Of a stretch of DNA of 64,000 bases, positions 1 to 64,000 are shown one piece after another. The notes under the pieces are model-generated. The model made no database searches. It was not told the origin of the DNA and saw nothing but the letters and a program-made list of their open reading frames with translations. Positions within the stretch are counted from its first letter, which is position 1. Every line of letters starts with the position of its first letter. The position numbers and the translations under genes are program-made. Source of the stretch: Celeribacter sp. HF31 (GTDB taxonomy: Bacteria; Pseudomonadota; Alphaproteobacteria; Rhodobacterales; Rhodobacteraceae); contig NZ_JAATOT010000001.1 in assembly GCF_011806455.1 (NCBI RefSeq), positions 310,001 through 374,000 on the forward strand, in the 5' to 3' direction.

Positions 1-211
1 TGGCCTCATGCCATTTGTCTGTGTTTGGGGCGTCTGGACCGCTCCAACAACGCGGGAAGCGTTCGAAAAAAGGCTTGAGAAAAGACGGCGCAGAAAGTGA
101 AAACACGCTTCTGGCAAGAGTGGGCTTGCCGGGCGGGGGTGGACTTTAGGGGCGCAGTTTTGCCGGTTCAAAGTTTTTTCTCGCCCCCGACACTTTTTCG
201 CGATTCCCCGC
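1..211. other. Gene-free left edge
   Basis: I see no convincing coding frame, RNA gene or repeat in this stretch. It lies upstream of the tRNA-Asp promoter and may hold the 3' flank of a gene outside the window. A run of short A- and T-rich patches in otherwise GC-rich sequence is compatible with a non-coding upstream region. Confidence 0.5.
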
Positions 212-240
212 TTGACGAGGGCGCGCCCCGGCCATAGAAC
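212..240 (+). promoter_or_regulatory. Predicted sigma-70 promoter of the tRNA-Asp pair
   Basis: TTGACG at 212-217 and TAGAAC at 235-240 are separated by 17 bp, a good housekeeping promoter match for an alphaproteobacterium. The predicted start would lie about 30 bases before the first tRNA-Asp, and no other promoter is obvious before the second tRNA, so both are probably cotranscribed. Confidence 0.55.
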
Positions 241-279
241 GCCCCTCACGTTCAGGACACGGTCCTGATCGGGCAGCGG

Positions 280-356
280 GCGGTTGTAGCTCAGTTGGTT
301 AGAGTGCCGGCCTGTCACGCCGGAGGTCGCGGGTTCGAGCCCCGTCAACCGCGCCA
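280..356 (+). tRNA. tRNA-Asp(GTC)
   Basis: This is a complete 77-nt cloverleaf with the 3' CCA encoded. The acceptor stem pairs GCGGTTG with CAACCGC, the anticodon GTC sits at 314-316, and the T arm reads GGGTTCGAGCCCC. Discriminator base G is as expected for tRNA-Asp. It is the first of a tandem pair; the two copies differ at one D-loop base (T here, C in the second). Confidence 0.97.
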
Positions 357-418
357 TCGCTGCCGATCTATAGCCCCTCGGGGCACGCCTGAAAGGGCAC
401 TGTCTGAAAAGGCATCGC

Positions 419-495
419 GCGGTTGTAGCTCAGCTGGTTAGAGTGCCGGCCTGTCACGCCGGAGGTCGCGGGTTCGAGCCCCGTCAACCGCGCCA
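419..495 (+). tRNA. tRNA-Asp(GTC), second copy
   Basis: This is a 77-nt tRNA-Asp with the same acceptor stem, GTC anticodon and encoded CCA as the copy 62 bp upstream, differing by a single T-to-C change in the D loop. The spacer between the two holds a short GCCCC-TC-GGGGC self-complementary stretch at 373-384 but no separate promoter that I can identify. Confidence 0.97.
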
Positions 496-634
496 CTTTT
501 CCACAAAATATCAGTCTTGCGCGTCAAAGATCACCGTCAAAGATCACCATTGCCTCACCGGAATGTTGTCTTTGCCGTCTTGTGCCTTTGCCCCAAAGCG
601 ACACTATGGTCTGAACGGACATGCGGGGGAGATC

Positions 635-1483
635 ATGGGGACATCATATCACAGCAGTCAGCGACTGCGCCTGCTCGGCCTTTTGACGCTGACCCTCATG
701 GCCTTCGCGGCCAATTCGCTTTTGACCCGCGCGGCGCTCACCGATCCGGCCAATGGCGCACTGTCTTTTGCAGGTGTGCGGCTCGCCTCCGGGGCTCTGG
801 TGCTTTTGCTGATCGGCGCGCTGCGGGGGAACGCGCTCTTGCCAAAGCGTCAAGACATCCCTGCCATCGCAGCGCTCTTTGTCTACGCCGCCGCCTTTTC
901 GCTCTCTTACCGCGCCATGTCCGCCGCCAGCGGCGCGCTGATCCTTTTCGCCGTGGTGCAGGTCACCATGCTGGCCGTCGCCCGTGCGCGCGGGCTGCGG
1001 ATCGGGGCCTTGGGCGGGGCGGGGGTCATCCTGGCCATGGCGGGCTTGGTCTGGCTGCTGCTCCCCGGTCTGCAAGCGCCGCCCTTGGAGGCCGCTTTGC
1101 TCATGGCGCTTTCCGGTGTGGCCTGGGGCGTCTACAGTCTGCTGGGCCAAGGTGCCGGAGAGCCCACCGGGCGCACCATCCGCAACTTCATCGGTACCCT
1201 GCCGCTCGTGCTCCTCATCTTCCTCCTCAGCCCACCACAGCTCACCGGCTTCGGCTGGCTCATGGCCCTGCTGTCGGGCGGCGGCGCCTCCGCGCTCGGC
1301 TACATGCTCTGGTACCGCGTCCTGCCGAGGATCAGCGCCCCTCTGGCCGCCAGCGCACAGCTCTCCGTGCCGCTGATCACCGCCTTGGGCGGGGTGCTCT
1401 TCCTCGGTGAGGCGCTGGGGCTACGGTTCGTCCTGGCCTCCGTGCTGATCCTCGGGGGCATTTACCTGACCAGTAAACGCTGA
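635..1483 (+). CDS. DMT-family (EamA) transporter
   Basis: The 282-residue protein is almost entirely hydrophobic with about ten predicted membrane segments arranged as two EamA-like halves, the standard build of drug/metabolite transporters that export amino acids or other small metabolites across the inner membrane. The start is the ATG at 635, preceded by a GGGGGAGA ribosome-binding stretch; the frame stays open further upstream but would run through the tRNA-Asp gene. The substrate cannot be inferred. It converges on the pccR-like gene with only 2 bp between stop codons. Confidence 0.85.
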   Translation: MGTSYHSSQRLRLLGLLTLTLMAFAANSLLTRAALTDPANGALSFAGVRLASGALVLLLIGALRGNALLPKRQDIPAIAALFVYAAAFSLSYRAMSAASGALILFAVVQVTMLAVARARGLRIGALGGAGVILAMAGLVWLLLPGLQAPPLEAALLMALSGVAWGVYSLLGQGAGEPTGRTIRNFIGTLPLVLLIFLLSPPQLTGFGWLMALLSGGGASALGYMLWYRVLPRISAPLAASAQLSVPLITALGGVLFLGEALGLRFVLASVLILGGIYLTSKR

Positions 1484-1485
1484 AC

Positions 1486-2883
1486 CTAGTCGATCCGATA
1501 GGGCAGCGTGCCGCGGTCGTTCGGGTCGATGCTCAACCGCCGCTCCAAAGGCGGGATCGAGCGTTGGTGACAATCCCGGCGCTCGCAAATCCGACAGGAA
1601 ATCCCGATGGGCTCAAAGGCCGCCGGTTTCGACACGTCGAGATCGTCGGCATAGACCAGCTCGGAGGCATGGGTGACCTCGCAGCCCAGCCCGATCGCGT
1701 ATCGCCGCACCGGCGCATGAAAGGCGCCGCCGGGCTTCGAGACATCGCGTGCAATCGACAGATAGCGCACCCCGTCCGGCGTTTCCGCCAGTTGGCGCAG
1801 GAAATGTCCCGGCCGTTCAAAGGCTTGGTGCACATTCCATAGCGGGCAGGCACCGCCATAGCGGGCAAATTGCAGCCGTGTGGCGGAATGGCGTTTGGTG
1901 ATCGTCCCGGCCTGATCGACGCGGACGAAATAAAACGGAATCCCCTTGGCGCCGGGGCGTTGCAGGGTCGATAGCCGGTGTGCAACCTGCTCGACAGAGG
2001 CGCCGAACCTTTCGGCCAACATCTCAAGGTCATGCCGGGTCTCCTGTGCCGCTTCCAAAAACGCGCCATAGGGCAAAAGCGCAGCCCCCGCGAAATAATT
2101 CGCAAGGCCGATACGGGCGATCTGGCGAGCTTCTTCGCTTTGGAACCGTGCCAAATCAAGCGTCGCGTCGAGCAATTTGCCCTGTGTGACCAAGGCCAGT
2201 TGGTGCAGAATCTGGAACCGCCGCGTCGCGGTGGAGGCGCGCGAGGAAATCGTCAGTTCGCCCGCGCGCTCATCATAACGGCGCAGCTCCTTCGTGCCGC
2301 TGCGCAGTGTGATGCCCTTTTGCTCCAGCGTCTCGATCGCGGCGCGCACCACATCGCGGGCCTCGCCATGCGGGCGGGCAAAGTTTTCGGCGGCGCGGTC
2401 GACGGCGTCGAGGTAGTTGTCGCAGTAGTGAAAGAAGTCGCGGACCTCTTCCCAGGGGCTCGCGCGCGCCGGGCTGTCTTCGCGATCCAGCGCCTCGTCC
2501 ATCGAGGCGAGGCGCTCAGTGGTCTGGCGATAGGCGCGGTGCAACTCAAGAAAGGCGCGGGCGAGCGCAGGCGCGTTGGAGGCTGCGAGCCGCAGATCGG
2601 CCAAGGGCGGCGCGCCATCGGCAAAGACCGGATCGGCCAGCGCCTCGCGCATATCCGTGACCATGCGTTCGGCGTCGCCAGAGGACAGCTCGGTGACGTC
2701 AAAACCGAACTCCTGCGCCAAGGCGAGCACCACGCCGGTGGAGACCGGGCGGTTGTTGTTCTCCATCTGGTTGAGATAGGGCAGGGAGACGCCAAGTTTT
2801 TCGGCAAAGGCACGTTGCGTGAGGCCGAGCCGCGTGCGGGTCTCGCGCAATTTTGCGCCGGCATAGAGTTTTTGCTGGGCCAT
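1486..2883 (-). CDS. pccR: PccR-like short-chain fatty acyl-CoA regulator (ScfR family)
   Basis: A 465-residue transcription factor. Residues about 8-65 form an XRE-type helix-turn-helix (GLTQRAFAEKLGVSLPYLNQ), followed by an ImmA/IrrE-like middle region and the C-terminal DUF2083-type domain with a cysteine cluster (CRICERRDC) that in the related PrpR/RamB proteins is associated with an iron-sulfur cluster. The family senses short-chain acyl-CoA; Rhodobacter sphaeroides PccR activates propionyl-CoA carboxylase genes. The location 1.6 kb from pccB and the TTTGCAAA boxes in front of both its own gene and pccB support the same role here, including autoregulation (inference). Confidence 0.88.
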   Translation of the reverse strand: MAQQKLYAGAKLRETRTRLGLTQRAFAEKLGVSLPYLNQMENNNRPVSTGVVLALAQEFGFDVTELSSGDAERMVTDMREALADPVFADGAPPLADLRLAASNAPALARAFLELHRAYRQTTERLASMDEALDREDSPARASPWEEVRDFFHYCDNYLDAVDRAAENFARPHGEARDVVRAAIETLEQKGITLRSGTKELRRYDERAGELTISSRASTATRRFQILHQLALVTQGKLLDATLDLARFQSEEARQIARIGLANYFAGAALLPYGAFLEAAQETRHDLEMLAERFGASVEQVAHRLSTLQRPGAKGIPFYFVRVDQAGTITKRHSATRLQFARYGGACPLWNVHQAFERPGHFLRQLAETPDGVRYLSIARDVSKPGGAFHAPVRRYAIGLGCEVTHASELVYADDLDVSKPAAFEPIGISCRICERRDCHQRSIPPLERRLSIDPNDRGTLPYRID

Positions 2884-2923
2884 TTTTCCTCACTTTTGCC
2901 CCTCAAGAGGGGGCGTGACGCCT

Positions 2924-2951
2924 TTTGCAAAACAAGATTTGCCACTGCAAA
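2924..2951. promoter_or_regulatory. Predicted PccR operator upstream of pccR
   Basis: TTTGCAAA lies at 2924-2931, and at 2938-2951 there is a TTTGC-N4-GCAAA inverted repeat. Both sit about 40-70 bp upstream of the pccR start codon. TTTGCAAA elements are the known recognition units of RamB/PccR-type regulators, so this is a likely autoregulatory site. Confidence 0.65.
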
Positions 2952-3009
2952 CCCCGTCTGGCAAGAGGAGAAACGTCACATCCTGGCCGTGTGTCCTGTG
3001 AGGCTGGGG

Positions 3010-4227
3010 TCAGCTTTCCACAAAGATGCGTTCGCGGTGAATGACCCAAAGGGCCGCCAGAATGGAAGAGAAAGACGCGCAGAGCATGATGATCAAAAGC
3101 GGTGTCGCGCCGCCGTCTTCGGTCAAAACCGTGCCCGCAAAAGCCGACAGGATGGCGCCGCCGCCGATGAACATCGCGCCGCCGAGACCCGCTGCAGTGC
3201 CCGCCAAGTGAGGTCGCACGGAGAGCGATCCGGCGATGGAATTCGGCAATTGCATGCCATTGCCAAGACCCAAAAGCGTGATGAGCGCAAAGAAGCTCTC
3301 GGGTGTGGCGCGGTCGATCAGGAACAGCATGAGCGAGGCAAAGACACCCAACGAACAAATGCCCGCGCCGATCAGGATCATCGTGTTCATGCCGAAGCGG
3401 GCGGAGAATTTGCCCGCCAGAAAATTGCCGAAGAAATATCCCACGGCAGGCGCAGCCATATAGAGGCCAAGGCGGTCTTCGGTCAGGTGGAAAATATTGG
3501 AGCCCAGAAAGGGTGCGCCGCCCAGAAAGGCGAAATAGGCGCCGGAGGCGGTGGCGGCGGAGATGGCGTAGCCGAGAAAGCGTTGCGAGCGCATCAACTC
3601 GGGGAAACCGCGCAGCGTGTCGCGGACCGATCCGCCGGTTTTTGGGGCCGTTTCGCCCGAGTCGAAGATGACAATCACCAATAAAACAAGGCCAACGGCA
3701 AACAAAAGCCAGAAGCTGCTTTGCCAGCCGAAGAGCTTGGTCAGATAGCCGCCCACGGTTGGCGCCACCATCGGCACAAGCGACATGCCCATGGTGACAT
3801 AGGCGATCATCTGTGCGGCCTCTTCGCCCGGCACGATGTCGCGCACGATGGCGCGGGACAAGACCATGCCGGTGACGATCCCGGCCTGAACGGCGCGCAT
3901 CAGGAGAAAGATCTGCGCCGAAGGGGCGTAGATTGCGCCCAGCGTGGCCAAGAGGAAAATCACGATGCCGCCGATCAAAACCGGGCGCCGCCCGAAGCGG
4001 TCGGAAAGCGGCCCGACCACAAGTTGCAAGGCTGCGTTCACCGCAAGGAAAATCGCGATGGACAGCTGCATCACGCTATACTCTGTGCCGAAATATTCGG
4101 TCATTTCCGGCAGAGCGGGCAGGAAGACGTTCATGCTCATGGCGGAGGTGCCAGCCATGAGAACGAGCGTGAAGATATGCGGCGGGGTGCGCCTGTCGAG
4201 AAAACGTGAGATCGGTTTTTGAGCCAT
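3010..4227 (-). CDS. Bcr/CflA-family MFS efflux transporter
   Basis: The 405-residue protein has the 12-helix major-facilitator layout. The N-terminal motif region reads MNVFLPALPEMTEYF, and the cytoplasmic loop between helices 2 and 3 carries the family signature (GPLSDRFGRRPVL), with the MFS motif C-like region near VAPTVGGYL. Bcr/CflA proteins are proton-driven exporters of drugs or metabolites. It lies between pccR and pccB on the pccR strand, 126 bp upstream of pccR, and shares its upstream region with the divergent pccB. The substrate is unknown; a link to organic-acid export is speculative. Confidence 0.88.
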   Translation of the reverse strand: MAQKPISRFLDRRTPPHIFTLVLMAGTSAMSMNVFLPALPEMTEYFGTEYSVMQLSIAIFLAVNAALQLVVGPLSDRFGRRPVLIGGIVIFLLATLGAIYAPSAQIFLLMRAVQAGIVTGMVLSRAIVRDIVPGEEAAQMIAYVTMGMSLVPMVAPTVGGYLTKLFGWQSSFWLLFAVGLVLLVIVIFDSGETAPKTGGSVRDTLRGFPELMRSQRFLGYAISAATASGAYFAFLGGAPFLGSNIFHLTEDRLGLYMAAPAVGYFFGNFLAGKFSARFGMNTMILIGAGICSLGVFASLMLFLIDRATPESFFALITLLGLGNGMQLPNSIAGSLSVRPHLAGTAAGLGGAMFIGGGAILSAFAGTVLTEDGGATPLLIIMLCASFSSILAALWVIHRERIFVES

Positions 4228-4369
4228 TGCCTCACCATAGGTGGGTCTTGTTTTCTGTCTACGGAGATTCTGGCGCAGCGCGGCTTGGTTTTTGCACAGC
4301 TTGTGCGGGGCGTTGCGCGTATATTGCAGTCATGCTGTGAAAGTGTTGAGGCTTCGAGAGGGGTGAAAA

Positions 4370-4417
4370 TTTGCATTTTTGCGATTTTCAGCTGATATGC
4401 TTTGCATCTTTTGCAAA
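4370..4417. promoter_or_regulatory. Predicted PccR-binding region of pccB
   Basis: TTTGCATT at 4370-4377, TTTGCATC at 4401-4408 and a perfect TTTGCAAA at 4410-4417 cluster 70-120 bp upstream of the pccB start; a further TTTGCACA lies at 4291. The same core occurs upstream of pccR. The layout fits an activator bound ahead of the pccB promoter, but the spacing between half-sites (8-9 bp period) is not a textbook match. Confidence 0.6.
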
Positions 4418-4489
4418 TCTGCCAGACTCCGCTATGAAATATTATTGCTTCCGCCTATGGTGCGAGGGAAATGACGAGGAGGCCTATCC

Positions 4490-6022
4490 GTGAAAGACAT
4501 CATCAAAGAACTTCACGATCGCCGCGATGACGCCCGCCTGGGAGGGGGGCAGCGTCGCATCGACAGCCAGCATGCCAAGGGCAAGCTGACCGCGCGCGAA
4601 CGTATCGAGTTGCTTCTCGACGAAGACAGCTTCGAAGAGTTCGACATGTTCAAAACCCACCGCTGCACCGATTTCGGCATGGAAGCCAGCAAGCCTTACG
4701 GCGACGGTGTGATCACCGGCTGGGGCACGATCAATGGGCGGATGGTCTATGTCTTTTCGCAGGATTTTACGGTGTTCGGCGGGTCTTTGTCGGAAACCCA
4801 CGCCGAGAAAATCGTCAAGATCATGGATATGGCAGTGCAGAACGGCGCGCCTGTCATCGGTCTGAACGACTCGGGTGGTGCCCGGATTCAGGAAGGCGTC
4901 GCTTCGCTTGCGGGCTATGCCGAAGTGTTCCAGCGCAACATCATGGCCTCCGGCGTCGTGCCGCAGATCTCCGTCATCATGGGGCCCTGTGCCGGTGGGG
5001 CTGTCTATTCGCCCGCGATGACCGACTTCATCTTCATGGTGAAAGACACCTCTTATATGTTCGTGACCGGCCCCGACGTGGTGAAAACCGTGACGAACGA
5101 GGTGGTGACCGCCGAGGAATTGGGCGGGGCCTCGACGCACACCAAGAAATCCTCCGTCGCCGACGGTGCGTTTGAAAACGACGTCGAAGCACTGACCGAA
5201 GTGCGTCGCCTCGTCGATTTCCTGCCGCTCAACAACCGTGAAAAAGCGCCGGTCCGCCCGTTCTTTGACGAACCAAACCGGATCGAAGCCTCGCTCGACA
5301 CGATCATCCCGGACAACGCGAACACGCCCTATGACATGAAAGAAGTGATCCACAAGATCGCGGACGAGGGCGATTTCTACGAGATTCAGGAAGACCACGC
5401 CAAGAACATCATCACCGGGTTCATCCGCCTCGAAGGCCAGACGGTCGGCGTGGTGGCGAACCAGCCGATGGTGCTCGCGGGCTGTCTCGACATCGACAGC
5501 TCGAAGAAAGCCGCCCGTTTCGTGCGCTTCTGCGACGCGTTCGAAATTCCGGTGCTGACGTTGGTCGATGTGCCGGGCTTCTTGCCGGGGACCTCTCAAG
5601 AATATGGCGGCGTGATCAAACATGGCGCGAAGCTTCTGTTCGCTTACGGCGAAGCGACCGTGCCGAAAGTGACCGTGATCACCCGTAAGGCCTACGGCGG
5701 CGCCTATGACGTGATGGCGTCGAAACACCTGCGCGGTGATTTCAACTACGCCTGGCCGACCGCCGAGATTGCAGTGATGGGTGCCAAAGGGGCGACCGAA
5801 ATCATCCATCGTGCCGATCTTGGCGATGCCGACAAAATCGCGGCCCACACGCAAAACTACGAAGACCGGTTTGCGAACCCCTTCGTGGCGGCGGAACGCG
5901 GGTTCATCGACGAGGTGATCCAACCGCGTTCGACCCGCAAACGTGTGGCCCGGGCCTTCGCGAGCTTGCGCAATAAAAAGCTCGAGAACCCGTGGAAGAA
6001 GCACGACAACATTCCGCTCTGA
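4490..6022 (+). CDS. pccB: Propionyl-CoA carboxylase beta subunit (carboxyltransferase)
   Basis: The 510-residue protein is the carboxyltransferase half of biotin-dependent propionyl-CoA carboxylase, which moves CO2 from carboxybiotin to propionyl-CoA to give methylmalonyl-CoA. Length and the two crotonase-like halves match Pcc[20 protein letters not shown] and [12 protein letters not shown] mark the acyl-CoA and carboxybiotin binding loops. Translation starts at GTG 4490 with AGGAGG 7 bp upstream. Its alpha subunit lies 2.7 kb downstream on the same strand, after four accessory genes and a small lipoprotein gene. Confidence 0.97.
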
Positions 6023-6032
6023 GGCGGATGTT

Positions 6033-6419
6033 GTGAGCCGAACTCGTTGGCATATGTCCGAGGTGGACGGCGCGCTCATCGTGGCGCGCCGCATCCCCGC
6101 CCGTTTCGATGTCGCGGCCACGACCGTGATCGCGGGCGGGGCGGGTTTGCGCAAATCCCGCGTGGCGCATCAGGTGCGTCAGGACATGTGGCGGGCGCTG
6201 CAATCCCTGCGCGGGCTGGCACCCGTGGTGCGGGTGGCGGTGCAGGGTGCGGATCTGGAGATCACCGCAGGCGGCATGATCGCGGGGCGGTTCCCGAAAC
6301 ACGACAGCGAAGCCCGCATTCAGGCGGTGCTCGATGATCCCGATAATCGCGCCCGTTGGGCTCGGTTCGCCCAAAGAGGCACTGTGAGAGACACGAAGAC
6401 AGAGGAGGCCATGACATGA
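6033..6419 (+). CDS. Hypothetical protein of the pcc cluster
   Basis: A 128-residue soluble protein I do not recognise. The start chosen is GTG 6033, preceded by GAGG at 6021-6024; the in-frame ATG at 6054 is an alternative. It begins 10 bp after pccB, and its stop overlaps the next start in an ATGA, so it is very probably cotranscribed and coupled. It is basic in the first half (many Arg) with no signal peptide or membrane segment. A role in carboxylase assembly or regulation is only suggested by position. Confidence 0.7.
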   Translation: MSRTRWHMSEVDGALIVARRIPARFDVAATTVIAGGAGLRKSRVAHQVRQDMWRALQSLRGLAPVVRVAVQGADLEITAGGMIAGRFPKHDSEARIQAVLDDPDNRARWARFAQRGTVRDTKTEEAMT

Positions 6420-6829
6420 TTGCAAGACGCATCGCATCTGCGGCTTTGGCCTCTGTCGTGGGCTTTGCCGCCTTGGCGGAATTGACGCCCGTCGAGGCGC
6501 AGGACTTGACCGTGCCTTCCGGCCAGCCGGTGGAATTTTTCGAAACCGTGATGGATCAGCCCGCCATGGGGCTCACTGCGCGGTTTCGGTTTCTCGCACC
6601 TGAGCTGCCGCGCTATTTGAAAGACCTGTCTTATGAGGAGCTTGAGGCCGATCTTTCGGCGCTTTGCGTCGGCTACGCCTTGCCGCGCCTCGGCACACCG
6701 GAACCTGCGATGATCGTGATTTCGCTTTCCGAAGCCCCGACCGAATTCGGATCGCCTGATCCAGATGTGGCGCAGGTCTTTGAGGCCTATCGTCCGGTGG
6801 ATGGCGTCTGTGAATGGGAGGCGTTTTGA
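6416..6829 (+). CDS. Small secreted protein of the pcc cluster
   Basis: A 137-residue protein with an N-terminal signal peptide (MIARRIASAALASVVGF onward) and a probable cleavage site after VEA at about residue 24. The mature part is acidic with one cysteine mid-chain and one near the C-terminus that could form a disulfide. It resembles small uncharacterised periplasmic proteins seen in Rhodobacteraceae (possibly the DUF6497 group; I cannot verify this). ATGA overlap with the preceding gene indicates translational coupling. Function unknown. Confidence 0.75.
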   Translation: MIARRIASAALASVVGFAALAELTPVEAQDLTVPSGQPVEFFETVMDQPAMGLTARFRFLAPELPRYLKDLSYEELEADLSALCVGYALPRLGTPEPAMIVISLSEAPTEFGSPDPDVAQVFEAYRPVDGVCEWEAF

Positions 6830-6830
6830 G

Positions 6831-7586
6831 ATGACCATGAAATGGGTTGATGAAATCTATGACGCTCTTGATGCTCTTGGTGGCGCTGCGCGATATAGTG
6901 ATCTCTATGAATATATTGAGAGAACGACTGATCGTGATTTAACGCCGCATTGGAAAAGCCCTGTTCGTAGAACCATCCAGCAGCATTCTAGCGACTCAGA
7001 AGTCTTCTGCTATGAAGATCTTTTTGAGCATCTTGGTCGCGGCTTTTGGGGAATACGTGGTAAATTGATCCCTCTGGAGCGTATCGAAGAACTGTCTAAG
7101 AAAAGCTCTGAAGAGATTGTCTCTGATGTGTTGGTTAAAGAACATTTGCGTAAGCGTCCGGTTAGAAAAAATATTCCACGCGGCCCGAAGTTCCACATGT
7201 TCTCCAACGGCCCGCGTCCCGTCGCGCCGTTTTCGCATGCGGTCGAGGACGATGGCTGGGTCATTCTGACCGGCCAGATGCCGACCGATCCAAACGCCCC
7301 CGACGCGCCTCTCCCGGATGGGATCGAGGCGCAGACGCGCCGCGTGATGGACAATCTTTTACTTATTTTGAATGAACTGGGCCTTGGTGCCGAGCATATT
7401 ATGCAGTGCCGCTGTTTCCTGACTGAGTTCGAACGCGACTACGCCCTGTTCAACGAGACCTACAAAAGCTACTTCCCTCTCGATCGGCTTCCGGCGCGCA
7501 CCACAGTGGGCGTGACCGCGTTGGCCGTGGGCGCATTGGTCGAGATCGACCTGATTGCGCGCAGACCTGATGAGGGAGACAGCTGA
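6831..7586 (+). CDS. Winged-helix / RidA fusion protein
   Basis: The 251-residue protein joins two unrelated parts. Residues about 4-76 look like the small winged-helix domain often fused to restriction or HNH enzymes (WKSPVRRTIQQHSSDSEVF, ending GRGFWGIR). Residues about 118-245 are a RidA/YjgF domain with the conserved arginine (R223 in PARTTVGVTAL) that binds the carboxylate of 2-imino acids in active RidA deaminases. The 5' 350 bp are strikingly AT-rich, whereas the RidA part has the local GC-rich codon use, suggesting that the N-terminal domain was acquired and fused. The start is ATG 6831, 1 bp after the preceding stop; a second ATG lies at 6837. Confidence 0.8.
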   Translation: MTMKWVDEIYDALDALGGAARYSDLYEYIERTTDRDLTPHWKSPVRRTIQQHSSDSEVFCYEDLFEHLGRGFWGIRGKLIPLERIEELSKKSSEEIVSDVLVKEHLRKRPVRKNIPRGPKFHMFSNGPRPVAPFSHAVEDDGWVILTGQMPTDPNAPDAPLPDGIEAQTRRVMDNLLLILNELGLGAEHIMQCRCFLTEFERDYALFNETYKSYFPLDRLPARTTVGVTALAVGALVEIDLIARRPDEGDS

Positions 7587-8020
7587 TGGCACGCGACTAC
7601 ATGCTCAAACACAAGGGGTTTCCGGGGCGTTTGCCCGGCTCCGATTATCAATTCGTCATTCGACGCGCGAACCCGAAAGGCGTGACGCCTCTGAAGGCGT
7701 TGGAGCGCTACAAGGACCGCAAACCGGCCGACAAACGCGCCGATGCCGGTTTCATGAAGGCGCTCTGGGAGCATTTCGGTGAGGAGGCGTTTGAACGTGG
7801 CAATCTCGATGCCGGGCGTCTGTCCTGGCTTTTCGGGCGCGAAGTGGTGCCTGCGGACCCGGAGGATTTCGATCCGGCGTCCTATGAGGCGCTTTTGCAA
7901 ATCGACCTGCGCCGCGCCATGGCCTCTTTCCCCGAAATCTTCGCCGAGGACGAGGTCGAAGAGATGCCCGACTGGGACGAGATGTGGAACGGCGATAATG
8001 ACGAGGACATGAGGGACTGA
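7586..8020 (+). CDS. Hypothetical protein of the pcc cluster
   Basis: A 144-residue, strongly acidic cytoplasmic protein (C-terminus rich in Asp/Glu, with DWDEMWNGDNDEDM). Its ATG shares one base with the preceding stop (TGATG), so it is coupled to the winged-helix/RidA gene. No known domain, signal peptide or membrane segment is visible. It is the last gene of the tight group starting at pccB; about 350 bp without a gene follow. Confidence 0.75.
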   Translation: MARDYMLKHKGFPGRLPGSDYQFVIRRANPKGVTPLKALERYKDRKPADKRADAGFMKALWEHFGEEAFERGNLDAGRLSWLFGREVVPADPEDFDPASYEALLQIDLRRAMASFPEIFAEDEVEEMPDWDEMWNGDNDEDMRD

Positions 8021-8372
8021 TGCGCGGGTTTTCGCTTGGCATACCGGCATTTGCGCGAACTGCTGCCCATATCGGCGGGCAGGGCGGGCATGGCCTTGTG
8101 AGCGAGCGGATTACATCCCATCCTTTTCCCATGGCAATGACGACCAGCAACGTCGGAGCCTGTTCTGAAAACCGTTACCCTTCCCCTCTGGCGAGGTCCG
8201 TGCTCCCCCCGCGCGGCCCTCGCCACTCTTTCTTTTCAGGATGCGTGGGTCGCAAGGATAAAGCGGCTGGGCGTGGTTTCGCCCATGCCCTGTGTACGCG
8301 CGAAAATCTCTTTTCGATGGGGTTGACCTGGGCTAGCATTGGCGCAGTCATAACCACATCAAGAGCAGAAAA
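8021..8372. other. Non-coding interval before the small lipoprotein gene
   Basis: No coding frame here has convincing composition; the frame open from 8020 runs antagonistically through the lipoprotein gene and is rejected. TTGACC at 8323-8328 could be a -35 element for the lipoprotein gene, but I see no good -10 at the right distance. I detect no repeat or structured RNA. Confidence 0.4.
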
Positions 8373-8573
8373 ATGCGCAAATCCATTCTTATCCTTTCCC
8401 TCGTTTCCGTCTCCGCCCTTGCGGGCTGTTTGCAGACAGACGGCGAACGTGCTCTCGCCGGTGCCGCTGCGGGTGCCGTCGTCGCCGATGCGACCGACAA
8501 CAACGCGCTCACCGGCGCGGCTCTCGGTGCGCTCGCAGGCACCTACTGCGACGACGCAGGCATCTGTAACTGA
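8373..8573 (+). CDS. Small lipoprotein with glycine-zipper-like repeats
   Basis: A 66-residue precursor with a classic lipoprotein signal (MRKSILILSLVSVSALAGC; lipobox LAGC, lipidated Cys19). The mature part contains small-residue repeats (AGAAAGAVVADAT and TGAALGALAGTY) like the glycine zippers of Slt/17-kDa-type lipoproteins, and two further cysteines near the C-terminus. It probably sits in an outer-membrane or periplasmic leaflet. It is followed by a terminator and so seems to be a separate transcription unit within the pcc cluster. Confidence 0.8.
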   Translation: MRKSILILSLVSVSALAGCLQTDGERALAGAAAGAVVADATDNNALTGAALGALAGTYCDDAGICN

Positions 8574-8625
8574 TCATAACCGTCTGAACGGCCGTCTGAC
8601 GCGGCCTTTGGACCGGAGTGTTGAG

Positions 8626-8659
8626 AGCTTCTCGGGCGTGACCGTCCGGGGAGCTTTTT
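8626..8659 (+). terminator. Predicted rho-independent terminator after the lipoprotein gene
   Basis: AGCTTCTCGG (8626-8635) pairs with CCGGGGAGCT (8646-8655), with two G-T pairs, around a 10-nt loop and runs directly into TTTTT. It separates the lipoprotein gene from pccA, which implies that pccA has its own promoter. Confidence 0.7.
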
Positions 8660-8734
8660 CGTGTTTGAAACTGACGATCCGACAGCGGGCAGCCGCCCGG
8701 TCGGGACTGATTTAAGAAAGGGAGAGGGCAGGAC

Positions 8735-10732
8735 ATGTTCGACAAGATCCTGATTGCGAACCGCGGCGAGATCGCTTGCCGGGTGATGAAAACCGCCAAG
8801 AAGATGGGGATCAAGACGGTCGCCATTTATTCGGATGCGGACAAACACGCGCTGCATGTGCAGATGGCGGACGAAGCGGTCCACATCGGCCCGCCGCCGG
8901 CGAACCAGTCCTATATCGTCATCGACAAGGTGATGGACGCGATCAAGCAAACCGGCGCGCAGGCCGTGCATCCAGGCTATGGGTTCCTCTCCGAGAACTC
9001 GAAATTCGCCGAGGCGCTGGCTGCCGAGGGCGTCGCCTTTGTCGGCCCGCCGACAGGCGCGATCGAAGCCATGGGCGACAAAATCACCTCGAAAAAACTC
9101 GCCCAAGAGGCGGGTGTCTCGACGGTTCCGGGCTACATGGGCCTCATCGAGGATGCCGACGAGGCGGTGAAAATCTCCAACGAAATCGGCTACCCGGTGA
9201 TGATCAAAGCCTCCGCTGGTGGCGGTGGTAAAGGCATGCGGATCGCCTGGAACGACGAAGAGGCCCGCGAAGGGTTCCAGTCGTCCAAAAACGAAGCCGC
9301 AAGCTCCTTCGGCGACGACCGGATTTTCATCGAGAAATTCGTGACCCAACCGCGCCACATCGAGATTCAGGTGCTCTGCGATGCGCATGGCAACGGCATT
9401 TACCTCAATGAGCGGGAATGTTCGATCCAGCGCCGCAACCAGAAAGTCATCGAAGAGGCGCCGTCGCCTTTCCTTGACGAAGCCACCCGCAAAGCCATGG
9501 GCGAACAGGCCGTGGCTCTGGCGAAGGCGGTGGATTACACCTCCGCAGGCACGGTCGAGTTCATCGTCGATGGCGACCGCAATTTCTACTTCCTCGAGAT
9601 GAACACCCGCCTTCAGGTGGAACACCCGGTGACCGAGCTGATCACGGGCGTGGACCTTGTGGAGCAGATGATCCGCGTCGCCAATGGCGAACCGCTTTCG
9701 ATCACCCAGGACGATGTGAAAATCAACGGCTGGGCGATGGAAAGCCGCCTCTACGCCGAAGATCCCTATCGCAACTTCCTGCCCTCCATCGGACGTCTGA
9801 CCAAATACCGTCCGCCGGAAGAAATTGTCACGAAAACCAATGTCGTGCGCAATGACACGGGTGTCTATGAGGGCGGTGAAATCTCGATGTATTACGACCC
9901 GATGATCGCCAAACTCTGCACCTGGGGCCCGGATCGTGCGACGGCCATCGAGAACATGCGCAACGCTTTGGACGCGTTCGAGGTCGAGGGCATCGGTCAC
10001 AACCTGCCATTCCTCTCCGCCGTCTACGATCATCCGAAATTCGTCTCGGGCGACATGACCACGGCCTTCATTGCCGAGGAATATCCCGAAGGTTTCGAGG
10101 GCGCGGAGCTGCCCTATGAGGATCTCGAGCGCATCGCCGCCGCCGCCGCCGCCATGTACCGTGTTGCGGAAATCCGTCGCACGCGCATTTCGGGTCGGAT
10201 GGACAACCACGAGCGTACCGTTGGCACCGATTGGGTGGTTCAGATCGGCGATCACGATTTCCCGCTGACCATCGAGGCCGACAAAAACGGCTCCACCGTG
10301 TTGATCAACGACAAGAAACATCGTTGCGAAAGCACCTGGGTGCCGGGCGACACTTTGGCGCTGATCGACATGGAACACGGCACTTTGACGCTGAAGGTCG
10401 GTAAAATCCCCGGCGGGTTCCGCATCCGCAACCGGGGCGCCGATCTCAAGGTCTACGTCCGCAGCCCGCGGGCCGCTGAACTGTCGAAATTCATGATCGA
10501 GAAACTGCCGCCCGACACGTCGAAAATGCTGCTCTGCCCGATGCCGGGTCTGATCGTGAAGGTCAATGTCGAGGTCGGCGACGAAGTTCAGGAAGGTCAG
10601 GCGCTCTGCACCGTCGAAGCGATGAAGATGGAAAACATCCTGCGCGCCGAGCGCAAAGGTGTGGTCTCCAAAATCAACGCAGGCCCCGGTGACAGCCTGG
10701 CTGTCGATGAAGTGATCATGGAGTTCGAATAA
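8735..10732 (+). CDS. pccA: Propionyl-CoA carboxylase alpha subunit (biotin carboxylase + BCCP)
   Basis: The 665-residue protein carries the ATP-dependent biotin carboxylase domain (about residues 1-450, with IANRGEIACRV at the N-terminus and the glycine-rich loop ASAGGGGKGMR), a linker/BT domain, and a C-terminal biotinyl domain with the biotinylated lysine K631 in EAMKMEN. Together with PccB it converts propionyl-CoA to methylmalonyl-CoA using bicarbonate and ATP. The start is ATG 8735 with a purine-rich AGGGCAGGA upstream. The length matches PccA. Confidence 0.97.
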   Translation: MFDKILIANRGEIACRVMKTAKKMGIKTVAIYSDADKHALHVQMADEAVHIGPPPANQSYIVIDKVMDAIKQTGAQAVHPGYGFLSENSKFAEALAAEGVAFVGPPTGAIEAMGDKITSKKLAQEAGVSTVPGYMGLIEDADEAVKISNEIGYPVMIKASAGGGGKGMRIAWNDEEAREGFQSSKNEAASSFGDDRIFIEKFVTQPRHIEIQVLCDAHGNGIYLNERECSIQRRNQKVIEEAPSPFLDEATRKAMGEQAVALAKAVDYTSAGTVEFIVDGDRNFYFLEMNTRLQVEHPVTELITGVDLVEQMIRVANGEPLSITQDDVKINGWAMESRLYAEDPYRNFLPSIGRLTKYRPPEEIVTKTNVVRNDTGVYEGGEISMYYDPMIAKLCTWGPDRATAIENMRNALDAFEVEGIGHNLPFLSAVYDHPKFVSGDMTTAFIAEEYPEGFEGAELPYEDLERIAAAAAAMYRVAEIRRTRISGRMDNHERTVGTDWVVQIGDHDFPLTIEADKNGSTVLINDKKHRCESTWVPGDTLALIDMEHGTLTLKVGKIPGGFRIRNRGADLKVYVRSPRAAELSKFMIEKLPPDTSKMLLCPMPGLIVKVNVEVGDEVQEGQALCTVEAMKMENILRAERKGVVSKINAGPGDSLAVDEVIMEFE

Positions 10733-10788
10733 CCCATGACGGCCGGGCGGGCATATGTGAGGGGAGAGGGCGCGGAGTCTGGACAAAT

Positions 10789-10803
10789 GTTCTCATTTTG
10801 TTC
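10789..10803 (+). promoter_or_regulatory. LexA (SOS) box
   Basis: GTTC at 10789-10792, seven bases, and GTTC at 10800-10803 form an exact match to the alphaproteobacterial LexA operator GTTC-N7-GTTC. It lies 50 bp upstream of the Y-family polymerase start codon, just where an SOS operator is expected. Confidence 0.85.
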
Positions 10804-10853
10804 TAATCTGACTGCGTCTTTCCAGTCCCGTCTGCCCCTTTGTCTGCCCGGTC

Positions 10854-12101
10854 ATGTCCCTGCTTTCGCACCTGCGCGTTTCGACGCTTTTCTTCGATAT
10901 GAACAGCTACTACGCCTCCGTGGCGCAGGCCGAGGAGCCTGCGCTGATGGGGCGGCCCGTCGGCGTTCTGACGACGGATGCGCCGAACGCGGCCTGTATC
11001 GCGGCGAGTGTCGAGGCAAAACGGCGCGGCGTGCGGATGGGCACGCGACAGGACGAGGCCCGGAGGCTCTGTCCGGGGATCGTCTTTCGCCCTGTGAAAC
11101 ACGACGTCTGCGTCGATTATCACCATGCGATTTTACAGGCGGTCGAGACGGTTATTCCCGTGCATCGGGTCTGGTCGATCGACGAATGTTCCTGTCTCTT
11201 GACCGGCTCAGAACAGGAACTGCCGCGCGCGCTTCAGATCGGGCAGGCGTTGCAAAAGGCGGTGTTGGCGGTCAACCCGGCGCTGCGCTGTTCGGTGGGG
11301 CTGGCGCCCACGCGGCTTTTGGCGAAAATTGCCGCCGAGCTGGAAAAACCCATGGGGCTCAATTGGTTGGTGCCCGAAGTTTTGCCGGATCGGATTGCGC
11401 ATCTGGCGCTGGACGACCTGCCGGGCGTGTCCTGGCGGATGAAAGCGCGGCTGGAGGCGGCGGGCATTTCCGACGTGACGACGCTCTATGGCATCGCGCC
11501 CAAACGGGCCCGCGCGCTTTGGGGCAATGTCACGGGCGAGCGGTTCATTCGCGAGCTCAGAGGCGAGACGGTGGTCTGGCCGGAGACCAAACGCGGCATG
11601 ATCGGCCATGGCCAAGTTTTGACGGGGCCGAATGCCACGCCCGAGGGCGCGCGTCTGGTCACAAGGCGTCTGTTGGTCAAAGCCGCGGCACGTCTGCGCC
11701 GCGAGGGCTATTTCGCCCGCAGCCTGTCGATCAGCGTCAAAAACGGCGAGAAAATCGAGGGCAGGCGTCGGCACTCTCGCGACAGCACGCTGCGCGCGAC
11801 GCAGGACACGTTTTTCCTTTTGGAGGTCTTGGCCGGGCTCTGGGCCGATCTGCCCCCGACGCCGCGCCCGAAGGCCGTCTCCGTGACATTGGGCGGGCTG
11901 ATCAAGGAGGCGCGCGTGATGGACGATCTCTTTGCGCCGACAGAGGACCGCGCGCCGCTCTGTCTGGCCATCGACCGGCTCAACCAGCGCTTCGGTCAGG
12001 ACACGGTGCGCTACGGCCTCTTGCCGCCGCATCACGTCGCCTATACGGGGGCCAAAATCGCCTTTGGCCGCATCCCCCTGCGCGAGGATTTCGCGGAGTA
12101 G
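10854..12101 (+). CDS. Y-family (translesion) DNA polymerase, SOS-regulated
   Basis: The 415-residue protein has the Y-family palm with an intact catalytic triad: D15 in FFDMNSYYAS and D110/E111 in WSIDECSCLL. The second Tyr of NSYYAS is a likely steric-gate residue, as in UmuC-type enzymes. Databases often mislabel this Rhodobacterales branch as ImpB. It should copy damaged templates with low fidelity. A perfect LexA box 50 bp upstream indicates induction by DNA damage. It lies on the pccA strand, between pccA and mcm, but is functionally unrelated to them. DinB versus UmuC subfamily is not settled. Confidence 0.87.
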   Translation: MSLLSHLRVSTLFFDMNSYYASVAQAEEPALMGRPVGVLTTDAPNAACIAASVEAKRRGVRMGTRQDEARRLCPGIVFRPVKHDVCVDYHHAILQAVETVIPVHRVWSIDECSCLLTGSEQELPRALQIGQALQKAVLAVNPALRCSVGLAPTRLLAKIAAELEKPMGLNWLVPEVLPDRIAHLALDDLPGVSWRMKARLEAAGISDVTTLYGIAPKRARALWGNVTGERFIRELRGETVVWPETKRGMIGHGQVLTGPNATPEGARLVTRRLLVKAAARLRREGYFARSLSISVKNGEKIEGRRRHSRDSTLRATQDTFFLLEVLAGLWADLPPTPRPKAVSVTLGGLIKEARVMDDLFAPTEDRAPLCLAIDRLNQRFGQDTVRYGLLPPHHVAYTGAKIAFGRIPLREDFAE

Positions 12102-12105
12102 GGCC

Positions 12106-12579
12106 TCACCGTCCGCTTTCCAACTCCTGCTGTCTGAGCGGGGTTTTGTCGATGGCGCGGGTGATTTCGCGCACGTCCCAGGGCGCGGGTTTGCGGAGCA
12201 TGACGCGCCCGTCCTTGTCGACGACAACGAGCGCAAAACCACGCGGGCGCAGCGCCGTGCGGATCGGCGAGCGGGCCGCCGGGTCGGTGTCGGTCAAAAC
12301 CACCACGTCGCGCTCCAAAAGCGCATCGGGGCGGTTTTCCAGCAACGCGATCTGGTCGCTGTATGAGGGGTCCAAGGGGCTGTCGGCGAAGACAACCAGC
12401 ACGCGTGCGGTCCATTTGAACTCGGAAAGCTCGGTGTCGCCCGCCTGCTGGATCAAGGGCGGCAGCTCTTCGGCGGCGATTTCCGGTTCGGGTGGGGTGT
12501 CCTGTGCAAAACCTGCAGTCGGCGCCAAGGGTGACGTGAAAAAAAGCGCAATAAGTGCTGTGACATAGAGATGTTTCAT
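12106..12579 (-). CDS. DUF4174 secreted protein
   Basis: A 157-residue protein with a signal peptide (MKHLYVTALIALFFTSPLAPTAGFA, then QDTPPEPE). The rest looks like a thioredoxin-fold DUF4174 domain (WTARVLVVFADSPLD, GFALVVVDKDGRVMLR), a family of periplasmic proteins without established function. It is transcribed against its neighbours; its 3' end is 4 bp from the polymerase stop, and it is divergent from mcm. Confidence 0.8.
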   Translation of the reverse strand: MKHLYVTALIALFFTSPLAPTAGFAQDTPPEPEIAAEELPPLIQQAGDTELSEFKWTARVLVVFADSPLDPSYSDQIALLENRPDALLERDVVVLTDTDPAARSPIRTALRPRGFALVVVDKDGRVMLRKPAPWDVREITRAIDKTPLRQQELESGR

Positions 12580-12684
12580 CGGTCCTCCCGCGGGTCTCCT
12601 TTATATAGGACGGCGAGAGGGCCAAACCAAGGTTGAACGTGGCACGTCAAGGTGTTGCGCAAAGAATATGGAGAGGAGCCGGAT

Positions 12685-14808
12685 ATGACGGACAGGAAAA
12701 AGTGGGAAGAACTTGCCACGAAGGAACTCAGGGGCAAGCCGCTTGAGAGCCTTGAGTGGGACACGCTTGAGGGCATCAAGGTCAAGCCGCTCTATGCCGA
12801 GGACGATCTCGCGGGCATGGATCATCTCGGCAACACGCCGGGGATGGAGCCCTTTACGCGCGGTGTGAAGGCGACGATGTATGCGGGCCGTCCCTGGACC
12901 ATCCGCCAATACGCGGGCTTCTCGACCGCTGAGGAATCGAACGCCTTTTACCGCAAGGCGCTGGCCGCCGGTCAGCAAGGTGTCTCGGTCGCTTTCGATC
13001 TGGCCACGCACCGCGGCTACGATTCCGATCACCCGCGCGTGGTGGGCGATGTCGGTAAGGCCGGTGTTGCGATTGACAGCGTCGAGGACATGAAAATCCT
13101 GTTCGACGGCATTCCGTTGGACAAGGTTTCCGTGTCGATGACGATGAACGGGGCGGTGATCCCGATCCTCGCCAACTTCATCGTGACCGGCGAAGAACAG
13201 GGTCATGATCGCGCGTTGCTCGCAGGGACCATTCAGAACGACATTCTGAAAGAGTTCATGGTGCGCAACACCTATATCTACCCGCCGGAACCCTCGATGA
13301 AGATCATCGCGGACATCATCGAGTTCACCGCCAACGAGATGCCGAAGTTCAACTCGATCTCGATCTCCGGCTACCACATGCAGGAAGCGGGCGCGAACCT
13401 CGTGCAGGAGCTGGCCTTCACGCTGGCTGACGGGCGCGAATATGTGCGCACCGCGATCAACGCCGGGATGGATGTCGATAAATTCGCGGGGCGTCTGTCG
13501 TTCTTCTTCGCCATTGGTATGAACTTCTTTATGGAGGCCGCGAAACTGCGCGCTGCGCGCTACCTCTGGACCCGCGTCATGGAAGAGTTCGAGCCGAAGC
13601 TCGAAAAGTCCAAGATGCTGCGGACCCACTGCCAGACCTCGGGCGTGTCGCTGCAAGAACAGGACCCCTACAACAACGTGATCCGCACCGCCTATGAGGC
13701 GATGTCGGCGGCCTTGGGCGGCACGCAGTCCTTGCACACCAACGCGCTAGACGAAGCGATTGCACTTCCAACTGAATTCTCCGCGCGAATTGCGCGAAAT
13801 ACTCAGTTGATTTTGCAGGAAGAAACCGGGATCACCAATGTGGTCGATCCGCTCGCGGGCTCCTACTACGTCGAAAGCCTCACCAAGGAACTGGCCGACA
13901 AGGCCTGGGCCCTGATGGAGGAAATCGAAGAGATGGGCGGCATGACCAAGGCCGTCAATTCCGGCATGCCGAAGCTGCGGATCGAAGAGACCGCCGCGAA
14001 ACGTCAGGCCCAGATCGACCGGGGCGAGGAAGTCATCGTTGGCGTCAACAAGTACCGCAAGGACAAGGAAGACCCGATCGATATTCTCGATGTGGACAAC
14101 GTCGCCGTGCGCAACAGCCAGATCGCCCGCCTCGACAAAATCAAAGCCACCCGCGATGCCGCCAAGGTCGAAGAGACGCTTGGCGCGCTCGAAGCGGCGG
14201 CGAAAACCGGCGAGGGCAACCTCCTGTCGCTGGCGGTCGAGGCCGCCCGCGCACGTGCAACCGTTGGGGAGATTTCGATGGCCATGGAAAAAGCATTCGG
14301 ACGCCACCGCGCCGAGGTGAAAACGCTGGCGGGGGTCTACGGCGCCGCCTACGAGGGCGACGAAGGCTTTGCCCAGATCCAGAAAGATGTCGAAACATTC
14401 GCCGAGAAAGCCGGCCGTCGCCCGCGGATGCTCGTTGTCAAAATGGGTCAGGACGGTCACGACCGGGGTGCGAAAGTCATCGCCACCGCCTTTGCCGACA
14501 TCGGCTTTGACGTTGACGTAGGCCCGCTGTTCCAGACGCCGGAAGAGGCCGCGCAAGACGCCATCGACAACGACGTGCATATCGTCGGCATCTCGTCGCA
14601 GGCGGCAGGTCACAAGACGCTGGCACCGAAGCTGATCGAAGCTCTGAAAGAGCAGGGCGCCGAGGACATCATCGTGATCTGTGGCGGCGTGATCCCGCAG
14701 CAGGACTACGAATTCCTCTACAACGCGGGCGTCAAAGCGATCTTCGGGCCGGGCACCAACATCCCGGCAGCGGCGCGTCAGATCCTTGATCTGATCTCGA
14801 CAGACTGA
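12685..14808 (+). CDS. mcm: Methylmalonyl-CoA mutase
   Basis: A single-chain 707-residue adenosylcobalamin enzyme that isomerises methylmalonyl-CoA to succinyl-CoA, the last step of propionyl-CoA assimilation begun by PccAB. An N-terminal TIM barrel binds the CoA ester ([18 protein letters not shown]); the C-terminal domain holds the B12-binding DxHxxG motif with H592 ([11 protein letters not shown]). The start is ATG 12685 with GAGAGGA upstream; the frame is open 11 codons further up, but that start lacks support. The terminator at 14832 closes the unit. No epimerase or MeaB gene is seen nearby. Confidence 0.96.
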
Positions 14809-14831
14809 TCTGAGTATTTGAACTGCAATGA

Positions 14832-14868
14832 AAAAGGGCCTGGGGATCGCTCCTCCGGCCCTTTTGTT
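14832..14868. terminator. Bidirectional terminator between mcm and nhaA
   Basis: AAAAGGGCC (14832-14840) pairs with GGCCCTTTT (14857-14865). Because the arms are flanked by A and T runs on both sides, the hairpin can stop transcription of mcm (+) and of the converging nhaA (-). Confidence 0.85.
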
Positions 14869-14898
14869 TGCGGCACTTTGTTTGTGATGCCCTTCTGA

Positions 14899-16131
14899 TC
14901 AGCTCTGTTTGACAGGCTCGGCGTCAGGAAGGATCTTGGCCTCTTTTTCGTCTGCGGTTTTGACCGGCATCTTTTCGGCAGAGGGCGCAAATTTCAGCAC
15001 CACGAAGCCGATGATCGCGGAGATCACGGAGCCGGACAGAACGCCAATGCGCACTTCGTTCATATGGAAAGCGTCATCAAAGGACAGCCCGCCGATGAAG
15101 AGCGACATGGTAAAGCCGATGCCCGCAAGCGCTGCGACACCGTAGATATGGAGCCAGGTTGCGCCAAAGGGTTTCTTCGCAACGCCCATCTTGACCAAAA
15201 GCCAGGTCATGCCGAAAACGCCCACCTGTTTGCCGAGGATGAGGCCCAAGGCAATGCCAAGCGGCAGCGGCGAGAAGACGTCAGCCATGGTGATCCCGGA
15301 GAGCACAACGCCGGCGTTGGCAAAGGCAAAGACCGGCACGATCAGGAAAAACACATAGGGCGACAGCGCATGCTCAAGCGCATGCAGCGGCGACTTGCCC
15401 CAGCGGTCTTTGATCGGGATGAAGAAGGCGGTGATCACGCCCGCGAGCGTCGCATGCACACCGGATTTGAGCACGAGAACCCAAAGGATTGTGCCCAACA
15501 AGATGATGGGCGCGATGCGGTGAATGCCCGAACGGTTGAGGTAAAACATGATCGCCAGCGGGATGATCGACAGGAAAAGATAATCCAGATGCAGATCGGC
15601 GGTGTAGAAAAACGCGATGATCAAGATCGCGCCCAAGTCATCAAGGATCGCGAGCGTCAAAAGGAAAACTTTGAGCGACGAGGGCACGCGGTCGCCCACA
15701 AGCGCCAGAATGCCCAAGGCAAAGGCGATGTCGGTCGCGGCCGGAATGGCCCAGCCGGAATGCGTTTCAGGCGAGGAGATATTGAGCGCGAAATAGACCA
15801 GAGCAGGGACAAGCATGCCGCCGACGGCCGCCATGCCCGGCAGAACCACGTCGCGCGGGTTCTTGAGCTTGCCTTCCATCAGCTCGTATTTGAGCTCTAG
15901 CCCCACGAGGAGGAAGAACACGGCCATCAATCCATCATTGATCCACAAGATCAAAGGCTTGGAGAGGCCGTTTTCGCCGAGCTGAACGGTGAAATACGAC
16001 GACAGGGCGCCATCGTAATAGGGATAAAGCGAGGAATTGGCCACGAACATGGCAGCGACGGCGGCCACCATGAGCACGATACCGCCTGAAATCTCACTGT
16101 CGAAGAACTGTTCCAATTTGCGCAGGAGCAT
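14899..16131 (-). CDS. nhaA: Na+/H+ antiporter NhaA
   Basis: The 410-residue membrane protein has about 12 helices and the NhaA ion-binding signature AILDDLGAILI, whose adjacent aspartates bind Na+ and H+, plus the conserved PAATDIAFALGIL segment. It exchanges internal Na+ for external protons and protects against sodium and alkaline stress, as expected in a marine or saline bacterium. It is a single gene, convergent with mcm and divergent from the VOC gene. Confidence 0.95.
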   Translation of the reverse strand: MLLRKLEQFFDSEISGGIVLMVAAVAAMFVANSSLYPYYDGALSSYFTVQLGENGLSKPLILWINDGLMAVFFLLVGLELKYELMEGKLKNPRDVVLPGMAAVGGMLVPALVYFALNISSPETHSGWAIPAATDIAFALGILALVGDRVPSSLKVFLLTLAILDDLGAILIIAFFYTADLHLDYLFLSIIPLAIMFYLNRSGIHRIAPIILLGTILWVLVLKSGVHATLAGVITAFFIPIKDRWGKSPLHALEHALSPYVFFLIVPVFAFANAGVVLSGITMADVFSPLPLGIALGLILGKQVGVFGMTWLLVKMGVAKKPFGATWLHIYGVAALAGIGFTMSLFIGGLSFDDAFHMNEVRIGVLSGSVISAIIGFVVLKFAPSAEKMPVKTADEKEAKILPDAEPVKQS

Positions 16132-16222
16132 TGTCTTTTTCTGGTCTTTCCTGAAAGTTGATTTAAAGGTGCGTCATATGGAGATGGGGCCTTTTTTTAA
16201 GGTTTCAATAAGGACAAGGGCA

Positions 16223-16855
16223 ATGACCTATCAGATTGATCATTTGGTGATTTCCGCGGGCGATCTTGAACAGGGGCGCGACTGGGCCGAGGCGCTTTTG
16301 GGCGTGCCTTTTGGGCCGCGTGGCATGCATAAAGATATGGCGACGGAAAACCGTCTGGTGGCGATGACGCGCCCGGATGGGCAAAAAGCCTATCTCGAAG
16401 TGATCGCGCCCGATCCGAAGGCCGAAAAACCGGATTTTCCACGTTGGTTCGATTTGGACAACTTCGGCGGGACGCCGAAACTCACGAACTGGGTCGTGGC
16501 CTGTGCCGATCTCGAAGAAGCCTGGGAGCGCGCGCCAGCCGATGTCGGTCGGATCATGTCGTTTCAACGCGGTGACTATGCCTGGCGGATGATCGTGCCG
16601 GAGAGTGGCATTTTGCCCTATGATAATTGCTTCCCGGCGCTGATCGAATGGCACTCGCATCACCCGGCGCCAAAGCTGCCGGACCCGGGGTTGGCCTTTC
16701 GCAGGCTGAAGATTTCGCACCCAGATGCAGACGGGTTGCGGGCCGCTCTTGCGCCTTTTGTCGAGGCGATGGAGAATGTTCGAATTGTACAAGCCCAAAC
16801 GCCCGGTCTGACCGCCGAGATTGGCACACCCTCTGGGGAGATCTGGATCGCATGA
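16223..16855 (+). CDS. VOC/glyoxalase-like protein
   Basis: A 210-residue cytoplasmic protein of the glyoxalase-like (Glyoxalase_3) type: it begins with the beta-alpha-beta start of a VOC fold (YQIDHLVISAGDLEQG) and has the second half-repeat around PALIEWHSHHPAPKLPD. The family includes metal-dependent isomerases and dioxygenases, and the activity here is undetermined. The start is ATG 16223 with AAGGACAAGG upstream. It overlaps the following GNAT gene by 4 bp (ATGA). Confidence 0.8.
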   Translation: MTYQIDHLVISAGDLEQGRDWAEALLGVPFGPRGMHKDMATENRLVAMTRPDGQKAYLEVIAPDPKAEKPDFPRWFDLDNFGGTPKLTNWVVACADLEEAWERAPADVGRIMSFQRGDYAWRMIVPESGILPYDNCFPALIEWHSHHPAPKLPDPGLAFRRLKISHPDADGLRAALAPFVEAMENVRIVQAQTPGLTAEIGTPSGEIWIA

Positions 16856-17355
16856 GTGACACACCTTACCTGCGTGACGCGACACCTGCCGATGCGGACG
16901 CGCTCAAAGCCATCATGGCGCCAGTCATAGCTGGCTCGACGGCCTCGTTTTCCTCAGAAGAACGCGATGAGGCCGCTTGGGCCGAAATGGTCACGGATCG
17001 CTTAAACCGGGGCCGCGCCTTTTATGTCGCCGAACATCAGGGCGAGGTGGTGGGCTATGCCACTTACGACCAGTTCCGTCCCGGCAACAATGGCTACCGC
17101 TTTACGATGGAGCATTCCGTCTACCTCAACGACGCGGCGCAGGGCTTTGGCCTTGGACGGACGCTCATGTTGATGGTCGAACAACATGCGCGCGAGGCGG
17201 GGCATCATTCGATGATCGCGGCGATTGACGCCGACAACGCGGGTTCCATCGCTTTTCACAAGGCCTTGGGCTACGCGGAGGCCGGGCGCATCCCGCAAGC
17301 CGGGTTCAAATTCGACCGCTGGCTCGATGTGTTGTTCCTGCAAAAGTTCCTTTGA
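16852..17355 (+). CDS. GNAT N-acetyltransferase, phosphinothricin-acetyltransferase-like
   Basis: A 167-residue acetyltransferase with the acetyl-CoA binding motif A (AAQGFGLGRTLM) and the N-terminal pattern LRDATPADADALKAIMAP, resembling the Pat/Bar and YwnH-type N-acetyltransferases of amino-acid analogues such as phosphinothricin or methionine sulfoximine. It is translationally coupled to the VOC protein (ATGA), suggesting a shared detoxification role. The substrate is unknown. Confidence 0.88.
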   Translation: MSDTPYLRDATPADADALKAIMAPVIAGSTASFSSEERDEAAWAEMVTDRLNRGRAFYVAEHQGEVVGYATYDQFRPGNNGYRFTMEHSVYLNDAAQGFGLGRTLMLMVEQHAREAGHHSMIAAIDADNAGSIAFHKALGYAEAGRIPQAGFKFDRWLDVLFLQKFL

Positions 17356-17407
17356 CATCACGTATTTGTCGCGGGACTTGTCACGCCAAAATGGGTAAGC
17401 TCGCGAC

Positions 17408-18091
17408 ATGTCGATCTGGTCCAAAATCCTCGAGGCGCTCAAGGCGCTGCGTGCGGGCGAAAGCCTGTCGTCGGTCTTCGAGCAGTTCCGCTCGGACCCG
17501 GATCGGCGCGTAGGCTTTGCCATTGCGGTGATCGCCTTGGGCGCGAAAATGGCCAAGGCGGACGGTCTGGTGACCCGCGACGAGGTCACGGCCTTTCGCG
17601 AAGTGTTCCAGATCGCGCCAGAGGACGAAGCCGCCGCCGCCCGTGTGTTCAACCTTGCCCGACAGGACGTGGCGGGGTTCGAAGACTACGCCAAGAGCGT
17701 GAAAAAGATGTATGGCGCGGAATGCCGCCCGCTGATGGACATCATGGACGGGCTGTTTCACATCGCCATGGCCGACGGCGAATATCACCCCGGCGAGGAC
17801 GCGTTTCTGATCCGCGTGGCGGAGATTTTCGACATCGAGGACCGTGCCTTTCGCGTGCTGCGCGCGCGCTACGTGCCCGATGCGGTGCGCGATCCTTACG
17901 ATGTGCTGGGGGTTGATCCGAAGGCGTCTCTGGCGGAGATCAAATCGGCCTATCGGGCGCTGGTGCGCGAGACCCATCCCGACCGGATGATCGCCCGTGG
18001 TGTGCCCGAAGAGGCGGTGCAACTGGCCTCTGACCGGCTGGTGGAGATCAACGCGGCCTGGGAAGAAATCTCCGCGGAGCGCGCGGCGTGA
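17408..18091 (+). CDS. DjlA-like TerB / J-domain protein
   Basis: A 227-residue soluble protein with a TerB-like helical domain (residues about 30-150, with AKADGLVTRDEV and AMADGEYHPGED) and a C-terminal J domain (about 165-225) containing the DnaK-stimulating HPD motif in ETHPDRM. It lacks the N-terminal membrane anchor of E. coli DjlA, so it is a cytosolic co-chaperone. Its stop overlaps the next GTG start by 4 bp. Confidence 0.9.
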   Translation: MSIWSKILEALKALRAGESLSSVFEQFRSDPDRRVGFAIAVIALGAKMAKADGLVTRDEVTAFREVFQIAPEDEAAAARVFNLARQDVAGFEDYAKSVKKMYGAECRPLMDIMDGLFHIAMADGEYHPGEDAFLIRVAEIFDIEDRAFRVLRARYVPDAVRDPYDVLGVDPKASLAEIKSAYRALVRETHPDRMIARGVPEEAVQLASDRLVEINAAWEEISAERAA

Positions 18092-19149
18092 TCCGCATCG
18101 CGACTTATAATGTCGAATGGTTTGACAATCTCTTCGACCGGATGGGGCGTCCGCAGGCCGACGATAAATGGTCCGCGCGGCACAATGTGACCCGCGAGAT
18201 GCAGCTTGAGGCCTTGGGCATCGTGTTCAACGCGATGGATGCCGATGCGATCATGGTGATCGAGGCGCCCGACACCAATCGCAAACGCGACACCCGACGA
18301 GCGCTTGAGCAATTCGCCGATTGGGCGGGGTTGCGGGCCATGGCGGTCGAGATTGGCTATATCAACGAGACGCAGCAAGAGATTGCCCTGATGTACGACC
18401 CGCTGGTGCTGCGCGCGCGGCATGATCCGGTCGGGGCGCCTGCGGATTTGGGCGATGACTTCGAGCCGCCTGCCTTCAATTCGATCTATCGTCTGGACCT
18501 GGACACCGACCGGGACCGCGAAGAGGTGCGGTTCTCGAAACCGCCGCTGGAACTGGCGATGGAGGTGCGCGAGACCGGGTTTGCCTTTCGCATGATCGGC
18601 GTGCATGTGAAGTCCAAGGCACCCCATGGCGCGCGGTCGCGCGACGATGTGATCCGCATTTCCATCGAGAACCGGCGCAAGCAATTGGCGCAATGCATCT
18701 GGCTGCGGGAACGCGTGGAGGGCCATCTGCGCGCGGGCGAGCCTTTGGTGGTGTTGGGGGATTTCAACGACGGGCCGGGGCTTGATGAATATGAAAAGCT
18801 CTTTGGGCGCTCAGGCGTGGAGATCGTCATGGGGCGCGAAGACCCGGATGTGCCGCCCGAGATGCGCCTGTCCGATCCGCATGCGACCGAGGCTCTGGCG
18901 CGACGTGGCAATCAGGGGCGGACCTCGGCGCGGTTTTATATCGACGAAGAAAAACGCTATCTCTCTGCGCTTTTGGACTATGTGATGGTGTCGCAGGATT
19001 TGAAACAGGGCGCGCGCTGGCGCATCTGGCACCCGTTCGACGACCCGGTCTGTTTCAACACGCCGGAGTTGAAAGAGGCGCTGCTCAAGGCGTCGGATCA
19101 TTTCCCGGTGACGGTCGATCTGGAGCTGTCTGTGACCGGGCAGGGGTGA
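18088..19149 (+). CDS. Endonuclease/exonuclease/phosphatase-family hydrolase
   Basis: The 353-residue protein has the EEP fold: N-terminal TYNVEWFDN, metal-binding glutamate in VIEAPDTN (where most members have xxEVQ), DFND in VLGDFNDGPGL, and the terminal SDHFPV motif with the catalytic histidine. Such enzymes cleave phosphodiesters in DNA, RNA or lipids. There is no signal peptide, so it is cytoplasmic. It starts at GTG 18088, coupled by GTGA overlap to the DjlA-like gene. Confidence 0.82.
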   Translation: MIRIATYNVEWFDNLFDRMGRPQADDKWSARHNVTREMQLEALGIVFNAMDADAIMVIEAPDTNRKRDTRRALEQFADWAGLRAMAVEIGYINETQQEIALMYDPLVLRARHDPVGAPADLGDDFEPPAFNSIYRLDLDTDRDREEVRFSKPPLELAMEVRETGFAFRMIGVHVKSKAPHGARSRDDVIRISIENRRKQLAQCIWLRERVEGHLRAGEPLVVLGDFNDGPGLDEYEKLFGRSGVEIVMGREDPDVPPEMRLSDPHATEALARRGNQGRTSARFYIDEEKRYLSALLDYVMVSQDLKQGARWRIWHPFDDPVCFNTPELKEALLKASDHFPVTVDLELSVTGQG

Positions 19150-19174
19150 AAAACGGCGGGGGAGGCGTTATATT

Positions 19175-19474
19175 GTGGCTATGAAAAAGATTGCGCTCAT
19201 CCCGATGCTCTTCCTCGCCGCGCCTGCGCTGGCCGAGGATGCGCCCTCTGACGCAGAAGAGGGATGGAGCCTTCTGCGCGAAGGCTCGAAACTGTTGCTT
19301 GAACATCTTTTCGAGGAAATGGGACCGGCGCTCGACGAGCTCGAGGGCTATGTCGATGACCTCAATGCCTATGAGGCGCCGGTGATCCTGCCCAATGGCG
19401 ATATTCTGATCCGGCGCAAACCTGAGGTCACGCCGGAAGAGCCGAGCATCCCCGATGAGGGCATCGAGCTTTAA
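19175..19474 (+). CDS. Small secreted protein
   Basis: A 99-residue precursor with a signal peptide (MKKIALIPMLFLAAPALA) and an acidic mature region that could form one amphipathic helix. Databases sometimes label such roseobacter proteins as ATPases, but no ATP-binding motif is present. GGGGGAGG lies 9 bp before GTG 19175, which therefore seems a better start than ATG 19181. It converges on ppx with a 3-bp gap. Confidence 0.72.
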   Translation: MAMKKIALIPMLFLAAPALAEDAPSDAEEGWSLLREGSKLLLEHLFEEMGPALDELEGYVDDLNAYEAPVILPNGDILIRRKPEVTPEEPSIPDEGIEL

Positions 19475-19477
19475 GGC

Positions 19478-21043
19478 TCAATATCTAAGGTGACGCACTT
19501 CGGTCTTGGCGCCGAGACTGTTGGCCAAGGATTGGAACCGCGCGTTGGTAACCTCGCCGAACAGGTCTTCGGCCTCGGGGCGCAAGGACAGCACCAACTC
19601 CTTTTTCTTCGGAAAATAGGCGATTTTGGCCAAATCCGTCGGCACATCGACAGAGAACATCGCGCCGAACCGCATCGCCTTGCCAAGCACCTCGGCATCG
19701 CGGATTTCCTTATCCGAGAGCATTTCGATCAGATTGGCAAAGGGCGTGTTGTCGCGCGAATTCTTGTAGCGGTGCAACAGGGCAAGGCCTAAGAAAATCC
19801 GTTCCTTATGGGTCAGACCGCCCAGGTTGGCCCGCGTCGCATTGTCGAAACAGACCTCGGCGCGGTAGTCGGGATGCGCGCGCCAGGTGACGTCATGCAA
19901 CAGGCAGGCGGCGCGGATCAGCCGCATCTTTTCGTACTGCCGCGCCTTGAAAATCGGCTCGATGAAGGTGTGGAGCTGCTTGCCGAAACCGGGCAGGCGG
20001 GCGTCTTTCATCTCAGAGAACCGACAGGCCTCGATCAGCGGATCGCGGGCGCGCACGCTTTGCGGCATTTGCTCGTAAAGCATGCCTTCGCGGATGCCAT
20101 AAGACGAGACGCAAATCTCTTTCGGATGAAAGGTCCGCACCAGTTGGCGGAGCACTTCGGAGGCAATCGGCACCAAGGACATCCGGCTCGACGAGGTGCC
20201 GGTTTTGGCGCGCAGCTCATCCATATCGCTTTTGCGGATGAATTTGATCGTGTCGGTGACAGATCGGCTCGACATCCGATATTCATGCAAAACGTGCAGC
20301 GGGTAATTGCGCCGCTCCATATCGATCCGGGCAATCGCGCGCCAGGAGCCCCCCACAAGGTAGATGCGCGGATGCGCGGTGCCCATGGTCTCGGCGAGCT
20401 CTTTCATGATCGGCGCGATGTGATCTTTGAGACCTTTACGCCCGCCTTTGAGGCCCTGAAGTTTCAGAGGGCCCAAGGGCGAGGTCACGCGTTTGCCGAC
20501 TTCGCCGTTCGAGACCACGGCCAGCTCCATCGACGAGCCGCCAATGTCACAGACGAGACCATCCGCCTCGGGCCAGCCCAAAAGCACACCCTGCGCCGAG
20601 AGCCGCGCCTCTTCCTCGCCATCGATCACCCACAGGCTGAGGCCAGTCTCCCGCTCTATGTCCTCCCGAAAAGCAGGACCGTCCTCAGCCTCCCGCACCG
20701 CAGCGGTCGCAACCGCCGTCAGTGGGGGAATGCCCATACCTTGCGCCAGTTTCTGAAACCGGCGGATCGCGGACATGGCGCGGACCTTGCCCTCGGGGTT
20801 GAGCCGCCCGGTTTCCCGCAGGCCAGCGCCCAGCCCACACATGATTTTCTCATTGTAGAAATAAGCCGGGCTGCGCGCAGCCCCATCAAAGACCACCAAA
20901 CGCACGGAGTTCGAGCCCACATCGACCACGCCGACCCGCGACAGGGCACGGGCCTCTTCGTCGAGAAACAGGGGACGGCCAAAGACGCCCCAGTCCTGTG
21001 TCTCGGTCGGGGTTCCCGTCGCGGAGTGCGAAAGATCGGTCAT
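19478..21043 (-). CDS. ppx: Ppx/GppA exopolyphosphatase
   Basis: The 521-residue protein belongs to the sugar-kinase/Hsp70 superfamily. The phosphate-binding loops are VVDVGSNSVRLVVFDG and LVCDIGGSSMELAVV, and an HD-like helical C-terminal region follows. It releases phosphate from polyphosphate or converts pppGpp to ppGpp. The start is ATG 21043; an open frame extends 23 codons upstream. In many relatives ppk1 sits between hda and ppx, and here it is missing; a PPK2 kinase is encoded at 31734. Confidence 0.92.
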   Translation of the reverse strand: MTDLSHSATGTPTETQDWGVFGRPLFLDEEARALSRVGVVDVGSNSVRLVVFDGAARSPAYFYNEKIMCGLGAGLRETGRLNPEGKVRAMSAIRRFQKLAQGMGIPPLTAVATAAVREAEDGPAFREDIERETGLSLWVIDGEEEARLSAQGVLLGWPEADGLVCDIGGSSMELAVVSNGEVGKRVTSPLGPLKLQGLKGGRKGLKDHIAPIMKELAETMGTAHPRIYLVGGSWRAIARIDMERRNYPLHVLHEYRMSSRSVTDTIKFIRKSDMDELRAKTGTSSSRMSLVPIASEVLRQLVRTFHPKEICVSSYGIREGMLYEQMPQSVRARDPLIEACRFSEMKDARLPGFGKQLHTFIEPIFKARQYEKMRLIRAACLLHDVTWRAHPDYRAEVCFDNATRANLGGLTHKERIFLGLALLHRYKNSRDNTPFANLIEMLSDKEIRDAEVLGKAMRFGAMFSVDVPTDLAKIAYFPKKKELVLSLRPEAEDLFGEVTNARFQSLANSLGAKTEVRHLRY

Positions 21044-21073
21044 GGTGTGTGGCCTATGTTTATCGTCGCAGGT

Positions 21074-21148
21074 GCCAGTCTGACACACTGGCCTCGCGTT
21101 CGTAAATCGCATGGATTTTGGGCAAAATCCAGCGCCTTTTGGGGCGCT
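21074..21148 (-). repeat. Three hairpins between hda and ppx
   Basis: The 104-bp gap holds three inverted repeats in a row: GCCAGT/ACTGGC (21074-21092), GGATTTT/AAAATCC (21113-21130) and AGCGCC/GGCGCT (21131-21148, which includes the last base of hda). None has a proper U-tract on the minus strand, so they may be weak terminators, RNA-processing signals or remnants of a deleted gene. Confidence 0.5.
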
Positions 21149-21831
21149 TACGTGTCGGAAGGAAAGAGGCTCTGGGCCAGACCGCGCGAAATGGGCTTGC
21201 CGGCCCGAAGCGCTTCGCGGTCGAGCGTCTCGACCATGTCGCGCACGGCACCCGCCGAACGTTCCATGCGTTTCACGAGCCAGGGGATGAGCGCCACGGG
21301 GACGGTGATCTGCCGGTCCTCGAATTGTTTGACCAGCATGGCCATGAGCAACATGTCATCGGGCGGATCGATCCGGGTCACGGTGGTGCCCTGCATCCGA
21401 GACGCCAGATCGGGCAGGGTGAGCGCCCAATGATTGGGGGCGGTGCGCGCAGTGACCAAAAGCCGCCCGCCCTCGGCCAAGGTCAGGTTGTGCAGGTGAA
21501 ACAGCGCATTTTCCGCCGCTTTCGGATCGGGCAATTCTGGCAGGCGGTCGGCGTCCTCGACCACGACAGAGCGCTGGGTCGCCAGAGCAGGAATATCGGC
21601 CTCGCTCAATTCGGCGGCGGAGACGATCACGCCCTCATGCTCGGCGGCAAACACATGCGCCATATGGGTCTTGCCCGACCCGGCGGAGCCAATGAGGACC
21701 AGTTTGCCCGAGGGCCAAGTGGCCACGGAATCGAGGGTCGCGATGGCCATGGCATTCGACGGTGCGACGAAAAACGTATCGCGCCCAAGCACCTCGCGGG
21801 TGGGAAGATCGAGAATGAGCTGTTCGGCCAT
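21148..21831 (-). CDS. hda: DnaA-related regulatory inactivator Hda
   Basis: The 227-residue AAA+ protein has a Walker A loop (GSAGSGKTHMA), a sensor-type strand and a C-terminal DnaA-like helical region, but no DnaA DNA-binding domain. At its N-terminus QLILDLP is a plausible beta-clamp binding motif. Clamp-loaded Hda promotes ATP hydrolysis by DnaA, preventing over-initiation of replication. It follows the AI-2E-type transporter gene with a 2-bp gap, so they form an operon. Confidence 0.9.
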   Translation of the reverse strand: MAEQLILDLPTREVLGRDTFFVAPSNAMAIATLDSVATWPSGKLVLIGSAGSGKTHMAHVFAAEHEGVIVSAAELSEADIPALATQRSVVVEDADRLPELPDPKAAENALFHLHNLTLAEGGRLLVTARTAPNHWALTLPDLASRMQGTTVTRIDPPDDMLLMAMLVKQFEDRQITVPVALIPWLVKRMERSAGAVRDMVETLDREALRAGKPISRGLAQSLFPSDT

Positions 21832-21833
21832 GG

Positions 21834-22916
21834 TCAGACGTCTTCTGTCTCTGGCTCTTCATCGGCGCTGAGGCCACGATAGAGCCGACTGTCCTGATAT
21901 CGGTCGATGCCAAAACGCGCCACGACGCCCAAAGCGGCGGCGACTGGCACGGCGATCAGCATGCCGACAAAGCCGAACAAAGTGCCAAAGGCGGAGAGCG
22001 CAAAGATCAGCCAGACGGGATGCAATCCGATGGAGGAGCCGACGAGGTTCGGGGTCAGGATATTGCCCTCGACGAATTGGCCGATGGCGAAGATCGCGAC
22101 CACGGCGGCGATCCATTGCCATTCGCCCCAAAACTGGAACAGCGCAAGGCCGATGGACAAAAGCCCACCCACGATGGCCCCGACATAGGGGATAAAGGTC
22201 AAAGCCCCCGCCACAGCCCCCGCGACGAGGCCGAATTTGAGGCCCACGAGCATGAGACCTGCGGCGTAAAACGTGCCGAGGATAAGGCAAACGGTGCCTT
22301 GGCCCCGGATGAAGGAGGCCAAAGTACTGTCGATGTCAGAGGCGAGGCGACGGATGACCGGCGCGTGATCACGCGGCAAAAGCCCGTCGATCTTGGCAAC
22401 CATACGGTCCCAATCCATCAACAGATAAAAGGTGATCACCGGCACCAGAACCAACAACATCACGACGTTGAAGAGGCTCATCGCAGAGGCCAGCGCACCG
22501 GAGAGCAATTCGCCACCTTTCGACTGAATCGTCTCGCCGATCTTGACAAGGGTCTGACGCAGCTGGCTGCCTTCATCGAGGAGGGTGGGGAATTTCTCGG
22601 TCAGGAAATTCTGGAGATTGTTGATCAATTCGGGCGCGATATTGACCAGATCCGTCGTCTGATTGATCAGCGTCGGAATGACCAGAAGCGCGATAAGCAC
22701 AAAAAGCACCGCTGCGACCAAGGTGATCACCACCGTGGCGGCAATGCGGCTAAAGCCCCAGCTTTCCAACTTGTCGGCGACAGGATCGAGCATATAGGCC
22801 ACCGCCATGCCCAGAACAAAGGGTAGGATCACATCGCCCAAAAGCCACAACACCGCGAGGAACACCGCCGCAGCGACACCCCAATATTTCATCTGATCGC
22901 GAACCGGTAGTGCCAT
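21834..22916 (-). CDS. AI-2E-family (PerM/YdiK-like) membrane transporter
   Basis: A 360-residue protein with about eight membrane segments and a large soluble loop between the N-terminal pair and the remaining helices, the layout of AI-2E/PerM transporters. The sequence GAVAGALTFIPYVGAIVGG is the family's conserved re-entrant region. Members export small molecules or act as Na+/H+ antiporters; the substrate here is unknown. The start is ATG 22916, preceded by a GGAGGAAAAGGCAAAGGGG stretch; 48 upstream codons of open frame have no clear role. Confidence 0.85.
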   Translation of the reverse strand: MALPVRDQMKYWGVAAAVFLAVLWLLGDVILPFVLGMAVAYMLDPVADKLESWGFSRIAATVVITLVAAVLFVLIALLVIPTLINQTTDLVNIAPELINNLQNFLTEKFPTLLDEGSQLRQTLVKIGETIQSKGGELLSGALASAMSLFNVVMLLVLVPVITFYLLMDWDRMVAKIDGLLPRDHAPVIRRLASDIDSTLASFIRGQGTVCLILGTFYAAGLMLVGLKFGLVAGAVAGALTFIPYVGAIVGGLLSIGLALFQFWGEWQWIAAVVAIFAIGQFVEGNILTPNLVGSSIGLHPVWLIFALSAFGTLFGFVGMLIAVPVAAALGVVARFGIDRYQDSRLYRGLSADEEPETEDV

Positions 22917-23086
22917 GACGCCCCTTTGCCTTTTCCTCCATATCGCCCGTGCCGACATGGGTTTCAAGGGGAAGAGGCCGCGAGCGCCACGCCGCTTTGA
23001 AGATCGCGGAAAACTTGCGCAGTCTTGTTTGTGCTCTGGCGATCGCTTAGACCGATGCAAACACTGATCACTTGAGGGCTCCGCCT

Positions 23087-24424
23087 ATGCGTTTGTCGCG
23101 CTATTTTCTTCCGGTTTTGAAAGAAACCCCGTCCGAGGCACAAATCGTGTCGCACCGTCTGATGCTGCGCGCCGGCATGATCCGCCAGCAATCCGCTGGC
23201 ATCTACTCCTGGCTGCCGCTGGGCTATAAGGTGCTCAAGAATATCGAGCGGATCGTGCACGAAGAACAACAGCGCGCGGGGCACATTCCGCTTTTGATGC
23301 CGACGCTGCAATCGGCCGATCTGTGGCGCGAAAGCGGGCGCTATGATGCCTATGGCGAGGAAATGCTGCGGATCACCGACCGGCATGGCCGCGATATGCT
23401 GTATGGGCCCACCAACGAGGAGATGATCACGGACATCTTCCGGGGCTATGTGAAATCCTACAAGGACCTGCCGCTGACGCTCTATCACATCCAGTGGAAA
23501 TTCCGCGACGAGATCCGTCCGCGTTTCGGCGTGATGCGGGGCCGCGAGTTCTTCATGAAAGACGGCTATACCTTTGATTTGACGATGGAAGACGCGCTCC
23601 ACGCCTATAACCGTCACCTCGTGAGCTACCTGCGCACCTATGAGCGCATGGGGCTTCAGGCGATCCCGATGCGCGCGGACGGTGGGCCGATCGGGGGCGA
23701 CTACACCCACGAGTTCCTCGTGCTGGCCGAGACCGGCGAATCCGAAGTGTTTTACGACAGCGAGATCACCGATCTGAAATTCGGCGACCGCGAGATCGAT
23801 TATGATGATGTCGCACAATGTCAGGCCGTGCTCGAAGAATTCACCTCGCGCTATGCCCGCACCGACGAAACCCATGACGAGGCGATTTTTGCCGAGGTCC
23901 CCGAAGAGCGCCGCCGCAGCGCGCGTGGCATCGAAGTCGGTCAGATTTTCTACTTCGGCACGAAATACTCCGAGTCCATGGGCGCCACCGTCCAAGGCCC
24001 GGATGGCAAACCTGTGCCCGTGCACATGGGCTCGCATGGCATCGGTGTTTCTCGCCTGTTGGGCGCCATCATCGAAGCCAGCCACGACGACAAAGGCATC
24101 ATCTGGCCGGAGGGCGTGACGCCCTTCCACGTTGGCATCGTCAACCTGAAACAGGGCGACGAAGAGGCCGATGCGGCCTGTGAAGCGCTCTATAAGTCCT
24201 TCGAAACATTGGGCCTTGAGGCGCTTTACGACGACCGTAACGAACGTGCGGGCGGCAAATTCGCCACCATGGACCTGATCGGTTTGCCGTGGCGCATCAC
24301 CGTCGGTCCGCGCGGCCTCAAGAACGGCGTGGTCGAAGTGACCTGCCGCAAGACGGGCGAGAGCGAAGAGATGACGCCGGAGTTGGCGGTCGAGAAAATC
24401 GTGAAAATCTACGCGGGTCTCTGA
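23087..24424 (+). CDS. proS: Prolyl-tRNA synthetase (short alphaproteobacterial type)
   Basis: A 445-residue class II synthetase with motif 1 near [15 protein letters not shown], motif 2 ([18 protein letters not shown]) and motif 3 ([11 protein letters not shown]), and a C-terminal anticodon-binding domain. It lacks the editing insertion of longer bacterial ProRS, typical of alphaproteobacteria. It charges tRNA-Pro. The start is ATG 23087, with GAGG at 23074-23077. A terminator-like hairpin follows. Confidence 0.96.
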
Positions 24425-24462
24425 TCGATCTATCGGCGAGTTTTCGCGAGACTTTTAAAAAA

Positions 24463-24500
24463 CGGGGGCGGGGCATTTGTGTCTCGCCCCCGAATCCTTT
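24463..24500. terminator. Terminator-like hairpin after proS
   Basis: CGGGGGCG (24463-24470) pairs perfectly with CGCCCCCG (24485-24492) and is followed by CCTTTTAG and preceded by an A run. It should end proS transcription, although the T tract is short. Confidence 0.65.
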
Positions 24501-24564
24501 TAGCCTCTTCGCCATAGAATTTCCGCGTCAGACGGAAACCGCAGCAGACGGATGAGAGGCAAAT

Positions 24565-25071
24565 ATGTTGAGAGCACTCGCCCTTTCGGGCGGCCTGTTG
24601 GGGGCCGCCATTGTGTCCCAGTTTCCTGAGTTCACCCAGCAATACACACAACGCTTAGGCGGTCAGGTCGAGGCCCTGCAAACGGTCATCGCCGATTTCG
24701 ACGCATCTGCCACTCGCGCCGAGATGACGCGTGAAGAGGCGTTGGCCTCCATGGGCGGCTCGGTGTTTCTCGAAAACCGCCGCCGCGATATGCGCAACAC
24801 CATCGACCGCCACGCGCGATTGTCGGAGGACCTGTCTGTGCTGAAAGAGGCCACGCCTCTGGAGCGTCTGACCATGCCGCAACGCGTCGCCGACACGGTG
24901 CTGGCGCGTGCCACCTATGATGATTTCCGCCCCGCGCTTCCCCTGACGCTTGAGGGCGGGATTTCCGCGCTTGTCGGCTATCTGGGCGGCTGGCTGGCGG
25001 TCAGCGGCGTGTTGGCGCTTTTGGCCTGGCCCTTCCGTCGGCGCAAATCGCAGGCCGGTCTCACGTTTTAA
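24565..25071 (+). CDS. DUF2937 membrane protein
   Basis: A 168-residue protein with an N-terminal hydrophobic segment (LALSGGLLGAAIVSQF), a helical charged middle region and a C-terminal membrane segment (ALVGYLGGWLAVSGVLALL). This matches the DUF2937 family of inner-membrane proteins of unknown function. It stands alone between proS and lolC. Confidence 0.82.
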   Translation: MLRALALSGGLLGAAIVSQFPEFTQQYTQRLGGQVEALQTVIADFDASATRAEMTREEALASMGGSVFLENRRRDMRNTIDRHARLSEDLSVLKEATPLERLTMPQRVADTVLARATYDDFRPALPLTLEGGISALVGYLGGWLAVSGVLALLAWPFRRRKSQAGLTF

Positions 25072-25193
25072 TCCGTTTCCCTCACGCGGCTTTCATCGCG
25101 TTTCATCGCAACAGGCCGCGTATAGGGCCGGGCAGCGCTTGACCTTTGCGCGCCCAAAGGGTTTGGTCTGGCAAAGTTTTCAGGAGCCTTTTC

Positions 25194-26489
25194 GTGGACG
25201 CCGCCAGAACGACCAAGCCCTTTTCCCGCTTCGAGTGGAAAATCGCCTTTGCCTACCTGCGCGCGCGGCGCGAAGAGGGGGGCGTGTCCGTGATGACTTG
25301 GATTTCGCTGATCGGCATCACTTTGGCCGTGGCGGCCTTGATCATCACGCTCGCCGTGCGCACCGGATTTCGCGCCGAATTCGTCGATACGATCCTGGGT
25401 TCCAACGCCCATGTGACCGTCTATTCCTCGATCTATGTGACCGAAGACGGCACCACCTCGCGCGCGCTCACCGATTACGACGGCTGGGCCGAAAAACTCC
25501 GCGCCGTGCCGGGCGTGACCCGCGCAGCACCTTTGGTGCGTGGTCAGGTCATGGTCTCGTCGCGCGGCACCAATGCGGGCGTCGAGGTCTACGGGATTTC
25601 GCCCGAGGACCTGATGACCATCCCGCGTGTTGCGATCGAACCCGATCAACATTGGGGCGACGTGACACGGTTTTCCGAGGGCATCGCCATCGGCTCCGGC
25701 GTGGCGCGTGATCTGGGGGTCACGGTGGGCGACAGGATCAAGCTGATCTCCCCCGATGGCGCCAAAACCGCCTTTGGCACAAGCCCGCGTGTGTCCTCTT
25801 TCGAGGTCGTCTATGTCTTCTCTGCCGGGCGCTATGATATTGATAAGACACGCGCTTACCTGCCCTTTGCCGAGGCGCAGAAGTTCTTTAACCGCGAGGG
25901 GGCGGCAGATGAGATCGAGGTCATGGTCGAGCATCCCGAAGCGGTGGACGACATGGCGATCCCTTTGCTGCAAGCGGTGGGCGAGCACGGCATGGTCTGG
26001 ACCTGGCGCGATGCTTCGGGGTCGTTCCTGCGCGCCTTGGACATCGAGGACAACGTGATGTTCGTGATCCTCTCTGTGCTGGTGCTGATCGCCGCGATGA
26101 ACATCGTTTCGGGCCTCATCATGTTGGTGAAAAACAAGGGCCGCGACATCGGCATCCTGCGCACGATTGGCCTGACCGAAGGCTCCATCCTGCGCGTTTT
26201 CTTCATCTGCGGGGCGATTACGGGCGTCTTGGGCACGCTCTTTGGGGTCCTCCTCGGGTCGCTTTTTGCGATCTACATCGATCAGGTGCTGAGCTTTGTG
26301 AACTGGCTCAATGGCGGTGGGGCATGGGATCCGTCGATCCGTGGCATCTATGAACTGCCCGCGGAACTGCGTGCTGTCGATATTCTCAAGGCCGTGTCTT
26401 TGTCCTTGGGCCTCTCCTTCATCGTGACCATTTTTCCGGCCCGCCGCGCGGCCCGCATGAACCCCGTGGAGGCGCTGCGCTATGAATGA
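25194..26489 (+). CDS. lolC: LolC/E-type lipoprotein-releasing permease
   Basis: The 431-residue protein has one N-terminal membrane helix, a large periplasmic domain and three C-terminal helices of the FtsX type (MNIVSGLIMLVKNKGRDIGILRTIGLTEG onward in part). With LolD it extracts outer-membrane lipoproteins from the inner membrane and hands them to LolA. A single LolC/E subunit probably forms a homodimer (LolF-like arrangement), common in alphaproteobacteria. The start is GTG 25194 with AGGAG 7 bp upstream. It overlaps lolD by 8 bp. Confidence 0.9.
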   Translation: MDAARTTKPFSRFEWKIAFAYLRARREEGGVSVMTWISLIGITLAVAALIITLAVRTGFRAEFVDTILGSNAHVTVYSSIYVTEDGTTSRALTDYDGWAEKLRAVPGVTRAAPLVRGQVMVSSRGTNAGVEVYGISPEDLMTIPRVAIEPDQHWGDVTRFSEGIAIGSGVARDLGVTVGDRIKLISPDGAKTAFGTSPRVSSFEVVYVFSAGRYDIDKTRAYLPFAEAQKFFNREGAADEIEVMVEHPEAVDDMAIPLLQAVGEHGMVWTWRDASGSFLRALDIEDNVMFVILSVLVLIAAMNIVSGLIMLVKNKGRDIGILRTIGLTEGSILRVFFICGAITGVLGTLFGVLLGSLFAIYIDQVLSFVNWLNGGGAWDPSIRGIYELPAELRAVDILKAVSLSLGLSFIVTIFPARRAARMNPVEALRYE

Positions 26490-27177
26490 TCAAACTGCGC
26501 GTGAGATGTTGTCCCTGACGGGCGTCGCCAAGACCTATAACGCCGGCAAACCCAACGAGGTGGACGTGCTGCGCGGCATCGATCTATCTGTTTCCCGTGG
26601 TGAGATCGTGGGCCTTATCGCGCCCTCGGGCGCTGGCAAATCCACGCTTCTGCACATCGCCGGACTTTTGGACCTTCCCGACAGCGGGTCTGTCAAAATC
26701 GCGGGTCAGGAAATGACGGGTCTCGCAGACAAGCCCCGCACCGCTATGCGCCGCGCGGGCGTGGGATTTATCTATCAGTTCCACCACCTGCTGCCGGAAT
26801 TCACCGCGCTCGACAACGTTATCCTGCCGCAGCTCGCCAATGCCGTGCCGGAGGCAGAGGCCTCGGAGCGCGCCATGGGATTGCTGGAAAAAGTCGGCGT
26901 CGGCAAACGCGCCGAGCACCGGCCTTCGGCGCTGTCGGGGGGCGAGCAGCAACGCGTCGCTTTCTGTCGCGCTTTGGCGAACAGGCCGGGGCTGTTGCTG
27001 GCGGATGAGCCCACCGGCAACCTTGATCCGACGACCTCGGCTCTGGTGTTTGAGGTTTTGATGGGGTTGGTGCGCGACGAGGGGCTTTCGGCGCTGATCG
27101 CCACGCACAACCTTGAATTGGCGGCGAAAATGGACCGTGTGGTGCGGCTTGACGCCGGGCAGGTTGTGCCGGTTTAA
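26482..27177 (+). CDS. lolD: LolD lipoprotein-exporter ATPase
   Basis: A 231-residue ABC ATPase with Walker A (APSGAGKST), a Q-loop (IYQFHHLLPEF), the signature LSGGEQQR and Walker B (LLLADEP). The QFHHLLPEF segment is characteristic of LolD-type ATPases. It powers the LolC/E permease encoded immediately upstream. Its 3' end overlaps the convergent phosphotransferase gene by 4 bp. Confidence 0.95.
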   Translation: MNDQTAREMLSLTGVAKTYNAGKPNEVDVLRGIDLSVSRGEIVGLIAPSGAGKSTLLHIAGLLDLPDSGSVKIAGQEMTGLADKPRTAMRRAGVGFIYQFHHLLPEFTALDNVILPQLANAVPEAEASERAMGLLEKVGVGKRAEHRPSALSGGEQQRVAFCRALANRPGLLLADEPTGNLDPTTSALVFEVLMGLVRDEGLSALIATHNLELAAKMDRVVRLDAGQVVPV

Positions 27178-28037
27178 AGGCCTAAAAACCGCGCGCGTTC
27201 GTGTCCGTGTTTCAACCCGCCTGAGGCCTCGATGTTTTGTGCCAACGCCACCCCGTAATAGATCGGAAAAGCGCGCGCGTCGTCCGGCAAGAGGCCCGCC
27301 AAGAGCGGATCGGTGATGCGATCCGTCAGGCCGCTTTCGCTATATTCGGTCAACTCGCGCGCAAACCGGGCGAGGTCTTCCACCACGGGATAATTGCGCG
27401 GTCCGGCGAGGTCTATGGCTGTCACGCTGTCGCCATCGAGCATTAGGTTCGGAGGCCATAAATCGCCGTGGCCCGCCGACCAGGTCAGAGCATCTGGTGC
27501 CTGAAACAACAGCGCGCGCGTGCGTTCGGCGACATCGGCGGCGATGCCTTGTGACAGGGCGTCGAGCTGTTTCGCGATCCGGGTGTGGGGGAAGGGTTTC
27601 ACCTCTTTGTGCAATCCGCTGGCGGCGGTCATCCAGAGCTGAGCTGCCCGTGCGACGCGTGGAAGAGCCGCTTCGCCCTCGCGTCTGAGAATTTGACGCG
27701 CGTTTTCGCCGGGGACGCGGGCGATCACAAAAAAACCTGCCTTGGGCGCGACGTGCAGGACCTCTGGCACGCGGGCTTTTGCGTCATCCCGGTTGAGATG
27801 GTCGCCCATCTCCTTGAGGGCAGCGCTTTGCCCGGTCACGGCATTGGCCCGATTGTCGTGCCAAATCTGTTTGGCAATCGCCGCGCGCCCGTCCCAAGTC
27901 AGACGATAGGTGGCGCGCTGGCTGATGGATTGGATCAGTTCGATATCCGTGGCCCGCGCCGCCAGATGCGGACGGTCTTGAAACAGTCGGGCGAGGTGGT
28001 CAGCGGCGATTTCATCTTGATTTACAGCACGGGACAT
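27174..28037 (-). CDS. APH-family phosphotransferase
   Basis: A 287-residue protein with a kinase-like fold: the nucleotide-binding Lys region (AIAKQIWHDNRA), the catalytic loop HGDLWPPNLMLDGD with Asp and Asn, and IDLAGPRNYPVVEDLARF, where the Asp binds Mg. It resembles aminoglycoside/choline or fructosamine kinase-like proteins that phosphorylate small molecules. The substrate is unknown; there is no evidence that it confers antibiotic resistance. Confidence 0.8.
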   Translation of the reverse strand: MSRAVNQDEIAADHLARLFQDRPHLAARATDIELIQSISQRATYRLTWDGRAAIAKQIWHDNRANAVTGQSAALKEMGDHLNRDDAKARVPEVLHVAPKAGFFVIARVPGENARQILRREGEAALPRVARAAQLWMTAASGLHKEVKPFPHTRIAKQLDALSQGIAADVAERTRALLFQAPDALTWSAGHGDLWPPNLMLDGDSVTAIDLAGPRNYPVVEDLARFARELTEYSESGLTDRITDPLLAGLLPDDARAFPIYYGVALAQNIEASGGLKHGHERARFLGL

Positions 28038-28102
28038 GGCGCGACTATGGCCTTGACGGGCCGTAGCGTCAAAAGGCTTTTCACGTCGCTGCGATCACGG
28101 CC

Positions 28103-28537
28103 TCAGTTGCTCACGATGTTGTTGTAAATCCCCATCGCGGTGATCACGATGGCCGCATCGCGGGCGATTTTATAGATCGTATCGCCGGAAATGGCGTAGC
28201 GGTCGCGGCCCGGATCGGGCAGGCCATACCGCCCGTAATCGCGCAGGATGGTGTAACCTTCGGGCAGGCGGTCGCCTTTGGCGAAACCTTTGTTTTGGGC
28301 GCAGTTCTTGGCGATGCCGGGGGGCAGGGAGGTGCGCTTGCCCTCACGGATTTGCTGTTCAATCCCGGGCGGCAGATCGCAGCCCGCCGGGATGTGGACG
28401 TGGACATAGCCGGGGGTGCCGTTGCCATTTCCATTGCCGTGCCCGTTGTCGTTTTTGGCCTTGTTCGGATTGGCAAAAGCCGGGCTTGCCGCCAAAAGCG
28501 TGAGGGTAATGAGAGTTGTGGTTTTCAAGCGGGTCAT
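28103..28537 (-). CDS. Secreted protein with RcnB-like C-terminus
   Basis: A 144-residue precursor with a signal peptide (MTRLKTTTLITLTLLAASPAFA) and a low-complexity Asn/Gly/His stretch (NDNGHGNGNGNG) followed by a region resembling the Ni/Co-regulator RcnB family (LPEGYTILRDYGRYGL, then a hydrophobic tail). The start is ATG 28537. The periplasmic location is confident; a metal-related role is inferred only from the weak RcnB similarity and the His/Asn-rich linker. Confidence 0.72.
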   Translation of the reverse strand: MTRLKTTTLITLTLLAASPAFANPNKAKNDNGHGNGNGNGTPGYVHVHIPAGCDLPPGIEQQIREGKRTSLPPGIAKNCAQNKGFAKGDRLPEGYTILRDYGRYGLPDPGRDRYAISGDTIYKIARDAAIVITAMGIYNNIVSN

Positions 28538-28631
28538 ATGCGCCTCTGAATTTGTTTTCAGAGAGTATAACGCGGGGGGAAAGGGAAGGGTTCCGCACAG
28601 TTCGGGGATGGGCGGAAGGGTGCCGAGGGGG

Positions 28632-29555
28632 TCAATCGCTCGTGAAATAATCGTCATCTAGTTTCTTGATAACAACAGTACTTTGAGTTCGAACACCAAC
28701 ATTATGTTCGATCATGAGCTGCGCGAGACGTTGGCCGTTGAGGAGGACTATCCTTTGCTGGACACGTTGAACATACTCATGTGCCTCGCGTGAAAAGTCC
28801 GAAGTTGTGACAAAGACACCTTTCGTCGCGCTTTCTCCTGTCAGTGAGCCAACAAATCTTTGAATGTCAGGTCGCCCGACTTTGTTTTCAGGAGCGTATC
28901 TTTTTGCTTGGATGTAGACTGCGTCAAGCCCCAGCGCATCTTCATTGATGACACCATCAATGCCGCCATCTCCAGAAATAGGAGTTAAAGTTTTGTTGGA
29001 TAGTTTGCCGCCGCCAAAGCCCATTGCAGACAAAACATCCAAGATAAGCTGTTCAAATCGAGCTGGGCTAACACGTAATAATTCCGTTAATAGATCATCA
29101 CGCAGGGTGCGATTTAGTATTTGGCTTGCTTCCTGAATAGCGTCTTCGGGTGTTTGGTCGCTTTGATCGTTACCTTTTGGCAGAGGCGTTTCAATGTCAG
29201 AATCTGTCGCTGATTGTGTTGAGCGCCATTCTGCAAAAGCGTCAAACTGTTCCAAGACCTTGTTGTTAAGTTCTTTTGGGTTTGTCGCGAGAAAATTCCT
29301 CCCGAGTTCCGTGATTTCATGAAATCCACGTCTCGGAGAGTGAAGAAGACCGGCCTTGCCTAGATATGTCCTCGCCCAATGAGCGCGGTTGCCCAGATAT
29401 GTCATCTTTCCGCTAGGAAGGAGTTCTTCAGCTTCCTCGTCCGAAATGTCAAATTCACGCTTCAGATCATCTAAGCATTCTGAAATATTGGTTTTCCCTG
29501 CTGCGAAGAGCCGAAGCACGGGTAACATGAGCGTTTGATAATCAGGTACTGACAT
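28632..29555 (-). CDS. Mrr-like restriction endonuclease
   Basis: A 307-residue protein with an N-terminal winged-helix Mrr_N-type domain (residues about 1-110) and a C-terminal Mrr catalytic domain of the PD-(D/E)xK fold, with GDGGIDGVINED and the catalytic YIQAKRY. Type IV enzymes of this kind cut DNA carrying foreign modification. There is no methyltransferase nearby, in line with type IV. It is visibly AT-rich compared with both neighbours, suggesting horizontal acquisition between a secreted protein gene and parE. The start is ATG 29555 with GGGGGAA upstream. Confidence 0.88.
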   Translation of the reverse strand: MSVPDYQTLMLPVLRLFAAGKTNISECLDDLKREFDISDEEAEELLPSGKMTYLGNRAHWARTYLGKAGLLHSPRRGFHEITELGRNFLATNPKELNNKVLEQFDAFAEWRSTQSATDSDIETPLPKGNDQSDQTPEDAIQEASQILNRTLRDDLLTELLRVSPARFEQLILDVLSAMGFGGGKLSNKTLTPISGDGGIDGVINEDALGLDAVYIQAKRYAPENKVGRPDIQRFVGSLTGESATKGVFVTTSDFSREAHEYVQRVQQRIVLLNGQRLAQLMIEHNVGVRTQSTVVIKKLDDDYFTSD

Positions 29556-29565
29556 TATTTCCCCC

Positions 29566-29589
29566 TTCACGCGAACCTGTTCGCGTGAA
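29566..29589. repeat. 24-bp near-perfect palindrome before the Mrr-like gene
   Basis: TTCACGCGAAC (29566-29576) and GTTCGCGTGAA (29579-29589) are perfect 11-bp arms around CT. The element lies between the parE stop and the Mrr-like start codon, directly next to its ribosome-binding site. On the minus strand no U-tract follows, so an operator for the nuclease gene is more likely than a parE terminator; an insertion-site remnant is also possible. Confidence 0.75.
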
Positions 29590-29594
29590 AACCA

Positions 29595-31550
29595 TTACAC
29601 ATCCAATTCCTCAACAAACCGCGCGTTTTCCTGAATATACTGGAACCGCAACTCCGGTTTTTTCCCCATCAAACGCTCCACCAGATCGGCGGTTTCGCCC
29701 GGTTCGTCTTCGTCAATCGTCACCCGGATCAGCTTGCGCGTGGCCGGGTCCATCGTCGTCTCTTTCAAATCCTTGGCGTCCATTTCGCCAAGACCTTTAA
29801 ACCGCGAGACGTCGATTTTGCCTTTGCCGCCAAGGCCTTTTTCCAGCCACATGTCGCGCTCCGCCTCATCCAGGCAGTAGACGCGTTTCGCGCCCTGCGT
29901 CAGGCGGTAGAGCGGCGGGCAGGCGAGGTAGAGGTGGCCCTGGTCGATGAGGGGCCGCATCTGGGTGTAGAAAAACGTCATCAGCAGGGACGCGATGTGG
30001 GCGCCGTCGACGTCCGCATCGGTCATGATGATGATGCGCTCATAGCGCAGGTCATCGACGTTGAACCGTGTGCCCATGCCGACGCCTAGCGCTTCGCAGA
30101 GGTCCGAGATTTCCTGGTTCGACGTCAGCTTGTTCGACGCAGCGCCCAGCACGTTCAGGATTTTACCTTTCAAAGGCAGCAAAGCCTGCGTCTCGCGTTT
30201 GCGCGCGCCTTTGGCGGAACCGCCCGCAGAGTCGCCCTCGACGATGAACAGCTCGGTGTTGGAGCGGTCTTTCGAGGTACAGTCGGTGAGCTTGCCCGGC
30301 AGGCGGAGTTTCTTGGTCGCGGATTTGCGCTGGGTCTCTTTTTCCTGACGGCGGCGCATGCGTTCTTCGGCGCGGAGCACCAGAAAATCGAGGATGGCGC
30401 CAGCGGATTTCGTATCGGCGGCGAGCCAGTTGTCGAAGTGATCGCGCACCGAGTTTTCGACCAGACGCGCGGCCTCTGTGGTGGCGAGACGGTCCTTGGT
30501 TTGGCCGACAAACTCAGGATCGGAAATGAAACAGGACACGAGAGCACAGCCGCCGGTGATCAGGTCGTCGCGCGTGATGTCCTTGGCTTTGCGGTTGCCG
30601 ACCAGCTCGCCGTAGGCCTTCACGCCCTTGAGGATCGCGGCCCAGAACCCGGCTTCATGAGTGCCGCCCTCGGGCGTCGGCACGGTGTTACAATAGGACT
30701 GGAGGAAGCCATCGCGCGACGGCGTCCAGTTGATCGCCCATTCGACCTTGCCCGGCACACCGAACCGGGGCCCGAATTCGACCACGCCCGCGAAGGGGCG
30801 TTCGGAATAGGTCGATGAGGTGCCGAGCGTTTCCGACAGGTAATCCGCCAGACCGCCGGGGAAGTGAAAGGTGGCCTCGGTCGGCGTCTCGCCATCGTCG
30901 ATCTCGCTTTTCCAGCGAATCTCAACGCCGGAGAAAAGATAGGCCTTGGAGCGCGCCAGCGTAAACAGACGCTTGGGTTTGAAGCGATGCGAGCCGAAGA
31001 TCTGCTCATCGGCGTGGAATTTCACCGAGGTGCCACGCCGGTTGGGGGCGGCGCCGATTTTTTCGACCGGACCTTCGGGAATGCCACGGGAAAACCGCTG
31101 TTCGAAGAGCTCCTTGTTCTTGGCGACCTGCACGACCATCAGGTCCGAGAGCGCATTCACGACAGAGGAGCCAACGCCGTGCAATCCGCCCGAGGTCTGA
31201 TAGGCCTTGCCGGAGAATTTGCCGCCGGCGTGGAGGGTACAGAGAATGACTTCGAGCGCGGATTTGCCGGGGAATTTCGGGTGCGGATCAATCGGAATGC
31301 CGCGCCCGTTGTCGGTGACGGTGACGGAATAATCGGCATGAAGAATGATCTCGATCCGGTTGGCATGGCCCGCGACGGCCTCGTCCATCGAGTTGTCGAG
31401 AATTTCCGCCACAAGGTGATGCAGCGCGCGCTCGTCCGTGCCGCCGATATACATGCCGGGGCGTTTGCGCACGGGTTCAAGCCCCTCCAGCACCTCGATG
31501 GAAGATGCATCATACTCGTCAGGGCCACTGGCCAGCAGGTCGTCGGACAT
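29595..31550 (-). CDS. parE: DNA topoisomerase IV subunit B
   Basis: The 651-residue protein has the GHKL ATPase domain (EILDNSMDEAVAGHA with the Mg-binding Asn; GRGIPID; the ATP lid SGGLHGVGSSVVNALSD) and the TOPRIM domain (FIVEGDSAGGSAKGAR, DADVDGAHI). With ParC it decatenates sister chromosomes. The length and the absence of a GyrB-type insert favour ParE over GyrB. It is divergent from ppk2. Confidence 0.95.
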   Translation of the reverse strand: MSDDLLASGPDEYDASSIEVLEGLEPVRKRPGMYIGGTDERALHHLVAEILDNSMDEAVAGHANRIEIILHADYSVTVTDNGRGIPIDPHPKFPGKSALEVILCTLHAGGKFSGKAYQTSGGLHGVGSSVVNALSDLMVVQVAKNKELFEQRFSRGIPEGPVEKIGAAPNRRGTSVKFHADEQIFGSHRFKPKRLFTLARSKAYLFSGVEIRWKSEIDDGETPTEATFHFPGGLADYLSETLGTSSTYSERPFAGVVEFGPRFGVPGKVEWAINWTPSRDGFLQSYCNTVPTPEGGTHEAGFWAAILKGVKAYGELVGNRKAKDITRDDLITGGCALVSCFISDPEFVGQTKDRLATTEAARLVENSVRDHFDNWLAADTKSAGAILDFLVLRAEERMRRRQEKETQRKSATKKLRLPGKLTDCTSKDRSNTELFIVEGDSAGGSAKGARKRETQALLPLKGKILNVLGAASNKLTSNQEISDLCEALGVGMGTRFNVDDLRYERIIIMTDADVDGAHIASLLMTFFYTQMRPLIDQGHLYLACPPLYRLTQGAKRVYCLDEAERDMWLEKGLGGKGKIDVSRFKGLGEMDAKDLKETTMDPATRKLIRVTIDEDEPGETADLVERLMGKKPELRFQYIQENARFVEELDV

Positions 31551-31733
31551 ATTGCGCTCGATTCTCGGACTGTTCTCGTTTGGACAAGGATTAGACCATT
31601 CGAGCGCAAAAGGCGCAAGCGATAGAGGGGAAAGGCCGATAAACCTTGCCTCAGATCAAGGAAAGGCAAAGGGTTTTCATGTAACAGGGAGGTGACAAGC
31701 GCACAGTTTGCCTAACGATGGAGATTTGCCCGC

Positions 31734-32723
31734 ATGACGACGCCGTTGAAACCCGCCGCCAATACGCCTTCCGTTGCTGAGCCTGTCGCCGAAACGACGC
31801 CAGCGCCTGCTGCGTCTGAGGCGGCTGTGCATGGCGGGCCGAAAAGCTTTCCGACCGTGACCCCGGACAAGATCCGCGCAGCTTTCGAGAGCGGCAAATA
31901 TCCCTATCGCAAAAAGATGACCCGCACGGAATATGAGCGCACTAAAGTGGCGCTTCAGGCCGAACTTTTGAAAGCGCAGCTTTGGGCGCAGAAGACCGGC
32001 GACAAATTTGTTCTTTTGTTCGAAGGCCGCGATGCGGCGGGCAAGGGCGGCACGATTAAGCGCTTCATGGAGCATTTGAACCCGCGTCATGCGCGCGTTG
32101 TGGCACTCAACAAACCGACCGACGAGGAACGCGGGCAATGGTTTTTCCAGCGCTATGTCGAACACCTGCCGACCAGCGGAGAATTCGTGCTCTATGACCG
32201 CTCGTGGTACAACCGCGCGGGGGTCGAGCGGGTGATGGGGTTCTGTAGCCCCAACGATTATCTGGAATTCATGCGCCAGACGCCCGAGTTTGAACGGATG
32301 CTGACGCGGTCGGGGATCAAGCTTTACAAATATTGGTTCTCGGTGACACAGGCCGAACAGCAACGCCGGTTCAAGGCGCGGGAAACCGATCCGCTGAAAC
32401 AGTGGAAGCTGTCGCCGATCGACAAGGCGTCCTTGGACAAATGGGACGATTATACCGAGGCGAAAGAGGCGATGTTCTTTTACACGGACACGGCGGACGC
32501 GCCTTGGACGATCATCAAATCGAACGACAAGAAACGCGCCCGGATCGAATGTATGAAGCATTTTCTGATGACGCTCGACTATCCCGACAAGGACGAAGAG
32601 CTGATCGGTGAGCCCGATCCGCTGATCGTCGGCCACGCCGGCCATGTGGTGCATAGGGCCGAACATATTCTCGGCACGGCGCTGCACCCGGATGCGCGGC
32701 GGGGCCGGAACGGCAAGGTGTGA
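31734..32723 (+). CDS. ppk2: Polyphosphate kinase 2
   Basis: A 329-residue PPK2 with Walker A (FEGRDAAGKGGTIKRF), Walker B (LYDRSWYNRAGVERVMGF) and a lid module near KARETDPLKQWKLSPID. PPK2 enzymes transfer phosphate between polyphosphate and nucleotides, usually making GTP or ATP. An Ala/Pro-rich N-terminal extension of about 35 residues precedes the domain. It may be the relevant polyphosphate enzyme paired with the ppx gene at 19478, since no ppk1 is seen in the window. Confidence 0.92.
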   Translation: MTTPLKPAANTPSVAEPVAETTPAPAASEAAVHGGPKSFPTVTPDKIRAAFESGKYPYRKKMTRTEYERTKVALQAELLKAQLWAQKTGDKFVLLFEGRDAAGKGGTIKRFMEHLNPRHARVVALNKPTDEERGQWFFQRYVEHLPTSGEFVLYDRSWYNRAGVERVMGFCSPNDYLEFMRQTPEFERMLTRSGIKLYKYWFSVTQAEQQRRFKARETDPLKQWKLSPIDKASLDKWDDYTEAKEAMFFYTDTADAPWTIIKSNDKKRARIECMKHFLMTLDYPDKDEELIGEPDPLIVGHAGHVVHRAEHILGTALHPDARRGRNGKV

Positions 32724-32756
32724 GGCTCCAGGCCTTTTAGGATCGTGTGGTGGGAG

Positions 32757-32781
32757 GCCCCGTCTTTGAGGCGGGGCTTTT
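32757..32781 (+). terminator. Rho-independent terminator after ppk2
   Basis: GCCCCGTC (32757-32764) pairs with GGCGGGGC (32770-32777), one G-T pair included, around a 5-nt loop and is followed by TTTT. It ends ppk2 transcription just before the convergent queC stop. Confidence 0.85.
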
Positions 32782-32792
32782 GCTTTGACGTT

Positions 32793-33485
32793 TCAGGTGC
32801 GTGAGGTGGCCGCTTTCCAGAACTCCGGGTCGTCGTAGCTGGTCGGGTCCTCAACGCCTGCAAGGTGAAACGCCTCGCGTCGCTCGACACAGGTGCCACA
32901 GCGCCCGCAGTGCTGCGCACCGCCTTTGTAGCAGGACCAAGTGTCGGCAAAGGGCGTTCCGGCGGCGGCGCCTGCGGTGACAATATCGGCCTTGCTCTGA
33001 TGTACGAAAGGTGTCGAGAGCCGGATGTCGGCATAGCCGTCGAGCGCGGCCTTTTGCATCGTCTCAAACGCCTCGGTGAAGGCCGGTCGACAGTCCGGAT
33101 AGATGAAATGATCGCCGCAATGCACGGCGGTGGCGACCGCCTCATCCCCTGCGGCGGCGGCAATCCCGAAAGCGATACTCAACATGATGGCATTGCGATT
33201 GGGCACGACGGTGATCTTCATCGTCTCCTCGGCGTAATGCCCGTCCGGCACGTCGATGTCGTCGGTCAAAGCCGAGCCTGTGAGTGCCGCCCCGATCATG
33301 CGCATGTCGATGATCTGATGTGGGACATTCAGGCGTTCGGCGGCCAAGGCGGCGAACTCCACTTCCTTGGCATGACGCTGGCCGTAATCGAAAGAGACCA
33401 GACGCGACAGAGTGCCAGAGGCGGCCAGCACATAGGCGAGCGACACGGAATCCAATCCGCCTGAGCAGATGACGAGGGTTTTCAT
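32793..33485 (-). CDS. queC: 7-cyano-7-deazaguanine synthase QueC
   Basis: A 230-residue enzyme of the PP-loop ATP pyrophosphatase family (SGGLDSVSLAYVL). Four cysteines near the C-terminus (SCYKGG, HCGRCGTC) form the zinc site. It makes preQ0 from 7-carboxy-7-deazaguanine for queuosine in tRNA. Its leader is a preQ1-I riboswitch, so expression is expected to fall when preQ1 is plentiful. No queD or queE is adjacent. Confidence 0.95.
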   Translation of the reverse strand: MKTLVICSGGLDSVSLAYVLAASGTLSRLVSFDYGQRHAKEVEFAALAAERLNVPHQIIDMRMIGAALTGSALTDDIDVPDGHYAEETMKITVVPNRNAIMLSIAFGIAAAAGDEAVATAVHCGDHFIYPDCRPAFTEAFETMQKAALDGYADIRLSTPFVHQSKADIVTAGAAAGTPFADTWSCYKGGAQHCGRCGTCVERREAFHLAGVEDPTSYDDPEFWKAATSRT

Positions 33486-33492
33486 GGGTAAA

Positions 33493-33527
33493 GTCCTTGT
33501 TTTGTAACCGGGTAGGCTGCGACCGGT
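33493..33527 (-). promoter_or_regulatory. preQ1-I riboswitch (translational type) in the queC leader
   Basis: On the minus strand the leader shows stem P1 ACCGG/CCGGT, the loop CGCAGCCTAC and the 3' strand ACAAAACAAGGAC. This closely follows the compact type 2 preQ1-I aptamer known from Thermoanaerobacter tengcongensis (GGGUCGCAG...CCC...AACAAAACAAGG). The final AAGGA is also the queC ribosome-binding site, 8-10 bases before the ATG, so ligand binding should hide it and block translation. Confidence 0.92.
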
Positions 33528-33567
33528 GGTCCTGTTTTGCGCGGTGAGGGGCTTTGAGGCAAGGGGA

Positions 33568-34512
33568 TTAGCCGTTGGCGGCGGCGAATTTGCTCATCAA
33601 GTAGGGGCCTGAGGTCACAGACTCAGACGCCGGACCCGACAGAGGTTTGACCTCCGCATGCCAGTTCGGCTGATGGAAATAGGCAATCGACATGCGCCGA
33701 CGGGTGGCCCAATTGGGCGGCGTGACAACGCGGTGCAGCGTCGAGGTCCAGCGCCCACCGGTCCAGAGCGTCATGAGATCGCCGATGTTGATCACGAAGG
33801 CGCCGTCAATCGGCGGTACGGCTTTCCACTCCTGTTCGGGCGTCAAAATCTCCAACCCCTCGGAGCCGGGTTCGGGCAATAGGATCGTCAGAGAGCCATA
33901 ATCGGTGTGTGCGCCCGCACGGAGCTGTTTCTCCTCGGGCGCCTTGTCTTGCGCCGGGTAATTGAGCGCCCGCATGCCGGAGATCGGCGTCGTGATATAG
34001 GGCGCGAAATGATCGTCAGGCAGGTTCAAGGCGACGGCAAAGACCTCCATGATCCGGGCGGCCAGGGCCTCCATCTCGGCGTAATAGCCGCGCCAGGCGG
34101 CCTTGAAACCGGGCAGGGCCGGGAAGGGCGTGGGCGCATAGCAAAAGGCCAGGGCGTCCGGGTCGGTCTCGCCCGGCGGGATGGCGGCGGGGCCACCGTT
34201 AAAGCTTTCCTTGAGATCGGGAGGCGTGTCTTCGCCGCGCGACTTTGCCAGCGCCTCGGTGCCCGAGCCTAGATAGCCGTAGGGGCCGCCGGGGGGCGGG
34301 GCGACGGCGTGTTTCGCTTCGGGGGATTGTTCGAAAAAGGCGCGGGCCTGTGACCAAAGCGCGTCGATCACCTCTTGCGGGACGCCATGGCCGGTGACGG
34401 CGAGAAAGCCGGTTTCGCGACAGATGCGATCCACCTCGGCGCCGATTGCCGCGCGCCCTTCGGCATCGGCGGTTTGGAAGGCGGAAAGATCGAGCAGCGG
34501 AAAATCAGTCAT
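33568..34512 (-). CDS. 2-oxoglutarate/Fe(II) dioxygenase, isopenicillin-N-synthase-like
   Basis: A 314-residue non-haem iron enzyme. The N-terminal DIOX_N part (PLLDLSAF, ETGFLAVTGHGVP) is followed by the catalytic jelly roll with the iron-binding HxD in AHTDYGSLTIL, the distal His in TLHRVV and the 2-oxoglutarate-binding RMSIAYF. Family members oxidise small metabolites, and the substrate is unknown. It stands 82 bp upstream of queC on the same strand and is divergent from a GNAT gene. Confidence 0.88.
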   Translation of the reverse strand: MTDFPLLDLSAFQTADAEGRAAIGAEVDRICRETGFLAVTGHGVPQEVIDALWSQARAFFEQSPEAKHAVAPPPGGPYGYLGSGTEALAKSRGEDTPPDLKESFNGGPAAIPPGETDPDALAFCYAPTPFPALPGFKAAWRGYYAEMEALAARIMEVFAVALNLPDDHFAPYITTPISGMRALNYPAQDKAPEEKQLRAGAHTDYGSLTILLPEPGSEGLEILTPEQEWKAVPPIDGAFVINIGDLMTLWTGGRWTSTLHRVVTPPNWATRRRMSIAYFHQPNWHAEVKPLSGPASESVTSGPYLMSKFAAANG

Positions 34513-34671
34513 GTGGAGGTCTTTCGATTGAGATTGCGCTGATCTGAAAACCCGAGGCCTCGACTGTCAATCTTGTGTCCCGCACAGGGCCATTGCAGGC
34601 CCTATATTTGTGCAGCTCTGGCCCCATGCTCTGGTCTTGTCACGGGCCCGCGCGCATGGATGAGTGCGCGT

Positions 34672-35136
34672 ATGACGGAAGATGTGGACATCCTCTTGCG
34701 CCGGGCCGAAGGCACGGACGCCGACGCGATCACCGATCTGGTGGGGGCGGCCTTCGCGCCATACACGCCCCTGATCGGCAAACCGCCCGCGCCCGCGCTC
34801 TATGACTATGTGTCGCTGATCGAGACGGGGCGGGTGCGTGTGGCGATCTCAGCCGGGCAAATCCTCGGCGTGATCTACACCTACCCTGAGGACGATGGCG
34901 GCGTCATGCTCGATGTGCTGGCGGTCTCTGAGGCGGCGCGGGGGCGAGGCCTCGCCATGCGGCTGATCTCGGAGGCCGAAGCCCGGGCGCGCAGAGAGGG
35001 CGCGGCGGTGATGCGGGTCTATACCAATGCGGTGATGGTGGCGCCTCAGAGGCTCTATCCCAAACTTGGCTACACCGAGACCCATCGCGGTGAAAGCGAT
35101 GGATACGCCCGCATTCATTACGAAAAGCGGCTTTAG
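34672..35136 (+). CDS. GNAT N-acetyltransferase
   Basis: A 154-residue acetyltransferase. The acetyl-CoA binding motif reads AARGRGLAMRLISEAEARARREG, given here only in its core RGRGLA, and the C-terminal half has the typical YPKLGYTET strand. Substrate unknown. The start is uncertain: ATG 34672 was chosen over ATG 34660, and neither has a strong ribosome-binding site. Confidence 0.82.
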   Translation: MTEDVDILLRRAEGTDADAITDLVGAAFAPYTPLIGKPPAPALYDYVSLIETGRVRVAISAGQILGVIYTYPEDDGGVMLDVLAVSEAARGRGLAMRLISEAEARARREGAAVMRVYTNAVMVAPQRLYPKLGYTETHRGESDGYARIHYEKRL

Positions 35137-35145
35137 CTGCCGCCC

Positions 35146-35577
35146 TTAAGTCTCGTCGCCGCCAAAGCCATGCATCCGCTTGGCCCATTGAAAGGCGACG
35201 ATCATGCCTTTGAACCGTGGCAACAAATAAAGCGACAGCAGGACCGTGCCGGTCGCAAAAATCGCAATGAGCGTCAGAGGATCGGGGCGGAATTCGATGA
35301 AGACCCAGCCCAAAAGCGGCGCCATCAGATGACCGACGATCAGAATGGTCAGATAGGCCGGGCCGTCATCCGCGCGGTGGTGATGCAGGTCCTCGCCGCA
35401 GACCGGACAGGCGTCACGCACCTTGAGATAGCTTTTGAGCATCGGTCCCCCGCCACAGGCCGGGCAGCGACGTTTCCAGCCGCGAAGCAAGGCCGGGCGC
35501 AACTCGCGCTCGCCAGCGTCCGACGTGCTGAGCCCGGCGGTGGTCTCGTTTGGCGAATGTGTCTGTGTCTCTGTCAT
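35146..35577 (-). CDS. DUF983 zinc-ribbon membrane protein
   Basis: A 143-residue protein with two CxxC pairs (CPACGGG and CPVCGED) forming a zinc ribbon, followed by two membrane helices, which is the DUF983 layout. The HHHRADDGPAYLTI segment just before the first helix is conserved in the family. In alphaproteobacteria DUF983 genes are sometimes near cytochrome oxidase genes, but none is seen here. The start is ATG 35577. Confidence 0.9.
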   Translation of the reverse strand: MTETQTHSPNETTAGLSTSDAGERELRPALLRGWKRRCPACGGGPMLKSYLKVRDACPVCGEDLHHHRADDGPAYLTILIVGHLMAPLLGWVFIEFRPDPLTLIAIFATGTVLLSLYLLPRFKGMIVAFQWAKRMHGFGGDET

Positions 35578-35871
35578 GTGCGATGCGCCTCTTTCGTGCG
35601 GGAGATGGCGTAATACGTTTTGTCCTTTTTGTAGGGGGCGCAAATTGTCCTTGCGGCGCGATGTCGCGCAGCAGCCGGCCCTGACGGGCCTCTCCTCCTC
35701 CATTGGCACACCATGGCCAAGGATCACGGCTCTGTGAAGGGAATTCTTTGAGGACCTGCGACGGAACCCCCGATCTGGCGCGTTTACAGTGTATCGAAAG
35801 CGCGGGAGGAGCGGTCACAGACCGCCTGTTCCAAACAGACCTGCCAAACAGACCTGAAAGAGGAAAATACC
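35578..35871. other. Intergenic region upstream of the EF-hand gene
   Basis: No coding frame is supported here. The region should hold divergent promoters for the DUF983 and EF-hand genes. GGAAC at 35763-35767 resembles an ECF-type -35 element, but no matching -10 occurs at the usual 16-17 bp distance, so I do not call a promoter. Confidence 0.4.
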
Positions 35872-36618
35872 ATGAAACGTAAAACGCTGATCTCCGCTGT
35901 CGCTCTTGTTGCGGTTTTGGGTGGCACCTTTGGCGCCTATGCCGCAGGTTACGGATCGCAGGGCTGGGGGCCGCAAGAGCGCGGCATGAGAGGCCAGATG
36001 CAACAGATGGGCGGCATGTCGCCGTTCGGGCCGAATTTCGATTTTGCGACGGTGGACGCCGATGAAGACGGCAAGATCACCCAGGACGAGATCGACGCCT
36101 TCCGCGCGGCGCGCTTTGCCGAAGTGGACGCCAATGGCGACGGCACCGTGGATGCGGACGAGTTGTTCGCGCATCAGGAAGCCCAGCGTGTGGCCCGGAT
36201 GCAGGCCCGTGCGGCTTCGATGATCGAAAACCGTGACGGCGATGGGGATGGCCTCTTGAGCGCCGAAGAGATGCAAGGCCCGCGTGCCGGAACGATGTTC
36301 AGCCGGTTGGATCGCGACGGAGATGGCGCTGTAAGCCAAGAGGAGCTGAGCCTGATGACACGTCAGGGCATGGGCCGCATGGAAGACCGCATGCAACAGG
36401 GTCAGAAATTCGCACGCATGGGCGGTCACCACGGTCAATATCACGGCCAGATGATGCAGCGTGGTCTGAACGATGGCTGCATGATGATGCCGGGTCAGAT
36501 GCGCGGACAAATGCAGGGGCAAGGTATGGGCCAAGGTATGGGGCAGGGCATCGGGTACGGCCCGATGTACGGCCAGCAAGCCCCTGCTCAACAAGCGCCA
36601 GCCTCGGACGGCAACTGA
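35872..36618 (+). CDS. Secreted EF-hand protein with Met/Gln/His-rich tail
   Basis: A 248-residue exported protein (signal peptide MKRKTLISAVALVAVLGGTF). It has four EF-hand calcium loops: DADEDGKITQDE, DANGDGTVDADE, RDGDGDGLLSAEE and DRDGDGAVSQEE. The last 80 residues are rich in Met, Gln, Gly and His (HHGQYHGQMMQRG, MQGQGMGQGMGQG), a composition typical of copper-binding segments. It lies 52 bp upstream of the ECF sigma gene and may be its target or sensor partner. Metal binding in the tail is inference. Confidence 0.87.
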   Translation: MKRKTLISAVALVAVLGGTFGAYAAGYGSQGWGPQERGMRGQMQQMGGMSPFGPNFDFATVDADEDGKITQDEIDAFRAARFAEVDANGDGTVDADELFAHQEAQRVARMQARAASMIENRDGDGDGLLSAEEMQGPRAGTMFSRLDRDGDGAVSQEELSLMTRQGMGRMEDRMQQGQKFARMGGHHGQYHGQMMQRGLNDGCMMMPGQMRGQMQGQGMGQGMGQGIGYGPMYGQQAPAQQAPASDGN

Positions 36619-36670
36619 GCCTGAAACCGGTCGGGGGCATGCATGCCCCTGACCCTCATCTCAGGACGTG

Positions 36671-37300
36671 ATGGACCTGCCTGCAAGACTACGATACGCA
36701 GACCCGGTAATGACCATGCCTTTTGACGCCCTCAATGACGTGTCTGACGAAGCTTTGCTGATTTCCTTCGGCAATGGCGACAGGGCGGCTGCCCGCGCCC
36801 TGACGATGCGTTTGACGCCAAAGGTGCTTGGCTATTCCGCACGGCTCCTGAAAGATCGCGCGGAGGCCGAAGACGTGGCTCAGGAGGCCATGCTCCGGCT
36901 CTGGAGGATCGCGCCGGAGTGGCGTCAGGGGGAGGCCAAGGTCACCACATGGCTCTACCGCGTGGTCACCAACCTGTGCACGGATCGTTTGCGCAAGAAA
37001 CGCGGGAAGGGTCTCGACGAGATCGCCGAGCCGGAAGACGAACGGCCCTCTCAGGACGCGGTGTTGATGCAGCGTCAGAGGGTGGATGCTTTGCAGGCGG
37101 CGCTGGACAGCTTGCCGGATCGCCAACGCGAGGCGGTGGTGCTGCGACACATCGAAGGTCTGGGCAATCCCGAGATTGCCGAGGTTCTGGACATCAGCGT
37201 CGAGGCGGTGGAAAGCCTGACCGCCCGAGGCAAACGTGCGCTGGCCAAGGCTCTGGCCTCTCAGCGCGAGATATTGGGGTTCGAAAATGACGGATCGTAA
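36671..37300 (+). CDS. ECF RNA polymerase sigma factor
   Basis: A 209-residue ECF sigma factor with region 2 (AEDVAQEAMLRLWRIAPEW) and region 4 helix-turn-helix (LPDRQREAVVLRHIEGLGN). It overlaps the anti-sigma-like gene by 14 bp and is followed by a metal-sensor-like gene, the usual layout of an envelope or metal stress sigma. The start is uncertain: ATG 36671 with AGGA at 36663-36666 is used; ATG 36710 is the alternative. Confidence 0.9.
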   Translation: MDLPARLRYADPVMTMPFDALNDVSDEALLISFGNGDRAAARALTMRLTPKVLGYSARLLKDRAEAEDVAQEAMLRLWRIAPEWRQGEAKVTTWLYRVVTNLCTDRLRKKRGKGLDEIAEPEDERPSQDAVLMQRQRVDALQAALDSLPDRQREAVVLRHIEGLGNPEIAEVLDISVEAVESLTARGKRALAKALASQREILGFENDGS

Positions 37301-37742
37301 CGACAAACGGACGAAAGAGCTGACAGACAGCTCACTGGACGCGCTCTTTGCCGAGGCGCGGGAGGCGGCGCCTCAGCCCTCGGGAAATCTCATGGCGCGG
37401 GTTCTGGCCGATGCCGAAGGCATGATCGCGACCCGAGAGGCCGAAGAGGCTGCCCGGATCCAAGCACTACGCCCGAAACAGCGCCATCCTATCGTGGCAG
37501 CCATGGTTGCGGCCCTTGGCGGCTGGCGCGCGGTTGCGGGTCTGGCGACGGCTGGTGTCGCGGGGCTGGCGATCGGGCTCGGCGCGCCGATGACCGTCAC
37601 GACGCTCGCAACCGGCGGATATACAGACGGATATGCAGACGGTGCGATGAGTTATGAAACCACAAGCTATGCGACTGGCGAGAGCGGATATGCGCTCGAC
37701 GATCTGGTGCCGAGCTTTTACGATCTGGCGTCAGAGGGGTGA
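37287..37742 (+). CDS. Probable anti-sigma factor (single-pass membrane protein)
   Basis: A 151-residue protein with a cytoplasmic N-terminal part (about 85 residues, Ala/Glu-rich), one membrane helix (AVAGLATAGVAGLAIGLGA) and a short Gly/Tyr-rich periplasmic tail. The topology and the overlap with the ECF sigma gene point to a membrane-bound anti-sigma factor; no zinc (ZAS) motif is present. Identification rests on context. Confidence 0.75.
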   Translation: MTDRNDKRTKELTDSSLDALFAEAREAAPQPSGNLMARVLADAEGMIATREAEEAARIQALRPKQRHPIVAAMVAALGGWRAVAGLATAGVAGLAIGLGAPMTVTTLATGGYTDGYADGAMSYETTSYATGESGYALDDLVPSFYDLASEG

Positions 37743-37745
37743 TCC

Positions 37746-38330
37746 ATGAGTGATAAGATGACACAACCCGGCGCGTCCGGTGATGCCACCCAGAAAAAGG
37801 GCATCCGTTGGAGCCGGATCGTGCTTGTGGCCTCACTGGCGCTGAACATCGCGGTGCTGGGCATCGTCGGCGGCGCGCTGTTGCGGTGGGATGCGGGTAT
37901 GGATCGGGCCAAGGCGCTTCAGACGCGGGATTTCGGCTTTGGGCCTTTCGTCGGCGCCTTTGACACGCAGGAACGTCGCGCTTTGGGACGGGCGTTTAGC
38001 CGCTCTGCAGGGGACCCGCAAACCGCGCGCGGTCAGGTGCGCGAGATGTTCGAAACCATGGTGAAAACGCTCAAGACCGAGCCCTTCGATGCGGCGGCTT
38101 TTGAGACCCTGCTGCTGCGTCAGCAAAAGAATTTCTCCGACCGTCAGGAGATCGGTGCGCGGTTGGTGGTCGATCAGATCGAGGCGATGAGCGCCGAGGA
38201 GCGCATGGCCTATGCGGATCGGTTGGTCGAGGCGCTCAGACGCCCGCCGCCGCGTCCGCGCGATGGTGGGGCGGGTGGTCCGCACGGCAATGGGCGTGGA
38301 GATGGTCCGTCGCGCCAGGGCGAAGATTGA
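37746..38330 (+). CDS. Periplasmic heavy-metal-sensor-like protein
   Basis: A 194-residue protein anchored by one N-terminal helix (IVLVASLALNIAVLGIVGGAL), with a helical periplasmic domain resembling the metal-resistance CpxP/CnrX-like family (RALGRAFSRSAGDPQTAR, DRQEIGARLVVDQIEAMSAEER in part) and a disordered Pro/Gly/Arg tail. CnrX-like proteins bind metal and release the sigma/anti-sigma pair. It follows the anti-sigma gene by 3 bp, so it is in one operon. Confidence 0.82.
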   Translation: MSDKMTQPGASGDATQKKGIRWSRIVLVASLALNIAVLGIVGGALLRWDAGMDRAKALQTRDFGFGPFVGAFDTQERRALGRAFSRSAGDPQTARGQVREMFETMVKTLKTEPFDAAAFETLLLRQQKNFSDRQEIGARLVVDQIEAMSAEERMAYADRLVEALRRPPPRPRDGGAGGPHGNGRGDGPSRQGED

Positions 38331-38379
38331 GAAAACATAGCCTTTTCGTAGTCTTGGGAGGCGATCCTTCTTTGGCGCA

Positions 38380-38877
38380 TTAATCGGTGGGATGATCCGC
38401 AAGGAAGCGCGAACAGGTGACCTCGCTCGCATCCTCAAGGAGTGTCCATTCCGATTTGATGGCGTAGGTGACCTTGTCCGGTCCGAAGGTTGCCAGATAC
38501 CAATCGGACAGGCGGTCGGCGGTCTCTGACGTGCCGAGTGACAGATGCTGTCCGGGCGACGTGCCCGGACCACGGTAATAGAACTCCGGATGCGCTTTGT
38601 GTAGCGCCGGGTCTTCTTCATAAGCGCAGATGCTGACAAAGGGCATCCCGGCCACAGTGAGCCCGCCTTGCAGTTTCCAGCAGCTGAGGCTGTCGTAGCC
38701 GATGTTGACCTCAGGGATGATTTTCTGCTCCTCGGCAAGCTCCGTCAAAATGGCGAGGGACTGAGGCGGCGCGTCACAGGACAATTCCTCAAGGATCATG
38801 CGCTCCAGAGGGGAGAGGGCCAAGCTGGCAGAGGGGAGACCTACCGCCAGAAGAAGAGTTACGAAACCTGCGTGCAT
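38380..38877 (-). CDS. Secreted hypothetical protein
   Basis: A 165-residue precursor with a signal peptide (MHAGFVTLLLAVGLPSASLA). The mature part has four cysteines (in ELSCDAP, LSCWKLQ, SICAYEE, VTCSRFL), which could form two disulfides in the periplasm. I recognise no family. It is convergent with the metal-sensor operon and lies 80 bp upstream of the pleD start side, separate from it by an intergenic gap. Confidence 0.75.
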   Translation of the reverse strand: MHAGFVTLLLAVGLPSASLALSPLERMILEELSCDAPPQSLAILTELAEEQKIIPEVNIGYDSLSCWKLQGGLTVAGMPFVSICAYEEDPALHKAHPEFYYRGPGTSPGQHLSLGTSETADRLSDWYLATFGPDKVTYAIKSEWTLLEDASEVTCSRFLADHPTD

Positions 38878-38956
38878 GAATGACCTGCTGACCTTTGGGC
38901 GTTCCTTCGCATGACTGGAACATGGCAGGTTCAGGGTTTCAAGGGGGCGCGGCCTT

Positions 38957-40333
38957 TCACGCGGCGTGGGAGCCCAGGGTCACCTGATTGCGCCCCTCGG
39001 CCTTGGCGGCATAAAGCGCGCGGTCGGCGATCTCCAGAAGCGTATCGATGTCATGCGCCTCCGCGCCGCCCATGGCCAGACCGATGGAGGCGGAGACCGC
39101 CACCGGCGTGCCATCGGACGCAATGGTGGCCGGGCGGGCACAGATCGCGGCCCGCAGGCGTTCCGCCACAGCGCGCGCCTCCATCAGCGTCGTCATCGGC
39201 ATACAGACCAGAAACTCCTCGCCGCCAAAGCGCGCCAGCAAATCCATGCTGCGCAGGCTGTCGCTCAACCGTTTCGCCACATCGATCAGCACCGCATCGC
39301 CCGTGGCATGACCATAGGTGTCGTTGACCGATTTGAACTTGTCGATGTCCAGAAGCATCACGGCGAAATGCTGATGATTGTCGCGCGCGTCGCGGGCGAG
39401 TTTTGCCAGATGAGGCATGGCGTAATGGCGATTGTAGAGCCCGGTCAGCTTGTCGCGGGTGGCCAAACGCAACCCCTCGTCGAGCGTCATCTTCAACAGA
39501 TCGGCCTCTTTTTTGCGCCGCATCTGGGTGCGCAGGCGCAGGGCCATTTCCTCGGGGTCTGCGCCGCGGGTGATCAGGTCATTGGCGCCGAGATCGAGCG
39601 CCATGAGGGCCTCGCGCCGATCCTGCGGACCGTGCACGACGACGATCCCGGCGCTGCGGGTCGCTTCACGCGCGCGCAGATCGGAGATCAGCCGCAAACC
39701 TTCGCTCGACCCACCGGCCTGTGCGGAAATCACATACAGATCGGCCACCTTGCCATGGTAAATCGATTCCAACAGATGATCGGCCCGCTCGATGGCAATC
39801 TCGTCATGCACCATGCCCTTGAGCCCCGCACGCCAGGTCATCGCCTCCTCGGAGGTGGAGCCGATGAGGGCGATTTTGCCAGGGGTGGCGTAGTGGCTCG
39901 CGGCCTCGGAAAAGCCCAGGGCATGCGCGGTTTCGTTGCGGCGGCGCAGCTCTTCGGAGGTGGCGGAGGCGCGCATGAGGGCACGCACCCGCGCGGTCAG
40001 GGTCAATTCATCGAGCGGTTTCGACAGGAATTCATCGGCGCCGGCCTTGAGTGCGGCAATCTTGGCTTCAGGCTTTTGCGCGGGCGTGATGATGGCGACG
40101 GGAATATGCGCAGTGAGCGGATCGGCTTTGAGCGCGGAGCAGGCGTCATACCCACTCATATCGCCGAGATCGCCGTCGAGGATGATGAGGTTGGGACGCG
40201 CTTCGCGCGCGAGGCGGAGGGCGTCCTGGCCGGTTGAGGCCTGTGTCACATCGTAGAAGGCCGAAGAGAGTTTGACCTTCAGGATGATCCGATTGGTCGG
40301 CACATTGTCAGCGATGAGAATCCTGCCTGCCAT
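38957..40333 (-). CDS. pleD: PleD-type response regulator / diguanylate cyclase
   Basis: The 458-residue protein follows PleD exactly: an N-terminal receiver (about 4-120; phospho-acceptor Asp in LIILDGDLGDMSG), a second adaptor receiver (about 155-275) and a C-terminal GGDEF domain with active site GGEEF. An inhibitory I-site RxxD (RSMD) lies five residues before it. Phosphorylation-driven dimerisation makes c-di-GMP. DUF3572 is divergent from it, a common alphaproteobacterial neighbourhood. Confidence 0.95.
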   Translation of the reverse strand: MAGRILIADNVPTNRIILKVKLSSAFYDVTQASTGQDALRLAREARPNLIILDGDLGDMSGYDACSALKADPLTAHIPVAIITPAQKPEAKIAALKAGADEFLSKPLDELTLTARVRALMRASATSEELRRRNETAHALGFSEAASHYATPGKIALIGSTSEEAMTWRAGLKGMVHDEIAIERADHLLESIYHGKVADLYVISAQAGGSSEGLRLISDLRAREATRSAGIVVVHGPQDRREALMALDLGANDLITRGADPEEMALRLRTQMRRKKEADLLKMTLDEGLRLATRDKLTGLYNRHYAMPHLAKLARDARDNHQHFAVMLLDIDKFKSVNDTYGHATGDAVLIDVAKRLSDSLRSMDLLARFGGEEFLVCMPMTTLMEARAVAERLRAAICARPATIASDGTPVAVSASIGLAMGGAEAHDIDTLLEIADRALYAAKAEGRNQVTLGSHAA

Positions 40334-40537
40334 ATCTGTTGCGCGTCCTCTGTAACGGGTCTGCCGGGCTCTTTGGGCCCGGGGGCGGGGGACGCAGCCT
40401 GTGTCTGCGGTGCCCGTCTTGCTTGACCACTGGGTCTGATGTGTTGCGGTCTGTTGTATTTCTGCTGTTGCATATGGTTAAGAATGTCGGTGACAAAGGT
40501 TAAGAAACCGTTTCCAAAACCCAGGGGTTATCCACAG

Positions 40538-40816
40538 ATGCAGCAAGAATCCGCCGAGTTGATCGGCCTGAAAGTTCTGGCCTGGCTCGCCGCAGAAGAA
40601 GAAATTTTCCCTGTTTTTCTGGGGGCTAGCGGGATCTCCACGCAGGAATTGATGGCGCGGGCCTCGGAAAGCGAGATCCTGAGCGCCGTTCTCGATTTCG
40701 TAACCATGGATGACGAATGGGTGAAAGCCTGTTGCCAGTCCACGGGGCTCGATCCGCATGACCCGATGCGCGCGCGACAGGCGCTTCCGGGTGGCGCGCA
40801 AATTCACTGGACCTGA
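40538..40816 (+). CDS. DUF3572 protein
   Basis: A 92-residue soluble helical protein (MQQESAELIGLKVLAWLAAE at the N-terminus) matching DUF3572, a small alphaproteobacterial family regularly next to pleD. Function unknown. The start is ATG 40538; the frame is open 33 codons upstream but that part has no coding character. It lies 12 bp before the HAD gene and probably forms an operon with it. Confidence 0.88.
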   Translation: MQQESAELIGLKVLAWLAAEEEIFPVFLGASGISTQELMARASESEILSAVLDFVTMDDEWVKACCQSTGLDPHDPMRARQALPGGAQIHWT

Positions 40817-40828
40817 GGCGTGTCGTTG

Positions 40829-41536
40829 GTGCGTAAGATAGAGGCGATCCTGTTCGACAAGGACGGCACGCTGATGGATTTCCAACGCAGTTGGGGACCC
40901 TGGGGCGCGGCTGTGATCGAACGCCGTTGTGGGCCGGACAGGTCCAAAAGGCTCGCCCTTGCAGAGGCGCTTGGCATCGACCTTGAGGCAAAGCGCTTCT
41001 TGCCGCAAAGCGCCGTGATCGCGGGCACGCCCGACGAGGTTGTCACCCTGTTGCAGCCGTTTTTCCCGACCAGTAGCGCGGAGGAAATCACTGGCTGGCT
41101 GGAACCAGATGCGGAGAATTTCGCGCCGGTGCCTGTGCCGGGCGTCATCGAGTGCTGCGCGGCGTTTCGGGCGCAGGGGCTGGGTTTGGCGGTGGTCACC
41201 AATGATTTCGAAGTGGCAGCGCGGGATCATCTCTCGCAGATGGGATTGGATGCGCTCTTTGATGTGGTGATTGGCTATGACAGTGGCTATGGCGGCAAAC
41301 CTGCGCCGGGGCCCTGTCTGGGGGCCGCGGAACGCCTTGGAGTGGCGCCCGAGGCCTGTGTCATGGTGGGAGATAGCCTGCACGATCTGGAGGCGGCGCG
41401 GCGCGCGGGGATGACCCCGGTCGCGGTGCTCACGGGCGTGGCACCCGCCGATGAACTGGCGGACCATGCGGTGGTGGTCCTGGACAGTGTCGCCGACCTG
41501 CCAGCGTGGCTGTCTGACGGCAACATCGGGGGCTGA
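40829..41536 (+). CDS. HAD-family phosphatase (Gph-like)
   Basis: A 235-residue hydrolase of the HAD superfamily: motif I LFDKDGTLMDF with the nucleophilic Asp, motif II VVTND, motif III lysine in GGKPAPGP and motif IV MVGDSLHDLEAA. The cap region resembles phosphoglycolate-phosphatase-like enzymes. The start is uncertain: GTG 40829 with TGAGG 10 bp upstream is preferred over GTG 40820. Confidence 0.88.
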   Translation: MRKIEAILFDKDGTLMDFQRSWGPWGAAVIERRCGPDRSKRLALAEALGIDLEAKRFLPQSAVIAGTPDEVVTLLQPFFPTSSAEEITGWLEPDAENFAPVPVPGVIECCAAFRAQGLGLAVVTNDFEVAARDHLSQMGLDALFDVVIGYDSGYGGKPAPGPCLGAAERLGVAPEACVMVGDSLHDLEAARRAGMTPVAVLTGVAPADELADHAVVVLDSVADLPAWLSDGNIGG

Positions 41537-41677
41537 AAACCGCCGCTTTCCGGGCCGGTTTTCGAGAGACTAAAAACAATTTTAGGAGTTTATCGAAGCC
41601 GTTCCGGCGGCAATTGGTAATTTCTTAAGAGTGGCCCGTTACACCTCCCGCATGTGAACGTGGGAGGCATGTCGACC

Positions 41678-42277
41678 ATGCATGGTATGATTAACCGGGC
41701 GATCCAATGCTTTATGCGCGACACCTATGGTGCGGACACCTGGGAAAAAGTCGCGGAAAAGGCTGATCTCGGGTTCGACAATTTCGAGGCGATGCTTAGC
41801 TATCCGGACCAGATCACCCTGGATGTCCTGGGGCGTGCCGCGCGTCAGTTGCACAAGCCTGTGGAAACCTTCCTCGAAGACCTCGGCACCTATCTCGTCT
41901 CCCACCCGAATGTCGAGGCGATCCGACGCCTGCTGCGGTTCGGAGGCGAAAACTTTACGGAATTTCTATTTTCTCTCAACGAATTGGAAGGGCGCGCGCA
42001 ACTTGCATTGCCGGATCTCGAGGTGCCGACACTGAAGGTCGAACATATAGAAGACGGTCGGTTCCGTCTCAGTTGTTCCAGCGCGATGCCCGGCTTTGGC
42101 TATGCGATGGTGGGTGTGATGCGGGCGATGGCGGATGATTACGGTGCCTTGGTGTTCCTCGAACATCAGGGCTGGATGGATTCTGGCGAGGAAATCATCA
42201 CCATCAACCTGTTGGAGGCGGCCTATACCGAAGGGCGCAGTTTCGAACTGTCCGAGCGGATCGGGGGTGAGCTGTGA
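41678..42277 (+). CDS. H-NOX-like (haem NO-binding domain) protein lacking the haem ligand
   Basis: A 199-residue protein with the H-NOX start (MHGMINRAIQCFMRDTYG) and overall length of the family. Comparison with canonical H-NOX shows that the proximal haem-ligating His (H102 in the Thermoanaerobacter protein) is E104 here (FSLNELEGRAQLALP), and the porphyrin-binding YxSxR motif is degenerate (C133-S-S-A-M137). Haem binding is therefore doubtful. It overlaps the HNOBA-GGDEF gene by 4 bp (GTGA), so the two form a sensor/output pair. The start is ATG 41678 with GGGAGG 10 bp upstream. Confidence 0.88.
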   Translation: MHGMINRAIQCFMRDTYGADTWEKVAEKADLGFDNFEAMLSYPDQITLDVLGRAARQLHKPVETFLEDLGTYLVSHPNVEAIRRLLRFGGENFTEFLFSLNELEGRAQLALPDLEVPTLKVEHIEDGRFRLSCSSAMPGFGYAMVGVMRAMADDYGALVFLEHQGWMDSGEEIITINLLEAAYTEGRSFELSERIGGEL

Positions 42278-43302
42278 CCGTAGTCAGACCCGTCACCTTC
42301 GATGCCGCGCCATTTCTGGCCTTCATGCCGATGAGTCTGGTTTTTGCGGATTCAGGCGTGATCCTGTCGATTGGGCCGACCTTGGCCAAACTGCGTCCGG
42401 CGGAAGAGATGATTGGCAAACATGTGACGGAGGTCTTTACCGTGCGCGACGACGGTCGCGGGCAGGGCAATGGCCCCATCCCTCTGGATACGAAACTCTA
42501 TTTGAAATTTCGGGAAGGGGTGACCACGCGCCTCAAAGGGATGGCGGCCTCGATTCCGGGCACGGGCGTGAACATTCTGAACCTGTCCTTCGGCATCTCC
42601 ATCGTCGATGCGGTTGCCGATTACCGGCTCACCGCCGGGGATTTTGCGCATACCGATCTGGCCATCGAGATGCTTTATCTGGTTGAAGCCAAATCTGCCG
42701 TCATGGAAGAAACCAAACAGCTGAACGCGCGCTTGCAAGGTGCCAAAGTCGCCGCAGAAGAACAGGCTTTCACCGACACTCTCACGGGGCTCAAGAACCG
42801 CCGCGCAATGGACCATGTTCTCGAGCGGATGCTACGGACCAATGTGCCCTTTGCGTTGATGCATCTCGATCTGGATTACTTCAAATCTGTCAATGACACG
42901 CTGGGCCATGCTGCGGGCGATACCGTGCTCCAGGCGGTCGCCAAAATCCTCATGGAAGAAACACGGTCCGATGATCTGGTGGCCCGTGTGGGGGGCGATG
43001 AGTTTATTCTCATCTACAACCGTTTCACGGATCACACCCGTCTGGTGCAGACCGCGCAACGCATCATTTCACGCCTTGAGGTGCCAGTGCCTTATCAGGA
43101 CACCTTCTGTAAAATTTCCGGGTCTATCGGCATCACCACAACCGACTATTACAAAGTGCCGACGGCCGACGGCATGATCCATGACGCGGACCTCGCGCTT
43201 TATAGCTCGAAATACGAAGGACGCGCACAAGCCACCCTGTTTGACCCGGCCGTGCATCATGACAACGCGGTTGCTTACGATGCTTCGCAAGACAAGAGAT
43301 GA
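42274..43302 (+). CDS. HNOBA-GGDEF diguanylate cyclase, partner of the H-NOX-like protein
   Basis: A 342-residue cytoplasmic protein. Residues about 10-140 match the HNOBA domain otherwise known from H-NOX-linked kinases and soluble guanylyl cyclase (SLVFADSGVILSIGPTLAKL), then a coiled-coil signalling helix (about 145-170, MEETKQLNARL), then a GGDEF domain with intact GGDEF and the I-site RSDD five residues upstream. It should make c-di-GMP under control of the coupled H-NOX-like protein. The start is GTG 42274. Confidence 0.9.
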   Translation: MTVVRPVTFDAAPFLAFMPMSLVFADSGVILSIGPTLAKLRPAEEMIGKHVTEVFTVRDDGRGQGNGPIPLDTKLYLKFREGVTTRLKGMAASIPGTGVNILNLSFGISIVDAVADYRLTAGDFAHTDLAIEMLYLVEAKSAVMEETKQLNARLQGAKVAAEEQAFTDTLTGLKNRRAMDHVLERMLRTNVPFALMHLDLDYFKSVNDTLGHAAGDTVLQAVAKILMEETRSDDLVARVGGDEFILIYNRFTDHTRLVQTAQRIISRLEVPVPYQDTFCKISGSIGITTTDYYKVPTADGMIHDADLALYSSKYEGRAQATLFDPAVHHDNAVAYDASQDKR

Positions 43303-43364
43303 CCATTATGTCGGGGCGTCTCTCACCTGATATGGGAAAATGACGTTTCTCTTGAGAATCCCTC

Positions 43365-43393
43365 TTGCGCGCCGCGTCGGGATTTCATAGATA
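43365..43393 (+). promoter_or_regulatory. Promoter of the first tRNA-Glu gene
   Basis: TTGCGC at 43365-43370 and TAGATA at 43388-43393 are 17 bp apart. The same two hexamers at the same spacing precede the second tRNA-Glu copy even though the spacer has diverged, which supports function. Confidence 0.75.
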
Positions 43394-43489
43394 CGCGCTC
43401 ACACCAAGCGCGGTCCGTTCGTCTATCGGTTAGGACGCCAGGTTTTCAACCTGGAAAGAGGGGTTCGATTCCCCTACGGACTGCCACTT
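43378..43489 (+). repeat. 112-bp inverted repeat, left copy (tRNA-Glu with its -10 region)
   Basis: These 112 bp are identical, in opposite orientation, to 49518-49629. The repeat covers the -10 region, leader, complete tRNA-Glu and three bases after the CCA. Both arms lie at the ends of the 6-kb singlet-oxygen gene cluster and can pair or recombine. Confidence 0.95.
43412..43486 (+). tRNA. tRNA-Glu(TTC)
   Basis: A 75-nt tRNA with encoded CCA: acceptor stem GGTCCGT/ACGGACT, anticodon TTC in the loop of CAGGTTTTCAACCTG, and T arm GGGGTTCGATTCCCC. It is identical to the copy on the minus strand at 49521-49595. Confidence 0.97.
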
Positions 43490-43568
43490 CCCCCCCCTTT
43501 AAGCTTCGTGTTCGGGCCTTTCGGTCTGGATTGCGCCTGTCATGCGATGCGCGTCTCTTTTGCATCCT

Positions 43569-43967
43569 CTAAGCAAAATGTCGCGTGATCAGGACGCCGG
43601 CCCATGCGGCCATTCCGGTCAAAAACCCGCCCCAGATCGTGTCGGTCAGCACCTGTTGCACGGACCAGTCCTTGAGCGTGGCGTAATTGGTGAATTCATA
43701 GGTGCCGTAGGCCAGAAGCCCCAAAAACACGCCACCGATCAGCGCCATGACAGGATCATTGTCCCGAAGTGCGGGCCAGGACACGAACCACAACACGCCC
43801 GCGACATAGCCCAGATAGAACAGCGCGGCGGGGCCCACGCGGAAGGGATCTGCAAACAGATGACCGATATGGCGCTCGAACACCGGTTTGATCAACAGGC
43901 GCAACCCGATGGCGTCCACGACGAAGAAGATCAGGGCGGTTGAGACATATAGGATCGCGAGTTTCAT
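43569..43967 (-). CDS. DUF2177 membrane protein
   Basis: A 132-residue protein with four predicted membrane helices (LAILYVSTALIFFVVDAIGL at the start; LIGGVFLGLLAYGTYEFTN inside), matching DUF2177. In Rhodobacteraceae this family typically accompanies the RpoE-ChrR singlet-oxygen cluster, as here. Function unknown. It is the last gene of the minus-strand run starting at 47962. Confidence 0.9.
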   Translation of the reverse strand: MKLAILYVSTALIFFVVDAIGLRLLIKPVFERHIGHLFADPFRVGPAALFYLGYVAGVLWFVSWPALRDNDPVMALIGGVFLGLLAYGTYEFTNYATLKDWSVQQVLTDTIWGGFLTGMAAWAGVLITRHFA

Positions 43968-44000
43968 GGCGTGCTCCTTTGAAAGTTTCTCGAATGAGGG

Positions 44001-44741
44001 TTACTGCACCAAGCGGCGGGTCAGCGGCAGGGACGCCCAATAGGGCAACGCGCGCATCAGCTTGAGGGCGAGCGTCAGTCGATAGGGGAAATGCACTTCG
44101 AAGCGCCGCGAATTGAGGCCCTTGAGAATGCGTTCCGCAGCGCGCTCAGGCGGGATCACGGCGGGCATCTCGAAATTGTTTTGCGCGGTGAGCCGCGTGT
44201 CGACGAAACCGGGACTGATCAGACGCACATCGATCTGATCGCTCAACTCCGCGCGCAGGCTTTCGACGAGATTGATCACCCCGGCCTTGGTGGCCGAGTA
44301 AATCTGCCCTTGCGGCAGGCCGATATAACCTGCGACCGATCCACAAAGCGCCAGTTGTCCGCCCGCCCGCAACAAGGGCGGCGCGATCTGGGCGATGTGG
44401 AAGCTGCCCATGAGGTTGACCGAGACAAGCTGAGCCGCGCGCTCCGGGTCCAAATCCTTGATTTTGCCGGGATCATAGAGCGCGGCGAGATGGATGATGC
44501 GGTCGAGCGGGCCTGTGGCGGCGATCTTTTTTGCCGCCGCCTCAAGGCTTTGCCGATCACTCACATCCAGGGAGACGGCGCGATGATCCGACCCGAGCCT
44601 GTCGGTCATGGCGGTCAGCTTGTCCTCGGAGCGCGCTGAGAGAATGAGATGCGCGCCCTCGGCCGCATAGGCCTCGGCCAGCTTCGCGCCGATGCCGTCG
44701 GAGGCACCGATGATCCATATGCGTTCAGGGGCATCAGGCAT
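44001..44741 (-). CDS. Short-chain dehydrogenase/reductase
   Basis: A 246-residue SDR with the NAD(P)-binding motif GASDGIGAKLAEAY, the catalytic Ser in CGSVAGYIG and YxxxK in YSATKAG. It overlaps the cfa gene by 8 bp, so it is in the singlet-oxygen operon; homologues in R. sphaeroides belong to the RpoE-ChrR regulon neighbourhood. The substrate is unknown, perhaps lipid-related given its neighbour Cfa. Confidence 0.9.
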   Translation of the reverse strand: MPDAPERIWIIGASDGIGAKLAEAYAAEGAHLILSARSEDKLTAMTDRLGSDHRAVSLDVSDRQSLEAAAKKIAATGPLDRIIHLAALYDPGKIKDLDPERAAQLVSVNLMGSFHIAQIAPPLLRAGGQLALCGSVAGYIGLPQGQIYSATKAGVINLVESLRAELSDQIDVRLISPGFVDTRLTAQNNFEMPAVIPPERAAERILKGLNSRRFEVHFPYRLTLALKLMRALPYWASLPLTRRLVQ

Positions 44742-45888
44742 GGCGCAGCTCCACCTGTACAACGTCGGTCTGCCCCACGGAAAAAGAGGCGGCGCAAATG
44801 CCGAGGTAGAATCGCCAACTGCGCAGAAAATCCTCGCCATAGCCGAGACGTTTCACGCGCGGGCTTTGTGCCGACAAACGTTGGTCCCAAAGTGCGCAGG
44901 TGCGGGCGTAATCCGCACCGAAGGCAAAGTGATCCGTGACCTTGAGACCAGCCCTTGCGGCCTGCTCCCGGATCACCCGGTCGCTGAGCAACATGCCGCC
45001 AGGAAAGGTGTGCTGACGAATGTAATCGGCGCTTTTGCGATAGGTCGCGAAATAGTCGTCGGGCACGGTTATGGCCTGGACCATGGCGCGTCCGCCCTCA
45101 TTGAGACGGGCTTTGAGGGTCGCGAAATAGGTCGGCCAGTAGGTCTCACCCACCGCTTCGATCATCTCGATTGAGACGATATGATCGAACTTCCCTTGGG
45201 TTTTGCGATAATCCTGAAGACGAATGTCGGCCCGTCCATCGAGGCGTGCGTCGGCATAGCCTTTTTGGCTGGGCGAAATCGTGAGCCCCGTGACATGGTG
45301 CCCGGCCTCGGCGGCGCGTTCGGCAAAGCCGCCCCAGCCGCAGCCGATCTCCAGCACGCGCTCGCCCTTCAAGCGGTTGAGAATACGGTCGTATTTCTGC
45401 GCTTGAGCGGTCGCGAGATCACTCGATTCACCCGCAAAAAGCGCCGAGGAATAGGTCATGCTGTCGTCGAGCCAAAGCTGGTAAAACTCATTGCCGACGT
45501 CGTAATGCGCGCGAATGTTGCGGGCCGCGCCGCGCGGTGAATTGGCGCGCATCAGACGGTTCACCACACGGTATTTCAACATGTTCCAAAAGCCCGCATA
45601 GGCATAGCCGCGAAACTGGTCGAGGTTGCGCAGCGCCATCTCCGTCAGATCCTGCACCGAACTCGTATCCCAAAGCCCCGCCACATAGGTTTCTCCCAGA
45701 CCGATGTCGCCCCGCGCGGCAATGGCCGTCACCACGGACCAGTCGTAAATCTGCATCTCGGCAGCGGGGGCACCGGTGCCAAAGTCGAAAATCTCGCCTT
45801 CGGGCGTATGGAGGCGCAGGCTGCCCACGTTGATTTGGGCGCAGGTCTCTAGAAAATCGCGTTTCACGCGGTTGGTAAGGAACAACAT
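44734..45888 (-). CDS. cfa: Cyclopropane-fatty-acyl-phospholipid synthase family methyltransferase
   Basis: The 384-residue protein has the CFA-synthase layout with SAM-binding motif I (LEIGCGWGGFAERAAEAG) and the upstream HYDVGNEFYQLWLDDSMTYS signature. It transfers methyl groups from SAM to unsaturated fatty acids of membrane lipids; in R. sphaeroides, CfaA is part of the sigma-E singlet-oxygen response. The start is ATG 45888, sharing a base with the DUF1365 stop (TGATG). Confidence 0.93.
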   Translation of the reverse strand: MLFLTNRVKRDFLETCAQINVGSLRLHTPEGEIFDFGTGAPAAEMQIYDWSVVTAIAARGDIGLGETYVAGLWDTSSVQDLTEMALRNLDQFRGYAYAGFWNMLKYRVVNRLMRANSPRGAARNIRAHYDVGNEFYQLWLDDSMTYSSALFAGESSDLATAQAQKYDRILNRLKGERVLEIGCGWGGFAERAAEAGHHVTGLTISPSQKGYADARLDGRADIRLQDYRKTQGKFDHIVSIEMIEAVGETYWPTYFATLKARLNEGGRAMVQAITVPDDYFATYRKSADYIRQHTFPGGMLLSDRVIREQAARAGLKVTDHFAFGADYARTCALWDQRLSAQSPRVKRLGYGEDFLRSWRFYLGICAASFSVGQTDVVQVELRHA

Positions 45889-46640
45889 CAGCTGACCTCC
45901 TGTTCGGGCGGTGTCGGGCGGGTGCGATAGGTCGCACCCTTGAGTTTCAGGCGCAGGGCTTGCCAATAGATCAGGATGATCGTGCGCAGCGCGCCCAGCG
46001 GTCGGCGGAACGCGGCTTTGACAAAGCCCAGATTGGTCATCGGCTGGCGCGGGCCGGAGAGTGTCGCCACCACGCCGTCCTCGCCGTTGCGATGCAGAAT
46101 GCGGATGGCGATTTGATCCTCCAAAATGCCAAAGCCGAACTCATAGCCGCCCTTGATCTCTTGGAAGGGGGAGACATGCAGGGCTTTCGGTTTTTCCAGA
46201 CGCGTTTTCACCGTGATGGGGGCGAAATTGCCGTCGTTGCAAAAGTAGGAATGCCGGTCGCCGAAGGGGGTCGAGACCTCCGCGATCACGGCAATCAGGT
46301 CCTGCCCGCGGTAAATCAGCCAAAAGCTCACCGGGTTGAACACATAGTGAAAGAAACGCGGCTGGGTCAGCAGATAGAGCTTAAGATCAGGATCCGTAAG
46401 GCCATGATCCGCCATGACCTCGCGCGCCCAAACCGCGCCGCGTCCCTGTTTAAGCGGTCCGCCATGATCGATGTCATGCACGGAAAACAGGTTGAATCGA
46501 TTGCGCGAAAACAAGGCCGGCGTCGGTTGCTCCGCCTCCGGCTCGATCAACACGTAATCCACGCCGTAGCGAAACCCGTGACGCACGGCGCCTCGGCGTT
46601 TGTGCATGGTTACGGCCGGGATGTGATGCGCAATGCTCAT
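45888..46640 (-). CDS. DUF1365 protein
   Basis: A 250-residue protein of the DUF1365 family (RHGFRYGVDYVLIEPE at the N-terminus; YVFNPVSFWLIYR in the middle), regularly encoded between Cfa-type methyltransferase and FAD oxidoreductase genes and linked to fatty-acid modification under oxidative stress. No membrane segment is obvious. It is coupled to both neighbours (ATGA with the gene upstream, TGATG with cfa). Confidence 0.92.
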   Translation of the reverse strand: MSIAHHIPAVTMHKRRGAVRHGFRYGVDYVLIEPEAEQPTPALFSRNRFNLFSVHDIDHGGPLKQGRGAVWAREVMADHGLTDPDLKLYLLTQPRFFHYVFNPVSFWLIYRGQDLIAVIAEVSTPFGDRHSYFCNDGNFAPITVKTRLEKPKALHVSPFQEIKGGYEFGFGILEDQIAIRILHRNGEDGVVATLSGPRQPMTNLGFVKAAFRRPLGALRTIILIYWQALRLKLKGATYRTRPTPPEQEVS

Positions 46641-47962
46641 ACCAGCGCGCGCTCCAGATCGCGGTTCATGCGGCTTTCCAACAGGCGTTTGATCCGCACC
46701 GCACTGGCAAAGCCGTCTTCGTGAAAGCCGTGCCGGGTGTAAGCCCCGGCAAACCAGGTGTTGTGTTCGCCCTGCATCTCGGCGAGGCGTTTTTGCGCCG
46801 CAAGGGCCGGACCGTCAAAGACCGGATGCCGAAACGTCGTCTGGTCGTAAATCATCTCGTCGCGCACGGGCTCTGAGGGGTTCAAGGAGACAAAGAGCGG
46901 ATCACTCTCAGGGATGTTTTGCAGCCTGTTCATCCAATAGGTGACGCCGATCGCCGTCTCAGGCTTCGTCGTGTCGGCCTTGTAGACCCAGCTCGACCAG
47001 ACCTTTTTGCGCATCGGCATTTGCGCGGTGTCGCGGTGCAGGATCACCTCGTTGTCTTGAAACCGCATCGCCGACAGTGTCGCCTGTTCCGCCCGCGTCG
47101 GGCGCTCCAAAAGTCGCAAGGCCTGATCGGAATGGCAGGCGAAAATCACATGATCGAAAGGTTCCAATGGCCCTGCCGCACTGTGCACAAGACTCTGCGT
47201 GCCGAACCGGGTGACGCCCTCGACCGGCGTGCCGGGACGAAGCGCCACACCTTGCCCACGCAGGTGATGCTCAAGGCGCGAGACATAGGATTGGCTGCCG
47301 CCCTCGACGGTCCACCATTGATGCTGGCCGGAGGTGCTCAATAGCGCGTGGTTGCGGAAGAATTGCACGAGCGCGTGGGCCGGAAAGGCGCGGATTTGAT
47401 CCGGCGGCGTCGACCAGATCGCGCCCGACAAAGGCGTCAGATAAAAGCGTTGAAACCAGTCGCCCAAGCGCAGCTCATCCATCAACGCGCCGATGGTCAG
47501 CGTGTCGTCTTTGGCAAGCTCTTCGGCAGAGGCATTAAAGCGCAGGATGTCGCGGATCATGCGGGCAAAACCGGGCCGCGCGAGGTTGCGTTTCTGGGCG
47601 GTGAGCGCCGTCAGGTCATTGAGGCCATATTCGATGCGCCCCTGATCGATGCTGGCGCCAAAGCTCATATCGCTTTTGATCACCGGCACGTCGAGGTCCA
47701 TGAACATGCGCGTCAGATGCGGGTAATTGGCGTAGTTGAACACGATGAAGCCGGTGTCGACCGGCTGATCGCCGTTCAGCCCCGCCATGACTGTCCGCGC
47801 GTGCCCACCCAGCCGCGGCGCGGCCTCGAACAGCGTCACCGCATGGGTCGGCGCCAATAGATAGGCTGCCGCCAGCCCCGAGATGCCCCCGCCGATGATG
47901 GCGACACGCGCAGCACCTGGATTGGTACGCTGAGGCTCGAAAGGAAAGGCATCGAATGACAT
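46637..47962 (-). CDS. NAD(P)/FAD-dependent oxidoreductase
   Basis: A 441-residue flavoprotein of the amine-oxidase/phytoene-desaturase superfamily. The N-terminal dinucleotide-binding motif is VAIIGGGISGLAAAYLL, followed by FEAAPRLGGHARTV. It is the first gene of the minus-strand singlet-oxygen operon, divergent from rpoE. Its probable substrate is a membrane fatty acid modified with Cfa and DUF1365 (inference from conserved context). The start is ATG 47962. Confidence 0.92.
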   Translation of the reverse strand: MSFDAFPFEPQRTNPGAARVAIIGGGISGLAAAYLLAPTHAVTLFEAAPRLGGHARTVMAGLNGDQPVDTGFIVFNYANYPHLTRMFMDLDVPVIKSDMSFGASIDQGRIEYGLNDLTALTAQKRNLARPGFARMIRDILRFNASAEELAKDDTLTIGALMDELRLGDWFQRFYLTPLSGAIWSTPPDQIRAFPAHALVQFFRNHALLSTSGQHQWWTVEGGSQSYVSRLEHHLRGQGVALRPGTPVEGVTRFGTQSLVHSAAGPLEPFDHVIFACHSDQALRLLERPTRAEQATLSAMRFQDNEVILHRDTAQMPMRKKVWSSWVYKADTTKPETAIGVTYWMNRLQNIPESDPLFVSLNPSEPVRDEMIYDQTTFRHPVFDGPALAAQKRLAEMQGEHNTWFAGAYTRHGFHEDGFASAVRIKRLLESRMNRDLERALV

Positions 47963-48000
47963 CGGGGACTCCGCTCTGGTTTGCCGCTTGTTTTGAAGGG

Positions 48001-48028
48001 ATTACGAGCGCCCGAAAAAAACAGATCA
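48001..48028 (-). promoter_or_regulatory. Putative sigma-E promoter for the FAD oxidoreductase operon
   Basis: Reading the minus strand, TGATCT (48028-48023), 18 bp and TAAT (48004-48001) resemble the R. sphaeroides sigma-E promoter TGATCC-N18-TAAGA. The -10 ends about 40 bp before the start codon at 47962. A second TGATCC on this strand at 48040-48035 lacks a matching -10. Confidence 0.55.
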
Positions 48029-48044
48029 AAAAATGGATCAAAAA

Positions 48045-48074
48045 TGATCCGGCTTTCTTTCGAGCGCGTAAAAA
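48045..48074 (+). promoter_or_regulatory. Putative sigma-E promoter of rpoE-chrR
   Basis: TGATCC at 48045-48050, 18 bp and TAAAAA at 48069-48074 match the sigma-E consensus spacing, which would make rpoE autoregulated as in R. sphaeroides. It lies about 110 bp before the rpoE start. Confidence 0.65.
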
Positions 48075-48183
48075 GACTATGTTGATCGCAAGCACAGATC
48101 ATCCCGCGGCCTCTCGCAGGGATCACCAGCGCCCCCCTCCGGCGACATTCTCGGACGGGCGCAAGGAAAGGGCGCGTACGACC

Positions 48184-48789
48184 ATGACAGAAGTGACCTC
48201 GCCCGATCCAGACAGTTCCGCCACGGCCTCTGCAAGGGCCGGGTTTTCGCAGGAAACACTCTGGATGTTGGCCGTGCGCGATCAGCGGGACAAGGCGGCG
48301 TTCGTGTCCCTCTTCGACCACTTCGCGCCCCGTCTCAAAGGCTTTATCATGCGCTCTGGCACGGGCAGCGGTCAGGCCGAAGAGATCGTGCAAGAGGTCA
48401 TGCTGACGGTCTGGCGCAAGGCGGCGCTGTTCGATCCGGGCCGCGCACAGGTGTCGGGCTGGATTTACCAAATTGCGCGGAATCGGCAGATCGATGTGAT
48501 CCGAAAAGAGAACCGCCCCGTACCTGAAGAGCTTTACGAGGACCAGGGCAGCGCGCCTGACGCCAGTCAGATCGTCGGCCTTGAACAGGAAGCGAGTGAA
48601 TTGAGACAGGCGCTCGGTCGGTTGAAACCGGACCAGCGCGAGATGATAGAGAAGGCCTATCTGGGCGAATTGACCCATCAGGAGATCAAATCCCAGACCG
48701 GCCTGCCGCTTGGCACGATCAAATCCCGGATCCGTCTGGGCCTTGAAAGATTGCGCCATGAATTGAAGGACATGCGGTCAGATGACTGA
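48184..48789 (+). CDS. rpoE: Singlet-oxygen response sigma factor RpoE
   Basis: A 201-residue ECF sigma factor of the RpoE/ChrR group, with region 2 (AEEIVQEVMLTVWRKAALFD) and region 4 (LKPDQREMIEKAYLGELTH). In R. sphaeroides it directs transcription when singlet oxygen inactivates ChrR. It overlaps chrR by 8 bp. The start is ATG 48184; the frame upstream to 47956 is open but carries the promoter. Confidence 0.95.
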   Translation: MTEVTSPDPDSSATASARAGFSQETLWMLAVRDQRDKAAFVSLFDHFAPRLKGFIMRSGTGSGQAEEIVQEVMLTVWRKAALFDPGRAQVSGWIYQIARNRQIDVIRKENRPVPEELYEDQGSAPDASQIVGLEQEASELRQALGRLKPDQREMIEKAYLGELTHQEIKSQTGLPLGTIKSRIRLGLERLRHELKDMRSDD

Positions 48790-49417
48790 GATCACGCATC
48801 ATATCCCGGACGCCCTGATGGCGGCCTATACGACAGGGTCCTTGCGGGAGCCCTATGCTTTGGTTGTGGCCACGCATCTGTCGATGTGTCTGGAGTGTCG
48901 TGCGAGCTATGAGGCGCATCAGGCGCTGGGCGGCGCGGTGCTTGAGACCACTTGCGAGGCAGATGTGTCTGAGGCGCTGAAATCCGATGTGATGGCGCTA
49001 TTGGACGCCCCCGTGGCGGATGAGCCGGTTCACAAACGTTCCGGCGTCTACCCCGGACCGATCATGGCGGCCTTGAAAGGTCGTGCGCCCAAGTGGAAAT
49101 CGCTGGGCCTCGGCGTGCGCCAATGCATCCTGTCGGGCAATGCCGAAGGGTCGGTGCGGCTCCTCTACATTCCACCGGGGCAGGCCGTGCCGGATCACGG
49201 GCACAACGGTTTGGAAATGACGCTGGTGCTTCAGGGCAGTTTCAGCGACGAGACCGGTTGGTTCGGTGTCGGCGATGTCGAATTGGCCGATCAGGAGCTG
49301 GAGCACACCCCGATTGCCGATGCTGGCCCGCCCTGTATCTGCCTCGCGGCCACCGATGCGCCTTTGCGCTTCAATTCCTTTATGCCGCGTCTGCTGCAGC
49401 CGATTTTCCGGATTTGA
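48782..49417 (+). CDS. chrR: Anti-sigma factor ChrR
   Basis: A 211-residue cytosolic zinc anti-sigma factor. The N-terminal domain has H6/H7 and the HxxxCxxC motif (H32, C36, C39) that binds zinc and holds RpoE; the C-terminal cupin keeps H139, H141, E145 and H175, matching the metal ligands needed for the singlet-oxygen response in R. sphaeroides ChrR. All key residues are present, so the switch should work. Confidence 0.95.
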   Translation: MTEITHHIPDALMAAYTTGSLREPYALVVATHLSMCLECRASYEAHQALGGAVLETTCEADVSEALKSDVMALLDAPVADEPVHKRSGVYPGPIMAALKGRAPKWKSLGLGVRQCILSGNAEGSVRLLYIPPGQAVPDHGHNGLEMTLVLQGSFSDETGWFGVGDVELADQELEHTPIADAGPPCICLAATDAPLRFNSFMPRLLQPIFRI

Positions 49418-49517
49418 ACCGCCCAGAGCGGTTCAAAGCGCCTGCGTGTCGCGTGGAAACAGTCGCGCGCAGAGGCGCTGCATCGGCGATCGGGATTGCA
49501 CTTTGATTGTCAGGTGA

Positions 49518-49629
49518 AAGTGGCAGTCCGTAGGGGAATCGAACCCCTCTTTCCAGGTTGAAAACCTGGCGTCCTAACCGATAGACGAACGGACCGCGCT
49601 TGGTGTGAGCGCGTATCTATGAAATCCCG
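49518..49629 (-). repeat. 112-bp inverted repeat, right copy (tRNA-Glu)
   Basis: The exact reverse complement of 43378-43489. Identity begins just upstream of the -10 hexamer and ends three bases after CCA; outside this the flanks differ. The two copies enclose the complete RpoE-ChrR cluster. Confidence 0.95.
49521..49595 (-). tRNA. tRNA-Glu(TTC), second copy
   Basis: Identical over all 75 nt to the tRNA-Glu at 43412-43486, with the same TTC anticodon and encoded CCA, on the opposite strand. It lies between chrR (convergent) and recJ. Confidence 0.97.
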
Positions 49630-49642
49630 GCGGGGGGCGCAA
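49614..49642 (-). promoter_or_regulatory. Promoter of the second tRNA-Glu gene
   Basis: On the minus strand TTGCGC (49642-49637) and TAGATA (49619-49614) are 17 bp apart, exactly as in the first copy. The -35 lies outside the perfect repeat, yet its sequence is kept. Confidence 0.75.
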
Positions 49643-49720
49643 GGGGTATTTTGCCTTTGGGTCGCGTTTTTTGAAAAACTTGTGACAGGGTGCAAAACGG
49701 TGCGGGAGACGGCGGCCTTC

Positions 49721-51466
49721 TTACGCCTCCGCGGCATCTTCGAGACGCAGTTGCACCGATTGCCGGCCACCCCAAGTGTTGATCTCCAGACGTCCCGCCA
49801 GATGGAACCGCGCTCCGCCGTGGCGTTCGAGCGCAGGGCCCAGAGGTCCATCGAAAGCGCCAAAGCTGATCGCGTCGAGACGCGGGCCGACACCGGCGGA
49901 GAAGGTCACCTTGAGATGGCTTTCACCGACGCGGCGGGCGAAGTGAATGGCGCAGTCGGGGAAGGCAAAGCGTGGGGCAGGGGCCGAGGCACCATAGGGG
50001 CCAGCCGCCTCGAGCTGTGCGATCAGATCGGGCGTGGCGGCGGCGGGCATGAGCATGCCGTCGAGTTTCAAATCCGAAGGTCCAAGATCGCCTGCGCCCT
50101 GTTTCGCCAAAAGCTCGGCCAGCCGTTCCATCGCGGGCTCCAACTGGTCGCGCATCACGGTCAGACCCGCCGCCATCTTATGCCCGCCGCCTTTGACCAA
50201 CAGCCCCTCGGCGGCCAGCCGCTGGATCGAGGCGCCGAGATCGACGCCGCTCACCGACCGCCCGGACCCTTTGCCGACGCCGTCCTCATCGAAACCGATC
50301 ACGACGGCGGGACGGTTGGTGGATTCTTTCAGGCGCGAGGCGACGATGCCGACCACGCCGGGATGCCAGCCGTCGCCTGCGGCCCACACGAGCGGCGCCT
50401 CCAGCCCGCGCATTTCGGCCTGGACCAGCGCCTCGGCGCGCACGGCGTTCTCCACCTCGCGACGTTCGGTGTTGAGCTGATCAAGCCGTTCAGCGAGCGC
50501 CTGCGCCTCATGCGGGTCTTCGGTGGACAAGAGCCGCGCGCCGAGATCCGCCGCACCGATCCGCCCGCCTGCGTTGATCCGCGGCCCCAACATGAAGCCC
50601 AAAGAATAGGAGGTCGGCGCCGAATCCATGCGGGACACATCGGCGAGGGCCCGAAGCCCGATGCGCTCGCGCCGGGCCATGACTTTGAGGCCTTGCCGCA
50701 CCAGCGCACGGTTCACACCGATCAGGGGCGCGACATCGGCCACAGTGGCCAAAGCCACGAGATCGAGCATCGCCATGAGATCGGGGCCTTTGGCGCCCTC
50801 GACCCGCATCTGGCGACCCGCTTCGACGAGCATGAGAAACACGACAGAGGCGGCGCAGAGATGCGCCAGATCGCCGCTCTCATCCTGTCGGTTCGGGTTC
50901 ACCACGGCGACACAATCGGGCAGGGTTTCGCCGCCCAAGTGGTGATCGAGCACGACCACATCCGCGCCTTTGGCGGCGGCGATGGCATCATGGGAGAGCG
51001 TGCCACAATCGACGCAGAGGATCAGGTCGTGATCCCGGGCCAGCGCCGCCATCGCGGGCTCATTGGGCCCGTAGCCCTCGTCGATCCGGTCGGGAATATA
51101 AAGCGTCGCGGGGCGCCCCATCTGGCGCAGCCATGTGATCAACAGCGCCGCCGAGGTGCCGCCATCGACATCGTAATCGGCGAAAACGGCGATTTTCTCA
51201 TGGGTCTTGACCGCCGTCAGAAACCGCGTGGCCGCCACGCCCATGTCCTTGAGCGACAATGGATCGGGCAGCAATTCTTTGAGCTTCGGATCGAGAAATC
51301 CCGCGACCTCCTCCGTTGTCACGCCGCGTCGGGCCAGCGTTTGACAGAGCGGCAGGGGCAGGGCGGTTTGCTGCGCCAGCGCCTCGGCCTGACGGTCGCG
51401 CTCGACCGAGGGGCCAAGCCAGCGGCGGCCTGTGAGGGAGGCGGAGACATTGAGAAAATCACGCAT
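49721..51466 (-). CDS. recJ: Single-stranded-DNA exonuclease RecJ
   Basis: A 581-residue DHH-family nuclease: motif ADYDVDGGTSAALL, the metal-binding VLDHHLGGE, and the DHHA1 domain with GGGHKMAAGLTV, followed by an OB-like C-terminus. It degrades single-stranded DNA 5' to 3' in recombination and mismatch repair. The start used is ATG 51466 (MRDFLNVSASLTGRRW fits family starts); GTG 51505 is the alternative. It stands downstream of glpX, behind a terminator. Confidence 0.94.
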   Translation of the reverse strand: MRDFLNVSASLTGRRWLGPSVERDRQAEALAQQTALPLPLCQTLARRGVTTEEVAGFLDPKLKELLPDPLSLKDMGVAATRFLTAVKTHEKIAVFADYDVDGGTSAALLITWLRQMGRPATLYIPDRIDEGYGPNEPAMAALARDHDLILCVDCGTLSHDAIAAAKGADVVVLDHHLGGETLPDCVAVVNPNRQDESGDLAHLCAASVVFLMLVEAGRQMRVEGAKGPDLMAMLDLVALATVADVAPLIGVNRALVRQGLKVMARRERIGLRALADVSRMDSAPTSYSLGFMLGPRINAGGRIGAADLGARLLSTEDPHEAQALAERLDQLNTERREVENAVRAEALVQAEMRGLEAPLVWAAGDGWHPGVVGIVASRLKESTNRPAVVIGFDEDGVGKGSGRSVSGVDLGASIQRLAAEGLLVKGGGHKMAAGLTVMRDQLEPAMERLAELLAKQGAGDLGPSDLKLDGMLMPAAATPDLIAQLEAAGPYGASAPAPRFAFPDCAIHFARRVGESHLKVTFSAGVGPRLDAISFGAFDGPLGPALERHGGARFHLAGRLEINTWGGRQSVQLRLEDAAEA

Positions 51467-51517
51467 GCGCCCTGTATCGCCGAAGCCCGCCAGAGTTGCA
51501 ATCACGCATAAAATAAA

Positions 51518-51625
51518 GCGTTTGTGCTTAAACCTGAATTCGGGTTTGAGCAGAAACGCAGTGCAACGTCCAAGCAGAGCGGGCGTTTCGACTTTACGTG
51601 ATAGATCAAGTTAAAGTCGAAACGC
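51518..51625. repeat. Two large hairpins built from four related half-sites
   Basis: Hairpin 1: arms 51518-51535 and 51542-51559 (18 bp, about 15 matches) around GAATTC. Hairpin 2: perfect 14-bp arms 51583-51596 and 51612-51625 around 15 bp. All four arms, read from their outer ends, begin GCGTTT and continue as variants of CGACTTTA, so they are copies of one element. They lie between the recJ start and the glpX terminator. Confidence 0.85.
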
Positions 51626-51635
51626 TTTGCCAATG

Positions 51636-51664
51636 AAAAAAGGCGGCTCCGAAGCGCCGCCTTT
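51636..51664 (-). terminator. Rho-independent terminator of glpX
   Basis: On the minus strand GGCGGC (51661-51656) pairs with GCCGCC (51647-51642), capped by a C(TTCG)G tetraloop, followed by six T residues. It is placed 22 bp after the glpX stop. Confidence 0.93.
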
Positions 51665-51685
51665 CCATTCGTTTGGCCGATCCGC

Positions 51686-52648
51686 TTACTTGATCGGGTT
51701 GCGATAGGTCATGTGACGCACGGAGCCGGTTTTCGAGCGCATCAGGATGGTTTCTGTTGTCAGGAAGCCCGGCTCGCGCTTGATCCCCGGCACGATGGAG
51801 CCATCGGTCACGCCGGTGGCGGCGAAGATCACGTCGGAGGTCACCAATTCGTCGCGGGAATAGATTTTGTCGAGATCGGTGATGCCAGCCTTGGCGGCAC
51901 GGCCCCGTTCGTCATCGTTGCGGAACAACAGCTTGCCCCACATCTGACCGCCCATGCATTTCAATGCGGAAGCCGCCAAAACGCCCTCGGGCGCACCGCC
52001 GGAGCCCATGTACATGTCGATGCCGGTTTTCGGCTCGGCGCAGTGGATCACACCGGCGACATCGCCATCGGTGATCAGACGGATCGCAGCACCTGTGGCG
52101 CGCAGCTCGGCGATCATGTCTTCGTGACGGGGACGCTCAAGCACACAGAGCGTGATGTCTTTCGGGGAAACTCCTTTGGCTTTCGCGAGCGCTTCGACGC
52201 GCTCGGTCGGGGTCATGTCGAGGGACACGACGTCTTTCGGATAGCCCGGCCCGATGGCGAGCTTGTCCATGTAAACGTCTGGCGCGTGCAAGAGCGTGCC
52301 GCGCGGTGCCATGGCGATCACGGTCAGCGCGTTCGGCATGTCTTTCGCGGTCAGCGTAGTGCCTTCGAGCGGGTCGAGCGCGATGTCCACCGCCGGGCCG
52401 TTGCCGGTGCCGACGTTTTCGCCGATGTAGAGCATCGGGGCCTCGTCGCGTTCGCCTTCGCCGATCACCACGACGCCCTGGATGTCCAGAGAGTTAAGCT
52501 GTTCGCGCATGGCGTTCACGGCGGCCTGGTCCGCGGCTTTCTCGTCGCCGTGGCCGACGTAATCGGCGGAGGCGATGGCGGCCTGTTCCGCCACACGGGC
52601 GAGGCCAAGGGACAGCATGCGATCATAAAAAGCGGGGGCTTGCGACAT
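51686..52648 (-). CDS. glpX: Class II fructose-1,6-bisphosphatase GlpX
   Basis: A 320-residue metal-dependent sugar phosphatase with the GlpX signatures GEGERDEAPML, DPLEGTTL and GSGGAPEGVLAA. It hydrolyses fructose-1,6-bisphosphate in gluconeogenesis. The start is ATG 52648 with AGGA upstream. It follows hom on the same strand after a 231-bp gap with its own likely promoter. Confidence 0.95.
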   Translation of the reverse strand: MSQAPAFYDRMLSLGLARVAEQAAIASADYVGHGDEKAADQAAVNAMREQLNSLDIQGVVVIGEGERDEAPMLYIGENVGTGNGPAVDIALDPLEGTTLTAKDMPNALTVIAMAPRGTLLHAPDVYMDKLAIGPGYPKDVVSLDMTPTERVEALAKAKGVSPKDITLCVLERPRHEDMIAELRATGAAIRLITDGDVAGVIHCAEPKTGIDMYMGSGGAPEGVLAASALKCMGGQMWGKLLFRNDDERGRAAKAGITDLDKIYSRDELVTSDVIFAATGVTDGSIVPGIKREPGFLTTETILMRSKTGSVRHMTYRNPIK

Positions 52649-52795
52649 AGTGTAGGGGTCCTTTTGAGACGGACAGGAAGTTCTGTCCTTCCTCATGACC
52701 ACATGTTCCCAATCGGGGCAAGGGTGCTGGGTCCCTCTGGGCGCTAACATTGTGATGTTTGCGCCAACACTCTGATCTGGATGAAATTTTTACAA

Positions 52796-52824
52796 CAATT
52801 GCGCCTCAATTGCATGGCAATTGA
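52796..52824. repeat. Three CAATTGC units upstream of glpX
   Basis: CAATTGC occurs at 52796-52802 and 52807-52813, and inverted at 52817-52823. The last two form the perfect palindrome TCAATTGC-ATG-GCAATTGA (52806-52824). It is positioned about 150-175 bp before the glpX start, as an operator could be, but the regulator is unknown. Confidence 0.6.
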
Positions 52825-52855
52825 ACAGGCCAAACCCCGAAGCGTTCAGAGGGGA

Positions 52856-52878
52856 GGTTGGGGCCAGCGGCCCCAACC
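52856..52878 (-). terminator. Terminator-like hairpin after hom
   Basis: GGTTGGGGCC (52856-52865) and GGCCCCAACC (52869-52878) form a perfect 10-bp stem with an AGC loop directly after the hom stop. No T tract follows on the minus strand, so termination may be weak or rho-assisted. Confidence 0.65.
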
Positions 52879-52879
52879 C

Positions 52880-54190
52880 TCAGACGTTTTCGATGCGGAT
52901 GGCGACCGGTTCGGAGGCCAAGACGGAGGTGGCTTTCATCCCCGCCAGAGCGGCATCGAGAGAGCCGCGCGAGGTGGCATCGGTGACAATCAGCACTGGC
53001 GCAACTTCGGGATTGGCGTCCTGGCCGTACTGGCGCATCCGATCGATGGAGACACCTGCGTCCCCCAGAGCGGCGGCGATTTTCGCCAAGGCACCGGGTT
53101 TGTCCAAAAGCGACATGCGCAGATAGTAAGGCGCGGGCGTCGCGGCGACGGCGGGGGTGGATTTGTCCAGCGTTTTGGCCGGCGCGCCAAAGGTCGGCAC
53201 GCGAATGCCGCGCGCGATGTCCAGGACGTCGGACATGACGGCGGAGGCGGTGGGGCCTTCGCCCGCACCGGCACCTCGGAGCACGATCTGGCCCACTTCG
53301 TCGCCTTCGAGCACGACCATATTGGTGGCGTTTTCAAGCTGGCCGAGCGGCGACAGAGCGGGCACGAGGCAGGGAGTCATGCGCTGTTCAAGGCCACGGC
53401 CGGTCATCTGGGCGACGCCCAGAAGCTTGATGCGGTAGCCCATATCGGCGGCGTGGCGGATGTCCTCGATGGTGATCCGCTCGATACCTTCAAGCACCAT
53501 ATTGTCGAAATCGACCTGCGTGCCAAAGCCGATGGCGGCGAGCAAAGCCAGTTTATGCCCGGCGTCGATGCCGCCCACGTCCAGCGTCGGATCGGCTTCG
53601 AGATAGCCCAGAGCTTTGGCGGCCTCAAAGACCTCATCGTAAGACAGGCCCTCGTTCTCCATCCGGGTCAGGATGTAGTTGCAGGTGCCGTTCATCACGC
53701 CCGCGATGCGCTCGATCCGGTTGCCCGCCAAGCCCTCGGTCAGCGATTTGATCACCGGGATACCGCCGGCCACGGCGGCCTCAAACCGCAGCACGGCGTC
53801 TTTGGCCTCGGCCTTTTCCGCAAGCATTTGCCCGTGATGCGCGAGCATTGCCTTATTGGCGGTGACGACATCCTTGCCAACCGCCAGAGCGGCTTCGGTC
53901 GCGGCTTTGGCCGGGCCATCGGAGCCGCCCATCAGCTCAACGAACAGATCCACGTCCTCGCGCAGCGCCAAAGCGACCGGATCGTCTTCCCAGGCGTAAT
54001 GCGAAATATCGATGCCGCGATCTTTGTCTTTCGAGCGGGCGGAGACGGCGGTGACCACCACAGGGCGACCGGTGCGTTGGGCGATCAGATTGGCCTTGCG
54101 CTGGATGATCTTGATCACGCCGACGCCAACGGTGCCAAGGCCTGCAATGCCGAGACGCAGGGGGGCTTGGGAAGACGTAGGTTTGGGCAT
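52880..54190 (-). CDS. hom: Homoserine dehydrogenase
   Basis: The 436-residue enzyme has an N-terminal NAD(P)-binding fold (GIAGLGTVGVGV), the catalytic domain with AAVAGGIPVIKSL and GVMNGTCNYIL, and a C-terminal ACT domain (about 355-430; MSLLDKPGALAKIA), consistent with allosteric feedback, commonly by threonine. It reduces aspartate semialdehyde to homoserine for threonine and methionine. The start is ATG 54190 with GGAG upstream. Confidence 0.95.
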   Translation of the reverse strand: MPKPTSSQAPLRLGIAGLGTVGVGVIKIIQRKANLIAQRTGRPVVVTAVSARSKDKDRGIDISHYAWEDDPVALALREDVDLFVELMGGSDGPAKAATEAALAVGKDVVTANKAMLAHHGQMLAEKAEAKDAVLRFEAAVAGGIPVIKSLTEGLAGNRIERIAGVMNGTCNYILTRMENEGLSYDEVFEAAKALGYLEADPTLDVGGIDAGHKLALLAAIGFGTQVDFDNMVLEGIERITIEDIRHAADMGYRIKLLGVAQMTGRGLEQRMTPCLVPALSPLGQLENATNMVVLEGDEVGQIVLRGAGAGEGPTASAVMSDVLDIARGIRVPTFGAPAKTLDKSTPAVAATPAPYYLRMSLLDKPGALAKIAAALGDAGVSIDRMRQYGQDANPEVAPVLIVTDATSRGSLDAALAGMKATSVLASEPVAIRIENV

Positions 54191-54348
54191 GAGACGCTCC
54201 GGCTGGGTGAGAAAACTGACCGTTCTGATAGCGGCGAACGGGGGCATATGCAACTCATGTTGGACAGGGGCGTTGCGGCCCGTGCCGGGAGCTGTGCGGC
54301 CGATCCCCTGTGAGGCCCGTGTGAGGCCCGTGTGAGCCGCTGCGGCGA

Positions 54349-54693
54349 TTACTGAGGGGCGTCGAGACGCGCGATGGCGGACAAAAGCAGGCGGCGCTCG
54401 GAGGTGCTCAGAATCGGGGTTTGCGACAGGCGGCGGGCACGCGAGCGCAGAGCGGCCGCGCGGGCCTCAAGGCTTTGTGCCTGAGTTTGGCTGTCTTCCG
54501 CCGCCGTCGCATCGGTCGCGCTTTGCGCCAGAGCCGTGGTGTCCAAGAGGCTCGGCCAGGCAAGCGTCGACTCCACGGGGGCCACGCGGCCCGACAGATC
54601 GGGGCGATCCGCACAGGCCGAGAGACCGAGGATCAGAGCTGTTGTCATGAGGCCAGTTGTCAGCAGAGAAGGCATGGCACGGAGATGCGGCAT
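54349..54693 (-). CDS. Small lipoprotein
   Basis: A 114-residue precursor with a lipoprotein signal (TALILGLSAC; lipidated cysteine at about residue 27) and a helical, Ala/Arg-rich mature part that may form a short coiled coil (QAQSLEARAAALRSRARRL). No known family. It lies 158 bp upstream of hom and is divergent from the membrane protein at 54821. Confidence 0.78.
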   Translation of the reverse strand: MPHLRAMPSLLTTGLMTTALILGLSACADRPDLSGRVAPVESTLAWPSLLDTTALAQSATDATAAEDSQTQAQSLEARAAALRSRARRLSQTPILSTSERRLLLSAIARLDAPQ

Positions 54694-54820
54694 GAGAGAT
54701 TCCTAAATCAGTGCCCCCGTTCTAGCCCGCGCGGCGCATGCGGACAATCCGCCTTTGCCTTTCCCTTTTCCGCGCAGCGGGCTAAAGCCTTTTGAGCAGA
54801 GGACCGCCAGGAGAGTGCCC

Positions 54821-55324
54821 GTGACCGAACTGAAGACGACCGATCTGAATGTGACCCCATCACCGATGCGGCGGGTGACCGCCGTTGGCATGCTGGTGGT
54901 GCTGGGCGTTTTGCTCTTGCGGGTGGCGTTGGGGCCGGAGGGGCTTGGCGCGGGCTGGCTCGTGATGCTTTTGGCGATGGCCGCGGGTGTATTCTGGGTG
55001 GCTTTGCGGCTGTGGCAAGCCACCGCGCGGCGGCTGGTGTTGACCGAAGAGGCGCTGGTCGAAGAGGCGCCCGACGGAACGCGCGGGCGGGTGCTCTGCC
55101 GGTTGGACGAGATTGCGCGGGTCGAGCGCGGCACCTTTGCGTTCAAACCCTCGAACGGGTTTGTCATCCGGTTGAACGCCCCCGCTGCCCGGGTCTGGGC
55201 GCCGGGGCTGTGGTGGCGATTTGGCAAGCGGATCGGTGTCGGCGGCGTCACACCTGCGGGGCAGGGCAAGGCCATGGCCGATGTGATCGCGGCCCGGATC
55301 GGCGGTCTCGGTCGGATAGACTGA
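54821..55324 (+). CDS. Two-helix membrane protein of unknown function
   Basis: A 167-residue protein with two adjacent membrane helices near the N-terminus (AVGMLVVLGVLLLRVAL and LVMLLAMAAGVFWVALRLW) followed by a cytoplasmic beta-rich region of the PH-like type (LVLTEEALVEE, GFVIRLNAPAARVWAPG). It starts at GTG 54821, 7 bp after AGGAG. I do not recognise a named family. Confidence 0.78.
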   Translation: MTELKTTDLNVTPSPMRRVTAVGMLVVLGVLLLRVALGPEGLGAGWLVMLLAMAAGVFWVALRLWQATARRLVLTEEALVEEAPDGTRGRVLCRLDEIARVERGTFAFKPSNGFVIRLNAPAARVWAPGLWWRFGKRIGVGGVTPAGQGKAMADVIAARIGGLGRID

Positions 55325-55409
55325 CCGGATGGAGAGGGACCTCTCGTCACACATAGACAGGTACATATGAGGCAGGCGTTCCTGCGGTTTTAGATGCGGT
55401 GAGGACGCT

Positions 55410-56087
55410 TTAGTTCCACCAATACCAGCCGGAGGTGTTTGTCCCCGTTGAATTGCCCGAGGCATCGACGTCGCTGTCATCCGAGTCCTGATGTTCGGCG
55501 TCGTTGACCTCTGTGGAGCCGTCATCAAAGACCACCTGTGAGGCGAAGCGCGGTTTCGTCGTGACAATATCGGCGAATTCCATCTCGGCCATCCCGACCC
55601 GGAACAAAGGCATCCAGGGACGCAGGGTTTCGACCACAACGACCTCTTCGCCGTCGGCCATGAGCGGCAGGCGGGGTTCGAGGACACTCACGCCATCGCC
55701 ACTCAGCGCGCTGTAGTCGCCGATGCCGTAGGACCAGACCATTTCGTAATATTCGTTCTCATCCTCGTCGATCACGAATTGCACGGCAGAGACACGCATG
55801 GAGATGTCGCCTTCGTTGTTGAGGAACTTGTAAAGCTCTCCCAACCCGTCGAGGAAATTCGCATCAATCGTATCGGTCTGACGCGAGATGTAATCCGAGA
55901 TCGTGTAATTCGCCTTGTTCGCCTTGGTCTTGGCCTCGAAGGCGGCAAAGAACGTATAGATGAACATCAGCAGGAAAATCAGGAAGGGGGCCATGAACAT
56001 GGCCTCCAGGGACATCGAGCCGGCCTCGTCGCGATGAAAGGCCTTGGTCAGTTTGCGCAAAATCTGCTTTGGGTTCGGAAGTGTCAT
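55410..56087 (-). CDS. TadE-like pilus-assembly protein with long C-terminal domain
   Basis: A 225-residue protein. After a cytoplasmic stretch (FHRDEAGSMSLE, the TadE/G processing-like motif) comes a single membrane helix (APFLIFLLMFIYTFFAAFEA) and a soluble extracytoplasmic domain that ends in a Ser/Asp-rich, Trp-terminated tail (TSGWYWWN). TadE/G proteins are pseudopilins of the Flp/Tad system. The start is ATG 56087, 10 bp after the preceding gene. Confidence 0.82.
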   Translation of the reverse strand: MTLPNPKQILRKLTKAFHRDEAGSMSLEAMFMAPFLIFLLMFIYTFFAAFEAKTKANKANYTISDYISRQTDTIDANFLDGLGELYKFLNNEGDISMRVSAVQFVIDEDENEYYEMVWSYGIGDYSALSGDGVSVLEPRLPLMADGEEVVVVETLRPWMPLFRVGMAEMEFADIVTTKPRFASQVVFDDGSTEVNDAEHQDSDDSDVDASGNSTGTNTSGWYWWN

Positions 56088-56097
56088 GATCGGCCCC

Positions 56098-56643
56098 TTA
56101 ACTGTTCGGCTCGTTGACGAAACCGGCGGTCGAGACCAGCGCATAGCCCGACCCTTCGGAGCGCTGCATGGCGGCGCCCAGCCAGGTGGTCGGGAAAATC
56201 GGATCGACGTTGACGCAGGCACGGACCAGCATCAGCTCGTTTTCGCCACCGTCCGAGAAGGTCGTGTTCGGTGTCACATTCTGCGAGCGGTCGATACAGG
56301 CCGCGATGGCATCGGGGCGCACAAAGTTTCGCGCATCGACGGGTTCCAGCGCGATGTGGATGTTCTCCTCGCATTTGCGCACGTAACGGGCATATTCGCA
56401 GGTCGCCGATTTGAGCCGCGTGAGCGTCACGGAGGGCATATTGCCCAAACGCACATCGCGCACCGCCAGATCGAGCCCGCGGTCCAGCATGGCGCCCGTC
56501 ACGGAATAATAGCCGATCTCATAGCCGCCCATCATCAGGAACATGAAGGCCGGGAACACCAGCACGAATTCGACGGTGGCGATGCCGTCCTCGTCTTTGG
56601 TGTGACGACGGCTGAGACGGCGCAGTTTCGACAGAATGCTCAT
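56098..56643 (-). CDS. TadE-like pilus-assembly protein
   Basis: A 181-residue protein with the TadE hallmark: a positively charged N-terminus, KDEDGIATVEFVLVFPAFMF with the Glu typical of pseudopilins, one membrane helix and a soluble domain with three cysteines. It overlaps the VWA gene by 4 bp (ATGA) and lies 10 bp before the next TadE-like gene, so the three form one operon. Confidence 0.85.
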   Translation of the reverse strand: MSILSKLRRLSRRHTKDEDGIATVEFVLVFPAFMFLMMGGYEIGYYSVTGAMLDRGLDLAVRDVRLGNMPSVTLTRLKSATCEYARYVRKCEENIHIALEPVDARNFVRPDAIAACIDRSQNVTPNTTFSDGGENELMLVRACVNVDPIFPTTWLGAAMQRSEGSGYALVSTAGFVNEPNS

Positions 56644-58313
56644 TGAACCAACCTCAGCTCGGTGATCTTGGTGGCGATCGCAGAGAAGGCCTCGGCAATC
56701 TCCATCCCGTCCACATCGTAATAATGCGCGTCCGAGGAGGCGCAGCTGCGCATGACGTTCTGACCGGCGGTCGGGGCTTCGAACCCGATGGCGAAGATGA
56801 TGATCCCGGCTTCTTTCGCCTTGGAGCAAATGTCCAACAGGCGATTGTCCTTGGTGGAGGTGCCGTAGCTTTTGCGCGTCGCGTCGCGCCAGTTGTAGTA
56901 GACGTTGCTGTTGTTCGCCGCGAGGTAGCGGGCGTAGGCGTGGTTGTAGACGGTCATCTTGGACCAGACTTCCGACCAGGTCATTTCCCAGATGTCGCCA
57001 GAGCCCAAAGAATAAGGCAGGCTGTTCGAGACGCTTTTATTCTGGATTTTCGTGTAATATTTCGAGGTCCAGCAATTGTAGTAATTGCAGGATCTTCGAT
57101 CCGCGCTGACATAGACATAGCCGTTCTTGTCCTTGTAGACGCCGGTGTGTTCATCGTCGTCGCGGTAGGGATCGGGCATGAAATATTGGCTGGTGTGCGA
57201 GCCGTCGGTCATCACCACGATGAACTTCTGCGCCTCGGAGGCATCGGCAGGATGTTCGGAGCCGGAGACCGACTGTGCCGAGGTGTCCAAAAGGGCGACG
57301 CCCCATTTCATGCCCAGATCGATCGAGGTGTTGCCATAGGCCGAGAGCGCCGAGATGTAATTCTTGATCTGGGTCTGGTTGTTGGAGAACGGCAGGATCT
57401 CACGCGAGTTGGCCGGCGCACAGGTTGGGTCCTGCAAGGCCATGTCCAGATCGTTCCAGTTGTTGTTGAACGCGTCGAAATCCATGGTTTGGTCGTAATA
57501 ACGGATCGTGCCCTCGGCATCGGCATATTGCAGGCCGAGCATGGAAAAATCGTCTTCCTCGAAGTTGATGCAGTGGGATTTGGTATGCGCATTCGACAGG
57601 TTGAGCTTGGACAGAATGCCCGCGCCCGCGTTCACCTGCGTGGCATAGGGGACGACGGAAAACGACACTTCATCGCTGCCGGCATTTTCGAACACGGTGT
57701 CGGTAAAGTCACGCGCGGCGGATTTGAGGTTGGTCAGACGGCTGTAGCTGTTCATCGAGCCGGAGACGTCGAGCACCATCGAGACCTCAAGCCCCGAAAG
57801 GCCCTGTTCCGCCATGCTGTGGCTGGCAAGTTCGAGCTCGTCGATGGCGGCAAATTTCATGAAATAGGTGGGCACCGAGGCCTCGACCGTGGCGCTGACC
57901 TGACGGCCGTCGCCCAGAGGCACGATCTTGATATCGTCCTCGTTGAGATATTGGCTCAGGCCCGCCTTGGCGAAATAGTCGATGATGACGTCTTTGGGAG
58001 CGTTGGTGTTTTCCAGGTTTGTGGCGGCCAGAACGGCGCGGTCCAGCGTGTTCTGTAACTCCGTGCGCAACGCTTCATGGCGCACGATGTCGATGCCGAT
58101 CCCGGCCAGCAACAGGATGATCACAAAGGTGAACATGCCGAAGATCGCGAAGGAGCCATGCTCGTCGCGTGCAAAATCCCGGCGCAAACGCCAAAGGCCC
58201 GCAAGCGCCTTCGGACGCCCGGAGCTCACACGATGTTCGGACGCGAGGGTCATCCCGCGGCCCGATTTTAACAGATGAAGTCCCGCTTCGCGGCTTTCAA
58301 CCTTACCCAACAT
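56640..58313 (-). CDS. TadG-like surface protein with VWA domain
   Basis: A 557-residue protein with one N-terminal helix (FAIFGMFTFVIILLLAGIGI, preceded by FARDEHGS) and a large extracytoplasmic region containing a von Willebrand A domain with the metal site MVLDVSGSM (about residue 180) and later VVMTDGSHTS. Tad-associated VWA proteins mediate pilus function and surface adhesion. It is the first gene of the operon. The start is uncertain: ATG 58313 is used; ATG 58253 is possible. Confidence 0.85.
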   Translation of the reverse strand: MLGKVESREAGLHLLKSGRGMTLASEHRVSSGRPKALAGLWRLRRDFARDEHGSFAIFGMFTFVIILLLAGIGIDIVRHEALRTELQNTLDRAVLAATNLENTNAPKDVIIDYFAKAGLSQYLNEDDIKIVPLGDGRQVSATVEASVPTYFMKFAAIDELELASHSMAEQGLSGLEVSMVLDVSGSMNSYSRLTNLKSAARDFTDTVFENAGSDEVSFSVVPYATQVNAGAGILSKLNLSNAHTKSHCINFEEDDFSMLGLQYADAEGTIRYYDQTMDFDAFNNNWNDLDMALQDPTCAPANSREILPFSNNQTQIKNYISALSAYGNTSIDLGMKWGVALLDTSAQSVSGSEHPADASEAQKFIVVMTDGSHTSQYFMPDPYRDDDEHTGVYKDKNGYVYVSADRRSCNYYNCWTSKYYTKIQNKSVSNSLPYSLGSGDIWEMTWSEVWSKMTVYNHAYARYLAANNSNVYYNWRDATRKSYGTSTKDNRLLDICSKAKEAGIIIFAIGFEAPTAGQNVMRSCASSDAHYYDVDGMEIAEAFSAIATKITELRLVQ

Positions 58314-58412
58314 GACACCGTCTCTTTATACGAGTGGTGCCCCCAATTCCCCAGTACGTGCTTTGATGCGGCCGGGTTTTCCCGTGCATACACACCTCAC
58401 ACGGGGCTAAGT

Positions 58413-58441
58413 TTGACCGGCTCTTTACCAGTCGTAAAGTT
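58413..58441 (+). promoter_or_regulatory. Possible dnaG promoter with overlapping inverted repeat
   Basis: In the 372-bp gap between the VWA gene and dnaG, TTGACC (58413-58418) and TAAAGT (58435-58440) are 16 bp apart. CTTTAC and GTAAAG (58423-58428 and 58434-58439) form an inverted repeat overlapping it, as an operator would. The rest of the gap shows nothing I can assign. Confidence 0.4.
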
Positions 58442-58685
58442 CAGAAAAGCCCGGCCTTGAAATGGTCACATTCGCCGCTCACGCCCCGCCCAAACCGGCG
58501 CAAATCGCAACACCCGTCGGAGGCGACGGAAAGGCCGCCTTGGTTTTGCCGCGATTGGCCTTTATTGCGCCACAGTTCAGCCACGGACCTGCCGCAATGC
58601 GATTCGGGTTGAGCGTTCCAACCTGCAGACGTCGCGCCCCTTACCCCTCTGGACCTCGTCCTGATTTCGGAGAATACTTGCCCTC

Positions 58686-60671
58686 ATGTCGTTACCCCCG
58701 GGATTCTTGGATGAGCTGCGCAACCGCCTGTCACTGACCGATGTGGTCGGCCGCAAAGTCATGTGGGACAGCCGCAAATCGAACCCCGGCAAAGGCGACA
58801 TGTGGGCGCCGTGCCCGTTCCATCAGGAAAAATCCGCCTCCTTCCACGTCAACGACAAGGACGGCTATTATTATTGCTTCGGCTGCCACGCCAAAGGCGA
58901 CGCCATCACCTTTGTGCGCGAGACCGAGAATGTCGGCTTCATGGAGGCCATCGAGATTCTCGCCCAAGAGGCCGGCATGCCGGTGCCCAAAGGCGATCCG
59001 AAAGCCCAGGAGAAATCCGACAAACGCGCGGAATTGGCCAAGGTCAACGAGGCGGCGAACCGGTTTTTCCGGCTGAACCTGTCGCAACAAGGGGGCGCGC
59101 AGGCGCGGGCCTATCTCGACAAACGCGGCATGCGGCCCGAGACCCGTGAACGCTTTGAAATCGGCTTTGCGCCCTCGGGCAATACGCTTTTGCGGGCCCT
59201 CAAAGAACAAGGCATTTCCACCGAGCTGGCCATCGAAGCGGGCGTGGTCGCGAAACCTGACGACGGGCGCGAGCCGTATGACTTTTTCCGGGACCGGATC
59301 ACTTTCCCGATCCGTGACGCGCGCGGACGGCTGATCTCCTTTGGCGGCCGCGCCATGGACCCGAACGCGCGGGCGAAATACCTGAACGGCCCGGAGCGGC
59401 TTTTGTTCGACAAGGGCGCGGCGCTCTATAACCATAAGGACGCCCGCGCGGGCTGTGGCAAAGGCCAGACATTGGTTGTCGCCGAGGGCTACATGGACGT
59501 GATCGCCATGGCCGAAGCCGGGTTCGAGGCCACCGTGGCGCCTCTGGGCACCGCCATCACCGACCGGCAATTGCAGCTCATGTGGCGGATGTCCGACGAG
59601 CCGGTGATCGCGCTCGATGGCGACAAGGCGGGGCTGCGCGCCGCGTTTCGTCTGATCGATCTGGCGATGCCCTTGCTGCAATCCGGCAAGGGGCTGCGGT
59701 TTGCCATTCTGCCCGAGGGTCAGGACCCTGACGAGTTGATCAAGGCCAAGGGGCGCGAGGCGATGCAGGACGTGCTCGACGGCGCTTTGCCGATGGTCGC
59801 GCTTTTGTGGCGCCGCGAGACGGAGGGCAAAGTCTTCGACAGTCCCGAACGCCGTGCCGCATTGGACAAAAGCCTGCGTGACGCGATCCGGCCCATCGCC
59901 GACCCGTCGATCAAAGGCCACTATGGCGAGATCCTCAAAGACATGCGGTTCGAGCTGTTTCGCGGAAAACGCAGTGAGGGCGGGTCTTCTGCGGGCGGCG
60001 GCGAGCGTCGGCCTTGGACACCCGCCGCGAAGGGCAAATTCGGAGGGCGGTTCAAAGGTCCCGCCGTGCCGACCGAAGGCCTCAAAGCCTCGCTCATCGT
60101 CTCGGGAGACGACGCGCAGGCCGATCTGATGCGTGAGGCCGTGGTGCTCGCCGTGCTTCTGTGCAACCCCGGCATGGCGCTTGAATTCTTGTCACAACTT
60201 GAATCCCTCCAGCCCCGCACCGAAGAGCACGCAGCACTCCTGCATGCGCTCCTGATCCACGCCGATGTCGAGGAGGCGGCGGAGCTGCGCGAGAAAGTTG
60301 CGATGGATGTCGGTCGCGGCCCCCTTGATCGGTTGCTGTCGCATCCCCATGTGCAGATCACGCCCCCCGTGCGGCGGCCCGATCGCGAGATCGCGCAGAT
60401 GTGCCTCACGGAAGAGCTGGCCAAACTCAAGGCCCGGCGCGGCTATAAAACCGAGCTGGACGAGGGGTTGGCCGATCTCTTGGCGGCAGAAGACGAGAAA
60501 GTGACTTGGCGGCTCAGACAGGCCGCCGAGGCCCGCAACCGGGCGACAAAGGCGGAGGCCGAAGATAAAACCGAATTCGACACAGCCGAGAACGGGCTTG
60601 AACTGTCGCGGGATGAACGCGACGCGTTTCGGGCCCTGTTGGACCGGATTGCGCCCGGCCGGCAGAAATAG
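58686..60671 (+). CDS. dnaG: DNA primase
   Basis: The 661-residue primase has the CHC2 zinc finger (C43, H46, C64, C67 in CPFHQEKS and CFGCHAKGD), a TOPRIM catalytic domain (VVAEGYMDVIAMAEAG; DGDKAGLRAAFR) and a C-terminal region for helicase interaction with a low-complexity linker. It makes RNA primers at the replication fork. It is upstream of rpoD, the common dnaG-rpoD order, with 314 bp between them. Confidence 0.96.
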   Translation: MSLPPGFLDELRNRLSLTDVVGRKVMWDSRKSNPGKGDMWAPCPFHQEKSASFHVNDKDGYYYCFGCHAKGDAITFVRETENVGFMEAIEILAQEAGMPVPKGDPKAQEKSDKRAELAKVNEAANRFFRLNLSQQGGAQARAYLDKRGMRPETRERFEIGFAPSGNTLLRALKEQGISTELAIEAGVVAKPDDGREPYDFFRDRITFPIRDARGRLISFGGRAMDPNARAKYLNGPERLLFDKGAALYNHKDARAGCGKGQTLVVAEGYMDVIAMAEAGFEATVAPLGTAITDRQLQLMWRMSDEPVIALDGDKAGLRAAFRLIDLAMPLLQSGKGLRFAILPEGQDPDELIKAKGREAMQDVLDGALPMVALLWRRETEGKVFDSPERRAALDKSLRDAIRPIADPSIKGHYGEILKDMRFELFRGKRSEGGSSAGGGERRPWTPAAKGKFGGRFKGPAVPTEGLKASLIVSGDDAQADLMREAVVLAVLLCNPGMALEFLSQLESLQPRTEEHAALLHALLIHADVEEAAELREKVAMDVGRGPLDRLLSHPHVQITPPVRRPDREIAQMCLTEELAKLKARRGYKTELDEGLADLLAAEDEKVTWRLRQAAEARNRATKAEAEDKTEFDTAENGLELSRDERDAFRALLDRIAPGRQK

Positions 60672-60985
60672 GGCGCCAGAAGTAGGATGCCCAAGAGACC
60701 GTGGAATGCACATGTCGCTCAGGAAACGGGCAGAGGTCCGGTTTGACCTGTGTCGGCGTGGCACTAGTTCCCCAAACGATGCGTAAAAGCAACGTACGTG
60801 GGCCTCTGGTGCAAGCTTGGTTAAGGAAATATGGGTATTCGGGTGGCGAATCGCCGATTCGCATGACATGATTCGTGAAATCAGCCGGACAGTGAGATGT
60901 CCGCAGCGATTCGGGCAAAATCGCACCATCTGGTCTCCGGGGGGGAAACCCGTAAAGACCACAGGATTGATGAGGGGAGAGCCGC
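60672..60985 (+). other. dnaG-rpoD intergenic region
   Basis: No gene is supported. TTGACC (60743-60748) and TAGTTC (60765-60770) may be a weak promoter for rpoD. A perfect inverted repeat GCGAATC-GCC-GATTCGC occupies 60846-60862, about 125 bp before rpoD, and is a candidate protein-binding site. Confidence 0.45.
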
Positions 60986-62974
60986 ATGGCCGCTAAGGAC
61001 AATGACGACGCCAAGACCGAGGATCAGGACCAGGACGTGATGCTCGACGTGAGCCAGGCCGCGGTCAAGAAGATGATCGGCGAGGCGCGCGAAAAGGGCT
61101 ACATCACCTACGATCAGCTCAATAAAGTCCTTCCGCCGGAGCAGGTCAGCTCGGAACAGATCGAAGACGTGATGTCGATGCTCTCCGAGATGGGCATCAA
61201 CATCATCGAGGATGAAGAGGCCGAAGAGGACGAGAATGCGTCCAAAGGCGGCGAACTTGTGACGGCGAACACCTCGCGTGAGGTTACGCTGGCCTCGTCC
61301 GAAACCGAAAAACTCGACCGCACGGACGATCCGGTTCGGATGTACCTGCGCGAGATGGGCTCTGTCGAATTGTTGTCGCGCGAAGGCGAGATTGCGATTG
61401 CGAAACGCATCGAGGCGGGTCGCAACACGATGATTGCCGGGCTTTGCGAAAGCCCGCTGACCTTCCAGGCGATCACCATCTGGCACGACGAACTTTTGTC
61501 CGAGGACATTCTCCTGCGCGACGTCATCGACCTCGAAGCCACCTTTGGCGGCGGCGTCGATGAGGACGAAGAAGAATCCGTGGTCGGCGGTCTGAACGCC
61601 GAAACCGGGGCTGGAGAGACCAAAGAGAAAGAACAGGAATACGACGCCGACGGCAATCCGATCTCCACGGATGACGACGACGAGGATGAGGACGAACAGG
61701 CCAACATGTCGCTCGCTGCGATGGAAGCGGCGCTGAAGCCTCAGGTTCTCGAAACGCTGGCCCGGATTTCCGAGGATTTCGCTCATCTCTCCGAGATGCA
61801 GGACCTGCGGATGTCGGCCACGCTCAATGAGGATGGCTCCTTCTCCGAGGCCGAAGAGGCGCAATATCAACAGCTCCGCTCCGAGATCGTGGTGCTGGTG
61901 AACTCGCTGCACCTCCACAACAACCGGATCGAAGCGCTGATCGACCAGCTTTACGGCATCAACAAGCGCATCATGACCATCGACTCGAGCATGGTGAAAC
62001 TCGCTGACCAGGCGCGGATCAACCGTCGCGAATTCATTGAGGAATATCGCGGTGCGGAACTTGACCCGAACTGGCTCGACCGGATGGCCGAGAAGTCGGG
62101 TCGTGGGTGGCAAATGTTCATCGAACGTCACACCGACAAGGTCGAAGAGTTGCGCGGCGAAATGGCCATGGTCGGGCAATATGTCGGCGTCGATATTTCT
62201 GAATTCCGCCGCATCGTGCAACAGGTGCAAAAAGGCGAAAAAGAGGCCCGTCAGGCCAAGAAGGAAATGGTCGAGGCCAACCTGCGTCTGGTGATCTCGA
62301 TTGCCAAGAAATACACCAACCGCGGGTTGCAATTCCTTGATCTCATTCAGGAAGGCAACATCGGTCTAATGAAGGCGGTCGACAAGTTCGAATACCGTCG
62401 CGGCTATAAATTCTCGACCTATGCGACCTGGTGGATCCGTCAGGCGATCACGCGGTCTATCGCGGATCAGGCCCGCACCATTCGTATCCCGGTGCATATG
62501 ATCGAAACGATCAACAAGCTGGTGCGGACCGGTCGTCAGATGCTGCACGAAATCGGTCGCGAACCGACGCCGGAAGAATTGGCCGAAAAGCTGCAAATGC
62601 CGTTGGAGAAGGTCCGCAAGGTGATGAAAATCGCCAAGGAACCGATCTCTCTGGAGACGCCGATCGGCGACGAGGAAGACAGCCAGCTTGGCGATTTCAT
62701 CGAGGACAAGAACGCGGTTCTGCCCCTCGACGCGGCCATCCAGGAGAACCTCAAAGAGACCACCACCCGCGTGCTGGCCTCGCTCACGCCCCGCGAAGAA
62801 CGCGTGCTGCGGATGCGCTTCGGGATCGGGATGAACACCGACCACACGCTCGAAGAGGTGGGTCAACAGTTCTCCGTGACCCGCGAACGGATCCGCCAAA
62901 TCGAGGCAAAGGCTTTGCGGAAGCTGAAGCACCCCTCGCGGTCGCGGAAGCTGCGGTCGTTCTTGGATCAGTGA
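60986..62974 (+). CDS. rpoD: Primary RNA polymerase sigma factor RpoD
   Basis: A 662-residue sigma-70 with region 1.1, a long acidic non-conserved insert (about 170-240; [10 protein letters not shown]), region 2 ([30 protein letters not shown]), region 3 and region 4 with the helix-turn-helix [20 protein letters not shown]. It directs housekeeping transcription. The start is ATG 60986 after GAGGGGAGAG. A strong terminator follows. Confidence 0.97.
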
Positions 62975-62985
62975 TCAAATTTTTC

Positions 62986-63016
62986 AGAGCGGCGCGAAAG
63001 TGCCGCTCTTTTTTTA
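62986..63016 (+). terminator. Rho-independent terminator of rpoD
   Basis: AGAGCGGC (62986-62993) pairs with GCCGCTCT (63002-63009) around an 8-nt loop, followed by a seven-T run (63009-63015). Placed 12 bp after the rpoD stop. Confidence 0.95.
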
Positions 63017-63030
63017 GGACGGTTCATGTA

Positions 63031-63639
63031 TTGAAGACTAAAGACGCGGCAGAACTCGGCAAACGCGCTAATGCGTCGGCAAAAGCGTGGGCATATGAGA
63101 GCCGACGAAACTGGCTCTTTTGGACCTTTTGTATTCGTATCCCATTTATCGCTCTATTGCTGGGCGGGTTAGGGTGCAGTTTTCTTCTTATTATGAATGC
63201 ATTCATTGTGAGTGAGGAGTGGTACAACTTTATAAAGCCATTTGTCTTACCAATTCTTGGTGTGTCATTTCTCTATGGATATTTTTTTGGAATTTGGTTT
63301 TCTCGAGTTGCGGCGGAGAGGATTTGGCATCCGCGAAATTATGGCTTTTTGATGCTGTACTTGGCTTTGCTATCGACAATATTCGGAGTTCCTGTCTCGG
63401 CGGGGATCCTATTTGGTGATCAAACTGCCATCACATATGTTGTCGAACGGGCGAACAGTCCGGGTGACAGTAAGTGCCGAAGGCCAATCGAGTTCGAAGG
63501 CATGCCGATCTTTCTTGACAGACTGTGTGGTACGCAGGAAGCATTTCAGTCGAATTTATCTCCGGGAGATAACATTGCGATTGTTGGAAGGGGCACGACA
63601 TGGGGCGTTTTTAAAAAGTCCGCCCATAAAATAGAGTGA
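63031..63639 (+). CDS. Orphan membrane protein, AT-rich
   Basis: A 202-residue protein with three or four predicted membrane helices (IPFIALLLGGLGCSFLLIMN, FVLPILGVSFLYGYFFGIWF, GFLMLYLALLSTIFGVPVSA) and a C-terminal soluble part with two cysteines. No recognisable family. Its base composition is far more AT-rich than rpoD and the flanks, suggesting acquisition. The best start is TTG 63031, 11 bp after AGGA; no in-frame ATG occurs at the N-terminus, so the start is uncertain. Confidence 0.6.
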   Translation: MKTKDAAELGKRANASAKAWAYESRRNWLFWTFCIRIPFIALLLGGLGCSFLLIMNAFIVSEEWYNFIKPFVLPILGVSFLYGYFFGIWFSRVAAERIWHPRNYGFLMLYLALLSTIFGVPVSAGILFGDQTAITYVVERANSPGDSKCRRPIEFEGMPIFLDRLCGTQEAFQSNLSPGDNIAIVGRGTTWGVFKKSAHKIE

Positions 63640-63695
63640 TGTCTCTTGGAGCTTGAATGCGCAACGCGGAACAAGGCCGTAGGCTGCCGCGCATC

Positions 63696-63727
63696 GGTCA
63701 TGCTGAAAGCATGCCTCCGGCATGACC
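63696..63727. repeat. Inverted repeat in the gap before the HlyU-like gene
   Basis: GGTCATGC (63696-63703) pairs with GCATGACC (63720-63727); a GCATGC sits in the loop and can pair alternatively. It lies within the gene-free 63640-63899, where I see nothing else to assign. Confidence 0.45.
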
Positions 63728-63899
63728 CGTCCAGCGGTCTGGCGATTTCTGAGCGCCGCGCGTCGATTTTAAGTCCGACGGATTTGGCAGGGATAAAGTG
63801 CGCCGTTCAAGCGTTCCATCGCCAGCCCCCGGTCAGGCGATGCGCGGCTTGCACTTCGGCCTCATGAGTCGCAAAATACCTCCCAAACAGGAGGCCCAA

Positions 63900-64000
63900 A
63901 TGTCCATTTTCTCCAAACTTTTCGGCGGCAAATCTGGTGGTCCATCCGATGCGCAAAGCGCGTCGAAAGAGGACGCAAAGCCTGAACTTTACGGCGATGA
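63900..64000 (+). CDS. HlyU-family regulator (5' end only)
   Basis: The gene starts at ATG 63900 with AGGAGG 7 bp upstream and runs off the window after 33 codons. The N-terminus MSIFSKLFGGKSGG is typical of the small HlyU proteins of Rhodobacteraceae, which share the MSxxSKLFGG start; the defining core of the domain lies outside the window, so the name is tentative. Confidence 0.55.
   Translation, partial: MSIFSKLFGGKSGGPSDAQSASKEDAKPELYGD

Follow-up and report, generated by a model that had tools for sequence, protein, structure and literature searches.

The closest described relatives of the gene pair reported here are Rhodobacteraceae H-NOX proteins, which a 2022 review places in a 'Group 5' with the proximal histidine in fewer than 10% of members, proline in most and no conserved cysteine (PMC8738867); the review raises the question of how Group 5 senses NO or anything else (Biosci Rep 2022). 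In Paracoccus denitrificans, the H-NOX, like that of R. sphaeroides, was reported in 2017 to lack the proximal histidine; an hnoX mutant underproduced biofilm, a double cyclase mutant overproduced it, and the model drawn from these mutants has H-NOX inhibiting the cyclase DgcA, with NO as the trigger (PMC5588039). In the main text of another hnox deletion study of P. denitrificans, a search for 'histidine' found nothing (PMC12582929). A review counts the H-NOX of Dinoroseobacter shibae among the haem-based NO sensors (PMC8846402), and its NO-bound form is reported to inhibit the cyclase Dgc1 (PMC7232146 and PMC8846402). The Rhodobacter capsulatus cyclase gene is reported to be CtrA-regulated and to affect the gene transfer agent and motility (PMC7232146 and PMC9143464).

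A deposited record names such a protein haem NO-binding, and the R. capsulatus and P. denitrificans papers treat theirs as NO sensors in the parts cited (PMC7232146 and PMC5588039). In the sequences, the usual haem site is absent from most members, and the member listed with haem and NO data lies in the histidine-bearing minority. At stake is the use that many members of the family make of this c-di-GMP switch. Histidine loss in P. denitrificans (2017, PMC5588039) and the group-wide state (2022, PMC8738867) are already in print; what we add is the variability of Glu104, the selection on the gene, a history in which proline looks ancestral and histidine is scattered, and a shared upstream element, TT-N9-TTAA, with no claim that these are absent from print, our searches having covered a collection of open-access papers.

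The window (the whole stretch of DNA analysed, 64,000 nucleotides from Celeribacter sp. HF31) carries an H-NOX gene and a diguanylate cyclase gene that overlap by GTGA, as a first-pass annotation of the sequence had noticed (Table 1). The H-NOX matched Pfam HNOB at 92.6 bits, well over the cut-off of 25.5, and the nearest named relatives found were Celeribacter, with C. naphthalenivorans at 98%. No second HNOB match, which might have paired with this one in the manner of soluble guanylyl cyclase alpha and beta, was found in the same genome (96.29% complete). On the 5' side of the pair, 38957-41536 holds genes for a PleD-like REC-REC-GGDEF protein (minus strand), a DUF3572 protein and a HAD hydrolase; flanks fetched for the 141 clampless loci described below held HAD matches in 71 and DUF3572 in 60, so that the neighbourhood is partly conserved. 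Just 3' of the cyclase is a tRNA-Glu gene (anticodon ttc) at 43412-43486. A 120 kb plasmid of Phaeobacter sp. G2 also carries an H-NOX/GGDEF pair, there downstream of HAD and trimethylamine methyltransferase genes (L212).

Table 1 Features of the H-NOX/cyclase locus, in window positions
Feature	Position	Strand	Basis
Predicted promoter element TTGG-N7-TTAAG, CtrA-like, first half-site changed	41614..41629	+	Motif of the clampless set
H-NOX (HNOB) protein without haem motif, 199 aa	41678..42277	+	Pfam HNOB, model matches, omega
Glu104 codon, position of the proximal haem ligand	41987..41989	+	Aligned to H105 of Nostoc H-NOX
C133-S-S135-A-M137 replacing the YxSxR porphyrin clamp	42074..42088	+	Aligned to Y134/S136/R138 of Nostoc H-NOX
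Diguanylate cyclase of the pair (342 aa); from the N terminus, a region matching HNOBA below threshold, a long helix and the GGDEF domain	42274..43302	+	
GGDEF domain, residues 165-318	42766..43227	+	Pfam 135.6 bits
I-site RxxD (R231-D234)	42964..42975	+	Both residues the same in all 59 aligned cyclases
GGDEF signature, residues 240-244	42991..43005	+	Invariant in 59 aligned cyclases

The first-pass annotation had compared the protein with that of Thermoanaerobacter and read a glutamate at the proximal histidine position and C-S-S-A-M in place of the YxSxR clamp. Our reference was the solved Nostoc H-NOX, and the reading held: phmmer (E about 1e-21) set E104 opposite Nostoc H105, and C133, S135 and M137 opposite Y134, S136 and R138 (a CxSxM clamp), in a printed alignment that is gap-free after window residue 31. 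Three other histidines had been named as possible ligands, and all of them (H59, H76 and H123) lie off the proximal column. An AlphaFold model built with an alignment of 60 clampless sequences (mean pLDDT 89.2) placed E104 within helix 93-110, and its best PDB matches were Nostoc H-NOX (TM 0.78-0.79 by query, 0.81-0.85 by target). From the alignment and the model with its Nostoc matches, no other histidine occupies the proximal place. Both the proximal histidine and the YxSxR clamp that mark a haem-binding, NO-sensing H-NOX are missing, and NO sensing by a His-ligated haem is accordingly unlikely for this protein on its sequence.

Losing these motifs is not special to the window protein, as the first reading might suggest. 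Each of the 20 genus-group genomes had an HNOB match, as did 105 of 150 genomes drawn evenly from the family. The family sample gave 121 matches, from which three fragments (in two loci; L053, L170 and L172) were left out of the locus counts, leaving 118 usable loci: 99 without the clamp ('clampless') and 19 with it. The proximal histidine was absent from 91 of the 99 clampless loci, with proline as the usual substitute (Pro 72, His 8, Gln, Asn and Ala 3 each, Glu, Thr, Arg and Gly 2 each, Asp and Lys 1 each); among the 19 clamp-type loci it was present in 18, the other having Gln. In the fragment L172 (genome G050) and on contig 2 of genome G242, HNOB matches come as two neighbouring pieces at a single place, which may reflect gene breakage or faulty assembly. 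In a class-wide sample HNOB was matched in 13 of 289 genomes, and 8 of the 13 lie outside the family: seven scored at least 106 bits, with His and YSR present, and the eighth (L207) reached 56.7 bits with Pfam and gave no match to our own H-NOX profile.

What accompanies the clampless H-NOX is nearly constant. A same-strand cyclase adjoins it in 161 of 162 loci, which include repeats of genes fetched twice, and in 140 of 141 tree tips (L168 falls outside the distance rule though its cyclase frame overlaps, and L073 is cut by a contig end); a same-strand cyclase adjoins 8 of 42 haem-type loci. Five haem-type neighbours scanned were three hybrid histidine kinases and two GGDEF-EAL proteins. Two haem-type H-NOX genes (L173 and L174) stand beside a large GGDEF-type frame; the neighbour of L173 is a GGDEF-EAL protein whose HNOBA match, at 26 bits, passes the Pfam cut-off, which makes this pair a haem-bearing equivalent of that in the window.

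The partner in the window has the signature and the I-site of a diguanylate cyclase predicted to be active, and the earlier reading of both motifs as intact is borne out by their invariance in the 59 aligned cyclases, the window's own among them. Across the cyclase frames of clampless loci, GGDEF was found at the first regular-expression match in 151 of 161 and the I-site pattern in 156 of 161. The HNOBA label once given to the N-terminal region is weak, since its 19.3 bits fall under the Pfam cut-off of 23.4; HNOBA was matched by 36 of the 59 partner cyclases at E up to 0.01 (best 1.2e-7), and a fold search with the partner returned PAS-GGDEF and GGDEF structures on top, without singling out HNOBA.

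Trees were made from 183 sequences with the four motif columns removed, both by quick searches (L144, L171, the genus-group repeats L025-L036, 8 identical rows and the fragments were dropped). The 42 haem-type sequences, which include two imperfect clamps (YHR and YSE) and one Gln for His, separated from the 141 clampless ones with SH-aLRT 90 under LG and 99 under a mixture model. On the haem-type side, L070 has an intact YSR clamp with Gln at the proximal position. When the divergent P. denitrificans protein was added it fell on the clampless side of the same split, with support of only 45; because of this drop, a single origin of the clampless set is likely but not proven.

Proline was the commonest proximal residue of the 141 clampless tips (Pro 86, Glu 17, His 12, Gln 8, Asn, Ala and Arg 3 each, Lys, Thr and Ser 2 each, Val, Asp and Gly 1 each). 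Glu104 is not fixed even inside the genus group, in which Glu is found at 17 of 20 clampless loci and Val, Lys and Gln at one apiece; the alignment check proposed with the first-pass annotation thus fails to find a clade-wide glutamate. Parsimony on the LG tree put Pro at the base (33 steps versus 35 for the next residue), in a two-state count non-His was ahead of His as the basal state by 10 to 12, and a two-rate model gave non-His versus His as 0.83 to 0.17. A model that starts from His and allows losses alone, with one rate fewer, fitted worse by 2.7 log units. These reconstructions favour, without proving, an ancestral Pro with His regained in scattered tips rather than repeatedly lost. 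One of the 12 clampless His tips, L111, is from D. shibae (3001 bases of plasmid pDSHI01 are found in the genome at 100%); C, W and R stand at its clamp positions, so that YxSxR is absent, and it alone among the 12 has Arg at the third.

Constraint at the haem site differs between the two types. Among the 166 columns of the haem type, ranked from the least variable, the proximal and three clamp columns stand at 9, 6, 10 and 11; among the 172 of the clampless set they stand at 104, 96, 143 and 166, the proximal one being more variable than the median column. Conversely, E67, D68, L85, F88 and L158 are 96-99% conserved in the clampless set and variable in the haem type, a comparison that does not extend to the C-terminal part because the haem-type rows were trimmed there. 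In the genus group, 26 of 66 H-NOX pairs gave a median omega of 0.090, and 41 of 66 cyclase pairs (with readings that start some codons after the start) one of 0.145, the other pairs being undefined or beyond the dS limits. Such values indicate strong purifying selection on H-NOX.

The clampless loci also have an upstream element in common. TT-N9-TTAA occurred within the 100 bases before the start codon in 112 of 141 clampless loci, compared with a mean of 3.8 and a maximum of 10 in 100 block shuffles, which overstate independence because the upstream rows are related; its TTAA lies mostly 40-60 bases ahead of the start. It was found in 3-4 of 42 haem-type loci, by choice of start, their upstream regions being those ahead of the earliest ATG or GTG in the frame, which may be misplaced. 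The form TTGG-N7-TTAA was present in 46 of 141 clampless loci (shuffled maximum 2) and 0 of 42 haem-type loci. Exact TTAA-N7-TTAA was absent from the 100 bases upstream in all 141 clampless loci; when 300 bases were searched, both strands included, one of the 141 had it, or 27 if a single mismatch was tolerated, versus a shuffled mean of 5.4. The element looks like a CtrA site with an altered first half. A regulon of the strict box was rejected, its two other matches in the Celeribacter genome being at neither place a clear promoter. CtrA control has been reported for homologous genes of D. shibae and R. capsulatus (PMC7232146 and PMC9143464); the predicted CtrA site named for D. shibae in the part of the paper cited belongs to dgc2, with none given there for hnox or dgc1 (PMC6473078).

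The best explanation, which we consider probable though only just, is that the haem-free H-NOX is a dedicated regulatory subunit of the cyclase of its own operon, with an input other than NO at a His-ligated haem. It draws on the retained fold, the loss of histidine and clamp, the constant pairing with an intact cyclase, the purifying selection and the common promoter element, all read from sequence. By analogy with P. denitrificans genetics and with D. shibae, the H-NOX would bind its partner cyclase directly and mainly restrain it, and inhibition rather than activation is what we infer for the window protein; the P. denitrificans mutants, as reported, are compatible with H-NOX inhibiting DgcA (PMC5588039). 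The input might be either another ligand or a protein contact, moving the same hinge; alternatively there may be no ligand, with control exerted through expression from the CtrA-like promoter. The main points against a strictly haem-free reading are the D. shibae haem report and the NO model of the P. denitrificans authors.

That a different small molecule, such as a lipid, an iron-free tetrapyrrole or another hydrophobic metabolite, sits in the old haem cavity is an unlikely but serious alternative. At 16 positions that presumably line the pocket, the four motif columns among them, most clampless residues are hydrophobic and their average size is below that of the haem type, so that the cavity is not filled and may still hold something; purifying selection also agrees with a bound ligand. 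Against this, the proximal and clamp columns vary within the clampless set, so that no common new polar site is visible. Glu104 itself was rejected as a new metal or cofactor ligand, since genus-group relatives have V, K or Q there. The first-pass suggestion of an input other than NO, or of another cofactor, survives to the extent that NO sensing by a His-ligated haem is unlikely; that Glu104 would mark a different cofactor is not supported.

Less probable again is that haem is still bound and NO sensed through weak or unusual ligation, with water or some other axial ligand in place of the His. The fold has been retained, as has Pro118, the P. denitrificans authors assume NO control of their His-less protein (PMC5588039), and the D. 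shibae orthologue, also clampless, is listed as a haem NO sensor inhibiting Dgc1. The last point means that loss of the motifs alone cannot exclude haem, and makes too strong the first-pass statement that both histidine and clamp are needed for it. However, D. shibae has the proximal His and the Arg at the third clamp position, and the window protein has neither. Nor was there any sign of His going together with NO-forming nitrite reductases: 6 of 11 His genomes (of the 12 His tips, L045 was left out) had nirK or a cytochrome d1 protein, versus 20 of 40 non-His genomes chosen from the sample; the d1 profile, PF02239, also covers related d1-type proteins.

A cysteine redox sensor, like the Vibrio cholerae H-NOX with its reported haem-free redox function (PMC7108781), seems very improbable: C133 stands at the clamp Tyr place, where Cys is the commonest residue (85 of 141), but C11 and C133 are the only cysteines of the window H-NOX, which makes a cysteine/zinc site of the V. 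cholerae kind unlikely, and Group 5 is described as having no conserved Cys (PMC8738867). A decaying gene without function, to which the loss of the defining haem residues might point, is scarcely credible with an open frame, a median omega as low as that of the genus group and HNOB in every genome of that group.

Beyond the regulatory-subunit explanation, we suggest tentatively, as a history that has some chance of being right, that in the Rhodobacteraceae haem was lost once, that the H-NOX became a CtrA-timed cyclase subunit, and that a few lineages, D. shibae among them, regained His and NO sensing. If so, the D. shibae NO sensor would be an exception, and the claims of NO sensing made for most of the rest would be mistaken.

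Set beside the known systems, the window pair fits the published Rhodobacteraceae Group 5, to which it probably belongs: like that group, the clampless set mostly lacks His (present in 12 of 141) and most often has Pro (86 of 141), although the window protein has Glu, as do most loci of its genus group. The P. denitrificans pair Pden_3719/3720 (H-NOX/DgcA) likewise overlaps and is reported without the proximal His; its H-NOX is 40.8% identical to the window protein over 96%, with Pro and A-S-Q (strain HAMBI_2443) in place of Glu and C-S-M. R. capsulatus rcc02630/rcc02629, judged from the strains fetched, shares the tree side and the pair, but has Gln at the proximal position (L048 and L049; strains SP108 and DSM 1710). 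Haem-type H-NOX proteins with a histidine kinase or GGDEF-EAL partner (for example L002 and L173) share the fold family with the window protein, yet keep His and YxSxR intact, and their partners are mostly not a plain cyclase. D. shibae H-NOX/Dgc1 lies on the same side of the tree, forms the same gene pair, has TTGG-N7-TTAAG upstream (found by eye), and differs from the window in its proximal His, its one clamp Arg and its reported response to NO.
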